Source: Desulfonatronovibrio magnus (GTDB taxonomy: Bacteria; Desulfobacterota; Desulfovibrionia; Desulfovibrionales; Desulfonatronovibrionaceae). From it: a stretch of 64,000 bases of DNA. This document shows, one piece after another, positions 1 through 64,000 of the stretch. The position numbers and the translations under genes were made by a program. How positions within the stretch are numbered: position 1 is the stretch's first letter; every line of letters begins with the position of its first letter. Location: assembly GCF_000934755.1 (NCBI RefSeq), contig NZ_KN882175.1, positions 24,456 to 88,455 on the forward strand. The letters are read 5' to 3'. The notes under the pieces were generated by a model, which worked only from the letters and a program-made list of their open reading frames with translations, was not told the DNA's origin and did no database searches.

Positions 1-500
1 CGCCAGGCACAGGGACTGTCCCTCGCTGTGTAAATTTTTTCATTTAAGCAAATTTTTCCAGGAACCAATGCAGCATCAATCTTTTTTATAGTACCTCGCG
101 GGGACTGTCCCAATTTTCAGAAAAGTGACAGACCCGTAAAGTTACTCGCAGGTTCGGTCCCGGTCCCCGGATGAGGAGCTTACAAGTAACTGGAATTGTA
201 TTGCCAATAAAATCAGATGCTTACAGTTTTCACATTTTCTCGATTTTTGCTTATGATTGATGCACATTTGCCAGAAAAGTTTCGTCAAAGATGGGAGCTT
301 TGCGCCAGGCACAGGGACTGTCCCTCGCTGTGTAAATTTTTTCATTTAAGCAAATTTTTCCAGGAACCAATGCAGCATCAATCTTTTTTATAGTACCTCG
401 CGGGGACTGTCCAAATTTTCAGAAAAGTGACAGACTCGTAAAGTTACTCGCAGGTTCGGTCCAGGGCCGCCCGGGTGAGGAGCTTACAAGTAACTACAAT
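1..500 (+). repeat. Two tandem copies of repeat module A
   Basis: The stretch beginning CGCCAGGCACAGGGACTGTC at 1 recurs at 303, giving a 302-bp tandem period. Each unit holds two odd palindromes of the form GGGACTGTCCC (12-22 and 101-111 in the first unit; the second box of the second unit is mutated at 403-413), then a GGTTCGGTCC...GTGAGGAGCTTACAAGTAACT junction (module D). The first copy is cut by the window edge. Other copies of module A lie near 26.5, 40.3, 42.2, 52.4, 62.6 and 63.2 kb (plus) and 16.9 and 45.3 kb (minus). No coding capacity is convincing. Confidence 0.9.
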
Positions 501-541
501 CGTATATGTAATAAATTCAGAGCATTAAGGTCTTACCATAC

Positions 542-673
542 AGATTGCTTCGGTCGCTTAGGCTCGCTCGTGGGTGACAGGTTTTCAGCAACTGCATCCC
601 TGACAACTCAGGTGTCATTGCGAGCGAGTCCTCGAGCGCGGCAATCCTTGTTGCGAGCGAAGCGAAGCAATCT
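542..673 (+). repeat. Repeat module B with inverted ends
   Basis: The element starts AGATTGCTTCG (542-552) and ends CGAAGCAATCT (663-673), an 11-bp inverted repeat. The interior holds CATTGCGAGCGAG...GCGCGGCAAT, a second dyad. Other copies: 40641-40820, 41923-42027, 62890-63021 (plus) and 17141-17271, 45101-45204 (minus). Confidence 0.85.
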
Positions 674-699
674 CGTGCTGAGGCTGTTTTTCTTGTTCC

Positions 700-841
700 C
701 AGGCTCCAGCCTGGGAATACCACTTTTTTGTGGCTCCAGCCACATTTTGAAGAAGCGGCTGGAGCCGCAAGAGAAAAACGTCCCCAGGCTGGAGCCTGGG
801 AACGAGAGGTATAAGTTACTCGCAGGTTCGGTTACGGTCTG
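700..841 (+). repeat. Repeat module C, stacked hairpins plus degenerate module D
   Basis: Four successive dyads share the core GGCT-CC/GG-AGCC: CCCAGGCTCCAGCCTGGG, GTGGCTCCAGCCAC, GCGGCTGGAGCCGC and CCCAGGCTGGAGCCTGGG. They are followed by ATAAGTTACTCGCAGGTTCGG and a decayed module D. Similar arrays lie at 42055-42150, 42600-42670, 44990-45075 and 63040-63135. Confidence 0.85.
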
Positions 842-855
842 ACTGGGTGAGACGC

Positions 856-3393
856 TTAAAACTTATCGCTCTTTGCCTGAGGGGGAGCATCAAGAATACT
901 TCTTATCCTGGAGAGAATTTCATCCATCTGAAAAGGTTTACCCAGGAAACCCGCAGCTCCGGACTTTATGCTTTCACTGGCCATGCCAACGGTTGAGTAT
1001 CCGCTGGCAATAAGAATTCTGGCCTTTGGATCCATTTCAAGAATTTCAGCCATTGCCTTGTGTCCTCCAATGCCGGGCATATTCAAGTCCAGTATGACCA
1101 GGTCGATGCTGCTTCCCCGGGAGGAGTAGACTTTCAGAGCCTGTTCACCACTGTCTGCAGTCAAAATATTATATCCATTGGTTTCCAGCATTTCCCTGGT
1201 AACCTCCCTGATATCCGGATCATCATCAACTACCAGAACTGTTTCCGAGTTGCCGCGAGCAGGGGACTCAATGCTGCTGACAATGAATTCATGCTTCACC
1301 TGGTCAGTAGTCGGCCAGAATATTTTAAAGGTTGTTCCCTGGTCTGGCTCGCTGTAGCAGTAAATATGGCCGTGATGCGCCTTGACAATTCCATACACTG
1401 AAGCCAGGCCAAGGCCTGTTCCCTTTCCAACTTCCTTTGTGGTGAAAAAAGGATCAAAAATGTGTTCCAATGACTCTTTATTGATTCCAATGCCGGAGTC
1501 AGAGACCTGCATCAGGACATACAAGCCGGGCTTAAGGCCGGAATGACCAGGTTCGTCAACTTTAAAATCGCTGGTGTCAATACTCAGCTTACCGCCCTGG
1601 GGCATGGCATCAGCCGCATTGCTGACAAGGTTGTATACCACCTGCTCTACTTGAGTAGGGTCTGCGTTAATAAACCTGGTGCTTTTGAGAGAAAGATTCA
1701 GGCTGATCATTTTCGGTATTGTGCTTTCCAGGATTTTCATGGCGTGGAGAATTTCCTGGTCCAGGTTCATGCCCTGCCTTTCAGTTTCAGCCTTGCGGCT
1801 GAACAGCAGAAGCTGTTTGACCATCCCTGAAGCTCGCTGCACTGATTTTTGCAGAGTTTTGATGCGTTTTATGTCAGGGTGATCAGCTTTCTTGCCTGTG
1901 GATAAAAGCTGAAGATTTCCGCCCATGGCATGTAAGAGGTTATTGAAATCGTGGGCAATACCTCCAGCCAGCATGCCTACTGATTCCATTTTCTGGGCCT
2001 GCAGAAGCTGGGAGTGCAGTCTTTCCTTTTCCTGTTCAGCAATTTTGCGATCAGTGATATCGACAAAAAAACCGCTGTAAATCTTTTCAAAGTTTGGATC
2101 CTGTTTTTCCCGCACATTGAGCGAAACCCAGAAAGTATCACCCTGGAGGCGTTTCCATTGAACCTCGTAGTTCAGTACATACCCCTGTTGACTCAGGATC
2201 TCCATGAGTCTTGTCCGGTCATCTTTTCTGACATAAAGCTGATCAGAAATGCTTTCAACCAGGGAAAGCATTTCAGCAGGACTGGAGTAGCCCGCCAGCC
2301 TGGCAAATTCAGGGTTTACTGAAAGAAATTTTCCTTTGGGATATGTCTGAAATATTCCAATGGGAGCATCTTCAAAAAGCTCCCGGTATTTTTCCTCGCT
2401 TTGTTTCAGAGCCAGAAGAGCGCTTTGACGTTCTGTTACATCCGTCAGGATGACAACCAGCATATCTCCTCCAGCTTTTAAACGAAATTCCGTATAAACC
2501 ACTCTCCCGTCTTTGCAGGCTACTGGAAAAACAACCGGACTAATTTCTTTCTGGTCTGCCAAAGCTTCACCAACGGCATCTTTCCAGGATTTGTAGACTT
2601 TTTTTCTGAACTCAGGGTCAGGATAAGCATTGGGCCACCAGTCATCCAGGGTTTTCATGTCCTCAGGCTTGTATCCAAAGAGAGTCTCAATTTGTGGGCT
2701 TACGTATTTGCAATTGTCATCTTTATCAAGCACGATAATACCAACTGGAGCTACTTCTCCCAGCATTCTGAACCTGGTTTCACTCTGGCGCAGATCTTCC
2801 TGGCTTTTGTTCCTGGCCAGTCTTTTGACCATGAGCAGACCCAGGAAAGCTGTGCCTGCAGGGTAAATCAGCAGAATAGGCAAAATCAGACCTGTAAAGA
2901 CTTCAGGCCGGATTTCTCTCGGCAGGCTTATCATAAAAAAAACCATGACTACATGTACTGTTAATCCCAACATGTATAGATTTTTCCAACTAAGTTCATG
3001 AAGGCCTTTATGAATGAATCTGCGCCATGCCAGACCTATAAGCCCTGAAGATGTAATGACCAGCAAGCCCATCCATACACCAGGGCCGCCTATGCTAAGA
3101 CGATACCCAGCTGCCATGGCCATGGTTATGAGGGTGGGAATTGTTCCGAAAAAGAGTCCGGAAACAGCAATGAGGATGGAACGGGTATCAAACACAAGAC
3201 CGGGAATGAACTCCCAGGAAGTGATCATAAGCACTATGCAGATCAGACCAAGGAACAATCCTGTTACGTATTTTCTTGCTGTGGTGGCCTCTGCCTTCCA
3301 CCCTGGAGAAAAGGTGTCCAGAAGTAATACAGTTGCTACGAGTAATGCTGCATTCTGGATCATTCCTATAAAAGCCGGAGCCAGACTTTCCAT
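856..3393 (-). CDS. Hybrid sensor histidine kinase with LytS-type 5TM sensor, two PAS domains and receiver
   Basis: This 845-residue membrane kinase probably phosphorylates itself and passes phosphate to its own receiver. Residues 1 to about 195 form hydrophobic segments resembling the 5TM-5TMR_LYT sensor. Two PAS domains follow (about 205-325 and 335-455), then a HisKA segment with [16 protein letters not shown], a HATPase domain ([19 protein letters not shown]) and a C-terminal receiver with [10 protein letters not shown], phospho-acceptor Asp in DLNMPG and Lys in GKPF. No output domain or partner regulator lies next to it, since repeats flank it on both sides. The ligand cannot be read from sequence. 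The start ATG has no strong ribosome binding site. Confidence 0.88.
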
Positions 3394-3419
3394 GTCAGTT
3401 CCAAATCAGTGGTTTGGTG

Positions 3420-3790
3420 ATTAGTAACTTACTCCTGAAACCCTGTCATAAAAAAACAAGAACATTTGCACCTCAAAGGCGCAAAGGACTCAAAGTTAAA
3501 GACAATAAGGAAGATATTTTTTGAAAACTGGGCATCGGTTTTCAAAAAGGCTGCCTTTTCATTTGCCGTTCCCCGGCAAATGAAAAAAACTTCTTTCTTT
3601 GCGTCCTTTGCGTCTTGAGTGAGTCTTCGAACGGGCGGTGAAAATATCTTTTTTTGGGTTGCGGGTACAACCCGCATTGGTAACTTACTCCTGAAACCCT
3701 GTCATAAAAAAGCAAGAAAGTTTGCACCTCAAAGGCGCAAAGGACTCAAAGATAAAGACAATAAAAAGGTTCTTGTTACAGAATTGAGGA
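3420..3790. repeat. Direct-repeat block related to module E
   Basis: AGTAACTTACTCCTGAAACC with about 65 following bases occurs at 3422-3510 and again at 3680-3768. The bases between them (3531-3680: TTTTCAAAAAGGCTGCC..., CGAACGGGCGG, ending GCGGGTACAACCCGCATT) recur at 14403-14560 upstream of the catalase gene. Open frames here are repeat sequence, not genes. Confidence 0.8.
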
Positions 3791-3825
3791 GGTAAGTTAC
3801 ATATAGTTACTTTGGGTTAATACCC

Positions 3826-3941
3826 GATTATGACGGCTTGGAACGGCTTCCTGCCCGGAGGATTACAGCCCGGAGGGGGACTGTCCCTGGCTTCGGAACT
3901 GTCTCCAATTGACTTTTCAGAAACGCTTAATGCTCCCGCCT
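3826..3941 (-). mobile_element. Truncated copy of the 24-bp-TIR element
   Basis: Reading on the minus strand, GGGAGCATTAAGCGTTTCTG starts at 3941 and the match to the intact elements at 24451 and 59066 continues to about 3826 (CCGTCATAATCGGG), where it stops before the second inverted end. It carries the 30-bp CCTGCCCGGAGG...CCCGGAGGG hairpin module inside. I infer a decayed or truncated insertion. Confidence 0.75.
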
Positions 3942-4284
3942 GAAATGTTGGTTTGACTATATTTTGTCAGGGAAATTATATCCACTCACATAAGTATACT
4001 CTGCAGGCGATTGTTACTCAATATGTTTACTATATAGCCAGAAAAAAAATTCCCTGCAACCAGTCTTTTGAGATGATTTTTTATTGACAACTCATTTACT
4101 TTTGTTAATGATTGTTTTTCAACGTTCACGCTTAATTAAAATCTCTCAAGCAGCCTTGGGTTTTGATTGCCTGCTGCACTATAGCAGACTCTGATGCTTT
4201 TTTTCGTCGTCTGTTTTTACATGGGTAAATATTTGTCTCTTTATATTTGCTGACACTTACATTGTCATCAAACACCTTATCTGT
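3942..4284. other. AT-rich intergenic stretch
   Basis: No frame, RNA or repeat copy could be supported here. It holds AT-rich sequence with several runs of T. Confidence 0.5.
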
Positions 4285-4440
4285 TTAACGCTTTTTTAAA
4301 CATCAAAGGGACAGGTGCTCCGGAACCCATTTGAGCATAATTTTGCATGAAGAATAAGTCTTTTCTGGGCAAGCAAGACCCGGAAGAGCCAGTCCCCCTC
4401 CGGGCTGTATGCCTCCGGGCAGGAAGCCGTGCCACATGTA
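4285..4440. repeat. REPIN-like hairpin element
   Basis: GGGACAGGTGCTCCGGAACCC pairs imperfectly with GACCCGGAAGAGCCAGTCCCC around a loop, followed by the 30-bp CTCCGGGCTGTATGCCTCCGGG module and GGAAGCCGTGCCACATG. Close relatives lie at 26796-26886 and 52652-52785. The layout resembles REP doublets mobilised by REP-associated tyrosine transposases, but no such transposase is in the window. Confidence 0.6.
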
Positions 4441-4452
4441 AAGGTTTAATCT

Positions 4453-4655
4453 AATGCGGGCTGTGCCCACAACCCAATTTAAACAAGAATAGTTAAGTTT
4501 GGGCGATAACCTTATTTTTCAGGTTGAAGGCTGAAGGTCGAAGGTCGAAGGCTGAAGGCTGAAGAATAAGGATCTTGGGCATCATTGCTCTTTCAAGATT
4601 AAATGAATTTCTTGTTTTTTTCTACAGGATTGAAAGGGTAAGTTACTAAGCTTTT
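4453..4655 (+). repeat. Repeat module E with GAAGGCT heptamer array
   Basis: The module runs from AATGCGGGCTGTGCCCACAA through GAATAGTTAAGTTTGGGCGA to GAATAAGGATCTTGGGCATC and ends GGATTGAAAGGGTAAGTTAC. Inside, 4524-4564 is a heptanucleotide array (GAAGGCT/GAAGGTC, about five units plus a partial). The copy at 5583-5760 has only about two units, so array length differs between copies. Confidence 0.85.
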
Positions 4656-4898
4656 TCCGCGACCTTGCACGAAAAAAGTGGCCCCTTCAAGGCAGCTTCA
4701 GGTAAACCTATGAATGACGGATTGAGCACGGGGACTGGCTCTCCCGGCATTTATTTTTCTAATTTGTTTCTTGCTCAATAAAAAATAAGTGCCGGGGTGC
4801 CTGTCCCCACAAACATGAAAGCAAGGATTTTTAACAACCAACATGTTTGTTTGAAATTTCCACTAAGCGCCTAATACATTTTTGAAGGAGAAAATGCC

Positions 4899-5057
4899 AT
4901 GCAGGAAAGATTTTGCACATGCGGACATTTGGTTTATGTGGCTTATATTGTGACATCCAGGGGGATCTATCATCTGTTCAAACCCATGGCCCGGATGACA
5001 GAGCTAATGCGTTGTCCTTCCTGTGGACGCCCCATTAATATTGATGATCTCAGCTGA
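4899..5057 (+). CDS. Small CxC/CPSCG zinc-ribbon protein upstream of umuD
   Basis: A 52-residue protein begins MQERFCTCGH and ends GRPINIDDLS. It carries a CTC pair near the N terminus and a CPSC pair near residues 39-42, the usual spacing of a short zinc ribbon, with a hydrophobic stretch (LVYVAYIV) between. GAAGGAG lies 8 bases before the ATG. Its stop is 9 bases before the umuD start, which itself lacks a ribosome binding site, so the two are probably translationally coupled. I do not recognise a named family; a role in SOS or damage response is inferred from position only. Confidence 0.7.
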   Translation: MQERFCTCGHLVYVAYIVTSRGIYHLFKPMARMTELMRCPSCGRPINIDDLS

Positions 5058-5066
5058 TTTTTATAT

Positions 5067-5507
5067 ATGAAAAATAATGCCACTTGTCACAACCTGTTTG
5101 CAACTGATGATTTTTCAGAAGCTTTTGACCTGCCACAATTACTGGTGCATGTCCCTGCCGGATTTCCCTCCCCGGCAGATGACTACATGGACAAAAGTCT
5201 GGACCTCAATGCTTATCTGGTCAGCAATAAAGCTGCATCCTTTTTTGTTCGGGTTGCAGGGGATTCCATGGAGGGAGCCGGTATATTGAATGGTGACATA
5301 TTACTGATTGACAGGTCTCTTGATCCTGCTCACAATAAAATAGTAGTCGCTATTCTCAATAACGAGCTGACGGTTAAAAAGATAAGATACAAGGGTAATC
5401 GGGTTTTTCTGATTGCGGATAACCCGGAATATCAGCCCATTGAAATTACCGAACATATGGAATGTGCCATCTGGGGTGTTGTTGCCGCTGTGATCAGAAA
5501 GCTCTGA
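5067..5507 (+). CDS. umuD: UmuD-like SOS mutagenesis protein (S24 peptidase)
   Basis: This 146-residue protein matches UmuD, the self-cleaving accessory subunit of DNA polymerase V. The cleavage site is Ala31-Gly32 (VPAGFPSP), the nucleophile is Ser67 in GDSMEG and the general base is Lys104 in LTVKKI; the 36- and 37-residue spacings equal those of E. coli UmuD (24/60/97). RecA filaments should trigger cleavage. umuC is not adjacent but about 28 kb away at 33251-34534. No ribosome binding site precedes the ATG, fitting coupling to the zinc-ribbon gene upstream. No LexA box could be named with confidence. Confidence 0.9.
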   Translation: MKNNATCHNLFATDDFSEAFDLPQLLVHVPAGFPSPADDYMDKSLDLNAYLVSNKAASFFVRVAGDSMEGAGILNGDILLIDRSLDPAHNKIVVAILNNELTVKKIRYKGNRVFLIADNPEYQPIEITEHMECAIWGVVAAVIRKL

Positions 5508-5582
5508 AACACGGAATTCATTTTATATCCACATATCTCTTTGGGGCAGTGGTTTTCTAAACGACTGAAACCAAATATGCTA

Positions 5583-5760
5583 CTAATGCGGGCTGTGCCC
5601 ACAACCCAATTTAATCAAGAATAGTTAAGTTTGGGCGATAACCTTACTTTTCAGGCTAAAGGCTGAAGGCTGAAGAATAAGGATCTTGGGCATCATTGCT
5701 CTTTCAAGGTTATAAAAATTTCTTGTTTTTTTCTACAGGATTGAAACGGTAAATTATTAC
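5583..5760 (+). repeat. Repeat module E, short-array copy
   Basis: The same order of blocks as at 4453-4655 (AATGCGGGCTGTGCCCACAA to AGGATTGAAACGGTAAATTA), with only about two GAAGGCT units at 5660-5674. Confidence 0.85.
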
Positions 5761-5777
5761 ACAACGGAGAGATGAAA

Positions 5778-6425
5778 ATGAAAGATACAGCTTTGCTGCT
5801 CATAGACATGCAAAATGAAGCATCATTCAACATAAAAGAAATGGATGAAGCATTGGACAAGGGCGCACTGGTACTTGCAGCCTGTCGTGAAAACAACATT
5901 CCAGTTCTTTATTCTCGACATACCCACAGACCGGACGGACTTGATGCGTCCATTTGTGAGCCCCTCCCGGAAAATGGGAATATCGCCTATTGCATTGACA
6001 CAGATGCAGCCGAGATTAGTGCCAGGGTCAGACCATTGCCACATGAGCCGGTTATAGACAAGCATCGCTGGAGCAGCTTTTTTGCCACTGAACTAGATCT
6101 GCTTTTACGCAATCTTGAGGTAAAAAATATTATTGTTGGAGGCTTTGTGACAGACGGGTGCGTTTTGAATACGGTTTATGACGCTTTTTTCAGAAATTAC
6201 CGTGTAATTCTGGTCAAAGATATGATGGCTGCCTCCAATACTACTGCGCATGCCTTCAGCATTATTAACATGGCTAATTGGGTGTATGGCATTACAATTT
6301 TAAGAGCGGACCAGGCTGTTAAAATGGTCAGCGGACAGAATTATCAAGCCTGGCAATGGACAGAGCCTGACCAGTTTCATCCGGAACCGAATGAAATTAT
6401 GAAAGTATATGCAGAATTAGAGTAA
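5778..6425 (+). CDS. Isochorismatase-family cysteine hydrolase
   Basis: A cytosolic hydrolase of about 215 residues in the isochorismatase/nicotinamidase fold. The triad is visible: Asp10 in LLIDMQNE, Lys95 in IDKHRWSSFF and the nucleophile Cys128 in FVTDGCVLNT, preceded by the cis-peptide region GGFVTD. The substrate (an amide or N-carbamoyl compound in known members) cannot be deduced. The ATG at 5772 sits only 2 bases after GGAG while the one at 5778 has 8-base spacing, so I choose 5778. A methyltransferase gene follows 32 bases downstream on the same strand. Confidence 0.85.
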   Translation: MKDTALLLIDMQNEASFNIKEMDEALDKGALVLAACRENNIPVLYSRHTHRPDGLDASICEPLPENGNIAYCIDTDAAEISARVRPLPHEPVIDKHRWSSFFATELDLLLRNLEVKNIIVGGFVTDGCVLNTVYDAFFRNYRVILVKDMMAASNTTAHAFSIINMANWVYGITILRADQAVKMVSGQNYQAWQWTEPDQFHPEPNEIMKVYAELE

Positions 6426-6457
6426 AAAAGATTATCATGGCATAATATTTTAGTCCT

Positions 6458-7003
6458 ATGAAATACAACCCACCATCAGACTATCTCATAAAACACTTAG
6501 AGCATATATGGCCCCTGAAAGTGTCAGGGTCTGTTCTGGATCTGGCTTGCGGAACAGGGAGTAATGGACTGTACCTGGCAGAAAAAGGGGCACGGGTTCA
6601 TTTTTGGGACCAAAACAGTGAAAAGTTAGCACAGATCAAAAGAATTGCCCGATTAAAAGGATTTGATACGTCTTTTAAAAAGATTGATCTTGAAACAGGA
6701 CAAGGCAGTGTTTTGCCTGAAGAATACTTCAGTCTTATTATGGTATTCAGATATCTGCACAGGCCTTTGATGCCTGAGATTAAAAATGCAGTTCTGCCAG
6801 GCGGAACAATCATTTACGAAACCTTTACAATCAGGCAGGCTCAGCTTGGGAAACCTTCCAACCCGGATTTTTTACTAAATGATGGTGAATTAAAAGAGTG
6901 GTTCAGCGACTGGGCTATACTTGACCATTATGAAGCAGAACTTTTGGATCCCATTAGATATATGGCCGGGATTATTGCCAGGAAGTCAAGCCCGGGAATA
7001 TGA
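6458..7003 (+). CDS. Class I SAM-dependent methyltransferase
   Basis: A 181-residue methyltransferase. Motif I is VLDLACGTGSNGLYLAEKGA (residues about 26-45), followed by an acidic strand end (VHFWDQN) and a motif II-like region (FSLIMVFRYLHRPLMPEI). It resembles the TehB/UbiE-type small methyltransferases; the substrate is unknown. It follows the isochorismatase-like gene and ends 72 bases from the convergent cydC. Confidence 0.82.
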   Translation: MKYNPPSDYLIKHLEHIWPLKVSGSVLDLACGTGSNGLYLAEKGARVHFWDQNSEKLAQIKRIARLKGFDTSFKKIDLETGQGSVLPEEYFSLIMVFRYLHRPLMPEIKNAVLPGGTIIYETFTIRQAQLGKPSNPDFLLNDGELKEWFSDWAILDHYEAELLDPIRYMAGIIARKSSPGI

Positions 7004-7075
7004 AATACCCCCGGAGGTGAACATATTTTTAATAAATACCTAATGCACCCTTTCCTGTCGTGACAGTTAATGACT

Positions 7076-8722
7076 TCATGCTCTGAAACTGATCACTTTG
7101 TCCATATATTTAAGCCCAGCCTGTCTGTGAGTGATGAGAATTACGGTCTTGCCCTGCATCACTTCAATTAGAGTTTTCCAGAGTTCGTCTTCAGTAGCAG
7201 GATCCAGTCCTTCAGTAGGTTCATCAAGAAAAAGTATCCTGGATTTTTTGAGCAGGGTTCTGGCAATGCTCAAACGCCTGCCCTGCCCACCGGACAGCCT
7301 GGTTCCAGCCTGGCCCACCAGAGTGTCAAGGCCATGGGGAAGTGAGCGGACATAGTCTTCAAGCTTTGCTGCGGCAAGGGCTGAGTAAAGCTGCTGGTCT
7401 GAAGCTTCAGGGTCAGCCAGCAGAAGATTTTCCCGGATGGTAGCATTAAACAGGTAAGTGTCCTGGGCCACAACCCCTATCCAGGAACGGATCCTCCAGG
7501 AATCATACTTGCCAAGCTCATTTCCCCCCAGGAAGATCTGCCCTTTGTCCGGGGCATAAAATTTTAGAAGCAGGTTAATAATGCTGGTCTTTCCTGATCC
7601 TGTCGGACCTGTAATCCCCAACTTCTGAGCAGATCCAACTGTAAAGCTCAAATCTTCATGCACTGGAACTGTTCTTCCTGGATAGACAAAGCTTACGTTT
7701 TTAAATTCAATGTCCCATTTATCAGGTTCGGGTATAATTGTCTGGGGTTCCCTGATGGCAGAAGGCTGGTTTATTATGGAGAACAGTCTTTCTGCAGATG
7801 CCCTGGTTCTGCCCCAGGCCTTTAGGGCTGATGGAAGCTGCTGCACGCCTTCAAAACTAAGAAGTGCCAGGACTGCCAGCATGGGCAGATTCTGGGGAGA
7901 TAAGGCCCCGGACTCCACCAGGGGGATGGATATAATCAGGACACCCCACAGGGCCAGGCCTGTAAAAAATATCATACCCGACTCGGAAAGGGCTTCTATA
8001 CGCACAAGCCCTGCCTGAATATTGGCCTGATTGCGATTTTCTTTCAATAGATGTTTTGCCATATTGCGGGTCTGACCAAAGACTATCAGCTCTTCTAAGC
8101 CTCTTGCCAGATCAACAGCAGTAGTGCGCATCAAAACAAGGGAATGAACCTGGCTCCTGCCTTTGATGAACCCTAAGTGCAGGGTTGCCAAGGGCAGAAG
8201 AGCACCAGCCAGAATCCACATCAGACAAAGATGCAGGGCCATGATCAGACTGAAGTTGAGGACAAAGACAAAAATCACGGACAGAACAAGAACAGCCGAA
8301 AGCACCGGAAGGACAAAGCGCAGATAAAATTCGTCCAGATTGTCAATGTCAGACTTGATCCTGGAAAAAATATCCGCACTGTGCAGGTCTTTGATGCCGG
8401 CCGGGGCAACAGGTTCCAGCTGTCTGAAAAACCAGACCCGAAGCCATGTCAGCAGCTTGAATGTGGCCTGGTGAGAAACGAGTCTTTCAGCGTATCTGCC
8501 AAGAGTACGCACTATGGCCAGGGTTCTGATCCCTCCTGCAGGCAGGTGGTAATTAAAGGGGACCCCGCTTATTCCAGCCAGGGCCATGCAGGCCAGAAAC
8601 CAGGCTGCCACGCTTAAAAGTGCTGCATTGGCCAAAAGGGTAATGGCTGAGCAGACAACTCCGAGAAGCATCCACTTCCACTGGTTAAGCAATAGTTTGA
8701 GTAATGGTAAAAATACTTTCAT
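7076..8722 (-). CDS. cydC: CydC, thiol/heme ABC exporter subunit
   Basis: This 548-residue half-transporter pairs with CydD to move thiols (glutathione, cysteine) or heme-related cargo to the periplasm, which is needed to assemble cytochrome bd. Residues 1 to about 310 are a six-helix ABC exporter domain; the nucleotide-binding domain shows Walker A GPTGSGKTS, signature LSGGQGRRLS, Walker B ILFLDEPTEG and the switch His in LITHRQ. A GGAGAG lies 7 bases before the ATG. It is the last gene of the cydABDC cluster, separated from cydD by a heptamer array. Confidence 0.93.
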   Translation of the reverse strand: MKVFLPLLKLLLNQWKWMLLGVVCSAITLLANAALLSVAAWFLACMALAGISGVPFNYHLPAGGIRTLAIVRTLGRYAERLVSHQATFKLLTWLRVWFFRQLEPVAPAGIKDLHSADIFSRIKSDIDNLDEFYLRFVLPVLSAVLVLSVIFVFVLNFSLIMALHLCLMWILAGALLPLATLHLGFIKGRSQVHSLVLMRTTAVDLARGLEELIVFGQTRNMAKHLLKENRNQANIQAGLVRIEALSESGMIFFTGLALWGVLIISIPLVESGALSPQNLPMLAVLALLSFEGVQQLPSALKAWGRTRASAERLFSIINQPSAIREPQTIIPEPDKWDIEFKNVSFVYPGRTVPVHEDLSFTVGSAQKLGITGPTGSGKTSIINLLLKFYAPDKGQIFLGGNELGKYDSWRIRSWIGVVAQDTYLFNATIRENLLLADPEASDQQLYSALAAAKLEDYVRSLPHGLDTLVGQAGTRLSGGQGRRLSIARTLLKKSRILFLDEPTEGLDPATEDELWKTLIEVMQGKTVILITHRQAGLKYMDKVISFRA

Positions 8723-8734
8723 GACATCTCTCCA

Positions 8735-8866
8735 GGCCCTGCCCCCTGCTCTCTAACCCCCGACCTCTGCCTTCTGACCTCTGACTTCTGCTTGCCCCGT
8801 GAAACAGCCCGAAGGCCTCCCTGTCGAAGACAGGGGTTTCACTGGGGACCTCTGACCCCAGCCCCC
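8735..8866 (-). repeat. CTCTGAC heptamer array between cydD and cydC
   Basis: Degenerate 7-base units (CTCTGCC, TTCTGAC, CTCTGAC, TTCTGCT) fill 8757-8792, then a unique hairpin-like piece, then CCTCTGACCCCAGCCCCCTG up to the cydD stop codon at 8869. The same unit type forms the array next to umuC at 33147-33250. Confidence 0.75.
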
Positions 8867-8868
8867 TG

Positions 8869-10509
8869 TCAGACTATCCGAACGATGTTGCGGGCCCTGG
8901 GAAGTATTTCCTCATCGTGAGCAACCATAATTACGCATCTCGTCCGAGCCATTTCCAGAATAGATTCATAAATCATATCTCTGACTTTTTTATCTAAGCC
9001 TGCACCAGGTTCGTCCAGAAGAATTAAGGGCGCATCCCGGATAAAGGTCCTGGCCAGGGCCACCCTTTGACGCTGTCCCCCTGACAGATGGGTTCCGTCC
9101 TCTCCGGCAATGGTTTCATATCCCTGGGGCAGAGATTCAATTTCACTGTGGACCCGGGCCTGGAAGGCAGCCTGATGAATCTCTTCAATGGATGCTGACT
9201 CCCGCCCTGTCCTGATATTGTCTGCAATGCTCCGGCTCAGCATGTGTGGTTTCTGGGGAAGATAGGCAATATGTTCCAGCCATGAGCCTTGGTCTAAACT
9301 GTGCAGATCCATCCTGTTCACCAGCACTTTTCCTGAGTCAGGTTTAATCAGTCCAAGAATCAGCCTCAAAATGGTTGTTTTTCCGTGCCCACTGGTCCCG
9401 ATGAGACAGGTCAGGCCAGGACCGGGTGCCTGGAAGCTGAGATGGGAAATAATTTTTTGCCCCTCGGGGTATGTATAAGATATCTGGTCAAACTCAATTT
9501 CCACAGAGTCAAATTCAGCAATTATGGTTCCTGAGCCAGGGGCATGCTCGGGCAGATCAAAAAAAACAATGATTTTTTCTGCAGCAGAAACAGCAGACAT
9601 TTTAGAATGAAAGTGGGTCCCAAGGTTTCTTAAAGGCAGGTAAAATTCAGGTGCCAGGATAAGAATAAAGAATGCGCTTCCAAAGAGCATATCGCCCCAG
9701 AGCAGTCTAAATCCAATAATTACCGCCACCACTGCCACACTGACAGTTGCCATGAACTCCAGAACCAATGAACTTAAAAAAGCAACCTTAAGAACAGACA
9801 ATGTACTTTGGGCGTATTCAGTGGAAACTTTTTCCACAACTCTGGCCTCTCTTTTCCCGGCATTAAACATTTTCAGAGTTGTCAGTCCCTGGATGGCATC
9901 GAGAAATCTATGGCTCAGGCGGTTGATTTTCTCCCACTGCGCCTGACTGAGGGATTCTGCTTTTTTACCGATGACAATCATGAAAAAAGGGATGAACGGG
10001 GCGGTAAGAAGCAGAATCAGACCGGAAATCCAGTCCAGAGGAAAAATAAAAAATAAAATAGCCGCGGGAATCATGGCTGCCAGGGCCAGTTGGGGCAGGT
10101 AACCGGAAAAGTATCCATCTATAGATTCAACACCGTCAACAATGAGGTTGACCATTTCACCGGAAGATTTGAGGCTGGTGCTTACCGGATCCAGAGATTG
10201 CAGCTTGTTAAAAAGGATTTCCCGCACTGTTTGCTTTACTTTGACAGCAGCCAGGCCGGAAAAATATCTTGAGCACCAGATGAGCACTGCCCTGCAGACA
10301 ATCAGCCCCAGAATAGCCCAAAGTTTGGGCATTACATCTACAAGCCCGTGATCATCGAAAATAACATTATGGACTATCCAGGCCAGGACAGATGCCTGAA
10401 TTATGAGCAGAATGCCTGCAGCAACCCCCAGGCCTGTTGATAGAACAAGGCAGGTTGAGGCTGGCCTGATAAATCCTTGCAGCCACTTTTTTACTTTCAA
10501 GTCAGACAA
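8869..10509 (-). CDS. cydD: CydD, thiol/heme ABC exporter subunit
   Basis: A 546-residue ABC half-transporter, partner of CydC. The membrane domain spans residues 1 to about 315; the ATPase domain has Walker A IGTSGHGKTT, Q-loop region YLPQKPH, signature LSGGQRQR, Walker B LILLDEPGAG and AHDEE for the H-loop. The start is read as TTG because TTG TCT GAC lies 6 bases after AGGA and no better ATG is near. The stop codon directly abuts the heptamer array. Confidence 0.93.
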   Translation of the reverse strand: MSDLKVKKWLQGFIRPASTCLVLSTGLGVAAGILLIIQASVLAWIVHNVIFDDHGLVDVMPKLWAILGLIVCRAVLIWCSRYFSGLAAVKVKQTVREILFNKLQSLDPVSTSLKSSGEMVNLIVDGVESIDGYFSGYLPQLALAAMIPAAILFFIFPLDWISGLILLLTAPFIPFFMIVIGKKAESLSQAQWEKINRLSHRFLDAIQGLTTLKMFNAGKREARVVEKVSTEYAQSTLSVLKVAFLSSLVLEFMATVSVAVVAVIIGFRLLWGDMLFGSAFFILILAPEFYLPLRNLGTHFHSKMSAVSAAEKIIVFFDLPEHAPGSGTIIAEFDSVEIEFDQISYTYPEGQKIISHLSFQAPGPGLTCLIGTSGHGKTTILRLILGLIKPDSGKVLVNRMDLHSLDQGSWLEHIAYLPQKPHMLSRSIADNIRTGRESASIEEIHQAAFQARVHSEIESLPQGYETIAGEDGTHLSGGQRQRVALARTFIRDAPLILLDEPGAGLDKKVRDMIYESILEMARTRCVIMVAHDEEILPRARNIVRIV

Positions 10510-10542
10510 TTATTTTCCTGTTGTGAGGGACGAGCAAAATGT

Positions 10543-10575
10543 AAGTCCAGCCGGGCAGATTACCTGGCTGGACTT
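10543..10575. other. Intercistronic hairpin between cydB and cydD
   Basis: AAGTCCAGCC (10543-10552) pairs perfectly with GGCTGGACTT (10566-10575) around a 13-base loop. No T-run follows on the minus strand, so it looks more like an mRNA processing or stability element, or an attenuator of the exporter genes, than a full terminator. Confidence 0.7.
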
Positions 10576-10583
10576 AAATGGGC

Positions 10584-11609
10584 TTAGTAAGCCTCTTCAT
10601 ATTCAAGGTCTTCCTGAGTGATTTTGTGGCCGAAACGTATGTGTACCCATGTCTGATAGGCAATAACCAGAGGTACAAAGGTCAGGGCCACTCCAAGCAT
10701 GATCTGCAGGGTAAGAGTGCTGGATGCTGAATTGGCAATGGTCATGCTGTACGCCGGATCAATGGTGGATGGAAGGAGTTTTGGAAAAAGACCGATTATT
10801 CCAAACAGAGTTACTCCAATAATGCCTACGGCAGATGATGCCCAGGCCTTCCATTGCTCACCATTGTCCAGATATTTCCTGGTGAGAATCAGACCGGTAA
10901 CAGGCAGAACCAGGACAATGAAAAGAGCCGGATTATTCATGTAGTTATCAAAAAGGTTGGTATAAAGAACACTAAGAGCGAGAAAAAGCACAACCATGGT
11001 CAACACAGCTCCCCACATCTTTCTGGCCAGGTTTGTAGCTCTTTTTTCCAGTTCTCCACTGCTTTTAACAGCGAGCCAGAGACTGCCGTGCATGGAAAAC
11101 ATGACCACAAAAAGCACACCTCCGGCCAGTCCGTATGGGTTGAGAAGAGTTAGAAGGTTGCCTTCATTGATCTGCTGGGCATTGAGGGGAATACCCATGA
11201 AGATGTTGGCAAAGGCCACCCCGAAAAGAAGGGCCGGCAGAAAACTGCCCAGTACATTACAGCCATCCCAGAACTTCCTCCATGAGTCGCTGTCTACTTT
11301 GCGTCTGAACTCATAGGACACGCCTCTGAAAATGAGTGCAAAAAGGAGCAGAAGCAAAGGAGTGTAAAGGCTGCTGAAAAGAACAGCGTAAGTTGCAGGA
11401 AAGGCTGCAAAGGTTACTCCCCCGGCTGTGACCAGCCAGACCTGATTACCGTCCCAGAAAGGGCCGGCAGCATTATAGATAATTCGTTTATCAGTCTCTC
11501 CCTGGGCCAGAAAAGGCATGTTCATGCCCAGTCCCAGGTCATATCCGTCAAGGGCGAAATAAACCGCCCATAATATTCCCCAGAGCAAAAACCAGGTGGT
11601 CTCAAGCAT
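10584..11609 (-). CDS. cydB: Cytochrome bd ubiquinol oxidase subunit II
   Basis: A 341-residue integral membrane protein with about eight helices and the CydB opening WGILWAVYFALDGYDLGLG. It is the structural partner of CydA in the high-affinity quinol oxidase, which reduces oxygen to water. GGGAGG lies 6 bases before the ATG. It sits 83 bases downstream of cydA in the cydABDC cluster; for an anaerobe the likely role is oxygen scavenging or protection. Confidence 0.94.
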   Translation of the reverse strand: MLETTWFLLWGILWAVYFALDGYDLGLGMNMPFLAQGETDKRIIYNAAGPFWDGNQVWLVTAGGVTFAAFPATYAVLFSSLYTPLLLLLFALIFRGVSYEFRRKVDSDSWRKFWDGCNVLGSFLPALLFGVAFANIFMGIPLNAQQINEGNLLTLLNPYGLAGGVLFVVMFSMHGSLWLAVKSSGELEKRATNLARKMWGAVLTMVVLFLALSVLYTNLFDNYMNNPALFIVLVLPVTGLILTRKYLDNGEQWKAWASSAVGIIGVTLFGIIGLFPKLLPSTIDPAYSMTIANSASSTLTLQIMLGVALTFVPLVIAYQTWVHIRFGHKITQEDLEYEEAY

Positions 11610-11692
11610 GGGTTACCTCCCAGTTAAAATGTTTGTTAAGAGCAAATATAATTGATTTGATACGGGTTAATAACTGTTCAATGTCTGTCATG

Positions 11693-13015
11693 TTATTCCT
11701 GAACTGCCGGTGCCGGTGCCGGTCCTTTGCGTCCGTATTTGGACAAAAGGAAAACACACAATGCCACCAGCAGTCCGTATATAGCCATGAAACCTGCAAG
11801 GGAACCAGCAACCTGGGCAGTAGTTATGCCCGGAGACACAGCTTCTGAAGTACGCATCATGCCATAAACAATCCAGGGCTGCCTGCCCATTTCAGCCACA
11901 ATCCAGCCCAGCTGTACAGCGATATAAGGTAAAGGGATGATCCAGGGCAAGATTCTCAGCAGCAGAGGAGAATCCTCTGGAGTCTTGCGCTTGAACCAGA
12001 CCCAGACAGCCAGTATGGGAAAAAGAAACCCAAGGGCAACCATGGTCCTGAAAGAAAGAAAAGTCGTCATTACAGGAGGATGGTCTTCTCTCGGAAAATC
12101 GTTGAGTCCTTTAACTTCTGCGTTAAAATCATGATAGGCCAGCATGGACAGACCTCCGGGAATGGGAAACAATTCAAGCCTGTTGCGCTGATTCGAAGGA
12201 TCAGGAATAACCAGCAGATATTGAGGGGCCTGAGTTCTGGTTTCCCAGTGCGATTCCATGGCTGCCAGTTTTTCCGGCTGGTACTTGGCCACTGTGGCAC
12301 CATGAGAATGCCCCTGAACAACTACAACTATGGCGAAAATCAGTGTAAAGGGAGCGGCAATACGAAAGGATTTCTTGAAGAAGTCAACATTACTCCCCTT
12401 TGCAATGTGATAGGCTGAAATGCCCAGTACAAAGAATCCGCTTAAAACATAGGACGCACTGAGGACATGGATGAACTGGTGCCATGCGAATTCATTGCTT
12501 ATCAATGACATGAAGCTTCCAAGCTCAGCTCTTCCATCCCCAAAAACATACCCGACAGGATTCTGCATCCAGCCGTTGGCCATGATGATCCAGAAGGCTG
12601 AAAGGTTTGCTGCCAGCGCTACCAGCCAGATGGCAGCGTTGTGCATTTTAGGGGACAGTTTATTCCACCCGAAAATCCATACCCCGAGAAAGGTTGATTC
12701 CAGAAAAAAAGCCAGAGTAGCCTCAATGGCCAGCAAAGAACCAAAAATGTCGCCAACATAGGCTGAATACCTGGACCAGTTGGTTCCGAACTGAAATTCT
12801 AAGGCGATGCCGGTTACTGCTCCCAGAGCAAAGTTGATTAAAAAAAGTTTTCCCCAGAACTTGGCCATTCGCCGGTAGGTTTCATCCCCACTGCGCACGA
12901 ACTTTAACTCCATGTAGGCTACCAATAGAGACAGGCCAAGGGTCAGAGGAACAAAAATGAAGTGGACGAAAGTAGTCATGGCAAACTGCAGCCGAGACAA
13001 TAGCAAAACATCCAT
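11693..13015 (-). CDS. cydA: Cytochrome bd ubiquinol oxidase subunit I
   Basis: This 440-residue subunit binds the three hemes and oxidises quinol. His18 in FVHFIFVPLTLG is the distal heme ligand position, and EMGRQPWIVYGMMRT carries the conserved GRQPW motif and heme-ligand Met region. At 440 residues it is shorter than E. coli CydA (about 520), consistent with the short Q-loop class. A GGGGAAGG precedes the ATG. The Rrf2 regulator gene lies just 15 bases upstream on the same strand. Confidence 0.95.
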   Translation of the reverse strand: MDVLLLSRLQFAMTTFVHFIFVPLTLGLSLLVAYMELKFVRSGDETYRRMAKFWGKLFLINFALGAVTGIALEFQFGTNWSRYSAYVGDIFGSLLAIEATLAFFLESTFLGVWIFGWNKLSPKMHNAAIWLVALAANLSAFWIIMANGWMQNPVGYVFGDGRAELGSFMSLISNEFAWHQFIHVLSASYVLSGFFVLGISAYHIAKGSNVDFFKKSFRIAAPFTLIFAIVVVVQGHSHGATVAKYQPEKLAAMESHWETRTQAPQYLLVIPDPSNQRNRLELFPIPGGLSMLAYHDFNAEVKGLNDFPREDHPPVMTTFLSFRTMVALGFLFPILAVWVWFKRKTPEDSPLLLRILPWIIPLPYIAVQLGWIVAEMGRQPWIVYGMMRTSEAVSPGITTAQVAGSLAGFMAIYGLLVALCVFLLSKYGRKGPAPAPAVQE

Positions 13016-13030
13016 AAGCCTTCCCCTGTG

Positions 13031-13465
13031 TTAGATTGTTGAACAAGATTTATTTTCACATAGCTCTTCCCTGCCAAGCTGCTCAAAGTCAGCCTCGGCC
13101 AGGGTATCTCGAAGCCTCTGCCTTGCTTTCTGCCAGACTTGATGCACTCCACAAAAGGGAGATCTCGGGCAGGACTCAAAGCTCATTACACACTCATTAA
13201 GAAAAATTTCACCGTCCACTGCTTCAACCACCTGTAAAAGATTGATCTCTGAAGGGGGCCTGGTAAGCCTGTAGCCTCCTCTGGCTCCCTGGCGAATCTG
13301 GATAATTCCTGATTTGGCCAGGCTTTGGGCTACTTTGGATAAAAAAGCATCAGGCAGTCCCATAGCCTCAATGATTTCTTTTTTGGGCACGATCCTATCC
13401 CTGTCCTGCAGGGATAAATAAAGCACGCAACGTACAGCGTACTCTCCGGCTCTGGTCAGCATCAT
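13031..13465 (-). CDS. Rrf2-family Fe-S transcription regulator
   Basis: An Rrf2 repressor of 144 residues. The winged-helix begins at LTRAGEYAVRCVLYL and includes the recognition region of the family. Three cysteines in CVMSFESCPRSPFC (spacing C-x6-C-x5-C) match the Fe-S ligand cluster of IscR/NsrR-type members, so it probably senses redox, oxygen or NO. I place the start at 13465 (ATGATGCTG behind GGGAGG) rather than at 13540, because family proteins begin directly with MxLTRAGEYA. It heads the cyd operon, which it probably controls. Confidence 0.88.
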   Translation of the reverse strand: MMLTRAGEYAVRCVLYLSLQDRDRIVPKKEIIEAMGLPDAFLSKVAQSLAKSGIIQIRQGARGGYRLTRPPSEINLLQVVEAVDGEIFLNECVMSFESCPRSPFCGVHQVWQKARQRLRDTLAEADFEQLGREELCENKSCSTI

Positions 13466-13766
13466 CTGTAAATAGACCTCCCTCAGTAAAGAGATAAATA
13501 AGATAAAATTAGTCCTAAATAAGAGGTCATTTATTGTCAATCACTTTTTTTAAAATTTTGTAATTGTTTTGCTCTTTGCATGTAGCACGTGGACAGAGAC
13601 TCGCTCTTCCGGGACCTGCTTGCATCAGGGTCAGGCATTTATAAATGGGTTGATGGTCAAGTTGGTTCCGGAACGTCTGTCCTGCATTCCATAAAAATGG
13701 CTTGGACTATTTTCTACTGGGTAGACATAAATTCACATTTATACTTGACTGCAACAAAAATTTTGG

Positions 13767-13794
13767 ATAATTATTCTTAACAAGGAATAATTAT
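13767..13794. promoter_or_regulatory. Probable PerR operator over the perR ribosome binding site
   Basis: ATAATTATTC (13767-13776) and GAATAATTAT (13785-13794) form a perfect 10-bp inverted repeat with an 8-base spacer. It is AT-rich like Per/Fur boxes and overlaps the AAGGA ribosome binding site of the Fur-family gene starting at 13800. Autoregulation is inferred from position and symmetry. Confidence 0.7.
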
Positions 13795-13799
13795 TTTTT

Positions 13800-14246
13800 A
13801 TGCAAGATACCAGTCAACAATCCCGATTTCAGGAAATGGTTTCGCGTCTCAAACAGACCAATCACAGGATTACTCCTCAAAGGCTGGCTGTACTCGAGAT
13901 ACTGGCTTCAAGTCATAATCACCCGTCTGTTGATATGATTTATGAGCAGTTGAGAGACAGATTTCCCACCATGAGCATTGCCACTGTCTATAAAACCATT
14001 GCCATGCTCAAGGAAATCAATGAAGTCTTAGAACTTGGCTTTCCTGACGGGAGCAATCGCTATGACGGAACCAAACCCTTTTCACACCCGCATGTGGTGT
14101 GTACGCAATGCAAGGCCATTATGGACCCTGATTTAAGCCTTGTTCAGGACCTGACCAGGGAAGTAGTCAAGCAGACTGGGTTCACCATAACCGGAATCAG
14201 GCTGGACTTTTTTGGAGTGTGCGATAAATGTCAAAAAAGGACTTAA
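13800..14246 (+). CDS. perR: Fur-family peroxide-responsive repressor PerR
   Basis: A 148-residue metalloregulator. The DNA-binding half includes RITPQRLAVLEIL and MSIATVYKTIAML; the metal-binding half has HPHVVCTQCK and CDKC, the four cysteines of the structural zinc site, and histidines and Asp residues for the regulatory metal. The catalase gene follows on the same strand, which favours PerR over Fur. In the family, peroxide oxidises a metal-ligand His and releases DNA. The operator-like dyad directly upstream supports autorepression. Confidence 0.87.
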   Translation: MQDTSQQSRFQEMVSRLKQTNHRITPQRLAVLEILASSHNHPSVDMIYEQLRDRFPTMSIATVYKTIAMLKEINEVLELGFPDGSNRYDGTKPFSHPHVVCTQCKAIMDPDLSLVQDLTREVVKQTGFTITGIRLDFFGVCDKCQKRT

Positions 14247-14259
14247 TAAAGACTTTTCC

Positions 14260-14570
14260 TTTTAGTAACTTACAGCTACAATCGTGTAGTAAAAAAATAA
14301 GAAAATTTTAAACATTGACAAGACCAGTCAGGTCCAAAATCCGAATTCTTAAGTCTTAAGTCTTAAATCTGAAAAGTTAAGTTATCGCCACAACTTAACG
14401 CATCGGTTTTCAAAAAGGTTGCCTTTTCATTTGCCGTTCCCCGGCAAATGAAAACACTTCTTTCTTCCTTTGCGCCCTTTGCGTCTTGAGTGAGTCTTCG
14501 AACGGGCGGTTAAAATCTCTTTTTTTTTGGCTTGCGGGCACAGCCCGTATTAGTAATTTAACCAACGGAG
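14260..14570. repeat. Repeat block between perR and katA
   Basis: It holds AGTAACTTACAGC, three TTAAGTC heptamers (about 14349-14370), and a copy of the TTTTCAAAAAGG...CGAACGGGCGG...GGCACAGCCCGTATTAGTAA block also found at 3531-3690. No Per box could be recognised in it. Confidence 0.75.
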
Positions 14571-14576
14571 GTATTT

Positions 14577-16022
14577 ATGAGTAAAGCACCTAAACTTACA
14601 ACATCAGCTGGAGCACCAGTCGCTGACAATCAGAACAGTTTAACCGCAGGGCCTCGTGGGCCTGTATTGATGCAGGATTATCAACTTCTGGAGAAACTTG
14701 CTCACCAGAACCGGGAAAGAATTCCCGAACGTGTAGTTCATGCCAAGGGATGGGGAGCACATGGCGTATTAACCATAACCCATGACATTACAAAATATTC
14801 CAAAGCAGATATTTTTTCTGAAATTGGCAAAAAAACAGAAATGCTGGCCAGATTTTCCACTGTAGCAGGAGAAATGGGAGCAGCAGACGCTGAAAGAGAT
14901 GTTCGCGGCTTTGCGCTAAAGTTTTATACTGAACAAGGCAATTGGGATATGGTAGGTAATAATACTCCTGTTTTTTTCATTCGAGATGCATACAAGTTTC
15001 CTGACTTTATCCATACTCAGAAAAGACATCCTAAAACCAACCTCAGATCAGCCACTGCCATGTGGGATTTCTGGTCATTATCACCTGAATCACTGCACCA
15101 GGTTACCATTCTCATGTCTGACCGCGGTCTTCCTGTCGGGGTCCGCCATATCAACGGCTATGGTAGCCACACTTACAGCTTTATTAACGCTGATAATGAA
15201 CGTTTCTGGGTTAAGTTTCACTTCAAAACCATGCAGGGACACAAGCACTGGACCAATGCCGAAGCTGCTGAAGTTGTAGGCAGAACAAGGGAGTCCACAC
15301 AGGAAGACCTGTTTTATGCCATTGAAAAAGGCGACTTCCCCAAATGGAAGTTTCAGGTTCAGATTATGCCTGAGGCTGACGCAGAGAAAACACCCTACAA
15401 CCCCTTTGACCTGACCAAAGTCTGGCCTCATGGTGACTATCCAGTAATGGATGTTGGAATACTTGAACTTAATCGCAACCCTGATAATTACTTTGCTGAA
15501 ATTGAACAGGCCGCCTTTTCTCCATCTAATATTGTTCCAGGGATTGGTTTTTCTCCTGACAAAATGCTGCAGGCACGAATATTCTCTTATGCTGATGCCC
15601 ACAGATACCGTTTAGGCACTCACTATGAAGCATTGCCTGTTAATGCTCCCAAGTGCCCAATGCATCATTATCATAAAGATGGTCAGATGCGCTTTTTTGC
15701 CAATAACCCAAACCCGGATGCCTACTATGAGCCAAACTCATTCGGCGGTCCGGAACAAAGCCCTGAATTTGCCGAGCCTCCATTAAAAATAAGCGGTGAT
15801 GCAGATCGGTACGACCATCGTGAGGGCAATGATGACTATGCCCAACCCAGAGCACTGTTCAATCTTTTTGATCAGGATCAGAAAAACAGGCTATTTTCCA
15901 ATATTGCTGAAGCAATGCAGGGTGTACCGGAAAATATTGTTGACAGGCAGTTAAAATTGTTTGAAAAGGTCGACGAAGCATATGCAGCTGGTGTCCGCAA
16001 GGCCTTAGACAAGCTCGCATAA
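14577..16022 (+). CDS. katA: Heme catalase (KatA type, small-subunit clade)
   Basis: A 481-residue monofunctional catalase that converts hydrogen peroxide to water and oxygen. The distal His55 lies in [12 protein letters not shown], the distal Asn in [10 protein letters not shown], and the proximal heme-ligand Tyr in [14 protein letters not shown]. Length and sequence fit clade 3 small-subunit catalases. GGAGG lies 6 bases before the ATG. With perR upstream this is a peroxide-defence pair, next to the cytochrome bd operon. Confidence 0.96.
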
Positions 16023-16066
16023 TAATAACTGATCGAGTACAAAGCATTCTAAACCTTTGCTATAAA

Positions 16067-16148
16067 AAACGGCGCTCCGGCACTCACCTTGAACTTTCAG
16101 GAACAATAACTGGATAGATGTATCCTGGTGAGTGCCGGAAGAGCCAGT
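16067..16148. repeat. REPIN-like hairpin downstream of katA
   Basis: GCTCCGGCACTCACC pairs with GGTGAGTGCCGGAAGAGC around a loop of about 45 bases. It has the same build as the GGGACCCACTTG elements (CTCCGG... / ...CCGGAAGAGCCAGT) but with a different stem sequence. It may also reduce read-through from katA. Confidence 0.6.
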
Positions 16149-16449
16149 ACCCCTGCTGAATGCAAAGATAAACAGATCTGTTAATTTAAAAGTTTTAAAA
16201 ACCTGGACAGTCATTTTTTTGTAATCATTTATTTTTATAATCTTTTTTGCCAGCTCAACATCTCTTTCAGGCCCTGCCAGGTATGTAGCCAATTACTTGC
16301 TTTTTATGTATCTCATCATGCGTTTTATTTCTTTCAACCACGAATATTGAACCCTAAAATAAATAAAAGGAGTCTACCGTTAGTCCATGATTTTTTCTCT
16401 CTTTGATATTTCAAGACAAACAGTTTACAACTATTTTAACCAGGAGGAA

Positions 16450-16806
16450 ATGAAGTATTACTGGAAGACTGATATCAGGCAATACCTTGATCATGAAGGC
16501 AATCTGCATCCATGTATTACAAGATCCTCGATGATTATTGCCGGATATTTCGGACGTATCATTTCCGTTGCTACCCGCGTTGGAACGTTTGGTCCCTTCT
16601 GTACAGGCATAAGGTGCCGCAGACGTCCCCAAAGAAAAGCCTGCCACGGACGAATTGAAGTGGTTTACATTGATCACATGGGAGACGGGAGTATTTTCTG
16701 GCGCTGCCCCCTGTGCTCTGATAAAGGAAGGATCTATGGCTGGATAGGTTCATGTTGGGATGAAATGGATATGCAGACCAAATGCAGCTATTCTTTGAAA
16801 AACTAA
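16450..16806 (+). CDS. Conserved zinc-ribbon protein of unknown function
   Basis: A protein of 118 residues (139 if the ATG at 16387 is used). The C-terminal half holds GIRCRRRPQRKACHGRI then FWRCPLCSDKGRIYGWIGS, a four-cysteine zinc ribbon (C and C in RCRRRPxxKxC, C-x2-C in CPLC) that I recall from small hypothetical proteins ending in GxIxGWxGTxWD. The start is uncertain: AGGAGG sits only 2 bases before 16450, and AAGGAG is 14 bases before 16387. It stands alone between repeats. Function unknown. Confidence 0.68.
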   Translation: MKYYWKTDIRQYLDHEGNLHPCITRSSMIIAGYFGRIISVATRVGTFGPFCTGIRCRRRPQRKACHGRIEVVYIDHMGDGSIFWRCPLCSDKGRIYGWIGSCWDEMDMQTKCSYSLKN

Positions 16807-16869
16807 TCTCTCAAACGGCCTTATCTTACAACTTCAATCCTGCCTTACCCGAAAAGCAAATTAGAAGAA

Positions 16870-17130
16870 GAACCTCCTCACCCGGGCGGCCCGGGACCGA
16901 ACTTGTGAGTAACTGAAAATGAGTCTCCTCTATGGACATTGGGACAGTCCCCGCGAGGTACTATAAAACAGATTGATGCTGCATTGGTTCCTGGAAGAAA
17001 TTTGCTTCAATGGAAAAATTTACATAGCGAGGGACAGTCCCTGTGCCAGGCGCAAAGTTCTCATCTTTGACGGAACTTTTCTGGCAAATGTGCATCAATC
17101 ATGAGCAAAAATCGTAAAAACTTGAAACAG
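16870..17130 (-). repeat. Repeat modules D and A, minus orientation
   Basis: CTCACCCGGGCGGCCCGGGA (module D hairpin) is followed by GGGACAGTCCC boxes at about 16942 and 17032 and the conserved TGATGCTGCATTGGTTCCTG core. It is the reverse complement of the copy at 42190-42495. Confidence 0.88.
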
Positions 17131-17140
17131 CCTTAACGCG

Positions 17141-17271
17141 AGATTGCTTCGCTTCGCTCGCAACAAGGATTGCCGCGCTCGAAGGCTCGCTCGCAATGAC
17201 ACCTGAGTTGTCAGGGATGTGGTTGCTGAAAACCTGTCACCCACGAGGAGCCTAAGCGAACGAAGCAATCT
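17141..17271 (-). repeat. Repeat module B, minus orientation
   Basis: AGATTGCTTCG at 17141 and CGAAGCAATCT ending 17271 bound the same interior as the copy at 542-673, reversed. Confidence 0.85.
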
Positions 17272-17318
17272 GAATCTTCAACCTTCAACCTTCAGCCTTC
17301 AACCTCAGCCTTCAGCCT

Positions 17319-17321
<3 letters not shown>
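17272..17321. repeat. CTTCAGC heptamer array at the 3' end of tgt
   Basis: About six 7-base units alternating CTTCAAC and CTTCAGC (one is 6 bases) run up to and include the tgt stop codon (TGA at 17321-17319 on the minus strand). The unit is the complement of the GAAGGCT unit in module E. Confidence 0.8.
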
Positions 17322-18443
<1,122 letters not shown>

Positions 18444-18512
18444 TTATTTACCTTTGCATATATTTTGAGTCTTCTTGTTTTGTGTAAAAAAGACTGCAAC
18501 AGCAAGTCCCTG

Positions 18513-19145
18513 TCACAGCCCTTTTCTTGGACAAATATCCGAAAGCTCACAAACAGCACAACCTGGTTTTCTCGCTGTACATACCTCTCGACCAAAAAAT
18601 ACAAGCATATGATTAAGATTGGCCCAGTCTTGTCTAACAAAAATATTCATCAGCTCTTTTTCAATGATGACCGGATTGGATGAGCTGGTAAAGCCCAACC
18701 TGAAAGCAATTCGCTTGACATGAGTATCAACGGCAATGCCTTCATTCAGACCAAAAGCTCCTGACAATACTATATTCGCTGTTTTTCTGGCTACTCCAGG
18801 AAGAACAAGCAAATCTTCCATGCTGGATGGAACCTTACCCTCGAATTTGGACACTATAATTTTTGCAGAAGCAATGATGTTTTTTGATTTATTACGGTAA
18901 AAACCGGCTGATCGAATAACCTCAGCAACCTGATCCAATGGGGCATGGGCCAGATCAACAGGTTCCGGCCATTTTCTGAAAAGCTCAGGCGTAATTTTAT
19001 TCACTTGTTTGTCAGTACATTGAGCTGACAGAACAGTAGCAATCAGTAATTGCCATGGATTTTCCCAGTTCAGGGCGGTTTTAAGAACAGGATACCTTGT
19101 TTTGAGCCTGTTTAGAACCACTTCAGCTCTTGTGTTGATATTCAC
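18513..19145 (-). CDS. nth: Endonuclease III
   Basis: A 210-residue base-excision repair glycosylase/AP lyase for oxidised pyrimidines. The helix-hairpin-helix is LPGVARKTANIVL with catalytic Lys121, and the activating Asp140 lies in AVDTHVKR. The 4Fe-4S cluster ligands are seen in CTARKPGCAVCELSDIC (C-x6-C-x2-C-x5-C). The start is GTG. It sits between ispA and tgt in a co-oriented run. Confidence 0.96.
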   Translation of the reverse strand: MNINTRAEVVLNRLKTRYPVLKTALNWENPWQLLIATVLSAQCTDKQVNKITPELFRKWPEPVDLAHAPLDQVAEVIRSAGFYRNKSKNIIASAKIIVSKFEGKVPSSMEDLLVLPGVARKTANIVLSGAFGLNEGIAVDTHVKRIAFRLGFTSSSNPVIIEKELMNIFVRQDWANLNHMLVFFGREVCTARKPGCAVCELSDICPRKGL

Positions 19146-19163
19146 AGTATACGAAATTTCTGA

Positions 19164-20069
19164 TCAACTTGCCCTGTCCAGAATATATCCGGCCAGATTT
19201 GATAAAAATATTTTTTCAGCTCCTGCATAAGATTCAAGAGCAGCCCGAGCATCATCTATACATGACTTTGCCAGTTTCCTGCTTTCATCTATCCCGAGAA
19301 ACCTGGGATAAGTAGCTTTATCCGAAGCCTCATCACTGCCTACAGGCTTTCCCAGAGCAGCTTCATCCCCGGTTATATCAAGAATATCGTCAACTATCTG
19401 GAAAGCCAGTCCTATGGATTTCCCATATTCAGAAGCATTGTCCAGGTCTTGTTTCTCGGCCTGGCGTGACAGGGCAAGAACAGCCCCGCACACACATGAA
19501 GATCTGATGAGGGCACCTGTTTTCATGGCATGCATTTTCTGCAGATCTTGAAGCTTTATTTCCTGGCTGCCTGTTGACATTATGTCCACAACCTGCCCTC
19601 CCACCATGCTGCAAGGTCCGGCAGCATCAGACATTTCACAAAGAGCTTTCAGAACATTATCTGCAGGCAGGTCTGTGCGGGCCATCATATTAAAGGCATG
19701 CGTCAACAGACCATCACCGGCCAGCACTGCCATGGCTTCACCAAAAAGTTTGTGATTGGTAGGTTTGCCTCTTCTCAGATCATCATTGTCCATACATGGC
19801 AAATCATCATGTATCAGAGAGTATGTATGAATCAGCTCTATAGCACAGGCAAAGTTAAGAATCTCCTCCTGATTAACTCCCAGCATCCTGGCCCAGGTCA
19901 TACACAGTATGGGCCTGATCCTTTTCCCGCCCGCAAGCAGACTGTAATTCATGGAATCTTTGAGTTCATCAGGAATACCGGGCAATGCCAAACAAGTAGA
20001 AAGATGGCTATTTACAGCATCTGCAGCGCTTTTCAAGTATATTTTGAAATCATCAGGTTTAGAATTCAA
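19164..20069 (-). CDS. ispA: Farnesyl/geranyl diphosphate synthase
   Basis: This 301-residue polyprenyl synthase condenses isopentenyl diphosphate with allylic diphosphates to give farnesyl or geranylgeranyl diphosphate. The first aspartate-rich motif is DDLPCMDNDD and the second is QIVDDILD; KRIRP near residue 50 binds isopentenyl diphosphate. The start is TTG behind GAGGAGG and overlaps the end of xseB by 11 bases, which indicates translational coupling. Confidence 0.93.
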   Translation of the reverse strand: MNSKPDDFKIYLKSAADAVNSHLSTCLALPGIPDELKDSMNYSLLAGGKRIRPILCMTWARMLGVNQEEILNFACAIELIHTYSLIHDDLPCMDNDDLRRGKPTNHKLFGEAMAVLAGDGLLTHAFNMMARTDLPADNVLKALCEMSDAAGPCSMVGGQVVDIMSTGSQEIKLQDLQKMHAMKTGALIRSSCVCGAVLALSRQAEKQDLDNASEYGKSIGLAFQIVDDILDITGDEAALGKPVGSDEASDKATYPRFLGIDESRKLAKSCIDDARAALESYAGAEKIFLSNLAGYILDRAS

Positions 20070-20277
20070 CTGATTCTTCCTCCTCTTCTTCGCCTGTATA
20101 AACAGTCAATTCATGCCTGGCCTTAGTTAATTGTTCACGACATGATTTGGTAAGCTCAAGACCTTCCTTAAACAGCTTAACCCCTTTTTCCAGAGGCAGG
20201 TCACCTTTCTCAAGGTCAGTGACAATCTGTTCCAGCTTTTGCATTTTTTTTTCAAAGTCAACATGTTTAGCCGCCAT
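20059..20277 (-). CDS. xseB: Exodeoxyribonuclease VII small subunit
   Basis: A 72-residue helical protein with the family pattern FEKKMQKLEQIVTDLEKGDL and SLEKGVKLFKEGLEL-like second helix, followed by an acidic tail. It binds XseA to form exonuclease VII; xseA is not in the window. GAGG lies 5 bases before the ATG. The xseB-ispA order is common in proteobacteria. Confidence 0.92.
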   Translation of the reverse strand: MAAKHVDFEKKMQKLEQIVTDLEKGDLPLEKGVKLFKEGLELTKSCREQLTKARHELTVYTGEEEEEESVEF

Positions 20278-20310
20278 AACAACCTCATATTTTTAACTCA
20301 TATATTTCTT

Positions 20311-23049
20311 CTATGTTTTAATCATCCTGACCAGCAAGGAACTTAATTCACTTATAGTGTACGGTTTTGCAAGCACTCCCAAAAAGCCATGCTCCCTGTA
20401 GTTAGCCATGACTGGATCCTGTGAATATCCGCTGGAAACAACTGCTTTGACCTCAGGATATATTTCCTTCAGCTTCTGCATGGTTTCCAGGCCTCCCATG
20501 CCCCCTGGTACAGTCAAGTCCATAATAATTAGATCAAAAGGATTCTTTTCCTCAACAGACTTTGCATACTCTTCCAAAATATTTTTACCATCAGCAACAA
20601 GTTCAGCTTCGTAGCCCAAGAGATCAAGTGCTTCCTTAACAACCTCAAGTATCTCCTGGTCATCATCCAAAACCAGAATCCTGCCTCTGCCTGATTCTAT
20701 GGGACTTTTAGAATAAGCAACATCTTCTAACAGTTCAGCAGACATTGCTGGCAGATAAATTGTGAAGCTGGTACCCTGCCCCCTGGTGGAAGAGACTTCT
20801 ATATACCCGTTATGATTATTGATGATGGAGTAAGTAGTGGCCAAACCTAAGCCTGTGCCGCTCTTTTTGGTGGTAAAATAAGGATCAAATATTTTCTGCA
20901 GATTATCCGAATCTATGCCGCAACCATTGTCACTGACCACAAGTCTGACATACTTTCCTGCAGCAAGAGGCAGATCAGAACCTGGCTCAAGGGTAATATT
21001 ACGCGCCTCAATGCATACTTCCCCTCCTGCAGGCATAGCTTGAGCAGAATTAATGACCAGATTTTCCAGAACTTGAGATATCTGTCCAGGGTCAACATTG
21101 GCAGGCCACAAATTGGAAGGAATATCAAGATTTCTAATCACATTGGATCCACGCAAAGCGAAACCAACAGTATCTTCAATTAATTCGGCCATAGATGTTG
21201 CTTCCTTAATGGGAGCGCCACCTTTTGAAAAGGTAAGCAGCTGCTGAGTCAAACGTCTGGCACGCAGACAGGCCTTTTGAGCAGACTCCATTTTGGAAAT
21301 ATTGACATCATCCTTAACCATGCTGGATTTGACCATTATAATATGGTTCAAAATTGCCGTAAGAATATTGTTAAAGTCATGAGCAATGCCTCCAGCCAGC
21401 AGCCCAATGGATTCAAGCTTTTCTTTCCTCAATCGTTCTTCTTCCAGGTACAGCAGGTCTGATATGTCCTGAAAAACCATAACTGTACCCAGAATCTGGC
21501 TGTAACGATCGTAAATGGGAGATATTTTAAAACTGATCTGGTAATCAACACCATTTTGGCCGGTAAGAATTACCCCTCTTGCTTTTTCGTATATTTTATT
21601 CGTCTTGATGACCCGCTTGAACGGCTCGATAGACTCACCCAGATTATCACGCAGTTTGAACACAGTGTGAAAAGACTTTTCCTTGACGTTCTCCAGGCTT
21701 ATTCCGAGAATCTCTTCGGCTACGCGGTTTACAAAAACTAGCCGTCCCTGTTTGTCGGTTATGAGAACAGCATCTCCAATACTTTTCAAAGTGACTGCGA
21801 AAAACTCCTTCTCAGACTGCAGTTGAATTTCCGCATTTTTTCGAAGCGCGATTTCATTGTTAAGACTGTCATTAGCCTCCTGGAGTTTTTCAGTTCTTTC
21901 ATGAACTTTCTTTTCAAGATTGGCGTAAAGAGATTTAAGCTCCGTCTCCATGCTTTTACGCGCTGTGATATCATGAAAGCTTATGATATAACTCAGTCCG
22001 CAAGTCATGCTGACCATGGAGATAGATGCTTCAATATGTCTTGTTCCTCTTACTTTGTCTTCGAATGAAAATTCCATCCTCTGATGATCATCTGAAGCTG
22101 TGGATCGATAAAATCCAAGAATATCGCGCTTAGTGTAAATACTTAAGTCTTCTTCAATCAAATTGCTTTTACTAATGGAAAAAATCTGCTTGAAAGAAAT
22201 ATTATACCTTATAATGCGCCCTTGTTCATCAAGGACAACCAAGCCATCTGCCATGTTGTCCATTATGGAGCTGAGATAAGTAAGGGCCTGTTGCAGCTCT
22301 TCTGTGGCATTGCTGATGGACTTCTTGAGTTTATTAACATATCCCGCAATTTCCCGGCGCATACCCTCCATAGTGGACGCAAGCTCTCCAATCTCGTCAT
22401 TGGAATCAACCTTAATCTCTGACTCAAGATTTCTTTCCTTGAATTTGCGGGCGCTTTCAGTCAGTTGAACCAGAGGTTTGGAAACTTGCTGCATGAAAAA
22501 GTACATGGCAAGGATGCAGATTGAAAAAATAAACAGATTAAAGCCCTGGATCTTCAAAAGTGCAGACGTAATTCTGCTGTTAATATTGGACATTTCCATT
22601 CCAATATGAATATACCCCCCTTTGCCCATTAAAACAGAGTCATAGACATCAAGGTAGCTGCGGCCATTTATTTCTACCAGGGAATGCCTTGGCCCATAAT
22701 CTTTTGAGCCTGGCGATGACTTATGTGCATGAATGTATTCAGGTTTTGCCGGAGAAAAGGTGTGGGCTATGACCATTCCCTGCTGATCATGAACGAAAAC
22801 ATATCCAACCCCTTCAACATCCATATATTGATCAATGATGGACTGGATGGTGGCTGCATCCCTGTCAAGAAAAATATCCGGCACAGACATGGAAATGCTG
22901 TGAACTATACTCAAAGCCTTGCTGATATACTCTTCAATCATCTGCTGACGCAGCACCTGAATGGAAAAATATGAGGATGCGGCCACAATGAGTACAAAAA
23001 TGCTCACCACCGCAATCAGCGTTTTTCTGAATAGTTTGGATGTAATCAC
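20311..23049 (-). CDS. Hybrid sensor histidine kinase coupled to a binding protein
   Basis: A 912-residue membrane kinase. An N-terminal helix, a periplasmic sensor region (about 35-165) and a second helix (about 170-190) lead to a HAMP domain, two PAS domains (about 255-365 and 415-535), a HisKA segment with [14 protein letters not shown], a HATPase domain (DNGCGI, GTGLGLATTYSI) and a receiver with VLDDDQEILE, Asp in IMDLTVPGGMGG and Lys in LAKPY. The GTG start overlaps the stop codon of the binding-protein gene (GTGA), so the two are coupled. I infer that the binding protein presents a ligand to this sensor. Confidence 0.88.
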   Translation of the reverse strand: MITSKLFRKTLIAVVSIFVLIVAASSYFSIQVLRQQMIEEYISKALSIVHSISMSVPDIFLDRDAATIQSIIDQYMDVEGVGYVFVHDQQGMVIAHTFSPAKPEYIHAHKSSPGSKDYGPRHSLVEINGRSYLDVYDSVLMGKGGYIHIGMEMSNINSRITSALLKIQGFNLFIFSICILAMYFFMQQVSKPLVQLTESARKFKERNLESEIKVDSNDEIGELASTMEGMRREIAGYVNKLKKSISNATEELQQALTYLSSIMDNMADGLVVLDEQGRIIRYNISFKQIFSISKSNLIEEDLSIYTKRDILGFYRSTASDDHQRMEFSFEDKVRGTRHIEASISMVSMTCGLSYIISFHDITARKSMETELKSLYANLEKKVHERTEKLQEANDSLNNEIALRKNAEIQLQSEKEFFAVTLKSIGDAVLITDKQGRLVFVNRVAEEILGISLENVKEKSFHTVFKLRDNLGESIEPFKRVIKTNKIYEKARGVILTGQNGVDYQISFKISPIYDRYSQILGTVMVFQDISDLLYLEEERLRKEKLESIGLLAGGIAHDFNNILTAILNHIIMVKSSMVKDDVNISKMESAQKACLRARRLTQQLLTFSKGGAPIKEATSMAELIEDTVGFALRGSNVIRNLDIPSNLWPANVDPGQISQVLENLVINSAQAMPAGGEVCIEARNITLEPGSDLPLAAGKYVRLVVSDNGCGIDSDNLQKIFDPYFTTKKSGTGLGLATTYSIINNHNGYIEVSSTRGQGTSFTIYLPAMSAELLEDVAYSKSPIESGRGRILVLDDDQEILEVVKEALDLLGYEAELVADGKNILEEYAKSVEEKNPFDLIIMDLTVPGGMGGLETMQKLKEIYPEVKAVVSSGYSQDPVMANYREHGFLGVLAKPYTISELSSLLVRMIKT

Positions 23050-24269
23050 TGAAAAAGGCCTGAAAAATCTTCTAAGGGTACTGGACTATGCTCTTCAAAA
23101 GCAATAAAAAATATTTTATCCTGAAATTCCCATTGCGGAAAAACTTTACTGAAGTGTAAGGACTGGCCTGCTTCAAGATAGTCTGATAATTCCCGGGCAA
23201 TGTTTTGCCTCTCCAATTCCGGACCAGTCCTGTTCAAGATATCAGCGATAAACCAGGCATTCAGGTAACCTTCAAAGCCAACAGCATTGGGGCCGGGAAG
23301 CTGGTACTCCTCATTGTGAGCCGTGACAGGAGGCGAGATGGATCGAAGTTCAAGGCAGGCAGCGTATTCTCTGACAGGTTGAAAATCTTCATATCCGTAA
23401 AAAGGAACTACATTGGAATTGACCAGCTGGTGTAAATAGCTTTTACTATGTATTCCTTCAAGCTTCGTCAGAATATCCCTTTTTTCATCAGCACTTACAA
23501 AGGACAGATTAAAGATAGGGACATCCAGTCCATTATTTCTCGCATCCCTGATAAATGCCGCAGCAGGCTCATAGGCAGCTATGCTGATAATGGCTTCTGG
23601 ATGCTGAGCTTTCAAAATAGTAACCTGGGGCAGAAAATCAGAGTTCATGCCTGCCCCTCTTTTATAGGTAGCTTCAGCCACAATGGTAAAACCATGACCC
23701 TCCAATGCATTACGGACACTTTGCCATCCTCCGCGACCATAAGCATCAAGCTGGTGCAAAACAGCCACCCTGTGCACATCTTCCTTGACAAGCTTGTCAA
23801 TAAGTACACTGATTTCTGAATCATACGATGCCCTGAGGCTGATGATAAAAGGATTTTCAAGTACCGGCCTGGCACCGGTGAGAGGAGTGAAAAGAAAAAC
23901 ATGCTGGTCCTGGTAATATTTCAGTAAAGGCAGGATTCTCGTAGTGGTGGGAGTGCCCACATAGTTGAAAAGGGATAAAACATTATCTTCTTCTACCAGC
24001 CTGATAGTGTTCAGCAGGGCTTTATCAGGATCATAAGCATCGTCATACGCCTTGATTATAACTTTGTGCTCGTGCACTCCCCCCTGATCATTGAGTTGAT
24101 CAAAAAAACATGCTGCTCCACGGTAGTATTCAACTCCCAGCCCACGGTTGGGACCAGTAAAGTCCGCTGACATACCAAGAAGCACCACTCTGTCTGAAGC
24201 ACATGCTGACCAGGCTGTCCAGTTAGAGAAAAAAAAGATAATGATTAGTTGAGATAGTATCTTTATCAT
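23046..24269 (-). CDS. Periplasmic ABC-type substrate-binding protein (LivK-like)
   Basis: A secreted protein of about 407 residues. Residues 1-24 form a signal peptide (hydrophobic ILSQLIIIFFF, then WSACASD). The mature part is a type I periplasmic binding fold of the branched-chain amino acid class (GMSADFTGPNRGLGVEYYRG, then the GTPTT hinge region). No ABC permease or ATPase gene is nearby; the following gene is a hybrid kinase overlapping by four bases, so it probably serves signalling, not uptake. I prefer the ATG at 24269 to the TTG just upstream. No strong ribosome binding site is visible. Confidence 0.85.
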   Translation of the reverse strand: MIKILSQLIIIFFFSNWTAWSACASDRVVLLGMSADFTGPNRGLGVEYYRGAACFFDQLNDQGGVHEHKVIIKAYDDAYDPDKALLNTIRLVEEDNVLSLFNYVGTPTTTRILPLLKYYQDQHVFLFTPLTGARPVLENPFIISLRASYDSEISVLIDKLVKEDVHRVAVLHQLDAYGRGGWQSVRNALEGHGFTIVAEATYKRGAGMNSDFLPQVTILKAQHPEAIISIAAYEPAAAFIRDARNNGLDVPIFNLSFVSADEKRDILTKLEGIHSKSYLHQLVNSNVVPFYGYEDFQPVREYAACLELRSISPPVTAHNEEYQLPGPNAVGFEGYLNAWFIADILNRTGPELERQNIARELSDYLEAGQSLHFSKVFPQWEFQDKIFFIAFEEHSPVPLEDFSGLFQ

Positions 24270-24450
24270 CAAAAGAAAAATGTATTGGGGTGAATAAAAA
24301 AAGTAACAGTATAATCATTTAGATGTGGCACGGAGACTGGAGCTTCCGGGCTCCTCCTGCCTAAAAAATGACACGTTTAAAACAGCAACTGATGCTCAAA
24401 TGGGTCCCGGAGAGTGCTGGTCCTAACCTCAAAAAGGGCTGAACTGACAA

Positions 24451-24614
24451 GGGAGCATTACGCGTTTCTGAAAAGTCAATAGGGGAAAGTCCCCCTCCGG
24501 GCTGTAAGCCTCCAGGCAGGAAGCCGTGCCGAGCCGTCATAATCAGGTTTAAACCTCAAAACAGGCCTGACATTCAAATCAAAATTAAAGTTTCCAGAAA
24601 CGCGTAATGCTCCC
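24451..24614. mobile_element. Short nonautonomous transposable element with 24-bp inverted ends and 9-bp target duplication
   Basis: The left end 24451-24474 starts GGGAGCATTACGCGTTTCTG and the right end 24591-24614 ends with its complement with one mismatch. Directly outside lie AACTGACAA (24442-24450) and AACTGACAA (24615-24623), a perfect 9-bp duplication. Inside is the CTCCGGGCTGTAAGCCTCC hairpin module and GTGCCGAGCCGTCATAATC. There is no room for a transposase, so a transposase elsewhere must move it. Confidence 0.9.
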
Positions 24615-24884
24615 AACTGACAACATGCTACCCCAATCGTCTAAGGAGGTCCAGTATTTATTGATGGAACATATTACTCTGAAGACATGAACCAGGAGGC
24701 AGAGGTCAGAAGGCACAGATCATCACAAATACTCATATTTTTTTATATGACACATTATATCACAAACTAATTGCGAGAAAAAAATACCGTTCAGTGCCAT
24801 TTTTCAGCTATTTACAAAAGATCACTAAAGACTTAAGTACGTCAAATACAATTTGTTGCGAAATGATTCATTGTGATGGTTTAG

Positions 24885-24995
24885 ACCTTTGGAGGTGGCA
24901 CGGGAGCCGGCTCTTTTGACGCCGGATACTCCAGCTGTTTTGCGGTTTGAGGTCGGCAAAATTTCCTGTCCCCGCTGTCCGAGACAATAATCAAC
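24885..24995 (+). repeat. Repeat with inverted partner near 43.9 kb
   Basis: GGCACGGGAGCCGGCTCTTT, then GCCGGATACTCCAGCTGTTT, TGCGGTTTGAGGTCGGCAAA and CCTGTCCCC match, in reverse complement, the stretch 43955-44035. The rest of the 24273-25065 gap (apart from the mobile element) shows decayed REPIN-like sequence near 24390-24425 and AT-rich DNA. Confidence 0.65.
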
Positions 24996-25065
24996 ACAAA
25001 ACATCGCTAAGGTATTACGATTCATCATTAAATGCAACTAACGTTTAGAATCTTATGAGGCAGCA

Positions 25066-26412
25066 ATGGCTACCAGTCAACAACTAACTATTTATGACAA
25101 AATCCTTCAGCACTTTGTAAAAGAGGCCAAGGGGTGCATCATGGCTGTCACCCATGATGTGCTGTTTTTAAAAGCACTCAAGGGAGCATACAAGTCTTTG
25201 GGCCTTGATTACAACAGTGTATTTCATAAAAATGATCTGGAAAAGGCATTATCTGATGCTAAATTGATCCTGAAACGCTATTCGCAAATTATTTTTTTTG
25301 TAGAGGCAAACATTGATGGTTACAGCAATATTCTTACATTGCGAAATATCAAAACCTTATTTGGTCATAAATGCAAGGTTATTGTCATTACTGTGGAGAC
25401 TGAAAGAAATAGAATTATTCAGATGTATGAAATGGGAGGAGACAATGTCATTGTCAAACCTGTATCCATAAACGCTCTGATTCAAAAAATCGCTTTAACC
25501 TTGAACCCCAACAACAATCTGGCCAAAATGGTAGATGAAGCCAGAAGTCTGATTCAGGAAGAAAAATTCGATGAAGCCGAAAAGGTTACTGACAGCATTC
25601 TTAAAGAAAAGCCTGACAGTGCCATTGCCCTGATTCTCAAAGGTGAAATTGCACAAAGCCGAGAGCAATACGAAACAGCAGAAGAAATGTACATTAAGGC
25701 CAGTTCGCAAAGCAAGATGTATCTTGAACCACTCAAAAAATTATCCCAACTATATGAACAGATCAATAATATGGAAAAAAAGCTTGAATATCTCAAAAAA
25801 CTCGATCGTTTGTCCCCTCTTAATCACGACCGGAAAATAGACATCGGCCAGACATACCTTCAAATGGATGAGGAAGAACTGGCAAGGGAAAGCTTTGACG
25901 AAGCAGTGAAGCAGATTGAGAAGCAGGCCAGGGACATGGTGAGCTCAACGTTGATGCGCATTGCCAAATCTGTAGGCGAGTCCAGACAGGACCTGAAGAG
26001 TCATTATATTGCCAAAGCCATATCAAATAAAGGCAGCAGCCTGACCAGGGAAGATCTGTGGATGTTTAACGAAATCGGCATCAGCCTCAGACAGCAGGGC
26101 AAATGGGAAGAAGCCATTGAATATTACAGCGAAGGTCTGAGAATATCTCCCATGGACGGAGGACTTTACTACAACATGGGGATGGCTTATGCCCAGGGCA
26201 AGCAGTATTACAAGGCACTGGAAAATTTTCAGAAAGCCATCAGCAACACCCCGGATATTGTTTACCAGACAGGAAGTATTGGATATAATATAGCCAGAGT
26301 GTACCTCACACTAAACAAGCATGATGACGCAGCGAGATACCTCAAAAAATCACTTGAAGCTGATCCAGACTATGAAAAATCACAAGCACTGCTTAAAAAA
26401 ATCTACAAATAA
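25066..26412 (+). CDS. Degenerate receiver-like domain plus TPR protein
   Basis: A soluble 448-residue protein. Residues about 20-150 have the outline of a receiver domain (alternating strands and helices, KVIVITVE, VKPVSINAL near the usual Lys-Pro), but the strand-3 end reads IIFFVEA with no obvious phospho-acceptor Asp. From about 155 to the C terminus it is helical with at least seven tetratricopeptide repeats (for example WEEAIEYYSEGLRISPMDGG and YYKALENFQKAI). It is likely an adaptor. GAGG lies 6 bases before the ATG. It is a single gene flanked by repeats. Confidence 0.78.
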   Translation: MATSQQLTIYDKILQHFVKEAKGCIMAVTHDVLFLKALKGAYKSLGLDYNSVFHKNDLEKALSDAKLILKRYSQIIFFVEANIDGYSNILTLRNIKTLFGHKCKVIVITVETERNRIIQMYEMGGDNVIVKPVSINALIQKIALTLNPNNNLAKMVDEARSLIQEEKFDEAEKVTDSILKEKPDSAIALILKGEIAQSREQYETAEEMYIKASSQSKMYLEPLKKLSQLYEQINNMEKKLEYLKKLDRLSPLNHDRKIDIGQTYLQMDEEELARESFDEAVKQIEKQARDMVSSTLMRIAKSVGESRQDLKSHYIAKAISNKGSSLTREDLWMFNEIGISLRQQGKWEEAIEYYSEGLRISPMDGGLYYNMGMAYAQGKQYYKALENFQKAISNTPDIVYQTGSIGYNIARVYLTLNKHDDAARYLKKSLEADPDYEKSQALLKKIYK

Positions 26413-26449
26413 AGCCAGACAATATCTGTTCAGTGCGTTGCATCTGACA

Positions 26450-26790
26450 AGTAGCTATAATCGTTTTGCTAATAAAATCAAATGTTTACAATTTTAACAT
26501 TTTTACGATTTTTGCTTATGAATGATGCACATTTGCCAGAAAAGTTCCGTCAAAGCTGGGAGCTTTGCGCCTGGCACAGCTTCCTGCCCGGAGGCTTACA
26601 GCCCGGAGGGGGACTGTCCCTCGCTGTGTCAATTTTTTCATTAAAGCAAATTTCTTCCAGGAACCAATGCAGCGTCAAGCTTTTTTATAGTACCTCGCGG
26701 GGACTGTCCCAATTTCCAGAAAAGTGACAGACTCTTAAAGTTACTCACAGGTTCGGTCCCGGGCCGCCCGGGTGAGGAGCTTTTAAGGAA
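26450..26790 (+). repeat. Repeat modules A and D with the 30-bp hairpin inserted
   Basis: It carries the module A core (TGATGCACATTTGCCAGAAA, GGGACTGTCCCTCGC, CCAGGAACCAATGCAGC, GCGGGGACTGTCCC) and a canonical module D hairpin. Between GGCACAG and GGGACTG it contains an extra 30 bases (CTTCCTGCCCGGAGG...CAGCCCGGAGG) that are absent from the copies at 1, 303, 42.2, 52.4, 62.6 and 63.2 kb. Confidence 0.88.
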
Positions 26791-26795
26791 AGCAG

Positions 26796-26917
26796 GGGAC
26801 AGGCACTCCGGGACCCACTTGATCATCAATTTGTACTCAAAATGACTCATTTTTGGGACAAGTGGGTCCCGGAAGAGCCAGTCCCCAATTGACTTTTCAA
26901 AAGCGCGTAATGCTCCC
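26796..26917. mobile_element. REPIN-like hairpin fused to one end of the 24-bp-TIR element
   Basis: GGGGACAGGCACTCCGGGAC and CCACTTG pair with CAAGTGGGTCCCGGAAGAGC and CAGTCCCC (26798-26886). Directly joined is AATTGACTTTTCAAAAGCGC and GTAATGCTCCC, the reversed left end of the element at 59066, ending at 26917, one base before the larC stop codon. No target duplication can be recognised because the other end is missing. Confidence 0.7.
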
Positions 26918-26918
26918 A

Positions 26919-28091
26919 TCAATCCTGCCATGGTGTTGATTTCAGACGCAACCCGATTGTGGAATCATCCTCTTTATCAGCCATATCCTTCAAAGTCTCC
27001 ATTTCCCAGCGAAAATACTCTTTTTGATTGAGACTTATTTTTTTGACTTTAATGTCCGAGCCATCAATATCCTTAGACAGTACCTTTCTTGGCAAAAGAG
27101 TCCTTGAAACCTTAGCCTCGCGTATACCGAGAGTCAGGGTATACTTAAAAAAAACATCCCGCACCCTGCTTAAATCCTCAATTCTACATAAAACCTGAAT
27201 CTGTCCACCGGCACGGCCTTTTTTCATTATTCCAGGAAGATAAATTACATCCAGAGCCCCGGACTGCATAATTTTATCAAAAAAATCACCAAGCTCCTCT
27301 CCGGTCATGTGATCAATATTTGATGTCAGAGCGTATACTTCATCACGACCACTTTCCTTGTTCTGCCATTGATCAGCTTTATGCCATAAAAATCCCCGAA
27401 GACCGTTAAAACCTTTACAGCAACTTCCGAATCCAAGCCCTGTGTCCTGAAGTATTCCTGTAAAGCCATCCTTAAATTCATTAACAAGCTGATCCACCAG
27501 TAAAGCTCCGGTAGGAGTAATGATTTCCCAGTCAAACTCTGTTGCTCTGACAGGCTTGCCTTTCATAAGTTCCAGAGTTGCCGGAGCAGGCAAAGGAGTC
27601 TTGCCGTGACAGATTTCAACTTCACCGCGAAACCAGGGCACAGGACAGGATGTGACTTCCTCGATATTCAGCCTTTCCAGCCCCCAGAAAGCTCCAATAA
27701 TATCAAAAAGGGTATCCACAGCACCAACTTCATGGAAGTGCACCTTTTCCATGGGTATATCATGCACTTTGCCTTCCACAAGAGCCAGCTTCTTAAAGGC
27801 AAGTACAGATTTTTCCCGAACTGGAGGCGAAAGATCCATACTGTTTATTAGTGGAAGAATCTGATTTAGAGTCCTTAAAGGCGGCGGAGCATAAACTTCA
27901 CTTTCTTTTACCAGGGTCTGTCTGCCTGTGACAGCGTTTCTCTGAACAGTATCTATATGAAGCTCAAGGTTAACCCCTGAATTTATAAAAACATTTTTCA
28001 GACGTGTAAAATCAACTCCAAGGTCACTAAGGCAGGATATAAGCATATCTCCGCTTATTCCCTTAGATATGTCCAGGTATAATCTGTTCAT
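26919..28091 (-). CDS. larC: Nickel-pincer cofactor biosynthesis protein LarC
   Basis: LarC inserts nickel into pyridinium-3,5-bisthiocarboxylic acid mononucleotide to make the cofactor of lactate racemase and related enzymes. The N terminus MNRLYLDISKGISGDM and VHFHEVGAVDTLFDIIGA are family signatures, as are PTPTGA-like ITPTGALL and the C-terminal domain (YLPGIMKKGRAGGQIQVL). It is one continuous frame of about 390 residues, unlike homologues made by frameshifting. I choose the ATG at 28091 on family length; 28106 is an alternative. No larA, larB or larE is in the window. Confidence 0.9.
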   Translation of the reverse strand: MNRLYLDISKGISGDMLISCLSDLGVDFTRLKNVFINSGVNLELHIDTVQRNAVTGRQTLVKESEVYAPPPLRTLNQILPLINSMDLSPPVREKSVLAFKKLALVEGKVHDIPMEKVHFHEVGAVDTLFDIIGAFWGLERLNIEEVTSCPVPWFRGEVEICHGKTPLPAPATLELMKGKPVRATEFDWEIITPTGALLVDQLVNEFKDGFTGILQDTGLGFGSCCKGFNGLRGFLWHKADQWQNKESGRDEVYALTSNIDHMTGEELGDFFDKIMQSGALDVIYLPGIMKKGRAGGQIQVLCRIEDLSRVRDVFFKYTLTLGIREAKVSRTLLPRKVLSKDIDGSDIKVKKISLNQKEYFRWEMETLKDMADKEDDSTIGLRLKSTPWQD

Positions 28092-28279
28092 GGTAGCACT
28101 TGCCATCAAAGGACTAATATAATGGTTGAGTGGTCATATAACATTAGTAAAAGTGTACTTTAAAAACTGATAATTTTAAACTTAAAATTTTGACCGCTGG
28201 CCAAAAATAAGATGTCAACTCTTTTTTTTCGTCATATTGAATAATCAAAAGACGACAACTTCTATATCAAGGGATAAAA
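28092..28279. other. Divergent promoter region of larC and the DUF294 gene
   Basis: This AT-rich gap separates two divergently transcribed genes and so must hold both promoters. I see no clear regulator site. AAGGGAT precedes the ATG at 28280. Confidence 0.5.
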
Positions 28280-30217
28280 ATGTTTAGTTCAAAAAAGCAA
28301 GCCACACCTCACTTGGATTCATCTGTAGTCAGGGAATTCCTGCAAAAGACACTGCCCTTTAATGAGCTGGACAAAGATACCCTTGACGGTCTTGCCAGGC
28401 ATGCCACCATAGATTTTTTTCCAAAAGGTGTGAAAATCCTTATTCAAGATGTCTCAGACGTAAAGCACATCTACCTTATCCAGAAAGGAGGGGTCAAGCT
28501 GTATCTCCAGGATGAATCCGGACAGGCCACTCTTAAGGACTATCGCGGAGAAGGATCTGTTTTCGGAGCTCTGGCCATTATTCGCGATTCAAGATCCAGC
28601 CTGACAGTTGAAGCCATTGAGGATACTTTTTGCTTTCTCTTAACCAAGGATTCTTTTCTAAAACTGCTTAAAACTCATCCAGGTTTTTCGCAATACTATC
28701 TCAAGGCATTCTCAGAAAATTATATCAAAAAATCTTTTTCTGAGCTCAGAAAGGAAAAACTGCCCCCCAAGACTGAAGGGGCGTTGTACCTTTTTACAGT
28801 CAAAGTCAATGATATCATCCGCAAAAGACCGGAGTTTATTTCCCCGGTAGACAGTATTCGCAACGCTGCCAAACGTATGACCAGAATGGGTATCGGATCA
28901 CTGCTTATCAAGGATGAGTATGGCAAGCCGGCAGGAATTATTACAGACAAGGATCTGCGTTCTAAAGTAGTAGCTGAAGGACTGTCCTACTCCACTCCGG
29001 TGGAGGAGGTCATGACCAGTCCGGTGGAAACCATTTCAGCCAACAAAGTGTGCTTTGACGCTTTGCTCAGCATGATGAGCAAGCAGATTCACCACCTTGC
29101 TGTTGAAGATGAAGGTAGAGTGATCGGCGTAATCACCAGTCATGACATTCTGGTTCTGCAGGGTGAATCTCCAGTTTACCTGTTTAAGGAAATAACCAAT
29201 CAGAACAATATAGAACGACTTTACGAACTTTCCATGAGGGTTCCTCTTGTTGTTCGCCCTTTGATCGAAGAAGGAGCCAAGGCCAATAATATTACCAGAA
29301 TGATTACCGTCATGAATGACCTCATTCTGGACCGCATCCTGACCCTGATGCAGGAAGAACTGGGTCCGCCCCCTGTGCCCTTCTGCTGGCTGGTCATGGG
29401 CAGTGAAGGACGTCAGGAGCAAACCTTCAGAACAGATCAGGACAACGCCTTAGTTTATCAGGACCCTAAAAATGAGCAGGAAGCAGAGTCTGCAAAAAAA
29501 TATTTCAAAATGTTCGGACAGGAGGCCATTAATCACTTAGTAAAATGCGGCTATCCCCTCTGCCCTGGTGATAATATGGCCTCCAACCCCAAATGGAACC
29601 AGCCCCTGTCTGTCTGGAAAAAATATTTTTCCAACTGGGTCAACACACCAGAGCCACAAGAAGTGCTGCATTCAACTGTATTTTTTGACTTTCGACCGGC
29701 TTATGGACATCTGGCACTGGGATTTAAGCTGCGGGACCATCTTAATATTCTCGTCCGAGGCAAGGATATGTTCCTGCGTTATCTGGCCCAGGATTGTTTT
29801 CGAACCAAACCGCCCATCAGTTTCTTCAAAAACTTTCTGGTGGAAAGGGATGGTGAACACAAAAACAGATTAGACATCAAAGCCAGAGGACTGGTTCCTT
29901 TTTGGGATTTTGCACGGGTAATGGCTCTTCGCCACGGCATTGACGAAACCAATACTATGGTACGTCTGGAAATGCTTAAAAAAGGCGGACATATGCCTGA
30001 AGATCTTTTTCTCAAGGCCAAAGAATCCTACGAATTTCAGATGCAGTTACGCTTTTTGAATCAGCTTCAGCTTATGGAAGCCGGAGAGCAGCCCCACAAC
30101 TACATTAATCCAGCTGAACTCAGTGACCTGGAAAAACAGACACTTAAGGGAGCGTTCTCAGTTATCTCCAACCTGCAAAGCTTTCTTAAAGAAACATTCA
30201 GACTGAATATGGGATAA
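28280..30217 (+). CDS. cNMP-binding / double CBS / DUF294 nucleotidyltransferase-like protein
   Basis: A soluble regulatory protein of 645 residues. Domains in order: a cyclic-nucleotide-binding-like beta barrel (about 20-140), two CBS motifs (about 175-300, with GIITDKDLR and GVITSHDIL), a DUF294 nucleotidyltransferase core (GSEGRQEQTFRTDQDNALVY, near 375, with the GS...D-x-D metal site) and a DUF294 C-terminal helical domain. It is related to GlnD-type nucleotidyltransferases; substrate unknown. The exonuclease gene and the symporter pair follow on the same strand, a grouping also known elsewhere, suggesting control of transport. Confidence 0.88.
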   Translation: MFSSKKQATPHLDSSVVREFLQKTLPFNELDKDTLDGLARHATIDFFPKGVKILIQDVSDVKHIYLIQKGGVKLYLQDESGQATLKDYRGEGSVFGALAIIRDSRSSLTVEAIEDTFCFLLTKDSFLKLLKTHPGFSQYYLKAFSENYIKKSFSELRKEKLPPKTEGALYLFTVKVNDIIRKRPEFISPVDSIRNAAKRMTRMGIGSLLIKDEYGKPAGIITDKDLRSKVVAEGLSYSTPVEEVMTSPVETISANKVCFDALLSMMSKQIHHLAVEDEGRVIGVITSHDILVLQGESPVYLFKEITNQNNIERLYELSMRVPLVVRPLIEEGAKANNITRMITVMNDLILDRILTLMQEELGPPPVPFCWLVMGSEGRQEQTFRTDQDNALVYQDPKNEQEAESAKKYFKMFGQEAINHLVKCGYPLCPGDNMASNPKWNQPLSVWKKYFSNWVNTPEPQEVLHSTVFFDFRPAYGHLALGFKLRDHLNILVRGKDMFLRYLAQDCFRTKPPISFFKNFLVERDGEHKNRLDIKARGLVPFWDFARVMALRHGIDETNTMVRLEMLKKGGHMPEDLFLKAKESYEFQMQLRFLNQLQLMEAGEQPHNYINPAELSDLEKQTLKGAFSVISNLQSFLKETFRLNMG

Positions 30218-30221
30218 AATC

Positions 30222-30971
30222 ATGATTTCAGCATTATCATCCACCAATTTATTTTTGCAGTCATCGTGGCTGCCAGGACTGATGCGACCTGAGCCAAAGC
30301 ATCCAGTGCTGGTTGAAAGCAAGAAGCATTTCAATAAATTTAACCAGGACCTGCCTCTCGAAGAGTATGATTTTGTTGTGTTAGATACTGAACTTACAGG
30401 CCTCAATCATAAAAAAGATGAAATTGTCTCCATTGGAGCTGTTCGCATTAAAAATTTACGTATCAATCTGGAAGATAATTTCTATTCAAATATCTGTCCA
30501 TGCAACGAGGTTCCCAAGTTCAGCACCCTGATTCACAGAATAACCCCGAGACTGGTCAAAGACGCCCCGCCTGTTGCCGACGTGCTGAGTGATTTTCTGG
30601 ATTATTGCGGGCACAGCCTGATCATAGGTCATAATATCGGGTTGGACATGGGCTTCATCAACAGGGAACTACGCCGATACTTTGACGGCGTTCTTTACAA
30701 TCCATGCCTTGATACCATGCGTATGGCCAAGATCTACCGGGAAGAGCAATGGATTAACTATTACGATCGTTACAACCTCAATGTTTCCTACAACCTCAAG
30801 CACTTGAGCCAGGAATACGGACTGCCGGTATTTCCCGAGCATAATGCCATGAATGATGCTATTCAGACAGCTTACCTGTTCTTATTTCTGATTCACAAGC
30901 TTAGAGACGGAAACATTAAAACCCTGAAAAACCTTTATATGTCGGGGAGAAGCTGGCGTTGGATGTTCTGA
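30222..30971 (+). CDS. DEDDh 3'-5' exonuclease (DNA polymerase III epsilon-like)
   Basis: A 249-residue exonuclease. Exo I is VLDTELTGL (Asp and Glu), Exo II is GHNIGLDMGFIN (Asp), and Exo III is PEHNAMNDAIQTA with His and Asp five residues apart, giving the DEDDh set of the DnaQ family. It starts 5 bases after the DUF294 gene. It is not the replicative DnaQ by context; its association with symporter genes suggests a linked but unexplained regulatory or signalling role. Confidence 0.88.
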   Translation: MISALSSTNLFLQSSWLPGLMRPEPKHPVLVESKKHFNKFNQDLPLEEYDFVVLDTELTGLNHKKDEIVSIGAVRIKNLRINLEDNFYSNICPCNEVPKFSTLIHRITPRLVKDAPPVADVLSDFLDYCGHSLIIGHNIGLDMGFINRELRRYFDGVLYNPCLDTMRMAKIYREEQWINYYDRYNLNVSYNLKHLSQEYGLPVFPEHNAMNDAIQTAYLFLFLIHKLRDGNIKTLKNLYMSGRSWRWMF

Positions 30972-31008
30972 TGTCGGCATTACATTTATAAACTTAGAGG
31001 AGGTTAAC

Positions 31009-31263
31009 ATGCAGAAAAGCTTAGCGGAGTACTGGTCAAAGAACTTGAGGCTCATCACCATTTTGCTCATTATCTGGGCGGTGGTATCTTATGGTTTCGG
31101 AATTATTCTGGTCAAGCCTCTGAACGCCATCTGGATGGGAGGTTTTCCACTTGGTTTCTGGTTTGCTCAGCAGGGATCAATCTATGTATTTGTGGCTCTA
31201 ATTTTTGTTTATTGTTTTTTGATGAACAAGTTGGACCGTGAATATGATGTTGATGAAAAATAA
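31009..31263 (+). CDS. Sodium:solute symporter small subunit (DUF4212)
   Basis: An 84-residue membrane protein with two helices (LITILLIIWAVVSYGFGIIL and a second ending FVALIFVYCFLMN) and the motif WMGGFPLGFWFAQQGSIYVF typical of DUF4212. It is the small partner of the VC_2705-type symporter encoded 38 bases downstream. GAGGAGG lies 6 bases before the ATG. Confidence 0.92.
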   Translation: MQKSLAEYWSKNLRLITILLIIWAVVSYGFGIILVKPLNAIWMGGFPLGFWFAQQGSIYVFVALIFVYCFLMNKLDREYDVDEK

Positions 31264-31301
31264 TTCTTAAACTGTGTGAATATCTCGGGGAGGGATACGT
31301 T

Positions 31302-33077
31302 ATGTCAATTTTAGCTTGGACCTATACATGGGTCATATTAACTTTTGGACTTTATCTTTTTATTGCCTGGCGTTCCAGGGTTAAAGAAACCAAAGGATTT
31401 TACATCGCGGGAGCAAGTGTTCCTCCTCTGGCCAACGGCATGGCCACTGCCGCTGACTGGATGAGTGCGGCATCCTTTATTTCCATGGCCGGACTGATTT
31501 CTTTTATGGGATACAGCGGCGCGGTTTACCTTATGGGCTGGACCGGCGGATATGTTTTGCTGGCTCTTCTTCTCGCGCCTTATTTAAGAAAGTTTGGCAA
31601 ATTTACTGTTCCTGACTTTGTGGGAGACAGATATTATTCTTCCACAGCCAGGGTTGTTGCCCTTGTATGCGCGATATTTGTCTCTCTTGTTTATGTTGCC
31701 GGACAGATGCGCGGTGTTGGCATTGTTTTCAGTCGCTTTCTTGAAGTTGACGTTAATACCGGAGTCATGATCGGTATGGCCATTGTATTTTTCTACGCAT
31801 CACTCGGCGGCATGAAGGGTATCACTTATACTCAGGTTGCCCAGTATTGTGTGTTGATTGTCGCCTTTATCATCTGTGCCGCAGCCATATCCATGAAAAT
31901 TACCGGTAATCCCATTCCACAGCTTGGTTTTGGATCTGCAATAATTGAAGGAGACAGCGCTGGTAAATACATCCTTCAGGCCTTAGATGGAATACACAGA
32001 GACCTTGGATTCTCAGAATATACTTCAGCATTTGGGCCGGGCGACATTGGCATGCTTTCAGTCATCTGCATAACCATGGCTCTTATGGTTGGTACAGCAG
32101 GTCTGCCCCATGTTATCATCAGATTTTACACAGTGCCAAGCGTTAAGGCAGCAAGGCTCAGTGCCGGCTATGCATTATTTTTCATAGCCCTTCTCTATAC
32201 CACTGCACCCACTGTGGCCGCATTTGCCAGGTATAACATGATTGACACACTCAATAACACGCCTTACGCAGAAGCACCGTCCTGGTTTACAAACTGGGAG
32301 CAGACAGGTCTTGTGGCCTGGGTAGATAAAAGTGGAGACGGTGTAATCCGTTACAGGGATGGAGCACCTTTCCAGGGAGCACCCCAGTTTTCCGGAGAAA
32401 GGGGAGAATTCGGACAAAGACTGGTTACCAACGCACCCACTGATAATGCAAACGAACTTTACATTGACCGTGATATCATTGTTCTGGCCAGCCCGGAAAT
32501 GGCTGACCTTTCTCCATGGATTATAGGACTGGTGGCGGCCGGAGGTCTGGCAGCCGCCCTTTCTACGGCGTCAGGTCTTTTGATTGTTATTTCATCCTCT
32601 GTATCTCATGATTTGTATTACCGAATAATAAACAGGCAGGCTACAGAAAAACAACGAATGCTCGTGGGAAGAATCATGGTCGGCATAGGAGTTCTTTGCG
32701 CGGGCTATCTCGGGATAAATCCGCCTGGATTTGTGGCGCAAGTGGTGGCGTTTGCCTTTGGCCTTGCAGCGTCATCATTCTTCCCCATAATTATTCTGGG
32801 CATATTCACTAAGTGGGCCAATCGTGAAGGCGCCATTGCCGGAATGATCACAGGTATTGGTTTCACCATGTTTTACATCCTGCAGACCAGATTCTTCGGA
32901 GTTGACCCCTGGTTCTTCGGCATCACTGCTGAAGGCATAGGCACCATAGGTATGCTGATCAACTTTGCTGTGACCATTACTGTTTCCAAGTTCACAAAAG
33001 AGCCACCTCAGGAAATACAGGAACTTGTTGAAAGCGTGCGCACTCCTCGCGGCGCAGGAGCAGCTGTAGATCATTAA
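31302..33077 (+). CDS. Sodium:solute symporter large subunit (VC_2705 family, ActP-like)
   Basis: A 591-residue transporter of the sodium:solute symporter family with about 13-14 helices. The N-terminal region KGFYIAGASVPPLANGMATA and GMATAADWMSAASFIS is the family signature next to the sodium site; GGLAAALSTASGLLIVISSS is the conserved helix near residue 420. Acetate or another monocarboxylate is the likely substrate by similarity to ActP. A hydrophilic insertion (about 335-395, NWEQTGLVAWVDKSGDGVIR) is notable. It ends before a strong hairpin terminator. Confidence 0.9.
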   Translation: MSILAWTYTWVILTFGLYLFIAWRSRVKETKGFYIAGASVPPLANGMATAADWMSAASFISMAGLISFMGYSGAVYLMGWTGGYVLLALLLAPYLRKFGKFTVPDFVGDRYYSSTARVVALVCAIFVSLVYVAGQMRGVGIVFSRFLEVDVNTGVMIGMAIVFFYASLGGMKGITYTQVAQYCVLIVAFIICAAAISMKITGNPIPQLGFGSAIIEGDSAGKYILQALDGIHRDLGFSEYTSAFGPGDIGMLSVICITMALMVGTAGLPHVIIRFYTVPSVKAARLSAGYALFFIALLYTTAPTVAAFARYNMIDTLNNTPYAEAPSWFTNWEQTGLVAWVDKSGDGVIRYRDGAPFQGAPQFSGERGEFGQRLVTNAPTDNANELYIDRDIIVLASPEMADLSPWIIGLVAAGGLAAALSTASGLLIVISSSVSHDLYYRIINRQATEKQRMLVGRIMVGIGVLCAGYLGINPPGFVAQVVAFAFGLAASSFFPIIILGIFTKWANREGAIAGMITGIGFTMFYILQTRFFGVDPWFFGITAEGIGTIGMLINFAVTITVSKFTKEPPQEIQELVESVRTPRGAGAAVDH

Positions 33078-33099
33078 AGTGTAAACGTTAAACATCTAA

Positions 33100-33140
33100 A
33101 AAGCGGCCGCTGGATACATTCCATCGGCCGCTTTCATTTT
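33100..33140 (+). terminator. Rho-independent terminator of the symporter operon
   Basis: AAAGCGGCCG (33100-33109) pairs perfectly with CGGCCGCTTT (33125-33134), followed by CATTTT. It lies 23 bases after the symporter stop codon. Confidence 0.85.
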
Positions 33141-33146
33141 ACAGTC

Positions 33147-33250
33147 ACCCCCCTGATCTCTGCCCCCCGACCTCTGACCTCCGCCCCCTGCCCTCTGACC
33201 CCTGACTTCTGACCCCTGATCTCTGACCTCTGCCTTCTGACCTCTGACAA
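33147..33250. repeat. CTCTGAC heptamer array abutting the umuC stop codon
   Basis: About 14 degenerate 7-base units (CTCTGAC, CCCTGAC, TTCTGAC, CCCTGAT and CTCTGCC types) fill the space between the symporter terminator and the umuC stop at 33251. On the minus strand this reads as arginine/glycine-rich junk, not a gene. Confidence 0.85.
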
Positions 33251-34534
33251 TCAATTCGCCAGAACCACCGGAACCTGTTTCCAGCAGGTGGTATATCTTG
33301 GGGAAAGCATACTGCGCTGCATGGTCCATGATCCTGATTTTTCCAGACCTGCAGCTGCATAGTGAATGGTATTGCTGCCCCACTTGCCATTAATCATGTC
33401 CATAGTTTTCATGATCTTTTTTTCTTTCTTTCGTCTTTCAGGTCCGGGACTGAAAAAGGTAAGCTGTACACGTTTGCTTGACTCTATACCAGAAAGCATG
33501 ACCCCAGCTTTTTTGTAACTATATCCGAATTTGTAAATTTTTTTCAATATATCACGGGCGTATCGGATCAGATCAGGGGTATAGGCAGTGGGATAAGGCA
33601 TACGCATTGTCTGATGATTTTTATACTGGGGCAGGTCTTTCCGAAAACGATTGGTATGTACAAACACTGACAGCAGGGAACATATGGAACCTTGTGCTCT
33701 CAGTTTTTCTGCTGCCCTGGACACATAACAAGCCAGAGCCTCCTCAAGTTCTTCAAGTGACTCAACGCTTTTGCCAAAGGATCTGGAGCTGATAATGCTC
33801 TTATTGGTAACTGGAGTCTTTTCTAAGTTAAAACATGGCATGCCCTGCACCTCCAACAGCGTCTGCAAACCGGTTACAGTCATCTTGGACTCCACCCAGT
33901 GTCTGGACTGCTCCATAAAATCCAGAGCATTACGCACGCCATAGCTTTTAAGCAGCAGGCTGTACTTGCGGCCAATACCCCAGATATCTTCTATATCTGT
34001 CTGACGCAGGTACATTTCGAAATCTGGATTATTGATCAAATCCAGCACACCAGAATGCTCAGGGTGCTTTTTGGCAAAACGGTTGGCAATCTTGGCCAAA
34101 GTTTTAGTAGCGCCGATACCTATGGATACAGGTATGCCCGTCCATTTGAATATTTTTTCGGATATGTTCAAAGCGAACTCACGGGGATTTTCCGGCAGAT
34201 TATTAAGGAGCAAAAAAGCTTCATCAATGGAGTAAACCTCTACATCAGGCACAAGACGACCAAGGGCGTTCATCACCCTGGCGGACATATCTCCATACAG
34301 GGAGTAGTTGGAAGAAAAAACCTGAACTCCATGTCTTTTAAACATCTCTTTGTGTTTGAAAGCCGGTGCCCCCATGGCAATGCCCAAAGCCTTGGCCTCG
34401 TTGGAACGGGCAATAATACAGCCGTCATTATTGGATAAAACAACGACCGGAATACTATTTAAACCTGGATCAAAGGCCCTCTCGCAGGAGACGTAAAAAT
34501 TATTACAATCTACAAGAGCAAAAATTGTTCGCAT
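33251..34534 (-). CDS. umuC: UmuC, Y-family DNA polymerase V catalytic subunit
   Basis: An error-prone translesion polymerase of about 427 residues. Metal-binding residues are in [19 protein letters not shown] and [10 protein letters not shown]; the steric region [14 protein letters not shown] is typical of UmuC. The C terminus keeps the family ending MLSPRYTT followed by a short tail. I start at 34534 ([12 protein letters not shown]) rather than 34555, because family proteins begin there. umuD is not adjacent but at 5067. Directly after the stop comes a heptamer array. Confidence 0.94.
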
Positions 34535-34555
34535 AAAACCTGGCCCTGTGAGCAT

Positions 34556-35004
34556 TAGTTGTGTCTGCCGGTAAAATCATCATCCAACGTAACTATTCAC
34601 CACTCAGCTAACTTCTGACAAATCGAAATGCAAAAATACAACCTCTGAACCAGGAGCAGAAATCAAGGGTGTTTGAATAGCCATACGCAGTATATGTGGT
34701 GAATAATTATCCTTTAGAAAGCTTAAATTGAACACTCCTGCCCAGTTAACAAAAGTAAAAAAGACAGTCAAATAATATTATCTCTCAGGCTGCAGATGAT
34801 ATCATTTGCAGCCTAAGAATGACGTTATACTTGCTAAGGTCAGACAAGTAAGATATCTAACCATATCACAACGATGTGAGCGCATATCAAAGTCAGAGCA
34901 ATTTCTATCAATCCAAACCTGTCCAGCAGCGATAACTGCCTCAAAAATGGCCAATAATATCCATAAAAATATCGTTGTTGTATAGACTATAAGGGAGAAA
35001 ATCC
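34556..35004. other. Intergenic region between umuC and the GPP34 gene, with a 28-bp palindrome
   Basis: This 449-base gap lies between divergent genes. It holds the near-perfect palindrome 34787-34814 (AGGCTGCAGATGATATCATT then TGCAGCCT; one G-T mismatch) with no T-run after it. AAGGGAG precedes the ATG at 35005. Otherwise I see AT-rich sequence without repeats of the modules found elsewhere. Confidence 0.6.
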
Positions 35005-35652
35005 ATGCTGACCTTTGCCCAGGAAATTCTTTTGCTTGCCTTGGATGACAAAAAAGGCACCATCAAACCCCTGCCCTTTCACAGTCTGCGTTTTGCACTT
35101 GCTGGTTCTTTACTTATGGAGCTCGCCTTTTGTGACCGCATTGACACTGATCTGGATTACCTGACTGTGGTCAATTCAGAGCCTACAGGAAGCCCACTGC
35201 TGGACAAGGTACTTGCAAGGCTGCAAGAATCCGATAAGCCGCAAAGCACTGAGTACTGGCTGGATGAACTGGCCTGGAACATGGAAAATATCAAGGAAAA
35301 GACACTTGAAGAACTGGTGCAGAACAACATTCTCAAGCTTGAAAACCGCAAAATCCTCTGGGTGTTTGAAACTCGCCGCTACCCCTTGATTGATGATGAG
35401 GAAGTCAAGGAAGTTCGTTCCCGTCTGCGGGAGATTATTGCCAATAAAGAAGTTCCTTCTCCACGTGATGCTGTACTCATCAGCCTTGTGCATGCGTGTA
35501 ACCTGTTTCAGGAAATATTCACACCTGAAGAGCTGGAAAAACATCTGATCTGGATAAACAAAATCGCAAAGCTTGATCTCATTGGCCGGGAGGTCAACCA
35601 GGCCATCAGCAAAATATATGAAACCATCACTTCTCACAGCATAATGTACTGA
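35005..35652 (+). CDS. GPP34 (GOLPH3/Vps74-like) domain protein
   Basis: A 215-residue soluble protein matching the GPP34 family: LTFAQEILLLALDDKKGTI, then LRFALAGSLLMELAF at residues about 29-43, and a later helical part with RDAVLISLVHACNLFQEIF. Eukaryotic members bind phosphatidylinositol-4-phosphate on Golgi membranes; bacterial members are mostly uncharacterised. The Na/Pi symporter gene starts 8 bases after its stop, so the two are probably co-transcribed. A role in phosphate or membrane sensing is only inference. Confidence 0.85.
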   Translation: MLTFAQEILLLALDDKKGTIKPLPFHSLRFALAGSLLMELAFCDRIDTDLDYLTVVNSEPTGSPLLDKVLARLQESDKPQSTEYWLDELAWNMENIKEKTLEELVQNNILKLENRKILWVFETRRYPLIDDEEVKEVRSRLREIIANKEVPSPRDAVLISLVHACNLFQEIFTPEELEKHLIWINKIAKLDLIGREVNQAISKIYETITSHSIMY

Positions 35653-35660
35653 TTCGCATT

Positions 35661-37262
35661 ATGGAAGCTTTAGGGCATATCATTGGAGGCATTGGCGTTT
35701 TTTTTGTAGGCCTCTACCTGCTCAGCACAGCTTTAAAGCTTATGGCTGGCAGAAGTTTTCGCCTGCATTTTGCAAAATGGGTAGGTACGGACCTCAAAGC
35801 TACAGCTGTTGGCTTCTGGGGAGGGTTTTTCTGTCAATCCATGTCTGCACTGTCATTTATCATTGGCAGCATGGTAGGGGCTGGGATGCTGCATGTGCGG
35901 CGGGGAATGCTCATAATTTTCTGGGCCAATGCCGGTACAGGCATCATGATCGTCCTGGCAGTGCTGAATATCAAGTTAGTAGTGCTGTTTTTGCTTGGTT
36001 TTGCCGGCATATCCTTTGCGATGAAAATGCCTGCCAGGCATATTAATATTTCCCAGGCCCTTTTTGGGGGTGCTCTACTTTTCTACGGTCTTATCATGTT
36101 ACGCGCAGGCGCAGCTCCTCTTGCAACAACACCTTTTTTTGCCCAATTTTTGGAAATGGGGCAATCCTCTTACATGTTATCCTTTATTGCCGGTGCTCTT
36201 CTAACAGCCATCAGTCAATCCTCAACAGCAGTTTCTATTCTTGCCATCTCCCTGACTCAAGCAGGTATAATATCCATGGAACAGACCATCATGGTCATTT
36301 ACGGAGCAAACCTCGGTTCTGGCTTGATCAGCTGGCTTCTGGCAGCAGGCATCAAAGGCAAACCCAAGCAACTCATAATGTCTCAGGTGTTCTTTAACTT
36401 TGCAGCTGCAATGGTATTTGTGCCCTTGTTTTACCTGGAACTTTTAACTGGCATTCCAGGGATATATTCTCTTGTAGTCAGCCTGCCATTTCCCATAGAG
36501 CAGCAGGCAGCCATGGTTTTTCTGATATTCAACTTTGGTGGAGCAATTTTTCTATCATTGATAGTTAACCATTTCTTCAGGCTCATAGAGCATATCTGGC
36601 CGGAAACTGTTAAAGAAAAATGGTCTCAACCCGAATATATAAGAGACGATATCCCTTCAACTCCAGAAATCACCATGGCCCTGATTCATAAAGAACAGCA
36701 AAGTATGCTGCAGCGCTTAACCCATTATTCAGCCATTATGATTGGACAGGAAAAAAACAAGGATATCAGTGCAGATGTACTCCACAAATCTTTTTCGGAT
36801 ATTTCTAAGGAGATTAACAGCCATGCTGCTGAAACAGCAAGACAGAACTTATCTTGCGACGGCACACAGCAATTGCTCATTACGCAGGATAAACAAAAGC
36901 AAATGGAATCCTTGGAAGAGCTTCTTTATAGCTTGAATCAGAAATATGAGGATCTTTCACAGTCATTAAAATACAAATTCCAGGATACTTTCCTGCAAAG
37001 CCTTGATTTTCTTCTCCAAACTCTTATGGAAGCGGAAAAGTCCAGCCAACCCGATGATGCCGGACGCATCATTGAAATGACCAGGGACAAGGGCCAAGTC
37101 TTTCAATCCATCAGAAAGGCTTACCTGAGCAAGGAAGCAAGCCTGAGCCATACTGAACGTAACCGCATCTTAGAGCTGACCAGTATATTCGAACGTATCA
37201 TCTGGAGCATTGGAGCCATAGCAAGGCAACAACATTCTCAGAAGATATCATCCCTGAGTTGA
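35661..37262 (+). CDS. Na+/phosphate symporter family protein with PhoU-like tail
   Basis: A 533-residue membrane protein of the Na_Pi_cotrans family. Two inverted-topology repeats carry the QSxS motifs (QSMSALSFIIGSMVGAG near 57 and QSSTAVSILAISLTQAG near 185), and about eight helices lie in residues 1-310. Residues about 330-533 form a helical cytoplasmic PhoU-like region. The first motif reads QSMS instead of QSSS. It follows the GPP34 gene, and the pair ends at repeat remnants. Confidence 0.9.
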   Translation: MEALGHIIGGIGVFFVGLYLLSTALKLMAGRSFRLHFAKWVGTDLKATAVGFWGGFFCQSMSALSFIIGSMVGAGMLHVRRGMLIIFWANAGTGIMIVLAVLNIKLVVLFLLGFAGISFAMKMPARHINISQALFGGALLFYGLIMLRAGAAPLATTPFFAQFLEMGQSSYMLSFIAGALLTAISQSSTAVSILAISLTQAGIISMEQTIMVIYGANLGSGLISWLLAAGIKGKPKQLIMSQVFFNFAAAMVFVPLFYLELLTGIPGIYSLVVSLPFPIEQQAAMVFLIFNFGGAIFLSLIVNHFFRLIEHIWPETVKEKWSQPEYIRDDIPSTPEITMALIHKEQQSMLQRLTHYSAIMIGQEKNKDISADVLHKSFSDISKEINSHAAETARQNLSCDGTQQLLITQDKQKQMESLEELLYSLNQKYEDLSQSLKYKFQDTFLQSLDFLLQTLMEAEKSSQPDDAGRIIEMTRDKGQVFQSIRKAYLSKEASLSHTERNRILELTSIFERIIWSIGAIARQQHSQKISSLS

Positions 37263-37299
37263 TAGTTTGTAAAGATGCAGGCTCTGGTATTTATAAGCT

Positions 37300-37390
37300 T
37301 TTCACCTGGGGGCCCGGGACCGAACCTGCAAGTAACTTATACCCCTCGTTCCCAGGCTCCAGTCTGAGAACGAGGGGCAAAACAATCCGC
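37300..37390. repeat. Remnant of modules D and C
   Basis: GGGGGCCCGGGACCGAACCTG is the minus-strand end of module D and CCTCGTTCCCAGGCTCCAGT with GAACGAGGGG is a decayed module C hairpin. The modules are shortened and diverged. Confidence 0.7.
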
Positions 37391-37420
37391 ACCTGCAGCA
37401 TAGTGAATAGTTACCAAAAA

Positions 37421-38794
37421 TTAGTACTGCATCAACTCCAAAGGATGGGCCTGCTGATAAGGCAGGGCATGGCTGAATTGCAACCTGCAGCTCAAGCAGT
37501 CTGTACAAAGAATATCAGGGGCAATTTCTTTGATACTTCTAAACAGAGGATCTGCCATTTCTAAGGATTTGTGATGGTAATCCTTTTTATACCCCATTAT
37601 CCCTGCCATGCCACAACAAAAATATGGATCATCCAGCACTTTTAATTCTATGCCAGGAATAAGCTTTAAAAGCTTCACGTAAGGCATGCCCGCACCCTGT
37701 TCCCGAACATGACATGGTGGAAAATACGCCACTTTGACGGGCATTTTTACAAAATCAGTACTCAATCGTCCGGCATCCAAAAGCTCAGTCAAATATTGCC
37801 CGAGATCCCGGGAAGATTCAGAGATGCGGATTCTTTTAAGAGCTGGCAGGGAAGAAAAAGGTCCATCATCTTTAAGAATATTGGCATACATGGACTTATG
37901 CAGACGATGATGCTTTCTCAGGCGCGGTGTTGCATAATCATGCTCCACCGGATGAAGAACATAAGGGCCATCTTCTGCCCCGGCCTCCTGCTGATAATCT
38001 GACGAGTAATAGGCCTTATGGCTTAAAAGCTTTTTGAATAGATATCCGCAGGTTGGGCAGGAAAATATCAGATCGCGGCGGGACTTTACAGCATCATAAA
38101 GCGAGTCAAGGTTATAGCCTGCAAATTCTATTGATAACGGCTCATCACCCTCAAGCAAGGTAGGCATGGAACAGCATTTTTGTGGGGGATAAAAGACATC
38201 AACATTATTTCTCTTCAAAAAATGCACGACTGCTTTGGCTACTTCAGGAAAAAAGTGCCTTGCATTGCAACCGGCAAAATAGGCGACCCTGAGCTGGTCA
38301 GGCTCTATGTGATCATTGTTATTGCATATCCCATTATCCCTGGCCCAGGTTGAAAATTTACTGACTGGAATTTCAGGCAGACTTCTGTGAGTATGGATGC
38401 CTGCAATTTTTTTTAATAAAAACGAGGCGGCCTTGTTTTGCAGTAAAGAGTTGCCCCACCGAGGCGTTCGGCTCAGGTAAGCTGCAAGACTTTCTACATC
38501 TTGCAGTATTTTTATAAAGGCGGGCATTCCATCCCTGCTGACAAATGAACTTTTTGCCTGCAATGTTTTAACGCGAATATCTAAGCAGGGACAAAGACCA
38601 CAAAAATTGCACTGATCAGTCAAATAACGCAATTTTGCAGAAGACACCTGAACTTTAGTCTGTTGTTCCTGGTCATACAAATCATAGAGCTCAGCAAAAA
38701 AAGGACATACATCCCGCATTGTATCGCGGCATTGATCACAATCAGCACATTGGTCCAAAACTTCCCTGCTCAATTTTTCCGGAGATTTATTCAT
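37421..38794 (-). CDS. CCG-domain Fe-S oxidoreductase subunit (GlpC/HdrB-like)
   Basis: A 457-residue soluble redox protein. The N terminus has two cysteine clusters (CADCDQCRDTMRDVCPFF and CNFCGLCPCLDIR) for Fe-S binding. Two CCG modules follow: FAGCNARHFFPE...QKCCSMP and FPPCHVREQG...YFCCGMAG, then CTDCLSCRLQ. Such proteins pass electrons to membrane dehydrogenases or heterodisulfide reductase-like complexes. The first cluster CxxCxxC...CP deviates from the classical CxxCxxCxxxCP. It is a single redox gene next to a kinase gene, so its partner is unknown. Confidence 0.83.
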   Translation of the reverse strand: MNKSPEKLSREVLDQCADCDQCRDTMRDVCPFFAELYDLYDQEQQTKVQVSSAKLRYLTDQCNFCGLCPCLDIRVKTLQAKSSFVSRDGMPAFIKILQDVESLAAYLSRTPRWGNSLLQNKAASFLLKKIAGIHTHRSLPEIPVSKFSTWARDNGICNNNDHIEPDQLRVAYFAGCNARHFFPEVAKAVVHFLKRNNVDVFYPPQKCCSMPTLLEGDEPLSIEFAGYNLDSLYDAVKSRRDLIFSCPTCGYLFKKLLSHKAYYSSDYQQEAGAEDGPYVLHPVEHDYATPRLRKHHRLHKSMYANILKDDGPFSSLPALKRIRISESSRDLGQYLTELLDAGRLSTDFVKMPVKVAYFPPCHVREQGAGMPYVKLLKLIPGIELKVLDDPYFCCGMAGIMGYKKDYHHKSLEMADPLFRSIKEIAPDILCTDCLSCRLQFSHALPYQQAHPLELMQY

Positions 38795-38868
38795 TTAGAC
38801 TCACTCCACCTTGTCGGACAGGGACAAAACCGACAAATGACTTTAAAATACAGTCTCATTGCTGGAAA

Positions 38869-39987
38869 TCAGGACAGACCTTTTTCTGGATCCTGTTGAA
38901 CATCGCCCAGAAGGTTGGTTCTGATCTTTTTGCGGCGTTCATGAGGGATTTCGATATAAAAGCAGGTCCATTCACCTTCACGCGATTCTACATGCACCTT
39001 TCCCTGGTGATTTTCTACAATGCGTTTAAGGATGGATAGATCAATACCTGCTCCATCCGGCTTGGTACTGAAAAAGGGGTGAAAAACATAAGGAAGAACA
39101 TTGGCTGCTATGCCGCGTCCACTGTCGCTAACGCTGATCCTGCAGACATTGTCCTGCGCATAGGCCTTGATAGTTATCCGAGGAATGCCTGAACAGGATT
39201 CAATGGCATTTTCCACAAGAATTCGCAAAGCTCTAATAAGAAATTCAGGGTCAGCCATAAATTCAAAAGGCTCGACATCCAACTCTAAAGCACAGCCTCC
39301 ACTCTTGATTTGAGAAGCCAATTCCTGATAAACACCATCTGTAATGTCAGTGATGTTGACTTTGCGCATGACAGGGTCAGGCATACCTGCAAAAAACTCA
39401 ACTTTTTCCACTATGCTCTCAATCTTTTTGAGATTAGAATTGATAAGATTGTAATACTCTTCGTCTTCAACCGAGGCAACACATGACTTGTAAAGCTTTC
39501 TAAGAAATCCACCGATGCCCACTAAGGGATTTCTGATTTCATGGGCCACTCCATTAGCCAGTTTTACCAGATCCTCATAATTGATTTGATTAAAAACCTT
39601 TTCCATTTTTTTGGTCTTATCAATGTCGATTATGGAAAAAATATTCATTGCTGTCTGAGAATCCCGGCATGAGGTCATACGCATATCTGCAAAAAAACGA
39701 ACCTGGTTGCGCCTTAAAAGCATAATCTCGTCGTCATAAACCTGACATTGATTGGCAAGGTAAAGAAGATTCGGGTACAGAAAGTTCTGATCTTCGGGAG
39801 TAAAAAGTATTGACATGCTTTTGCCGGTAAGACCATCAACAGTATAGCCAAAAACGTCTCTGACCTTGGAGTTGGCATCCAGTATATTACCTTCAGGGTC
39901 AGTAATGATTACTGCGCTTTGAACGGTAAGAAGAATATCTCTACTTATTTCTTTATACTTAAATACTGAGTCACAATCTAAGGCCAT
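38869..39987 (-). CDS. PAS sensor histidine kinase, cytosolic
   Basis: A 372-residue kinase without membrane helices. A PAS domain (about 15-125: AVIITDPEGNILDANSKVRD) is followed by HisKA with the phospho-acceptor in GVAHEIRNPLVGIGGF and a HATPase domain (VENAIESC, DSGRGI, HPFFSTKP). The G2 box reads GAGIDLSI instead of GTGLGL, a noticeable divergence. No response regulator is adjacent. GGAG lies 7 bases before the ATG. Confidence 0.87.
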   Translation of the reverse strand: MALDCDSVFKYKEISRDILLTVQSAVIITDPEGNILDANSKVRDVFGYTVDGLTGKSMSILFTPEDQNFLYPNLLYLANQCQVYDDEIMLLRRNQVRFFADMRMTSCRDSQTAMNIFSIIDIDKTKKMEKVFNQINYEDLVKLANGVAHEIRNPLVGIGGFLRKLYKSCVASVEDEEYYNLINSNLKKIESIVEKVEFFAGMPDPVMRKVNITDITDGVYQELASQIKSGGCALELDVEPFEFMADPEFLIRALRILVENAIESCSGIPRITIKAYAQDNVCRISVSDSGRGIAANVLPYVFHPFFSTKPDGAGIDLSILKRIVENHQGKVHVESREGEWTCFYIEIPHERRKKIRTNLLGDVQQDPEKGLS

Positions 39988-40159
39988 ACATTATCTCCTG
40001 TTTATGATATGACTTGTGGGGGTGCCAGTCTTGGCAAGCACTGCAGTGTTTTCTACCTGTTCACTCTATTTATTTTATCCATGCCCTGCAAGCATGTTTT
40101 TTGAAGATCTAATGATTAGTGCGTGTTTGAATTCACAGTCAAAAACTGAATTATTTTGG

Positions 40160-40262
40160 ATGGTTACCACTAATGTGGGCTGCGCCTACAGCGTTAAAGG
40201 CTGAAGGCGGAAGGCGGAAGAATAGGGGGCTTGGGCATCACTGCTCTTTCAAGTAACTGGAA
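40160..40262 (+). repeat. Module E fragment
   Basis: TAATGTGGGCTGCGCCTACA, about four GAAGGCG/GAAGGCT units (40196-40218), GAATAGGGGGCTTGGGCATC and GCTCTTTCAAGTAACT match the middle of module E. It runs straight into module A. Confidence 0.75.
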
Positions 40263-40595
40263 TCGTTTTGATAATAAATTCAAATGGTTACAATTTTCAC
40301 ATTTTTATGATTTTTGCTTATGATTCATGCACATTTGCCAGCAAAGTTCCGTCAAAGATGGGAACTTTGTGCCTGGCACAGCTTCCTGCCCGGAGGCTTA
40401 CAGCCCGGAGGGGGACTGTCCCTCGCTGTGTAAATTTTGTCATCAAAGAAAATCTCTTCCAGGAACCAATGCAGCATCAATCTTTTTTAAAGTACCTCGC
40501 GGGGACTGTCCCAATTTCCAGAAAAGTGACAGTATCCTATAGTTACTCGCAGGTTCGGTCCCGGGCCGCCCGGGTGAGGAGCTTTCAAGTAACTG
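40256..40595 (+). repeat. Repeat modules A and D with the 30-bp hairpin inserted
   Basis: The same build as 26450-26790, including the CTTCCTGCCCGGAGGCTTAC hairpin between GGCACAG and GGGACTGTCCC. Confidence 0.88.
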
Positions 40596-40640
40596 GAATC
40601 GTTTTGATAATAAAATCAGGTTATTATGGCTTTACCATAT

Positions 40641-40820
40641 AGATTGCTTCGGTCGAATAGGCTCACTTGTTGGTGACAGGTTTTGAGCAACTACATCCCT
40701 GACACCTCAGGTGTCATTGCGAGCGAGTCTTATTACCTCATTGAATTCACGCAGTGTAGGCGCAGCCATTCAACTGGGGCGAGCGCGGCAATCCTTGTTG
40801 CGAGCCAAGCAAAGCAATCT
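40641..40820 (+). repeat. Repeat module B with a 50-base insertion
   Basis: The ends AGATTGCTTC and AAAGCAATCT are as in other copies, but about 50 bases (TTATTACCTCATTGAATTCA...CAACTGGGGC) interrupt GCGAGCGAGT...GCGCGGCAAT. The following 40840-40875 is the tail of module E (TTTTATGACAGGATTTCAGG). Confidence 0.8.
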
Positions 40821-40875
40821 CGCGCTAAGGCTGTTTTTCTTGTATTTTTATGACAGGATTTCAGGAGTAAGTTAC

Positions 40876-40903
40876 TAAAGTAATGCGGTAGATAATCCGA
40901 TAA
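40876..40903 (+). promoter_or_regulatory. Sigma-28 (FliA)-like promoter of the flagellin-like gene
   Basis: TAAAGTAA (40876-40883) and TCCGATAA (40896-40903) with a 12-base spacer match the FliA consensus TAAAGTTT-N11-GCCGATAA closely. The predicted transcript would start near 40910, directly at the AGGAG (40911-40915), so the leader is very short. The -35 lies on the junction with a module E tail. Confidence 0.65.
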
Positions 40904-40923
40904 CAGAATAAGGAGTATATACT

Positions 40924-41832
40924 ATGGCATTAAACGATCTGGAAAGATATCTTATTTTCAATACGCACAATCATCTATGGCAGCAGGATATGCTCATGAA
41001 TGCCTATTTTCGTGGCTCCAGCGTAGGTGCCAACCTGCGGGAAATGATGATTGGCCGACCGCCTGTTCAACCTTTGACCAATCCCTTTGATGAAGCCATT
41101 ACTGGGCAATTGCGCTCAGACAGCAGGGCCATCCGCAGAAATGCGGCCAATGTTCAGGAAGCAGCACAGGTTATGGGTGTAGCCTCTGAGGCAGTGAGTA
41201 CCATGAAAACCGTTCTGGAAGAAATGGAAGAGCTTCTTAAAAAAATCAAGGAAGAAAGAGATCTGTATTATGACGATGAGGAAAATCAAGATAATGGCGA
41301 TCCTGACGGTACTTTTGAAACCTCTGATGCCAATAAGGAAGATTACAAATCCCTGAAAAACCGGCTCACAAGCATTATTGAATCAACCACATATAACAGC
41401 ATTCCATTGCTGGACGGAAGCCAATGGCCAGGCACTGAACAGATAGACGATGATGGCAATATTTTTATCAAGGGTCTTCCAGGAAGGGATAATGGATTCA
41501 ACATTACGTTCAGGGACCTGGACTCCATGCAATGGGATGAACTAGATGAATCAGAACTGGATGATAGTGACAGAGGTGATTGGAAAACAAAAAACGTAGA
41601 AAGTCAACTTGAACTGGTCAGCGACCTGCTGGGGGATATCACGCTTACACAGGACCTCTATTCCAGTCGCAAGTCCAGCCTTGAATTTCAATCAGCTTCT
41701 CTCGAATCACAGGCAGACCTTCTTGACCAGGCTGTTGAAGCCAGAAGGCAAACCCCTACCTTGTCCTTAGAAGAAATTCTTGTGGATCTCCTGCTCAGAT
41801 ACTCAGGCAATATCATGAATCAGATCGGATAG
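40924..41832 (+). CDS. Flagellin-like protein
   Basis: A protein of 302 residues with the outline of a flagellin. The N-terminal D1-like helix is RAIRRNAANVQEAAQVMGVA and SEAVSTMKTVLEEMEELLKK; NRLTSIIESTTYNSIPLLDG matches the flagellin turn before the variable region (compare TTFNGxxLLDG). A short acidic middle follows, then a C-terminal helix rich in Ser and Gln (SLEFQSASLESQADLLDQAV). The extreme ends do not match canonical FliC. A sigma-28-like promoter lies upstream. No other flagellar gene is close except the PilZ gene 1.1 kb downstream. Could be a minor flagellin or a hook-filament-like protein. Confidence 0.72.
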   Translation: MALNDLERYLIFNTHNHLWQQDMLMNAYFRGSSVGANLREMMIGRPPVQPLTNPFDEAITGQLRSDSRAIRRNAANVQEAAQVMGVASEAVSTMKTVLEEMEELLKKIKEERDLYYDDEENQDNGDPDGTFETSDANKEDYKSLKNRLTSIIESTTYNSIPLLDGSQWPGTEQIDDDGNIFIKGLPGRDNGFNITFRDLDSMQWDELDESELDDSDRGDWKTKNVESQLELVSDLLGDITLTQDLYSSRKSSLEFQSASLESQADLLDQAVEARRQTPTLSLEEILVDLLLRYSGNIMNQIG

Positions 41833-41922
41833 TTGCGAATCAGCATGCGTATACTTTGCTTTTAGTACAAGTAAATACAATCGTATATGTAATAACATCA
41901 GGGCATTATGGTTTTACCATAC

Positions 41923-42160
41923 AGATTGCTTCGGTCGCTTAGGCTCACTCTTGGTGACAAATTTTCAGCAACCACATCCCTGACAGCTCAGGTGTCATTG
42001 CGAGCGAGTCTTCGAGCGCGGCAATCTCAAACGTGTTGAGGTTATTACCTCTTTTTTTGTGGCTTAAGCCACATTTCAAAGAAGCGGCTGGAGCCGCAAG
42101 AGTAAGACGTCCCCAGGCTGGAGCCTGGGAACGAGGGGTATAAGCTACTCACACGTTCGG
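41923..42160 (+). repeat. Repeat modules B (short) and C
   Basis: Module B runs 41923-42027 and lacks the CTTGTTGCGAGCGAAGCGAA part. Module C at 42055-42150 has GTGGCTTAAGCCAC in place of GTGGCTCCAGCCAC, then GCGGCTGGAGCCGC and CCCAGGCTGGAGCCTGGG. Confidence 0.83.
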
Positions 42161-42189
42161 TCCCGGGCCGCCCGGGTGAGAAGCTTACA

Positions 42190-42495
42190 AGCAACTATAG
42201 TCGTTTTGCTAATAAAATCAGACGTTTATAATTTTCATATTTTTACGATTTTTGCCTATGATACATGAACATTTGCCAGAAAATTTCCGTCAAAGATGAG
42301 AGCTTTGCGCCTGGCACAGGGACTGTCCCTCGCTGTGTAAATTTTTCCATTTAAGCAAATTTCTTCCAGGAACCAATGCAGCATCAATCTTTTTTATAGT
42401 ACCTCGCGGGGACTGTCCCAATGTCCATAGAGGAGACTCATTTTCAGTTACTCGAAGGTTCGGTCCCGGTCCCTCCGGGTGAGGAGCTTCCAAGT
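42190..42495 (+). repeat. Repeat modules A and D without the 30-bp hairpin
   Basis: GGCACAGGGACTGTCCCTCG is uninterrupted here. The module D hairpin is CCCGG-TCCCT-CCGGG. Confidence 0.88.
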
Positions 42496-42539
42496 AACTT
42501 CAAAAAAAACTGGACCCCGGATCAAGTCCGTGGTGACGG

Positions 42540-42725
42540 TTAAAGCAAGTTTTTACTCTTTACCGTCATTCCGGCGAAAGCCGGAATCCAGGCTTTGGTA
42601 TGAAGAAGCGGCTGGAGCCGCAAGAGTAAGACGTCCCCAGGCTGGAGCCTGGGAACGAGGGGTATAAGCTACTCACACGTTCGGTCCCGGGCCGCCAGGG
42701 TGAGGAGCTTCTAAACAACTATAAT
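42540..42725 (+). repeat. Partial repeat with modules C and D
   Basis: TTTACCGTCATTCCGGCGAA and GCCGGAATCC form a dyad, followed by GCGGCTGGAGCCGC, CCCAGGCTGGAGCCTGGG, and CGGTCCCGGGCCGCCAGGGT. It is joined to the tail of the copy at 42190-42495. Confidence 0.75.
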
Positions 42726-42773
42726 CCTGGACATTCAAGGCGCTAAACAGCCACAAAAAAATTCTACTTAGCT

Positions 42774-42802
42774 TTGACTTGCAATTAATGCATAAATAAT
42801 TT
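42774..42802 (+). promoter_or_regulatory. Possible sigma-70 promoter of the PilZ gene
   Basis: TTGACT (42774-42779) and TAATTT (42797-42802) are 17 bases apart, 110 bases before the ATG. The -10 is a weak match. Confidence 0.35.
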
Positions 42803-42912
42803 AAGTATTATTGCTATTCTAAGTTAGGTACAAATCACATTTTTTTAAAAACCAACCAGCTGACAACTTTTTCACTCTCAAACTAACAAATAGCATTATA
42901 GAAACTCAGCCT

Positions 42913-43761
42913 ATGATCAATTCTGCAGAAAAAATCAGAACTTTTCTTAACGCTTCCATGGATCAGCGTTCCAGGTTCATCATTGTATTGCCCAAGGAAA
43001 CTACAAGTGTAGGAGATCTTGGCGGCTATCTCGTGGACTTTGATGATAACAATCTCAAGTTTGAGCTTGTAAACAAAAATTTCAGTCCAAAGTGGAAAGG
43101 CCTGACAGTTACCTGTTACTTCAGAGTTGTTGACATGAAGGGATCACGCAAGGAAGTATTTTTTAACTTTGAGTCTAAAATATTAAAATTTACTTCAGAC
43201 ATATCAGGCCAAACCAGTCTTTTGTTAAGTTTTCCCATGAACATGACAATTGGACAACGCAGAAAAAGCATGCGCATTGGTATGGATATTCGATTGCTTC
43301 TTGGATTTTCCATATGGGAAGAAGATAAATTTATCAAGGAATCATCCAACTCAAATCAAAAGTGCCTGTATCCCCCTCTGATCACAGCTAAGTGTATAAA
43401 CTCAGGAAAAGTAAGGGTTGTAAACATATCTGCCGGTGGACTGAGAAAAGAGATCAATGCCGAATTAATCCAGGAACTGGGAATAAACTGGAAAAAAAAT
43501 CATCCCTTCATAATATGGATGGTTTTACTTGAGCCAAGTACAGGCAAAAAACAAGATTTATGGCTTAAGGCAAGGATAAAATACAAGCATGAGGATCCTG
43601 CTGAAAAAGATCAGTCACTGGGAATTGAGTTTGTAAGTTATGGAACAATCAACTCAAGTAAAAAAATGATCTGGAACCGGGTCAAAAATTTTAATATTGA
43701 CCAGATTGGGAATTGGACGTATCAGAGGTACCTTGAGGAATTCAGGCAGGAGTGCACATAA
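42913..43761 (+). CDS. PilZ-domain c-di-GMP receptor (YcgR-like)
   Basis: A soluble protein of 282 residues. The N-terminal half (about 15-110) is a beta-rich YcgR-N-like domain. The PilZ domain shows the RxxxR motif at Arg117-Arg121 (QRRKSMRI) and NxSxxG at Asn171-Gly176 (VNISAGG), the c-di-GMP ligands. YcgR-like proteins slow the flagellar motor when c-di-GMP binds, which fits the flagellin-like gene upstream. A long insertion (about 130-165) separates the two motifs. Confidence 0.85.
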   Translation: MINSAEKIRTFLNASMDQRSRFIIVLPKETTSVGDLGGYLVDFDDNNLKFELVNKNFSPKWKGLTVTCYFRVVDMKGSRKEVFFNFESKILKFTSDISGQTSLLLSFPMNMTIGQRRKSMRIGMDIRLLLGFSIWEEDKFIKESSNSNQKCLYPPLITAKCINSGKVRVVNISAGGLRKEINAELIQELGINWKKNHPFIIWMVLLEPSTGKKQDLWLKARIKYKHEDPAEKDQSLGIEFVSYGTINSSKKMIWNRVKNFNIDQIGNWTYQRYLEEFRQECT

Positions 43762-43784
43762 AATGATTTATAGTAGTTTACCCC

Positions 43785-44040
43785 TTTTATCAGGTAAGCA
43801 GGAGCCAGGCACTCCAGACCCACTTGAGCATCAACTTATGTTTCCAACGTCTCACTGTTGATGCAGATGAATCCCGTCAAAGTCAGCAGCCGAGCCACAT
43901 GCAAAAAGCTAAACTTACCACTACAGCGACATTTTATGGAAATTACTGCCTCGGCCATTGGGGACAGGCACTTTTGCCGACCTTAAACCGCAAAACAGCC
44001 GGACTATCCGGCAGCAAAAGAGCCAGGCACTTTAAAGCTT
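43785..44040 (-). repeat. Decayed REPIN-like element and inverted partner of 24885-24995
   Basis: GGAGCCAGGCACTCCAGACC and CACTTGAGCATCAACTTATG resemble a REPIN half; 43955-44035 (GGGGACAGGCACTTTTGCCG, ACCTTAAACCGCAAAACAGC) is the reverse complement of the repeat near 24.9 kb. Confidence 0.6.
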
Positions 44041-44082
44041 CACTACAGTGTTGTTGCAGTGCTACAAATCCAGGAATAAAAT

Positions 44083-44301
44083 ATGTTTAATGAAAAGTTT
44101 ATCAACGAGCTGGAAAAACATCTTATATCAGGCGAGTTGGAAGATATTTTTAAGCACTCATCAGAAGAGAGAAGAGGTGAAATTCTGGATTATTTGGAGA
44201 GAATCATGGAACTGGGTGACTTAGCTGATGAAGTAGCTACTAAATTGATTTTTGCTCACTCAGGTCTTGGCAATATTTATAATTCCAGCCCCCACAAATA
44301 A
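44083..44301 (+). CDS. Small acidic helical protein of unknown function
   Basis: A 72-residue protein, MFNEKFINELEKHLISGELE at the start, charged and predicted helical, with AGGA 8 bases before the ATG. Its 3' end overlaps the convergent rsmG gene by 25 bases. I recognise no family. The frame, ribosome binding site and amphipathic pattern make it a plausible gene, but its shortness leaves doubt. Confidence 0.6.
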   Translation: MFNEKFINELEKHLISGELEDIFKHSSEERRGEILDYLERIMELGDLADEVATKLIFAHSGLGNIYNSSPHK

Positions 44302-44927
44302 CGTTTTTTTCCTTTTACCTTGTAAACATGCTCACACTTAAGTCCAAAATCGTCTAATTTTTGCCCACGGTACTTATCAGAAGAAAGTATTATAATTCCT
44401 CCTTTTTTGGCCAGCATTTCTTTTGTCTGAGGCAATAGTTCAGACCAGGGCATAAAGGCCCTGCTGATAATTAACCTGGCAGGCAAGATGCTCTTTTCTA
44501 TTTGTTGAAATCTGCAATTCAGCACAAGTGTGTTATTGAGCCTGACGCTTGCCAGTGCTCTGTTCATAAAGGCAGCCCTTCTGGTTCTACTCTCCACAAG
44601 ATAATATCTGCCACTGTTCCATACTATTCTTAAAGGAATCCCGGGCAGACCGGCACCCGCTCCGAGATCCAGAACCCTGTCGTCTTCTGCAATCTGATAA
44701 TTTTCATCAATAAATTTCCAGAGAAAAAAACTGTCCAGAACAAGCTCTTCAAGAACTCTACCCCACTCATAAGGACCTACAAGGTTCATCACCTTATTCC
44801 ACTGCATTAGAAGATCCAGATATGAGAATAAGCTCTGTATCTGATTCTGATTCAGGTTGAATCCGTAATGCTGCACAACGTCAGCAAGCACATTCTGGTT
44901 CATAAATTCACTATTCGTATTTCGCAT
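44277..44927 (-). CDS. rsmG: 16S rRNA (guanine527-N7)-methyltransferase RsmG
   Basis: This 216-residue SAM methyltransferase modifies G527 of 16S rRNA. Motif I is LDLGAGAGLPGIPL, followed by VESRTRRAAFMNRA and the late LIISRAFMPWSELL, all typical of GidB/RsmG. Length is normal. It is a single gene here, not next to mnmG or parA. Its upstream side is repeat modules. Confidence 0.95.
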   Translation of the reverse strand: MRNTNSEFMNQNVLADVVQHYGFNLNQNQIQSLFSYLDLLMQWNKVMNLVGPYEWGRVLEELVLDSFFLWKFIDENYQIAEDDRVLDLGAGAGLPGIPLRIVWNSGRYYLVESRTRRAAFMNRALASVRLNNTLVLNCRFQQIEKSILPARLIISRAFMPWSELLPQTKEMLAKKGGIIILSSDKYRGQKLDDFGLKCEHVYKVKGKKRYLWGLEL

Positions 44928-44943
44928 CTTGTGTAACTTAAAA

Positions 44944-45204
44944 GCGCCTCACCCGGGAGGACCGGGACCGAACTTGTGAGTAACTTATACCCCTCGTTCC
45001 CAGGCTCCAGCCTGGGGACGTCTTACTCTTGCGGCTCCAGCCGCTTCTTCAAAATGTGGCTGGAGCCTGGGAACAAGAAAAACAGCCTTAGCGCGTTTGG
45101 GATTGCCGCGCTCGAAGACTCGCTCGCAATGACACCTGAACTGTCAGGTATGTAGTTGCTCAAAACCTGTCACCCACGAAGGAGCCTAAGCGACCGAAGC
45201 AACC
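44944..45204 (-). repeat. Repeat modules D, C and B, minus orientation
   Basis: CACCCGGGAGGACCGGGACC (module D), CCCAGGCTCCAGCCTGGG and GCGGCTCCAGCCGC (module C), then module B at 45101-45204 in reverse. Confidence 0.85.
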
Positions 45205-45259
45205 CCTAAGGTAAAGCTATAAACATCCGATTTTATTAGCAAAATGATTGTAGTTACTT

Positions 45260-45605
45260 AGAAGCTCCTCACCCGGGCGGACCGGGACCGAACCTGCGAG
45301 TAACTCTAAGAGTCTGTCACTTTTTTGGAAATTGGGACAGTCCCCGCGAGGTGCTACAAACAAGACTGATGCTGCATTGGTTCCTGGAAAAAATTTGCTT
45401 AAATGATAAAATTTACACAGCGAGGGACAGTCCCCCTCCGGGCTGTAAGCCTCCGGGCAGGAAGCTGTGCCAGGCGCAAGGTTCCCATCTTTGATGGAAC
45501 TTTTCAGGAAATTGAGAATCAATCATATGTAAAAATTATAAAAATTGTGAAAATTATAACCGTCTGATTTCATTAGAAAAACGATTATAGTTACTTGTAA
45601 GAAGC
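45260..45605 (-). repeat. Repeat modules D and A with the 30-bp hairpin, minus orientation
   Basis: CACCCGGGCGGACCGGGACC, GGGACAGTCCCCGCGAGG, the TGATGCTGCATTGGTTCCTG core, GGGACAGTCCCCCTCCGGGC with the 30-bp hairpin, and CAAGGTTCCCATCTTTGATG. Confidence 0.88.
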
Positions 45606-45846
45606 TTAAGGCGCTATACTCGGACGCCCTCGAAGCAAATCAAGATGTGAGGGCGTCTTGGACCGGGCGGTTATTGGGCTAATAAAACTTCTCGACTTTC
45701 AACCTGAAAAAGGTTAAATTAAAAAGTTATTTGATTGGACACGAAAAATATTATTTGGCAGATTGTTCATCAATTTCATTTACTTGTATCAAGAAACTTA
45801 AAAGCGCATTACCTGAATTTTCAATACATGCCCAGTGGAGGACTAC
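45606..45846. other. Intergenic region upstream of fabD with a hairpin
   Basis: ACGCCCTC (45624-45631) pairs with GAGGGCGT (45649-45656). The rest is AT-rich and must hold the fabD promoter; none is clear. Confidence 0.5.
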
Positions 45847-46788
45847 TTGAAACATCAAAACCTTGCAATTCTTTTTCCTGGTCAGGGATCACAGGAAAAA
45901 GGCATGGGTCGCGATCTGGCTGAAAAAGACAGCCAGTACATGGAGATATGGAAAAAGGCTGAAAAAATCTGCAGCCATTCCTTGAGAGAAATATTCTGGG
46001 ATGGTGAGCCTGAGGACATGGCTCAAACTCAAGCATTGCAACCTGCTTTAACTGTGGTCAACCTTAACTTGTGGTTTTACCTGAAAAACCAGTTCAATCC
46101 CCAGGCAGCAGCCGGCCACAGCCTTGGAGAGTTTTGCGCCCTTTGTGCTTCTGGTGTTCTTGATTTGGACACAACCCTCAAACTTGTTTCTTTGCGTGGC
46201 AAGCTAATGTCTGAAGCCGGCAAAGACTCCAATGGAGCCATGGCTGCTATTCTCAAGTTAGATCAGGATACAGCCAAGGCTATTGCAGCTGATATTGCCC
46301 ATGAAACCGGCAAAACTATCCTGGTGGCCAATTTTAATACACCGAAACAGTTTGTCATCAGCGGGCACAAGGATGCCATCAAGGCAGCAGAGCCAAAGGT
46401 CAAGCAGTGCAGCGGCAGGATGGTTGTACTGCCTGTCAGCGGTGCTTTTCACAGTCCCATGATGCAGGAGGCAGCCGTGGAATTATCAAAATTTATGGAA
46501 AAAGTCAGCTGGAAGGAGCCAGACTTTCCTGTTTATTTTAATGCTACTGCCAAACCTGAAAATAATCCCCATGAAATAAAAAAGATTATGCAGAAGCAGA
46601 TGATATCTCCTGTATTATTTGTACAGCTCATCAACAACCTTTATGATTTTAGCATAAATAGCTTTGTAGAGCTCGGCCCCAAAGGAGTGTTATCCAAAAT
46701 GGTTTCACAAATCCTCAGTCCAGAAAAAGACTTTAATACTTCGAACATAGGTTCTCTTCAGGATGAGTCAAAAATGGGGGACATATAA
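45847..46788 (+). CDS. fabD: Malonyl-CoA:ACP transacylase
   Basis: This 313-residue enzyme loads malonyl onto acyl carrier protein in fatty acid synthesis. LFPGQGSQEKGMGRDL opens the fold; the nucleophile Ser92 lies in AGHSLGEF; the catalytic His is in SGAFHSPMM. I read the start as TTG at 45847, 5 bases after GTGGAGG; a GTG at 45835 is in frame but overlaps that site. argS starts one base after its stop. No other fab gene is adjacent. Confidence 0.9.
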   Translation: MKHQNLAILFPGQGSQEKGMGRDLAEKDSQYMEIWKKAEKICSHSLREIFWDGEPEDMAQTQALQPALTVVNLNLWFYLKNQFNPQAAAGHSLGEFCALCASGVLDLDTTLKLVSLRGKLMSEAGKDSNGAMAAILKLDQDTAKAIAADIAHETGKTILVANFNTPKQFVISGHKDAIKAAEPKVKQCSGRMVVLPVSGAFHSPMMQEAAVELSKFMEKVSWKEPDFPVYFNATAKPENNPHEIKKIMQKQMISPVLFVQLINNLYDFSINSFVELGPKGVLSKMVSQILSPEKDFNTSNIGSLQDESKMGDI

Positions 46789-48444
46789 ATGTATGCCAAA
46801 ATCCAACTGAAGAAATTACTTCAGGCTGCAATAAGCAAACTTGGTCTATCATGGCCTGAAAAGGCTAATATCGAGCCTCCAAGAGATCTCAAGTTTGGTG
46901 ATCTGGCCTGCAATGTGGCCATGATGCTCAGTAAAGAGGCTGGAAAAAATCCGAGACAACTGGCCCAGGAAATCAAAGAAATTCTTTCTAACCTGGAATC
47001 GCCACTGGAAAAAATTGAAATTGCCGGGCCAGGATTTCTAAACTTTACTTTTAAAAAATTTTACTGGTTGGAAATTATCAACACCATTGCTGAACAAAAA
47101 GACAGGTATGGTGCATCAACTTTTGGCAAAGGCGCAAAGGTGCAGATTGAATATGTTTCAGCCAACCCTACCGGCCCCCTGCACATCGGACATGGACGCG
47201 GAGCAGCAGTTGGTGATTCTTTAACCAGGATCATGCGTTTTGCAGGTTATGATGTATCAACTGAGTATTATCTCAATGATGCTGGAATACAGATGAATAT
47301 CCTCGGTGAATCCACCTGGATCAGGTACCAGAATTTATGCGGGGTCAAGGCCTCCCTTGAAGAGCACCACTACCAGGGAGAATACCTCATTGAAACTGCG
47401 CGTCAAGTCTTTGAAGAGCACGGACGTGCCCTCCTGGACATGGACCTTGATCATGGGATATCCATTTGCAGGAAAATGGCTATGGACGTAATTCTCAACG
47501 GTATCAAGGAAGACTTGAATCTTTTCAGGGTTGAGCATCAGCACTGGTTTTCCGAGTTGAGCCTCATTCAGAAAGACAAAGTTTCTTATACTCTTGAATG
47601 GCTTCAGGACAAAGACCTGGCTTATGAAAAAGATGATGCTCTATGGTTTAAAAGTACTGATTTCGGTGATGATAAAGATCGGGTTTTGAAAAAATCTGAT
47701 GGCTCCCTGACCTACTTTGCTTCAGACATAGCCTATCACCAGAACAAGTTTGACCGAGGATTTGAACTTGCAGTGGATATTTGGGGTGCCGACCATCATG
47801 GTTATGTGCCCAGAATGAAAGCAGCCGTCCAGGCTCTTGGGAAAACTGAAAACAGCCTGCAGGTCATTCTGGTCCAGCTGGTTAATCTGCAAAGAGAAGG
47901 TCACCAGATAGCCATGTCTACAAGAGCCGGCAAGTTCGTGACCTTGAAGGATGTAATTCAGGAAGTTGGTATTGATGCGTGCCGATTTATATTTCTCAGT
48001 CGTAAAAGCGACAGCCACCTTGATTTTGATCTGGAGGTTGTCAAGAGAAAAACTATGGACAATCCAGTCTATTATGTTCAATACGCTCATGCCAGGATAT
48101 GTTCACTTTTTGCTAAAGCCCAGGAGATGGGCATTACACCTCCGACAGATGATACCCTGGTACTTAACGGTCTTGATACACCTGAAGATATCGAGCTTCT
48201 AAAAAAACTGCACGATTTTCCCGAAACAGTATCTTCATCTGCTACAAATTTGAGTCCACACTATATATCGTTCTATTTAATGGATCTTGCCGGATGTCTG
48301 CACAAATACTATACTGTGCATTCAGTCCTGAAGGCAGAAAGTTCTGAACTGATTCAGGCCAGAATGACTCTGTTTCAGGCAGTGGCCAGAGTAATCAGGA
48401 ACGGTTTGAATCTTCTCGGAGTTTATGCCCCGGAAAAAATGTAA
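46789..48444 (+). CDS. argS: Arginyl-tRNA synthetase
   Basis: A 551-residue class I synthetase. The HIGH motif is in NPTGPLHIGHGRGAAVG, and the KMSKS-equivalent is IAMSTRAGKFVTL, as usual for ArgRS. The N-terminal ArgS additive domain (about 1-90) and the C-terminal DALR anticodon-binding domain (about 430-551, with YYTVHSVLKAE) are present. It directly follows fabD with no gap, and the SPOR protein gene comes 21 bases later. Confidence 0.97.
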   Translation: MYAKIQLKKLLQAAISKLGLSWPEKANIEPPRDLKFGDLACNVAMMLSKEAGKNPRQLAQEIKEILSNLESPLEKIEIAGPGFLNFTFKKFYWLEIINTIAEQKDRYGASTFGKGAKVQIEYVSANPTGPLHIGHGRGAAVGDSLTRIMRFAGYDVSTEYYLNDAGIQMNILGESTWIRYQNLCGVKASLEEHHYQGEYLIETARQVFEEHGRALLDMDLDHGISICRKMAMDVILNGIKEDLNLFRVEHQHWFSELSLIQKDKVSYTLEWLQDKDLAYEKDDALWFKSTDFGDDKDRVLKKSDGSLTYFASDIAYHQNKFDRGFELAVDIWGADHHGYVPRMKAAVQALGKTENSLQVILVQLVNLQREGHQIAMSTRAGKFVTLKDVIQEVGIDACRFIFLSRKSDSHLDFDLEVVKRKTMDNPVYYVQYAHARICSLFAKAQEMGITPPTDDTLVLNGLDTPEDIELLKKLHDFPETVSSSATNLSPHYISFYLMDLAGCLHKYYTVHSVLKAESSELIQARMTLFQAVARVIRNGLNLLGVYAPEKM

Positions 48445-48465
48445 CATAATGGCTTTATCTTAACT

Positions 48466-49131
48466 ATGGCAAAAGGAAACAGCAAAAAAAGAACCACCAG
48501 GAGCAAGAGCAAGAGCAAATTCAAACTGGAGCTTGGTTTTACCAAAACCCTGTCTCTTGGTGCTTTTATTATTCTGGCCATGGTCTGGTCGTTTATTCTG
48601 GGTGTTTTTATCGGGCGCGGATATAATCCTGAAGATGTGATCCCTGAAATCGCCCGGGTAATGCCCGACAGTTCACAACGTTCTGTGGAGCGCATATTGA
48701 CACCGGAAGAACTCGAGTTTCTGGAACAGCTTCGTGCAGGCGATGCTCCACAGGCAGCACCCATAATTGACAGAACTCCTGCCAGAACACCTGACAGAAC
48801 CACTCCGGAAACTCCGGTTCAGCCAGCACCCGAACCAAGGCCGGAACCTCGTCCTGCACCAGCTGCAGAACCCCAGCCAGCTGTGGAAACTTTTATATAC
48901 ACGTATCAGGTAGGATCATTTCAGACCATTGAGCGGGCAAGCGAGCTGCAGCAAAGTCTTATGCGGGATGGATTCACTGCCAGCATAACAGACGCTTTTG
49001 TAGGCAATGAGCCGTGGTATAGAGTTCTTGTTGAATTTGAAACATCGTCAGCCAATGCTGATCAGATGGTAGAGAGAATCCAGAGCCACGGCATAAGCAA
49101 TCCATTGCTTCGTGGAAAAAGACCATCTTAA
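48466..49131 (+). CDS. SPOR-domain membrane protein
   Basis: A protein of 221 residues: a basic N terminus (KKRTTRSKSKSKF), one membrane helix (about 28-45, GAFIILAMVWSFILGVFIG), a Pro/Ala/Arg-rich linker (about 100-140, PAPEPRPEPRPAPAAEPQP) and a C-terminal SPOR domain (YQVGSFQTIERASELQQSL). SPOR domains bind denuded peptidoglycan at the septum; an argS-SPOR order is common in Desulfovibrio-like genomes. No ribosome binding site is obvious. Confidence 0.88.
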   Translation: MAKGNSKKRTTRSKSKSKFKLELGFTKTLSLGAFIILAMVWSFILGVFIGRGYNPEDVIPEIARVMPDSSQRSVERILTPEELEFLEQLRAGDAPQAAPIIDRTPARTPDRTTPETPVQPAPEPRPEPRPAPAAEPQPAVETFIYTYQVGSFQTIERASELQQSLMRDGFTASITDAFVGNEPWYRVLVEFETSSANADQMVERIQSHGISNPLLRGKRPS

Positions 49132-49204
49132 CTCTGCAGCAAGCAATATAACAGAGAAAACGATACTAAATAGTAAAACACAATTATTATGGAGGATTCA
49201 ATAA

Positions 49205-49759
49205 ATGTTTCAGGATACTTTTGTTCCCTCAAGAGCTTTCTTCACTCGGGGGATTGGACGTCACAAAAATAAACTTCAGTCTTTTGAGCTTGCTCTGAGA
49301 GACGCGGGCATTGAAAAGCAGAATCTGGTTTATGTTTCCAGCATTTTCCCTCCTAATTGTCAGATGTTGTCCTTAGATGAAGGAGTTAAACAGCTTCTGC
49401 CAGGACAGATTACCTTCTGTGTAATGGCCAGAAATGCCACAAACGAAAAAGGTCGTCTTGTAGGTTCTGCTGTAGGCATGGCATTTCCTGCTTCCAAAAG
49501 CCAATACGGATACATTTCAGAACATACAGCCTTTGGAGCTGATGAAAACGAGATTGGTGATTTTGCTGAAGACCTTGCCTCCACTATGCTGGCGACTACT
49601 CTTGGTATCGATTTTGATCCTGAAAAAGATTATGATCAGCGCAGACAAATATATATGATGAGCGGACAAATTGTAGATTCAGCTTCAGCACCGTGTGTTA
49701 CTACCGGAGTAGCAGGACTTTGGTCTACAACTATATCTGCTGCTGTATTCCTGCCCTGA
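49205..49759 (+). CDS. pdaD: Pyruvoyl-dependent arginine decarboxylase
   Basis: This 184-residue enzyme makes agmatine from arginine. The proenzyme cleaves itself between Ser45 and Ser46 (LVYVSSIFPP), giving the pyruvoyl group on the new beta-chain start. EHTAFG and the GQIVDSAS region agree with the family. GGAGG lies 8 bases before the ATG. speB and speY follow on the same strand, so the first steps of polyamine synthesis are grouped. Confidence 0.94.
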   Translation: MFQDTFVPSRAFFTRGIGRHKNKLQSFELALRDAGIEKQNLVYVSSIFPPNCQMLSLDEGVKQLLPGQITFCVMARNATNEKGRLVGSAVGMAFPASKSQYGYISEHTAFGADENEIGDFAEDLASTMLATTLGIDFDPEKDYDQRRQIYMMSGQIVDSASAPCVTTGVAGLWSTTISAAVFLP

Positions 49760-49764
49760 AGATA

Positions 49765-49875
49765 AACAGGCAAACGTGAGATTTGCCTTGTTGATTTCTT
49801 CATTTAAGCACCCACAGATACGTCTGTTCATTACGCCCGTCTAAGGACTTTGCCCTTAGACGGGTTTACCCATTT
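49765..49875 (+). terminator. Two hairpins downstream of pdaD, second one terminator-like
   Basis: AACAGGCAAA pairs with TTTGCCTTGTT (49765-49791, one bulged base). CCCGTCTAAGG (49836-49846) pairs perfectly with CCTTAGACGGG (49854-49864), followed by TTTACCCATTTT. Confidence 0.65.
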
Positions 49876-50050
49876 TAATAACTTACTGTTTCAATCCTGT
49901 AAAAAAAAACAAGATATTTTTTTAACCTTGAAAGAGCAATAATGCCCAAGATACTTATTCTTCAGCCTTCAGCCTGAAAAGTACGGTTTTCGCTCCAACT
50001 TAAAGATACTTGTTGAAATTGGGTTTTGGGCACAGCCCGGATTAGAGAAT
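49870..50050 (-). repeat. Repeat module E, minus orientation
   Basis: TAACTTACTGTTTCAATCCT, AAAAAACAAG, TTGAAAGAGCAATAATGCCC, two heptamer units (TTCAGCC TTCAGCC) and GGGCACAGCCCGGATTA mark the reverse of the module at 5583-5760. Confidence 0.83.
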
Positions 50051-50081
50051 ATCTGTTAAATGATACGAGAAAGCTAATAAC

Positions 50082-50948
50082 ATGTACAATAATTTTCTGG
50101 ACCTTGATCCTCGTGATTGTGGTCCCAATATCATTAATGTCTGGCCAGTGCCTTACCAGGGTACAGTCAGCTACAGTCACGGTACCGGGTTAGCGCCCGA
50201 GGCTATTCTAAAGGCCAGCTATCACATTGAAACCTATGATCCGGAACTTGATGTGGATATATCCAGGTACTGTACTTTCAATACTCTGCCCTTCCAGAGA
50301 GTCAACGTATCAGGTCCGGAAGCAGTCTGCAGTGAAATGACCTCGCTACTACAAAACTATTGTGCGCAGGATTTTTTTCTGACCTTGGGCGGAGAGCATT
50401 CCATATCTTCGCCCATTATAAAGTTCTATGCGCAGCAATACCCCAACCTTGCAGTAATTCAGATTGATGCTCATGCAGACCTTAAGGATGAATATGAAGG
50501 CAGCAACTATTCTCATGCCTGTGTTATGGCCAGATGCCATGAGCATGACCTGCGACTGGTTCAGATTGGCATAAGAAGTCTGGACGCCCAGGAGATGCGC
50601 CTTATTCAAAACAATCCCAAAAGCATGCTGCCTTTCTTCCCATGGGACCTGCCGGATCCTGAGCAGGCAGCGAGGCAAATCCGTAATTTCATTGAGAACA
50701 GACCAGTGTACATCACTTTTGATGCCGATGGGCTTGATCCGTCCATCATGCCTGGCACCGGAACTCCGGAACCTGGAGGACTAGATTATAAATGGATTCA
50801 GGATTTATGGAAGCACCTCTGGCCTGGTCCTAAACTCGTTGGTATGGATTATTGCGAGGTTGCGCCAGTAGCTGGAAGTGTGGTATCAGAATCAGTTGCG
50901 GTGAAGTGCATATTAAGGATTTTAAGCGCTTATTTTTCTAATAAGTAA
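50082..50948 (+). CDS. speB: Agmatinase
   Basis: This 288-residue ureohydrolase hydrolyses agmatine to putrescine and urea. The manganese ligands are in GGEHSIS, DAHADLKDEY and TFDADGLDPS. Length and motifs fit the agmatinase branch. It lies between pdaD and the deoxyhypusine synthase-like gene, but is separated from pdaD by hairpins and a module E copy, so it may have its own promoter. Confidence 0.93.
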   Translation: MYNNFLDLDPRDCGPNIINVWPVPYQGTVSYSHGTGLAPEAILKASYHIETYDPELDVDISRYCTFNTLPFQRVNVSGPEAVCSEMTSLLQNYCAQDFFLTLGGEHSISSPIIKFYAQQYPNLAVIQIDAHADLKDEYEGSNYSHACVMARCHEHDLRLVQIGIRSLDAQEMRLIQNNPKSMLPFFPWDLPDPEQAARQIRNFIENRPVYITFDADGLDPSIMPGTGTPEPGGLDYKWIQDLWKHLWPGPKLVGMDYCEVAPVAGSVVSESVAVKCILRILSAYFSNK

Positions 50949-50999
50949 CAATAATCTTTCTTGAGGGCACGCAAAAAGTCGAATACTGAATTTAAATTC

Positions 51000-51150
51000 T
51001 CAGCTTGAGTTTTACAATTATTTGATTTTAAACTTAAAACCTTAACTTTAAACTTAAATCTTAAAACTTTAAACTTTAAACTTAAAACTTTAAACTTTAA
51101 ACTTTAAACTTAAAACCTAAAACTGAAATCTTAAAACTTAAAACTCAAAA
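51000..51150 (+). repeat. TTAAACT heptamer-like array upstream of speY
   Basis: Units of 7-8 bases (AAACTTT, AAACTTA, AAAACTT, AAATCTT types) repeat from about 51029 to 51146. This occupies the whole space where the speY promoter should lie. A shorter array with the same unit lies at 61045-61078. Confidence 0.8.
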
Positions 51151-51207
51151 CCGCCTGCCAAAATTTACTTTTTGCAGACACATCACACATCAAAACAGGT
51201 ACATAAC

Positions 51208-52293
51208 ATGTGCAAGAAAAAAGACATCAGGTCCATTGAAACTCTGCAGAACCCCGACGATCTTGGCTTAAAACCTTTGGAATCATTAGACCCTGACAAG
51301 ATTAATGATTTTGACCAACTTCTAACAGCCATGTCCAAAACCTCATTTAACGGCAGAAGTCTTGGAGAGGCTCTTGATGTCATGGAAGAAATGGTGACTG
51401 ACCCGGACTGTCTTGTTGTTGCCACCTTTTCCGGTGCCATGACCGTTGCTAAAATGGGCTCGATAATCTGCAAGATGATTAATCAAGGATGGATTAACGT
51501 AGTAATCTCAACAGGAGCTCTTATGGCTCATGGATTCATTGAATCCATCGGTCTTAAGCATTACAAATATGATCAGCACAGCATGGATGACAATGAACTT
51601 TTCAAGCATGGCTTTAATCGAGTTTATGATACTTTGGAGCCTGAGATTAACTTTATTCAGGCAGAGGACATTATACACAAGGTAATGCAGAAAATTGACC
51701 GTAATAGCCCGTTGAGTTCTGAAAAGATATGCCGAGAAATTGGAAAATACCTTGCTGAGAATGTACAGGGAGCCGGAATCCTCAAGAGCGCCTTTCAAAA
51801 AAAAGTTCCTGTTTATATTCCAGCGTTTACTGATTCAGAACTGGCCTTAGACATCGCGACCCACATGATGCGGGAAAACCTGGATCTTCTTGAAGAAAAA
51901 TGCCCTGATAATTTACCCTACCCATTTAATCCATTCCTGGATCTGTTTAGTTACACCAGGAAAATTATCAAAAGCAAAAAGATAGGACTATTCACCATAG
52001 GCGGTGGTGTTCCAAGAAACTGGGCTCAACAAGTTGGACCATTCCTGGAAATTTCAGGACAACGCATAGAGGAACTCAATCTGCCATCTAAAAAATTTCA
52101 ATATGGAGTCAGAATATGTCCTGAACCTGTCCACTGGGGAGGGCTGTCAGGATGCACTTATCAGGAGGGTATATCATGGGGCAAGTTTATTCCCAGAAGT
52201 CAGGGAGGCAAGTATGCTGAGGTATATTCAGATGCCACCATTGCATGGCCCATCCTCATCAAGGGACTGCAGCAAAGACTGGCCAAAAAATAA
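51208..52293 (+). CDS. speY: Deoxyhypusine synthase-like protein, probable homospermidine synthase
   Basis: A 361-residue NAD-dependent enzyme of the deoxyhypusine synthase fold. The Rossmann features GGGVPRN and FSGAMTVAKMG are visible, and the catalytic Lys326 lies in EGISWGKF, aligning with the active-site Lys of human DHS (EAVSWGK). Bacteria lack the eIF5A target, and this branch (SpeY in Anabaena) makes homospermidine from putrescine. Here it is grouped with pdaD and speB, supporting an arginine-agmatine-putrescine-homospermidine route. I choose the ATG at 51208, 8 bases after AGG; a TTG at 51172 is an alternative. Confidence 0.85.
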   Translation: MCKKKDIRSIETLQNPDDLGLKPLESLDPDKINDFDQLLTAMSKTSFNGRSLGEALDVMEEMVTDPDCLVVATFSGAMTVAKMGSIICKMINQGWINVVISTGALMAHGFIESIGLKHYKYDQHSMDDNELFKHGFNRVYDTLEPEINFIQAEDIIHKVMQKIDRNSPLSSEKICREIGKYLAENVQGAGILKSAFQKKVPVYIPAFTDSELALDIATHMMRENLDLLEEKCPDNLPYPFNPFLDLFSYTRKIIKSKKIGLFTIGGGVPRNWAQQVGPFLEISGQRIEELNLPSKKFQYGVRICPEPVHWGGLSGCTYQEGISWGKFIPRSQGGKYAEVYSDATIAWPILIKGLQQRLAKK

Positions 52294-52334
52294 ACACTGG
52301 TCAGGATATTAATGACGTATCTGCTTAGCGCTTA

Positions 52335-52640
52335 CAAGCAACTGGAATCGTTTTGATAATAAAATCAGACGGTTACAATTTTCACATTTTTACGATTTTT
52401 GCTCATGATTGATGCACATTTGCCAGTAAAGTTCCGTCAAAGATGGGAACTTTGCACTTGGCACAGGGACTGTCCCTCGCTGTGTAAATTTTTCCATTGA
52501 AGCAAATTTCTTCCAGGAACCAATGCAGGATCAATCTTTTTTATAGTACCTCGCGGGGACTGTCCCAATTTCCAGAAAAGTGACAGATTCTTAAAGTTAC
52601 TCGCAGGTTCGGTCCTGGTCCGCCCAGGTGAGGAGCTTTT
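52335..52640 (+). repeat. Repeat modules A and D without the 30-bp hairpin
   Basis: The core blocks TGATGCACATTTGCCAGTAA, GGGACTGTCCCTCGC and GCGGGGACTGTCCC are present. The module D stem here reads CCTGG-TCCGC-CCAGG, a paired change from CCCGG/CCGGG. Confidence 0.88.
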
Positions 52641-52649
52641 AAGGAAAGC

Positions 52650-52790
52650 AGGGGACAGGCACTCCGGGACCCACTTGAACATCATTTTGTGCTTAAAATC
52701 TCTCATTTTTTGGGACAAGTGGGTCCCGGAAGAGCCAGTCCCCCTCCGGGCTGTATGCCTCCGGGCAGGAAGCCATGCCACATGCAAAGC
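52650..52790 (+). repeat. REPIN-like element with the 30-bp hairpin
   Basis: GGGACAGGCACTCCGGGACC and CACTTG pair with CAAGTGGGTCCCGGAAGAGC and CAGTCCCC, followed by CTCCGGGCTGTATGCCTCCG and GGAAGCCATGCC. It is nearly identical to 26796-26882 through the first part. Confidence 0.75.
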
Positions 52791-52827
52791 GCTAAACAGA
52801 TACTTAATGACATTTTTGAATTAAACA

Positions 52828-53559
52828 TTACTGTTGCTGCTGAACCCACTCAAGAGCTGTTTTAAAATCTAAGCTGCCGCTGTAGATAGCTCGACCAGTA
52901 ATGGTTCCCTCAAGTCCCATGGAAGCAAGAGGATAAATTTGCATAATATCTTCCAGCACGGAAACACCGCCTGCAGCTATGACCGGTTTTGATGTCAATC
53001 TAAGCATTTTCTCCATGGCATCAGTATTAACACCGCTTTGCATGCCGTCTCTTGATATGTCTGTATATACAAAGAATGAGGCCCCAAAATTTTCCAGAAC
53101 AGGAACCACATCTTCCACTTTCATGCCAGTATCAGCCACCCATCCGCGTGATTTGAGCCTTCCGTCGCGCGCATCAAGAGAAACCCCTGTTTTGCCAGGA
53201 AACTCCACACACATATCAGCAAACAGACTTTTGTCCTCAAGGGCCATGGTGCCGATAATCAATCGTTCAACCCCGGCATCAAGGTAGGCCCTGGCAGTGG
53301 ATATATCTCTGATCCCCCCGCCAAGCTGCACTGGAATCTGGACCCGGTCACAAATGGATCTGATTAGTTCCCTGTTGACCGGCTCACCAGAAAAGGCCCC
53401 GTCCAAATCCACGAGATGCAACCACTGAGCTCCCAGGCGTTCCCAGTGTTCGGCCATGGCTACCGGATCAGGAGAAAAAACAGTTACTTCATTTTCAAGC
53501 CCCTGACGAAGCCTGACACATTGCCCACCTTTAATATCAATGGCTGGAAAAATTATCAT
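52828..53559 (-). CDS. hisA: HisA, phosphoribosylformimino-AICAR-P isomerase
   Basis: A 243-residue TIM barrel that isomerises ProFAR in histidine synthesis. Catalytic Asp8 lies in [18 protein letters not shown] and the second in [11 protein letters not shown]; phosphate-binding loops are QLGGGIRD and AAGGVSV. Its ATG overlaps the stop of the lipoprotein gene (ATGA). It is the last gene of the minus-strand guaBA-tat-his cluster; no other his gene except hisB is in the window. Confidence 0.96.
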
Positions 53560-54185
53560 AAGCCCAACTCCCTGACTCCCTGTTCAAGACCTTCCCGAGC
53601 CAGGGCTCTGGCAGATATCCATTTCCCGCCTCTCTGGAAAAATCGCCCTGCACCGAGAAGGTTCTCCGTTAATGACTGCTGCCGCTCATCAAATTTGAAA
53701 TGACTCAGTCTAAGTTCAGACAAATCAATAAGATTAAGTTCAATGGTCACTCTGGCTGGCTCATCTACTCCCCAGTCACCACCAACTCGTTCCTGCCATT
53801 CAAAAACAAAAGGTACCAGGATGAAATCAGCCGGGACACAACGAGCTACACTTACCCAATAATGAAAAGCATCTCCCGGGTCAGTTCCATGAGGAGTAAC
53901 AGAGACGCATTGCTGAACTATTGAAGGCGCGACAATATGATAGTTATTGCCTGAAAGTAATGCCCCCAGATCACTGTCCAGCATTTTGAAAATATCCGGA
54001 TCAAATCTTTTTGCGCCTATGACTACATGGTTGTTTATCATTTGCCAGCGATGGATGGGCTGAGAAAAACCAGCAACAGCAACTGCTGATTCAGCAGGCA
54101 GAAAATGATCTGTTTTTTTGGGCGCACAAGCAAAAGAAAGGATTAGACCCAGCATTAAAATAATCAATAAAGTAAATTTCTTCAT
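53556..54185 (-). CDS. Predicted lipoprotein between hisB and hisA
   Basis: A 209-residue protein with a lipoprotein signal: [20 protein letters not shown], lipobox LSFAC with the Cys near residue 20. The mature part has no motif I can name; [20 protein letters not shown] and [11 protein letters not shown] suggest a beta-rich envelope domain. It starts 3 bases after hisB and overlaps hisA, so it is co-transcribed with histidine genes. A function in the envelope, unrelated to histidine, is likely. Confidence 0.82.
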
Positions 54186-54188
54186 AAT

Positions 54189-54788
54189 TTAATCCAGTAT
54201 TCCCTTGGTACTGAGCACACCGGATCTTGTCAGACTTTTAGCCTGCCTGACAGCCAGGCCCAATGCCTTGAAAGATGATTCTAAAAGGTGGTGTGAGTTT
54301 GAACCATAATGAAAAATAATATGCATATTCATTTTTGCGCTAAATGCAAAAGACTTAAAAAATTCCCTCCAGAGATCCTTTTCTTCGCCGGCAATTATTT
54401 CAGAAAGAAGTTCATGGCCTTGATATACGAGATATGGACGGCCGGAAAAATCTACAACAGCCTCTGCCATGGCTTCGTCCATAGGCACTTTGGCCCAGCC
54501 AACCCTGGCAATACCTGACCGATCACCCAAAGCCCGGGAAAAGGCCTGACCAAGACAGATAGCTGTGTCCTCCAGACTGTGATGTGCATCTATATAGATA
54601 TCACCATCACAACTTACCTGCAACTCAATGTCACCCCAATGTGCCATGAGATCAAGCATGTGATCAGCAAAGCCGAATCCTGTCTGGAGAGAATTATTGA
54701 TACTTTTTCCATCGAGATTCAAATCAATGGAAATCCTGGTCTCAGATGTATCACGCTCTATTTTTGCTGTTCTGTGCGTCTTACTCAT
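54189..54788 (-). CDS. hisB: Imidazoleglycerol-phosphate dehydratase
   Basis: A monofunctional HisB of 199 residues that dehydrates imidazoleglycerol phosphate. The manganese-binding repeats are visible: GFADHMLDLMAHWG and DAHHSLEDTAICLG, then HIIFHYGSNSHHLLESSFKA. The start overlaps the tatC stop by 8 bases. There is no HisB-N phosphatase domain. Confidence 0.96.
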   Translation of the reverse strand: MSKTHRTAKIERDTSETRISIDLNLDGKSINNSLQTGFGFADHMLDLMAHWGDIELQVSCDGDIYIDAHHSLEDTAICLGQAFSRALGDRSGIARVGWAKVPMDEAMAEAVVDFSGRPYLVYQGHELLSEIIAGEEKDLWREFFKSFAFSAKMNMHIIFHYGSNSHHLLESSFKALGLAVRQAKSLTRSGVLSTKGILD

Positions 54789-55602
54789 CTTTTTCTTTAT
54801 CCTTCTCCTGCCGTGCCTTTTTCTTGCGCTCCTTTCTTTCTATTCTCTCTTTACCCCAGATATAAGCTACCAGAATGCCAACCTCATATAAAATTACCAG
54901 CGGACCGGACATAAGTACCTGGCTGATGATATCCGGAGGTGTCAAAAAAGCCGAGGCCACAAAAGCCAGTAATATGGCGTACTTTCTCTGTTTGCGCAAG
55001 CCTTTGGATGAAACAATACCAAGCCTTGCAAGAAAAAAGATAAAAAGCGGAAGCTCAAAAGCTATTCCAAAAGCAAATAAAAGTTTTAGGGAAAAACTGA
55101 GATACTCCCGCAATGATGGCATGGGCTGGATCATCTCAGTTGCGAAATTCATGAAAAAATTAAAACCAATGGGGAAAACAATAAAGTACCCAAAAAGAGC
55201 ACCGGTTATAAAGAATAAGGCAGAAAAAAATGAAATGGGTATAATAAATTTCTTTTCAGTATCGTATAGTCCAGGACCTACAAATCTCCAGATCTGATAA
55301 AAAATATACGGGCTTGCCAGAAATACACCAGCCACAAAAGCCACTTTCAGGTAGGTAAAAAAGGCTTCAGGCAATGATGTGAAAATCATGGTGCTGTCTG
55401 GAGGAAGTACCTCTATAAGAGGCTTCATAAGGATGTCAAAAAGATCCTCTTTAAAACCATAACAGGCAAGAAAGCCGATAAAAGCAGCTATAAGAGATCG
55501 AAAAAGCCTTTTTCTCAGCTCTTCAAGATGCTCTGTAAAAGTCATGCCTTCGGCAGCATCATGACCATTTTCTGCGGTTTGTTCAGTTTGTTCAGAACTC
55601 AT
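54781..55602 (-). CDS. tatC: Twin-arginine translocase subunit TatC
   Basis: A 273-residue six-helix membrane protein that recognises twin-arginine signal peptides. Near the start is FTEHLEELRKRLF, with the conserved Glu residues, and SPYIFYQIWRFVGPGLY and the FGIAFELPL region are family signatures. The C-terminal tail is very basic and acidic (KERIERKERKKKARQEKDKE). Overlaps tatB by 4 bases. Confidence 0.96.
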   Translation of the reverse strand: MSSEQTEQTAENGHDAAEGMTFTEHLEELRKRLFRSLIAAFIGFLACYGFKEDLFDILMKPLIEVLPPDSTMIFTSLPEAFFTYLKVAFVAGVFLASPYIFYQIWRFVGPGLYDTEKKFIIPISFFSALFFITGALFGYFIVFPIGFNFFMNFATEMIQPMPSLREYLSFSLKLLFAFGIAFELPLFIFFLARLGIVSSKGLRKQRKYAILLAFVASAFLTPPDIISQVLMSGPLVILYEVGILVAYIWGKERIERKERKKKARQEKDKEKDE

Positions 55603-55934
55603 TGGCTGGCAGTATCTTTTTTCTGTGGTTCATTTTGGTTGTGTGAAGCACCATTGTCTGCATCTACATCAGGGTAAGTTTCCTGGGGTTGAGACGGCTT
55701 ACTGTAATGGCCTGATTTTTGAGCCATTTCACGTTTGATACGTTTTTTAGCCTGCTCCTCTTCGTCTCGGTCCACTTCCATTTCTATGGTTCTTTTGACA
55801 TCTGTGGAAACCCTTTTGAACTCTGCCAGAGTTTTGCCTAAGGACTTGGCTATTTCCGGAAGCTTCTTGGGTCCAAGGACAAGCAGCGCCACAACAAGGA
55901 TGACTACAAGTTCAGTAGTGCCTATTCCAAACAT
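55599..55934 (-). CDS. tatB: Twin-arginine translocase subunit TatB
   Basis: A 111-residue protein with one N-terminal helix (TTELVVILVVALLVLGPKKL) and an amphipathic helix (PEIAKSLGKTLAEFKRV), then a charged tail. The MFGIG-TEL start and the LGP turn look more like TatB than TatA; no second TatA gene is in the window. The stop overlaps tatC and the ATG is 4 bases after guaA. Confidence 0.88.
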   Translation of the reverse strand: MFGIGTTELVVILVVALLVLGPKKLPEIAKSLGKTLAEFKRVSTDVKRTIEMEVDRDEEEQAKKRIKREMAQKSGHYSKPSQPQETYPDVDADNGASHNQNEPQKKDTASQ

Positions 55935-55938
55935 ATGC

Positions 55939-57486
55939 TTATTCCCATTCTATTGTACTTGGCGGTTTGGAAGAAATATCAAAAACTACTCTGTTTACAC
56001 CCCGAACCTCATTAATGATCCGGTTGGACATCCTGGCAAGTATCTCGGAAGGAACCCTGCTCCAGTCAGCAGTCATGGCATCAACGCTGTCCACAATTCT
56101 TAAGGCAACGACATTTTCGTAGGTTCTTTCGTCACCCATAACTCCTACAGTCTTAAGGGGCAAAAGTACTGCAAAGCCCTGCCAGACTTTCCTGTACCAG
56201 TCGGATGTTTGCAGCTCGGCTTGCACAATACGATCTGCCTGCCTGAGAATATCAAGTCTTTCGGCCGTAATTTCGCCTATGATTCTTATGGCCAGCCCAG
56301 GCCCCGGAAAAGGATGTCTCCAGACAATGACATCCGGTATGCCAAGCTCAACGGCAACTTTGCGCGCTTCATCCTTAAACAGTTCGCGAAGAGGTTCAAC
56401 AAGCTTCAGATTCATTTTTTCCGGCAGGCCACCCACGTTATGATGGCTTTTGATTACAGCTGAGGGTCCTTTAAAAGATACGCTTTCTATAACATCCGGA
56501 TATAATGTACCCTGAGCCAGCCACCTTACCCCTGGGATGGACCTGGCTTCTTCATCAAAGACTTCAATAAAGGTATGACCGATGATTTTTCTTTTTTCCT
56601 CAGGATCAACAACTCCTTCAAGACGGGAAAGAAAACGCTCCTGAGCCTGAACGTATTTAAGGTTAAGGTCAAAATGTTCTCGTAAAGTCTCCACAACCTC
56701 CTGGCCTTCACCATGCCTCAGCACTCCGTTGTCCACAAGGATGCAATGCAGCCTTTTGCCAATGGCTTTATGAAGAAGAACAGCAACTACTGTAGAATCT
56801 ATACCGCCGCTGAGTCCGCAGACAACGTGCTCATCACCTATGGCTTTACTCATATTCTGTATAGCGTCTTCAATGAATGACGACATGGACCAGTCCGGTT
56901 TTAAGCCCGCAACTTTGAATAAAAAATTATGCAGTATTTTGAAACCATCTTCGGTATGAGCCACCTCTGGATGAAACTGGACAGCGTAAATCTTTCTGTC
57001 CACATTACCCATGGCAGCAATGTCCACACCGTCAGTTCTGGCAAGAACTTTAAACCCGGGTGGTGGGGAGAGAACAGTGTCCCCATGAGACATCCATACT
57101 GTTAATGTCTTTTTCTGGCTTAAGCTATCCCACAAAAGACAATCTTCTGAAAATTCAAGAGTGGAGCGGCCATACTCCCGATTTGTTGACGGCTCAACCT
57201 TGCCGGAAAACTTATAAGCTATCAACTGCATCCCGTAACAAATTCCCAGTATTGGAAGGTTCATGGCAAAAATGGCATCATCAATCCCGGGGGAATCAGT
57301 GGAGCCAACACTTGCCGGTCCTCCTGAAAGAACCAGAGCTGAAGGCTCGAGAGCCTTAAGTTCATCCATTGAAACAGTACAGGGATGAATTTCCGAATAA
57401 ACACCAGCCTCTCTGATTCTTCTGGCTATGAGCTGAGTATATTGTGAACCGAAATCAATAATGATAACTTTATTTTGGACCTGCAT
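55939..57486 (-). CDS. guaA: GMP synthase
   Basis: This 515-residue enzyme makes GMP from XMP and glutamine. The glutaminase half has the catalytic Cys in [11 protein letters not shown] and His/Glu in QFHPEVAHT; the PP-loop is [14 protein letters not shown]; the C-terminal dimerisation domain ends [15 protein letters not shown]. It follows guaB by 17 bases, forming the standard guaBA pair, with tat and his genes downstream. Confidence 0.97.
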
Positions 57487-57503
57487 ACCGTTATCCTGCG
57501 AGT

Positions 57504-58976
<1,473 letters not shown>

Positions 58977-59065
58977 TTATATGTCATGCTTGTTCAGTAA
59001 AAAATTCAGTTACTTACTCTTGAAACCCTGTCATTAAAGACAAGAAATTGTTATCAGTTAATGGT

Positions 59066-59216
59066 GGGAGCATTACGCATTTCTGAAAAGTCAATTGGGG
59101 ACAGTCCCGAAGCCAGGGACAGTCCCCGTGCCAAGCCGTCACAATCGGGTTTTAAGTCCAAAATAGCTAAGACATACAGCTCGAATTTATAGTTTTCAGA
59201 AATGCGTAATGCTCCC
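59066..59216. mobile_element. Short nonautonomous transposable element, perfect 24-bp inverted ends, 9-bp target duplication
   Basis: The left end 59066-59089 (GGGAGCATTACGCATTTCTG...) and right end 59193-59216 are exact complements over 24 bases. GTTAATGGT flanks it on both sides (59057-59065 and 59217-59225). The interior holds GGGGACAGTCCC and CAGGGACAGTCCCCGTGCC hairpins. The ends are shared with 24451-24614, but the middle differs. Confidence 0.92.
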
Positions 59217-59225
59217 GTTAATGGT

Positions 59226-59514
59226 TAATTGTTATTTGTTGAAGAATAAAAGCCTGAATTTACTGCCTTACCCTGAAACAATTAACAAATGACAGATAAC
59301 TGGGTAGCGGGCATGACCCGCATTAGCTATTATCCACCATTGAGCTAACTTTTGGAAAATAGAAAATCAAAAATGGATAATAATTACATATTTTTGATTT
59401 GTTTCATGCACAATTTAATAATGTTACTCCTAAGCTCTACTGCCTGTCAAACATATACACTCAGATTCAGGAAGAGTTTATTGGCATTTTTTAAGCCCAA
59501 GTGTCGCTACAGTG
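59226..59514. other. Intergenic stretch at the end of the ccm cluster
   Basis: It holds a short module E-like end (GGTAGCGGGCATGACCCGCA), then AT-rich DNA. The small plus-strand frames across 59352-59772 are antisense shadows of the TPR gene. Confidence 0.5.
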
Positions 59515-60099
59515 CTATTCAGTTTCAACAACAGGATTATCAAGCTCATGCTGAATTCGTTGTATCAACTCAGGATCTTCAGGAGCTATCTCAAGGATCC
59601 TGTGAAAATGATGTTCAGCCTTCTCCTGATCGTCAAGATAGTATTTGTACATTATGCCAAGATTATAGTGGCTGCGATAATTGTCGGGATCAAGGTCCAG
59701 AAGGGCCTGAAAACGTTCTTCAGCTTCTGTAAAGCGCTCCAGTTGAAAAAGTGTAAAACCAGCCTGATTTAATGCCAGCTCATTCTCAGGCTCTATGGCA
59801 AGAATCCTGTTCCAGAAGGCATATGAACGTTCCCAGGCATCCATGAGCATGAACAGGTGCGCCAGTTCTATCATGGCAGGTACATTATCAGGATTACGGT
59901 CTACCTCAGCCATAAGTCCGCTTATTTCCGCCATCATTGCCTGCTCCTGAGTCCTTTGAGCGCCGGATGTTACAACGGTAATGCTTGGATCTTTTACCCT
60001 GCCCATAAGAGAAGATAAAAAAATGGCTATCAAACAGACCACGGCCATTATAGCAACACTTTTCTGCATTGCACTTGGTGAAATCAAAGTATTACTCAT
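59515..60099 (-). CDS. TPR protein of the ccm cluster (CcmI/NrfG-like)
   Basis: A 194-residue protein with one membrane helix (about 14-31, VAIMAVVCLIAIFLSSLMG) and about three tetratricopeptide repeats (for example NQAGFTLFQLERFTEAEERF and SHYNLGIMYKYYL). Position after ccmD suggests a chaperone that holds apocytochrome c for heme ligation, as CcmI does. The ATG overlaps the ccmD stop by 8 bases. Confidence 0.82.
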   Translation of the reverse strand: MSNTLISPSAMQKSVAIMAVVCLIAIFLSSLMGRVKDPSITVVTSGAQRTQEQAMMAEISGLMAEVDRNPDNVPAMIELAHLFMLMDAWERSYAFWNRILAIEPENELALNQAGFTLFQLERFTEAEERFQALLDLDPDNYRSHYNLGIMYKYYLDDQEKAEHHFHRILEIAPEDPELIQRIQHELDNPVVETE

Positions 60100-60220
60100 T
60101 TACTCTCAACTCCAGTTGCCTGACTTTTTGTTCAAGCCTTTTCTGGACTATGGCCAGATAACTTATATATCCGCCGATCCCTAACCAGACAACAATGTTG
60201 CTTAAAATTAAATATGTCAT
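60092..60220 (-). CDS. ccmD: CcmD heme-exporter small subunit
   Basis: A 42-residue protein, MTYLILSNIVVWLGIGGYIS at the start, with one membrane helix then a basic coiled tail (AIVQKRLEQKVRQLELRV), the shape of CcmD, which stabilises the CcmE-heme complex with CcmABC. It lies between ccmC and the TPR gene and overlaps the latter by 8 bases. Confidence 0.82.
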   Translation of the reverse strand: MTYLILSNIVVWLGIGGYISYLAIVQKRLEQKVRQLELRVNE

Positions 60221-60242
60221 TATATTACCCGTCCTTTAATGG

Positions 60243-60932
60243 CTAATAAGATACGAATACTGAAAGATTTCTGAGCCTGTCCCTGCACTGGAGTTGAGTT
60301 GTTCTGAAGATAATCACAGCAGCCGTCAAAAACCCCCAGGCTCCAAGACATACAAATACAGTAGTCAGCATTTCAGGCTCAAGCCCTCCTCCACTGGATC
60401 CAAAAACAGCAGGATGAATGCTTCTCCACATCCTGGCTGAAAGAAACACCAGAGGAACATTTAAAAAAGCCACAATTCCCAACACCGCAGATACAGCTCT
60501 CATCTTGACCGGATTATCCATGGCCTGACGCAGCACTAAGTATCCTGCATATATAAACCACATCACCAAGGTTGTGGATAATCTTGGATCCCATGTCCAC
60601 CAGGTATTCCAGGCTGATCTGGCCCAGATAGAACCAGTTGCCAGTGCAAGCGTAGCAAATAAAAGCCCAATCTCAGCAGATGACTGAGCCAGATTGTCCA
60701 ATACCTGTTTTCTGGTAATGAGAAAGCCAATGCTGGCACAAAAAACAATAAAAAAACTAATAAGTCCCCACCAGGCCATGGGTAAGTGAATATAAAAAAT
60801 CTTCTGCAAAATACCCATAGTGGCTTCTAAGGGAGCGTATATCCAGATAAAGTATTGGGCCACACAAAGACCCAAAGCTCCTGCAATAGCAAGATATGCG
60901 GTCAGATTGACTGATTTTAAGTTATTGGACAT
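60243..60932 (-). CDS. ccmC: CcmC, cytochrome c maturation heme handling protein
   Basis: A six-helix protein of 229 residues that delivers heme to CcmE in the periplasm. The tryptophan-rich motif is WNTWWTWDPRLSTT; heme-ligand His lie in YIHLPMAWWG and RSIHPAVFGSSGGG. Length agrees with the family. ccmB lies 157 bases upstream, an unusually large gap containing a short TTAAAACT-type array. Confidence 0.95.
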   Translation of the reverse strand: MSNNLKSVNLTAYLAIAGALGLCVAQYFIWIYAPLEATMGILQKIFYIHLPMAWWGLISFFIVFCASIGFLITRKQVLDNLAQSSAEIGLLFATLALATGSIWARSAWNTWWTWDPRLSTTLVMWFIYAGYLVLRQAMDNPVKMRAVSAVLGIVAFLNVPLVFLSARMWRSIHPAVFGSSGGGLEPEMLTTVFVCLGAWGFLTAAVIIFRTTQLQCRDRLRNLSVFVSY

Positions 60933-61089
60933 ATTTTATAATTAAACACCATTAAATGAGTGTTAAATGATATTTAGATTTAAAAGTTAAATAATAGTTT
61001 AAACCTTTGAACATGGCACTGGCACTGGCTATCCAATCCCCAAGCCTTCAATCTTAAATCTTAAAACTTAAAACTTAACACGTACAACC

Positions 61090-61791
61090 TTAGTACTCAC
61101 GAAACACAAAAGGAAAAAGAATTATTGCCGCACCTGTAAAAATCCCTGCAAAGGCAAAAGCTATTCCAGCCCAGGCATTTATATCCTGAACCGAGCTGTC
61201 TCCAAGAAAATATGAGCCAAGCTTGATACCCGCCAGCAATAATGGCACAAGCAAAGGAAAAATAACCACGCTTAAAAGAGATTCCCTGGCAGAACTCCCC
61301 TGAGAAACAGCTCCGAGAAGGGAGCCTATAGCCACAAGCCCCCAATCCACCAGCAAAATGACTCCCACAACCAAAAGAAAGGATTCAATATTTTCTTGTC
61401 CCAGAAATACAATTATAGCTGGAAAAAAAAATACCTGACAAATTAGAAGAAGGATCAATCCTGTTAAAGCCTTGCTGAACCAGATGGTTTGCAAAGGCAC
61501 AGGCGAGAGCAGCAGCCCGATTCTGGCCTGGTTGGTCTCTTCGAGAGAGTAGACGCTATTAAATACCAGAATAAGAGCAAAGCTTGTTGCCAGCCAGAAA
61601 ATTGATGCCGCAGCCTGAGCAGAAACTTCCTCTCCCACTGGTGTGGACAGGCTGAAAACAAATACCAGTATAAGGCCCAATAAAACAGGCTGGATAAGAC
61701 CTGAAACATCAGCAAAAAAGAGCTTTAAATCTTTGAAAACAATGCTTAGAAAACCAGCACCCACATCAATTATCCTGCTGTTGGTCGACAT
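61090..61791 (-). CDS. ccmB: CcmB, heme exporter membrane subunit
   Basis: A 233-residue protein with six hydrophobic helices. FSLSTPVGEEVSAQAAASIFWLAT and the EETNQARIGLLLSPVPLQTI loop, typical of CcmB, are seen. With CcmA it forms the ABC complex that releases holo-CcmE. It overlaps ccmA by 26 bases. The ends of both genes are intact. Confidence 0.92.
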   Translation of the reverse strand: MSTNSRIIDVGAGFLSIVFKDLKLFFADVSGLIQPVLLGLILVFVFSLSTPVGEEVSAQAAASIFWLATSFALILVFNSVYSLEETNQARIGLLLSPVPLQTIWFSKALTGLILLLICQVFFFPAIIVFLGQENIESFLLVVGVILLVDWGLVAIGSLLGAVSQGSSARESLLSVVIFPLLVPLLLAGIKLGSYFLGDSSVQDINAWAGIAFAFAGIFTGAAIILFPFVFREY

Positions 61792-62443
61792 AATCCCGGG
61801 TTAAACCGGAAAAGGCCGCTTGTTTATTATCCAGAAATATTACCTGATCCGTCATTTCAAGATCTTCATCCAAAGTATGACTGACCCAGACCACTGCTGC
61901 ACCTTTTTGAGAACAGGCAGTTATTTCACGACGCAACATTTCTCTGGAATTTATGTCCAGCCCTGTCCCTGGTTCATCCAACAGCATCAGCTGGGGTTCA
62001 ATCATGAGTACCCTGGCCAGAGTAAGTCTCTGGGCCATACCCCTGGAAAAAGTACCAGCCTTTTCATAAGCAAAAGCTTTCAGACCAACCTGATCCAGAA
62101 AGCTGGTCAACTTTTTTTCGTGGGCCTCCCGATAATATAACCTTGCCCAGAATTTCAGATTATCCAGAGCAGTTAACTGGGGATATATGAAGGTACTATG
62201 CCCGAGATAGGCTACCTGCTCTCTGTCAATATTATATTCCACCACTCCGTCTGATGGTGCAATCAAGCCTGAAATAATATTCATGAGTGTAGTCTTGCCA
62301 GCGCCATTAGGCCCGGCAATCAGGGTTACAGTTCCAGGCATGACTGTCAAACTAACATTTTTAAATACCAGCCGCAGATCAAAGAAATGAGTAATCTTGA
62401 TCAACTTTAGCAGGAAATGTTTTTGAGAGCTGAAAGCATTCAT
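61766..62443 (-). CDS. ccmA: CcmA, heme exporter ATP-binding protein
   Basis: An ABC ATPase of 225 residues. Walker A is GPNGAGKTTL, the signature is SRGMAQRLTLARVL (a diverged LSGG, as in other CcmA), Walker B is LMLLDEPGTGLD and the H-loop is VSHTLD. It drives release of holo-CcmE. Upstream, about 1 kb of repeats separates it from ccmF. Confidence 0.93.
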   Translation of the reverse strand: MNAFSSQKHFLLKLIKITHFFDLRLVFKNVSLTVMPGTVTLIAGPNGAGKTTLMNIISGLIAPSDGVVEYNIDREQVAYLGHSTFIYPQLTALDNLKFWARLYYREAHEKKLTSFLDQVGLKAFAYEKAGTFSRGMAQRLTLARVLMIEPQLMLLDEPGTGLDINSREMLRREITACSQKGAAVVWVSHTLDEDLEMTDQVIFLDNKQAAFSGLTRDYVDQQQDN

Positions 62444-62559
62444 TAGTGACTGCCGATTTTAAGCAACTTAAATCTTATATAAGCAAAATCAGATGGTTAC
62501 ATTTTCAAGTTTTTTAAAATTTTTACTTCTAAGTAACTAAAACCAAATTATCAACAAAA

Positions 62560-62845
62560 TCAGACGGTTATAGTTTTCACAATTTTAAGATTTTTACATA
62601 TGATTGATTCTCAATTACCAGAAAAGTTCCGTCAAAGATGAGAGCTTTGCGCCTGGCACAGGGACTGTCCCTCGCTGTGTAAATTTTTTCATTTAAGCAA
62701 ATTTTTTCCAGGAACCAATGCAGTATCATGCTTTATTATAGTACCTTGCGGGGACTGTCCCAATTTCCAGAAAAGTGACAGACTCGTAAAGTTACTCACA
62801 GGTTCGGTCCCGGGCCGCCCGGGTGAGGAGCTTCTAAGTAACTAA
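62560..62845 (+). repeat. Repeat modules A and D between ccmF and ccmA (first copy)
   Basis: AGCTTTGCGCCTGGCACAGG, GGGACTGTCCC boxes at about 62662 and 62751, and a canonical CCCGGGCCGCCCGGG module D. Confidence 0.88.
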
Positions 62846-62889
62846 AGCCAAATTAGCAATAAATTCAGAGCATTATGGTTTTACCTTAC

Positions 62890-63170
62890 AGATTGCTTCG
62901 GTCGCTTAGGCTCACTTGTGGGTGACAGGTTTTCAGCAACCACTTCCCTGACATCTCAGGTGTCATTGCGAGCGAGTCTTCGAGCGCGGCAATCCTTGTT
63001 GCGAGCGAAGCGAAGCAATCTCGTGTTAAGGCTATTACCTCTTTTTTTGTGGCTTAAGCCACATTTCAAAGAAGCGGCTGGAGCCGCAAGAACAAGACGT
63101 CCCCAGGCTGGAGCCTGGGAACGAGGGGTATAAGTTACTCACAGGTTCGGTCCCGGGCCGCCCGGGTGAG
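62890..63170 (+). repeat. Repeat modules B, C and D between ccmF and ccmA
   Basis: Module B 62890-63021 (AGATTGCTTCG to CGAAGCAATCT), module C 63040-63135 (GTGGCTTAAGCCAC, GCGGCTGGAGCCGC, CCCAGGCTGGAGCCTGGG), then CGGTCCCGGGCCGCCCGGGT. Confidence 0.88.
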
Positions 63171-63179
63171 GTGCTTACA

Positions 63180-63450
63180 GGTAACTACAATCGTTTTGAT
63201 AATAAAATCAGATGGTTACAGTTTTCATGTTTTTACGATTTTTGCTTATGATTCATGCACATTTGCCTTAAAAGTTCCGTCAAAGATGGGAACTTTGCGC
63301 TTGGCACAAGGTCTGTCCCTCGCTGTGTATATTTTATCATTAAACCCAATTTCTTCCAGGAACCAATGCAGCATCAATCTGTTTTATAGTACCTCGCGGG
63401 GACTGTCCCAATTTCCAGAAAAGTGAAAGTTCTTCAATGTGGAGGCGGCT
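63180..63450 (+). repeat. Module A between ccmF and ccmA (second copy)
   Basis: GTAACTACAATCGTTTTGAT, GCACATTTGCC, GGTCTGTCCCTCGCTGTG (box mutated) and GCGGGGACTGTCCC. Its tail diverges before module D. Confidence 0.85.
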
Positions 63451-63489
63451 TATCGCAGGTTTGATCCTGCCCCCATGATGAAGGTTTTT

Positions 63490-64000
63490 CTAAGCTGACT
63501 CCATCTCCTGAACCTTACGCACCCTTACTCTGCTCATAATTAATAAACCGGCTACACAGACAATTATACTTCCAATCCATATCCAGTTCACCAGAGGTGT
63601 TATATTTATTTTTACTGTAATGGTTTTTTCCTGATTGAAAGCAAGGATGGTTGAGTACAGCTCATTGCCAAGAGTAGGTATAACCGACACCTCAGCGTAA
63701 GGTGAATCAAAGTTGTGAAAAAGTTTGCGTTGAGGGGTGAGCATGCCAATTTCCCTGCCATCTTTGTAAGCAACAAGGCGGGCCTCATAGATGGCTAACC
63801 CCGGAGACAGTATCTCTTCAAATTCAATATAGTGAAACTCGTAGTTCTGCATGGTCACTCGTTCCCCTTTGGGAATTACAAATTCTCTGCTGTCCTGAAA
63901 AGGTCCGGAAAAAGCAACCCCAAAGACAATCATGGCCACACCGAGGTGAAGCAAATAAACATTCCATCCAACTCTTCTTTTTCTGACCTGAGGAGTCAGA
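63490..64000 (-). CDS. ccmF: CcmF, C-terminal part (runs off the window)
   Basis: The last 169 residues of CcmF, the heme lyase subunit that attaches heme to apocytochrome c. The visible part has RRVGWNVYLLHLGVAMIVFG, the periplasmic domain (about YEFHYIEFEEILSPGLAIYE) and the last helix (WIWIGSIIVCVAGLLIMSRV). The frame stays open to the window edge, so the start is outside. Repeats follow the stop and separate it from ccmA. Confidence 0.87.
   Translation of the reverse strand, partial: LTPQVRKRRVGWNVYLLHLGVAMIVFGVAFSGPFQDSREFVIPKGERVTMQNYEFHYIEFEEILSPGLAIYEARLVAYKDGREIGMLTPQRKLFHNFDSPYAEVSVIPTLGNELYSTILAFNQEKTITVKINITPLVNWIWIGSIIVCVAGLLIMSRVRVRKVQEMESA

Follow-up and report, generated by a model that had tools for sequence, protein, structure and literature searches.

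The locus analysed here raises the question of which enzyme moves a short element that carries no transposase gene, and to which insertion-sequence family its ends belong. The element lies in a 64,000-nucleotide stretch of the Desulfonatronovibrio magnus draft genome (contig NZ_KN882175.1), referred to as the window, and had been described in an earlier note as a short mobile element with a 9-bp target duplication next to a signalling operon. Table 1 gives an overview of the features.

Table 1 Features of the MITE family, neighbouring genes, other repeats and related elements (positions without prefix refer to the window)
Feature	Position	Strand	Remark
164-bp MITE	24451-24614	+	Without transposase ORF; contains 34-bp module 24493-24526
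Left terminal inverted repeat GGGAGCATTACGCGTTTCTGAAAA, 24 bp	24451-24474	+	23/24 identical to left end of ISKra4-family IS in G666
Right terminal inverted repeat GGGAGCATTACGCGTTTCTGGAAA (inward reading), 24 bp	24591-24614	-	
Left target-site duplication AACTGACAA	24442-24450	.	Sequence read; same 9-mer as 24615-24623
Right target-site duplication AACTGACAA	24615-24623	.	
Further complete copy (151-bp form) with perfect 24-bp ends	59066-59216	+	
Left target-site duplication of 151-bp copy, GTTAATGGT	59057-59065	.	
Right target-site duplication of 151-bp copy, GTTAATGGT	59217-59225	.	
Truncated family copy (= G000:C114:28266-28392)	3811-3937	-	Single end retained, 3914-3937
Lone remaining end of a copy	26881-26917	-	Fused to another repeat
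Hybrid histidine kinase gene	20311-23049	-	Same side as periplasmic binding protein gene
Periplasmic binding protein gene	23046-24272	-	One side of 164-bp MITE
TPR/receiver-like protein gene	25066-26412	+	Other side of 164-bp MITE
IMP dehydrogenase gene	57504-58967	-	
34-bp module CCCTCCGGGCTGTAAGCCTCCGGGCAGGAAGCCG	3844-3877, 4396-4429, 24493-24526, 26577-26610, 40379-40412, 45434-45467, 52742-52775		
Third repeat, arms GGGACCCACTTG / CAAGTGGGTCCC	4308-4397, 26796-26886, 52652-52789		Worn, weaker copy at 24335-24412
Longer repeat family, blocks	1-690, 16871-17272, 26444-26782, 40246-40843, 41866-42726, 45058-45601, 52330-52789, 62552-63426		
G666 IS, 2,406 bp	C1:4162187-4164592		Target-site duplication TATTCGTG
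G666 IS, 2,415 bp	C1:1774328-1776742		Target-site duplication ATATAATC
DruA-domain loci	L291:1388-3793; L357:3030-5517; L359:2670-4929 (own genome C48); L344-L349; L350-L353; L354-L356		

Structure and surroundings of the copies in the window

The inverted repeats of the 164-bp element match at 23 of 24 pairs and carry terminal G/C bases of the form GGG...CCC; the length, the 24-bp ends and the single mismatch given in the earlier note were exact to the base. The same 9-mer was read on both flanks, as had been claimed, and with the base composition of the window a perfect 9-bp flank match is expected by chance at about 4e-6 per site. An intact duplication was likewise found on either side of the copy at 59066. 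Neither complete copy (164 and 151 bp) is long enough for a transposase gene, and apart from its ends the element has only an interior that folds back. Each of the four window copies lies between genes.

The signalling genes reported beside the 164-bp copy are indeed present. This copy lies 178 bp from the periplasmic binding protein gene, which precedes the hybrid histidine kinase gene, and the TPR/receiver-like protein gene follows on the other side. The 151-bp copy lies upstream of the IMP dehydrogenase gene, at a distance of 98 bp. MITE copies may possibly influence the expression of adjoining genes.

Element lengths range from about 130 to 184 bp and cluster at 151-153 bp and 180-184 bp. 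By inspection, the long form has an extra block of ~31 bp, which is part of a 34-bp module; this module has seven occurrences in the window, within and outside MITEs, where none is expected by chance. The 164-bp copy looks like a long form that has lost ~18 bp by a deletion between short repeats. Two further repeats were observed in the window. One has the inverted arms GGGACCCACTTG / CAAGTGGGTCCC, and a worn copy of it stands immediately left of the 164-bp MITE. The other is a longer dispersed family of ~170-480-bp blocks, mostly 85-94% identical, in several intergenic regions.

Both complete copies fold as RNA into structures far more stable than those of shuffled sequences (z of -6.8 and -11.1). 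Together with the intergenic position of the copies, this would suit a repeat that is retained for its function as an RNA or regulatory hairpin and was spread by recombination instead of transposition. However, the fold is mostly formed by the paired inverted ends, which are common to any MITE, and no Rfam family matched in the window. Furthermore, the perfect 8-9-bp duplications, found at sites unrelated to one another, are a hallmark of transposition; they refute recombination as the mode of spread and leave room for a secondary function of the repeat. As a whole, this explanation is very improbable.

Copy number and target duplications

A 13-base end pattern occurred 80 times genome-wide and its reversed version not once. 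With the 24-base end and up to three mismatches, 185 ends were found in the 4.81-Mb genome compared to 0 for the reversed control, corresponding to ~90 family copies. Both flanks were readable for 53 two-ended copies, of which 12 showed a perfect 8-bp and five a perfect 9-bp duplication, while randomly re-paired flanks give an expectation of 0.17 and 0.07 (0.24 together). Among 21 two-ended copies from other genomes, perfect 8-bp duplications were present in seven and perfect 9-bp duplications in five (0.64 expected from re-paired flanks). As perfect 8-mers and 9-mers both occur, in D. magnus as well as in its relatives, the target duplication is 8 or 9 bp. Thus, the 9-bp duplication of the earlier note holds for the two complete window copies and not as a rule for the family.

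The same counts support a short mobile element with target duplication and many copies. An absence of duplications at other copies, named beforehand as the result that would speak against it, was not seen (17/53 perfect vs. 0.24 by chance). That an inverted repeat and flanking 9-mers merely coincide is practically inconceivable with 185 ends against none in the control and with this excess of duplications, and we found no point in favour of coincidence. No duplication was detected at 26 of the 53 copies, which decay or recombination would explain without this proving either. Intact duplications and near-identical ends point indirectly to insertions that may be recent. A sub-family with the end GGGAGCATTACGAGTTTTTTGAAA coexists with the main family (L152:8837-9020; L145:10199; L101:2243), and one of its copies has a perfect 9-bp duplication, AATGGTCAT.

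Distribution among relatives

An exact 21-base scan with one genome per species, whose matches were all metagenome-assembled and which possibly omitted the records of the D. magnus genome, revealed the end in Desulfonatronovibrio, Desulfonatronospira, Desulfonatronum and one unclassified Desulfovibrionales bacterium. Two viral contigs with the 21-base match were discarded, since they hold lone ends in apparent coding sequence and are probably due to chance. Among the 348 genomes of the order, only the Desulfonatronovibrionaceae and the related family containing Desulfonatronum had convincing copies; the sparse single matches outside them, with three mismatches, resemble coding sequence. In other genomes, too, these ends are accompanied by perfect duplications. 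Elements of the two families have common ends and differing interiors, an indication of more than one origin for MITEs with such ends.

Assignment of the ends to the ISKra4 family

At the inspected loci of D. magnus and relatives of the order, only host genes and no transposase were found between family ends. An 825-bp end pair (L159) was rejected as an autonomous copy because it encloses a host-like ORF. The model for the ISKra4 transposase (NF033572) had no match in the D. magnus genome, a draft of 134 contigs (97.5% complete) in which some family ends are located near contig ends. The model matched several relatives; of 395 genomes in the phylum, 61 had a match.

The ends of ISKra4 elements across the phylum form a series, GGGTGCATTCGC, GGGAGCATTCGC, GGGAGCATCCGC and GGGAGCATTACGCGTTTCTAAAAA. 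The element with GGGAGCATTCGC (genome G583) shows an 8-bp duplication, and GGGAGCATCCGC is the related end of an element in G433. A matching autonomous element was found in another Desulfobacterota genome, G666, as an insertion sequence which is present in two copies of 2,406 bp and one of 2,415 bp, with perfect 8-bp duplications flanking two of the three. Its ends GGGAGCATTACGCGTTTCTAAAAA / GGGTGCATTACGCGTTTCTAGAAA agree with the left end of the 24451 copy at 23/24 and 21/24 positions, and the first 19 bases of the two left ends are identical. The first gene encodes a DruA-domain protein (PF14236, E 3.5e-30), the second an ISKra4 transposase (NF033572, 246.6 bits vs. a cut-off of 205). Ends that the earlier note could not assign to a named insertion-sequence family can now be named as ISKra4, and the full-length copy with a transposase that it had envisaged was not found in the D. 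magnus draft but was found in G666. Beyond the ends, the MITE interior has no sequence in common with the G666 element, which is therefore a relative of the source rather than the source itself.

Other families were considered as partners. An IS256 transposase (Transposase_mut) was rejected, since PF00872 had no match in 10 element-bearing genomes. The IS1595 family usually shows 8-bp duplications and GG- starts, and a MITE of this family would be mobilised by an ISXO2/IS1016-type transposase. Indeed, a decayed IS1595-family element of a Desulfonatronum genome (G045, L109:951-2021) has the left end AGGCTCATTATGTGTTTCGGACAG, which was found independently as the best inverted repeat of that element and agrees with the MITE end at 17/24 positions. 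Nevertheless this likeness is internal: the outermost bases differ, and the right end reaches only about 13/24. In the order, intact IS1595 elements carry GGGGCTGTCCTAGCTAAG or GGGTCATGACTAG at their ends, unlike the MITE. The family was dropped after a protein search of 348 genomes, as the MITE ends do not fit those of intact members; PF12762 had no match in the D. magnus genome. With a better fit of the ISKra4 ends (23/24), the G666 element largely refutes an IS1595 origin, which we consider improbable.

DruA-domain proteins beside transposases

DruA is named after the Druantia anti-phage system. The domain recurs as a neighbour or fusion partner of transposases from unrelated families. It forms a separate ORF with ISKra4 and with IS66, the latter also in D. 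magnus and, as a 3.5-kb element with six copies, in G009. A 760-aa fusion with a Tn5-type transposase has three copies, and a 373-aa fusion with a DDE_Tnp_1-associated domain has four. A search of the literature text yielded no paper in which DruA and ISKra4 occur together. The DruA gene of D. magnus was rejected as a partner of the MITE, as it forms a pair with an IS66 transposase and lacks MITE ends at its flanks. A mobilising element that works as a unit of two genes, with the DruA-domain protein participating in transposition, seems rather unlikely; if true, DruA would be a general transposition helper, because it also stands beside or is fused to the IS66, Tn5 and DDE_Tnp_1-associated types.

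Proposed mobilisation

Because an autonomous ISKra4 element has matching ends and duplications of the same type, we infer that an ISKra4-type transposase moved the MITE copies. From these sequence features, mobilisation in trans by an ISKra4-family DDE transposase is very probable. The enzyme would recognise the 24-bp ends and excise or copy the MITE, perhaps via a circular intermediate of the sort suggested for the superfamily (PMC3942029). Insertion into a staggered target cut and subsequent fill-in would then yield the direct repeats of 8 or 9 bp. In D. magnus the MITE may be stranded, or its partner transposase may be unassembled, since a draft assembly with family ends near contig ends could lack a multicopy transposon whose copies collapsed.

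A parental family is thereby named for a previously unassigned, very abundant repeat of a soda-lake sulphate reducer (about 90 copies in 4.8 Mb). The full-text literature search returned no description of an ISKra4-derived MITE, and where both terms co-occur they are not linked; judging by the literature that could be searched, this is the first MITE tied to ISKra4. With many cleanly duplicated copies and no visible partner transposase in the genome, it is also a candidate case of cross-mobilisation.

Comparison with known systems

Insertion 13-17 bp upstream of sigma-A promoters is known for some ISKra4 members, a trait that does not define the family. For the MITE, a generic sigma-70 matrix, which may not suit this organism, gave two such sites where 5.2 were expected, and thus no sign of this bias. 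The ISKra4 lineage (p-MULT 4, Mutator superfamily) is characterised by inverted repeats of 18-39 bp, whose terminal G/C is conserved, and direct repeats of 8 or 9 bp (Guerillot and colleagues, PMC3942029). The MITE resembles it in its 24-bp ends, which start with GGG and fall within this range, and in its duplications. It differs in being about 130-184 bp long without a transposase gene, whereas the G666 element is 2.4 kb long and bears genes. The MITEs described here are a new family of an ordinary kind, a non-autonomous transposon within the known ISKra4 type. Like other bacterial MITEs, e.g. MITEAba12 (PMC6382973), they are short and non-autonomous, with inverted ends, a target duplication and many copies; compared to MITEAba12, their ends and their parental family are different.

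Follow-up and report, generated by a model that had tools for sequence, protein, structure and literature searches.

Does a very short sequence that is present in some copies of a repeat, and absent at the same spot from others, move by itself, or is it passed on by the repeats that carry it? The question is raised by the window, the whole 64,000-nucleotide stretch of Desulfonatronovibrio magnus, a sulfate reducer of the soda-lake type, analysed here (C114:24456-88455 of a 4,809,662-bp draft in 134 contigs), in which an earlier note had pointed out a 30-bp hairpin module. We confirmed that this observation is real and larger than reported: a 31-base cassette is present or cleanly absent at one exact spot in several unrelated repeat families. 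It seems to be passed on mainly by copying and recombination within each family, not by jumping of its own.

The cassette and its junction

The module consists of CTTCCTGCCCGGAGG followed by CTTACAGCCCGGAGG, with CATACAG in place of CTTACAG in one host family, and is thus made of direct units, not of a palindrome or an inverted doublet. The filled site reads GGCACRG-CTTCCTGCCCGGAGG-CTTACAGCCCGGAGG-GGGACTG and the empty site GGCACRGGGACTG; the cassette is therefore two 15-bp direct units plus one G. The scarless presence or absence described in the earlier note is precise, the net indel being 31 and not 30 bp. The window holds the following copies, sites and host elements (the three host A elements were delimited with nhmmer).

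26580..26609, plus strand: module, CTTACAG form, filled site in host A
40382..40411, plus strand: module, filled site in host A
45435..45464, minus strand: module, filled site in host A
3847..3876, plus strand: filled host B (MITE) site with the ATTACAG variant of the module
24494..24523, minus strand: filled host B (MITE) site whose module has a single C-to-T substitution
4397..4426, minus strand: module, CATACAG form, filled site in host C
52743..52772, minus strand: filled host C site with a CATACAG-form module; every one of the C copies closest to it in identity is empty
26442..26790, plus strand: host A element, filled
40246..40596, plus strand: host A element, filled
45248..45601, minus strand: host A element, filled
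6..22, plus strand: empty site GGCACAGGGACTGTCCC in host A (1-193)
308..324, plus strand: empty site in host A (175-500)
4724..4741, plus strand: empty site of host D (GAGCACGGGGACTGGCTC), with filled D copies in G006
17031..17047, minus strand: empty site in host A (16870-17128), absent from the earlier list
42313..42329, plus strand: empty site in host A (42179-42589)
52460..52476, plus strand: empty site in host A (52330-52646)
62655..62671, plus strand: empty site in host A (62527-62846)
63303..63319, plus strand: empty, mutated site GGCACAAGGTCTGTCCC in host A (63173-63479)
59066..59216, minus strand: empty host B MITE of 151 bp with a target duplication of 9 bp, ACCATTAAC; site at 59116-59132
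24451..24614, minus strand: filled host B MITE of 164 bp, in which the part separating the two GGGACTGTCCC copies is missing
52637..52803, minus strand: host C element, filled; right end fused to a host A end

The modules called in A at 26.6, 40.4 and 45.4 kb were all found, as were the empty A sites at positions 1 and 303 and at 42.3, 52.5, 62.7 and 63.3 kb; two empty copies had been missed, one of A at 17.0 kb (minus strand) and one of B at 59.1 kb. What had been described as a mobile element (24.5 and 3.9 kb) corresponds to B MITEs, and the REPIN-like elements said to hold the same module (4.4 and 52.7 kb) are C elements that do hold it, with CATACAG for CTTACAG.

Chance does not explain these copies: the 13-base core has 9 matches in the window at up to 2 mismatches, against 0.79 expected, and none of 100 shuffles reached 9. 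Genome-wide, the module occurs in 224 copies at up to 3 mismatches (reversed control, 0). Over the whole genome, the 17-base empty pattern has 149 exact matches, the 48-base filled pattern 111 and the one-unit pattern 7 (2 more with mismatches), figures that give no ratio because the pattern lengths differ; one-unit sites have A-, B- or C-type flanks. Sites were then counted in a sample of 853,712 bp, composed of the window and 40 further stretches (18% of the genome). Between TGGCACRG and GGGACTG the gap was 2 bases at 50 sites, 33 at 74, and 3, 18, 32 and 34 at one site each, the remaining gaps being taken as neighbouring repeats or chance and left uncounted. TGGCACRG^GGGACTG is hence near-strictly two-state in the sample: 51 empty, 76 filled (74 by exactly 31 bp and 2 within 1 bp) and 1 one-unit site. 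Insertion into this short, defined target is precise, with a gap of either 2 or 33 bases, 31 bp apart. No site has three units, the numbers being 51 with none, 1 with one and 76 with two, and simple tandem-repeat slippage was rejected, since the ladder of unit numbers expected from it is absent from these 128 sites.

The module keeps to its site. Of 83 module matches sampled, 82 lie inside a host site as judged by eye and the other is truncated; apart from that one, none was seen elsewhere in the sample. GGGACTG sites without GGCACRG at their left, such as the second one in A and B, have no module, bar truncated copies. The module itself has no terminal inverted repeats (TIRs), and its target duplication is at most one G. 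The hairpin label of the earlier note proved weak: the 30-mer folds no better than its dinucleotide shuffles (RNA z 0.32, DNA z -0.94), and a hairpin was rejected as the defining property. No Rfam family reached the gathering score in the window.

Host families and their distribution

Both states occur in host families A, B and C. Family A repeats are about 320 bp long and at times stand in tandem; B and C are MITEs of about 140-184 bp with TIRs and 8-9 bp duplications. B ends in GGGAGCATTACGC, with duplications of 8 or 9 bp, and C in GTATCTGTTTAGC or GTAACAGTTTAGC, with duplications of 8 bp; these were present in 12 of 34 end pairs for B and 28 of 49 for C, most elements being counted once per strand, so that elements number about half as many. 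The lengths reflect the two states: B copies measure mostly 151-153 bp when empty and 180-184 bp when filled, besides two deletion forms of 113 and 164 bp, and C copies 141 or 150-151 bp when empty and 172 or 181-182 bp when filled, a step of 31 in each subfamily. The fourth family, D, has the junction TTGAGCACGG^GGGACTGGCTCTCCCGGCA, filled in G006 and empty in the window at 4.73 kb.

In the sample, A has 47 filled, 25 empty and 1 one-unit copy. B has 10 filled and 10 called empty (a set that includes one mis-hit of an A element), plus 1 empty with GGCACGGAGACTG, and C has 13 filled and 20 called empty (several of them without the C-type left arm), plus 3 that differ by 1-2 bases at the G run. 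In a cross-table that covers classes other than empty A sites, no clear chimera of A, B and C was seen at the GGCACRG junction. An autonomous partner of B and C was sought between TIR pairs 0.7-4 kb apart, and none of the longest open reading frames was taken up, by eye, as a transposase.

Several arrangements were noted alongside. At 26775-26905 and 52640-52660 of the window, a host A end, GAGGAGCTTTTAAG, is fused to a host C right arm, GGAAAGCAGGGGACAGGC; at 26.88 kb this composite continues, the C arm running into a host B end. Another repeat (GATTGCTTCGGTCGCTTAGGCTC...GGGTGACAG) adjoins several A copies (window ~540, 40640, 45200 and 62890), and tandem repeats with a period of 7 or 14 bp (AGGCTGA, CTTCAGC, GACCCCTGACCTCT, AAACTTA) lie at 4521-4564, 17276-17322, 33160-33248 and 51030-51151. 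Some filled copies lack the stretch between two GGGACTGTCCC repeats (L027, near 1501, and L087:12483 in A; L057:9913 in B); the loss, about 90 bp in A, matches a deletion between direct repeats.

Outside this genome, the module is found in the sister genus Desulfonatronospira, a different genus of the same family according to a kinship table: counting either variant at 1 mismatch, there are 24 copies in G006, 7 in G009, 2 in G012 and 1 in G015. Both states are present in G006 and in G009, an assembly of 5 contigs. Among named genomes, the exact module was found only in the metagenome-assembled genome (MAG) Desulfonatronospira sp. CSSed11_143, placed in Desulfonatronovibrionaceae by treekit; it is the same genome as G006, as shown by 3,023 bp of identical sequence between the loci L037 and L093. 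The five other genomes of the own genus have no module at up to 2 mismatches, and one congener, G002, lacks the module and shows 31 sites in the empty state. A search of 395 genomes of the phylum, the own one included, returned a two-mismatch look-alike in only two others, G108 and G071, which represent one distant genus of another family; this 30-mer may be a chance match. The loci concerned (L127-L131) are arrays of module-like 15-bp units such as CTTCCAGCCCGTAGGCTTACAGGCCGGAGG in a different context. Viral contigs gave no exact match to the module, and plasmid and phage collections no match to host A. We found no paper on this repeat in a literature search that mostly covered journals outside subscription.

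Two observations concern G009. Near-identical empty C elements lie at many of its sites (L191-L201), a sign of recent activity of the empty form. One of its loci (G009:C1:767718-770090) is about 100% identical over 2.4 kb to L088 of G015 (G015:C71:1-2373), including the module in a C element; the two genomes are assigned to different species, and the identity may reflect contamination or recent transfer.

Module variants, linkage and trees

The variant of the module follows the host family. In the own sample, all 51 A copies are CTT, 9 of 10 B copies are CTT and 1 is ATT, and 16 of 17 C copies are CAT and 1 is GAT (3 unassigned copies and 1 deletion form set aside). In the other genomes, C is CAT in 4 of 4 copies, and B (4) and D (4) are CTT in 8 of 8 (2 unassigned copies and 1 odd match set aside). 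The variant thus crosses between C and A/B/D in no case, in two genera. Free hopping among sites would mix the variants, so it is not supported by this tie between variant and family.

Within A, the state of the junction is poorly tied to its surroundings. Among 70 copies with full flanks (43 filled, 26 empty, 1 one-unit), the state of a copy is that of its closest sequence neighbour in 43 cases, about 36 being expected. None of the flanking sites predicts the state (highest r2, 0.153), nor is there a significant association with the right-end type (Fisher p 0.32). In the left block, linkage falls from an r2 of 0.16 at less than 5 bp to 0.05 by 35-60 bp (about 0.017 when shuffled), and across blocks it is near the shuffle level. 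Because linkage decays fast and the flanks are non-predictive, A copies seem to exchange short tracts, module state included. The unlinking of state from flanks and the decay of linkage within tens of bases point to gene conversion among the copies, although no tract could be traced from a donor to a recipient.

The core varies very little. In 49 filled A copies, mean diversity is 0.008 in the module, 0.023 in the adjoining GGCACAG and 0.011 in CTGTCCCTCGCTGTG, against 0.13-0.15 in the outer flanks, and it is similarly low on the right of empty copies (0.016). The core is conserved with or without the module, so that a recent insertion does not follow from the low diversity alone; being very low in both states, it suggests a core that is recognised by a protein or often converted, and recent spread could be an alternative.

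On trees, which for recombining repeats are a guide only, the minimum number of state changes is 18 for A, 6 for B and 14 for C, against means of 21.2, 6.1 and 17.8 with shuffled labels. B shows no signal of inheritance, and A and C show a weak one: shuffles gave as few changes as observed, or fewer, in 18 of 200 cases for A and in 5 of 200 for C. The A sets leave out copies with short flanks at stretch ends, the tree counts leave out the one-unit copy, and the C trees leave out copies without a C-type left arm; the 63 rows of C stand for 61 distinct copies, L091 and L182 being the same G009 locus, as are L105 and L189. The outcome that the earlier note had named as refuting its proposal, one gain followed by vertical copying only, is not what these trees show.

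Single copies differ from their relatives in both directions. The C copy at 52.74 kb is filled, and its 19 nearest relatives by identity (18 distinct loci), the G009 burst among them, are empty. In the C tree it falls into a three-row clade (96/88) with one empty and one filled copy (L038), and a single gain at this place is not proven because the supported clade holds L038. L045:12770 is empty and its nearest relatives are filled. The filled copy at 52.74 kb and the junction common to four families, for which at least two precise founding events are needed, set a limit to inheritance alone. In the searchable genomes, we found no orthologous locus filled in one genome and empty in another, so excision at a single locus was not seen; the one locus common to G009 and G015 matches over its full length, with the module in both.

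Origin of the two states

We consider it probable, if by some way short of assured, that the cassette goes back to a few precise founding events, followed by copying of the elements and conversion within families. The cassette is optional and lies in a G+C-rich core (TGGCACRG^GGGACTG) that is conserved and that four or more repeat families have in common; it would have entered each family, or been precisely lost from it, only a few times. The non-autonomous hosts would then copy themselves in either state and so spread it, and short-tract gene conversion among the copies of one family would let filled cores overwrite empty ones, and the reverse. It counts against this account that one junction is common to four families, which implies at least two to four independent precise events that conversion within families does not explain; such founding events would have needed precision at the junction and were most likely site-specific insertions, as with SDR or REP elements. 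The weak signal of inheritance in C, the clade that the 52.74-kb copy shares with L038, a low core diversity that could also stem from recent spread, and some chimerism that the draft assembly could add, likewise tell against it. Slippage between the two 8-bp CCCGGAGG repeats is the probable source of the rare one-unit form. We attribute no function in the host cell to the cassette.

The earlier note proposed a nested, site-specific mini-element. Nesting, precision and a single site common to several hosts stand; present-day independent mobility is not supported, the variant never crossing between C and A/B/D and the state recombining in A like other polymorphisms. An active, independently mobile element, for which a transposase or recombinase would act in trans to insert it at GGCACR^GGGACTG and to excise it precisely, with the hosts as mere targets, is a rather unlikely explanation. 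It would account for an exact 31-bp indel at one junction in several families, for filled copies in many C subfamilies, for one filled copy amid empty relatives and for the 31 empty sites of a congener that has no module. It is at odds, besides the strict sorting of variants, with the confinement of all but one, truncated, match to host sites and with a module that has no ends, no TIR and no duplication beyond a possible single G.

The transposase genes argue in the same direction. We read 40 Y1 loci in 8 genomes (10 in the own genome, 30 in seven others), up to about 1.5 kb on each side, and none is flanked by the module, which in one case lies 1.4 kb away. The flanks of RAYT-type genes of the own genome contain no 14-mer repeated at least 8 times in the 18% sample. 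A link to RAYT, for which the earlier note had advised a search, was rejected for the loci read: the Y1_Tnp genes of this and related genomes are flanked neither by the module nor by its site. At L059 (G000:C125:23775-24125), a Y1 transposase domain match lies inside an open frame of 1,221 residues that, from a motif, looks like a DNA methyltransferase as well. We are slightly more doubtful still of the narrower form of the proposal, a two-unit element of 30-31 bp that inserts precisely at GGCACR^GGGACTG in several MITE families and is moved in trans; if true, the module would be a parasite of parasites, among the smallest site-specific mobile DNAs.

That all families had the module ancestrally, the empty sites arising by repeated precise deletion through replication slippage or with the help of a hairpin, is decidedly improbable. 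Filled copies in all four host families agree with it, as do the one-unit forms (7 exact in the whole genome) and the nearby deletions between GGGACTGTCCC repeats (L027, L087:12483). A 31-bp deletion, however, would have no more than 1-2 bp of homology at its ends to act on, and still the product is the same every time; intermediates are rare (1 of 128 sampled sites), the recently amplified C copies of G009 are empty, and G002 has empty sites only. Collapsed or chimeric repeats in the assembly, conceivable in a 134-contig draft with hundreds of similar repeats, are a very improbable source of both states, since a single read would span the indel, the contigs that contain it are long, G009 and G006 also show both states, and many host copies retain their own target duplications.

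REPs and REPINs are defined by their link to RAYT and are palindromes, often inverted doublets; SDR-type elements have a conserved structure with compensatory changes. The A modules, identical in 45 of 49 copies, vary too little to show such changes. Like an SDR, the module is a short dispersed repeat within other repeats, precisely inserted in a short target; of the REP features it has the high copy number (224), without flanking RAYT or palindrome. The nearest precedent that we met is SDR5 (PMC4390886), an SDR of Nostoc and relatives that sits precisely inserted within HIP1 sites, likewise a very short module inside another abundant repeated sequence. Here, by contrast, the host site is about 15 bp and belongs to a small number of families of MITEs or repeats, the cassette consists of two 15-bp units in tandem and gives no structure signal above shuffles, and the organism group is another. 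REP elements inserted in target palindromes, such as GTAG-23 of T. roseum, with hundreds of such palindromes in one genome (PMC3733652), are likewise short repeats whose targets are short and repeated, many of these targets being empty in the same genome; our site, however, lies between two quasi-palindromes and not inside one, the units are direct and not inverted, and no RAYT linkage was found. REPIN/RAYT systems share the short, non-autonomous repeats and the precise absence, reported as excision for REP doublets (PMC3116915), whereas our module is no inverted doublet and has no associated RAYT that we found. Hosts B and C (TIRs, 8-9 bp duplications, about 140-184 bp) are filed as MITEs, unlike the module, which has no TIRs and no target duplication beyond a possible single G and is best described as an SDR-like cassette, with no membership claimed.

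With hundreds of two-state sites in four host families and two genera, the junction is a countable case that allows the insertion of a very short repeat to be distinguished from its precise loss and from gene conversion, and it bears on how elements of 20-40 bp with no coding capacity spread.
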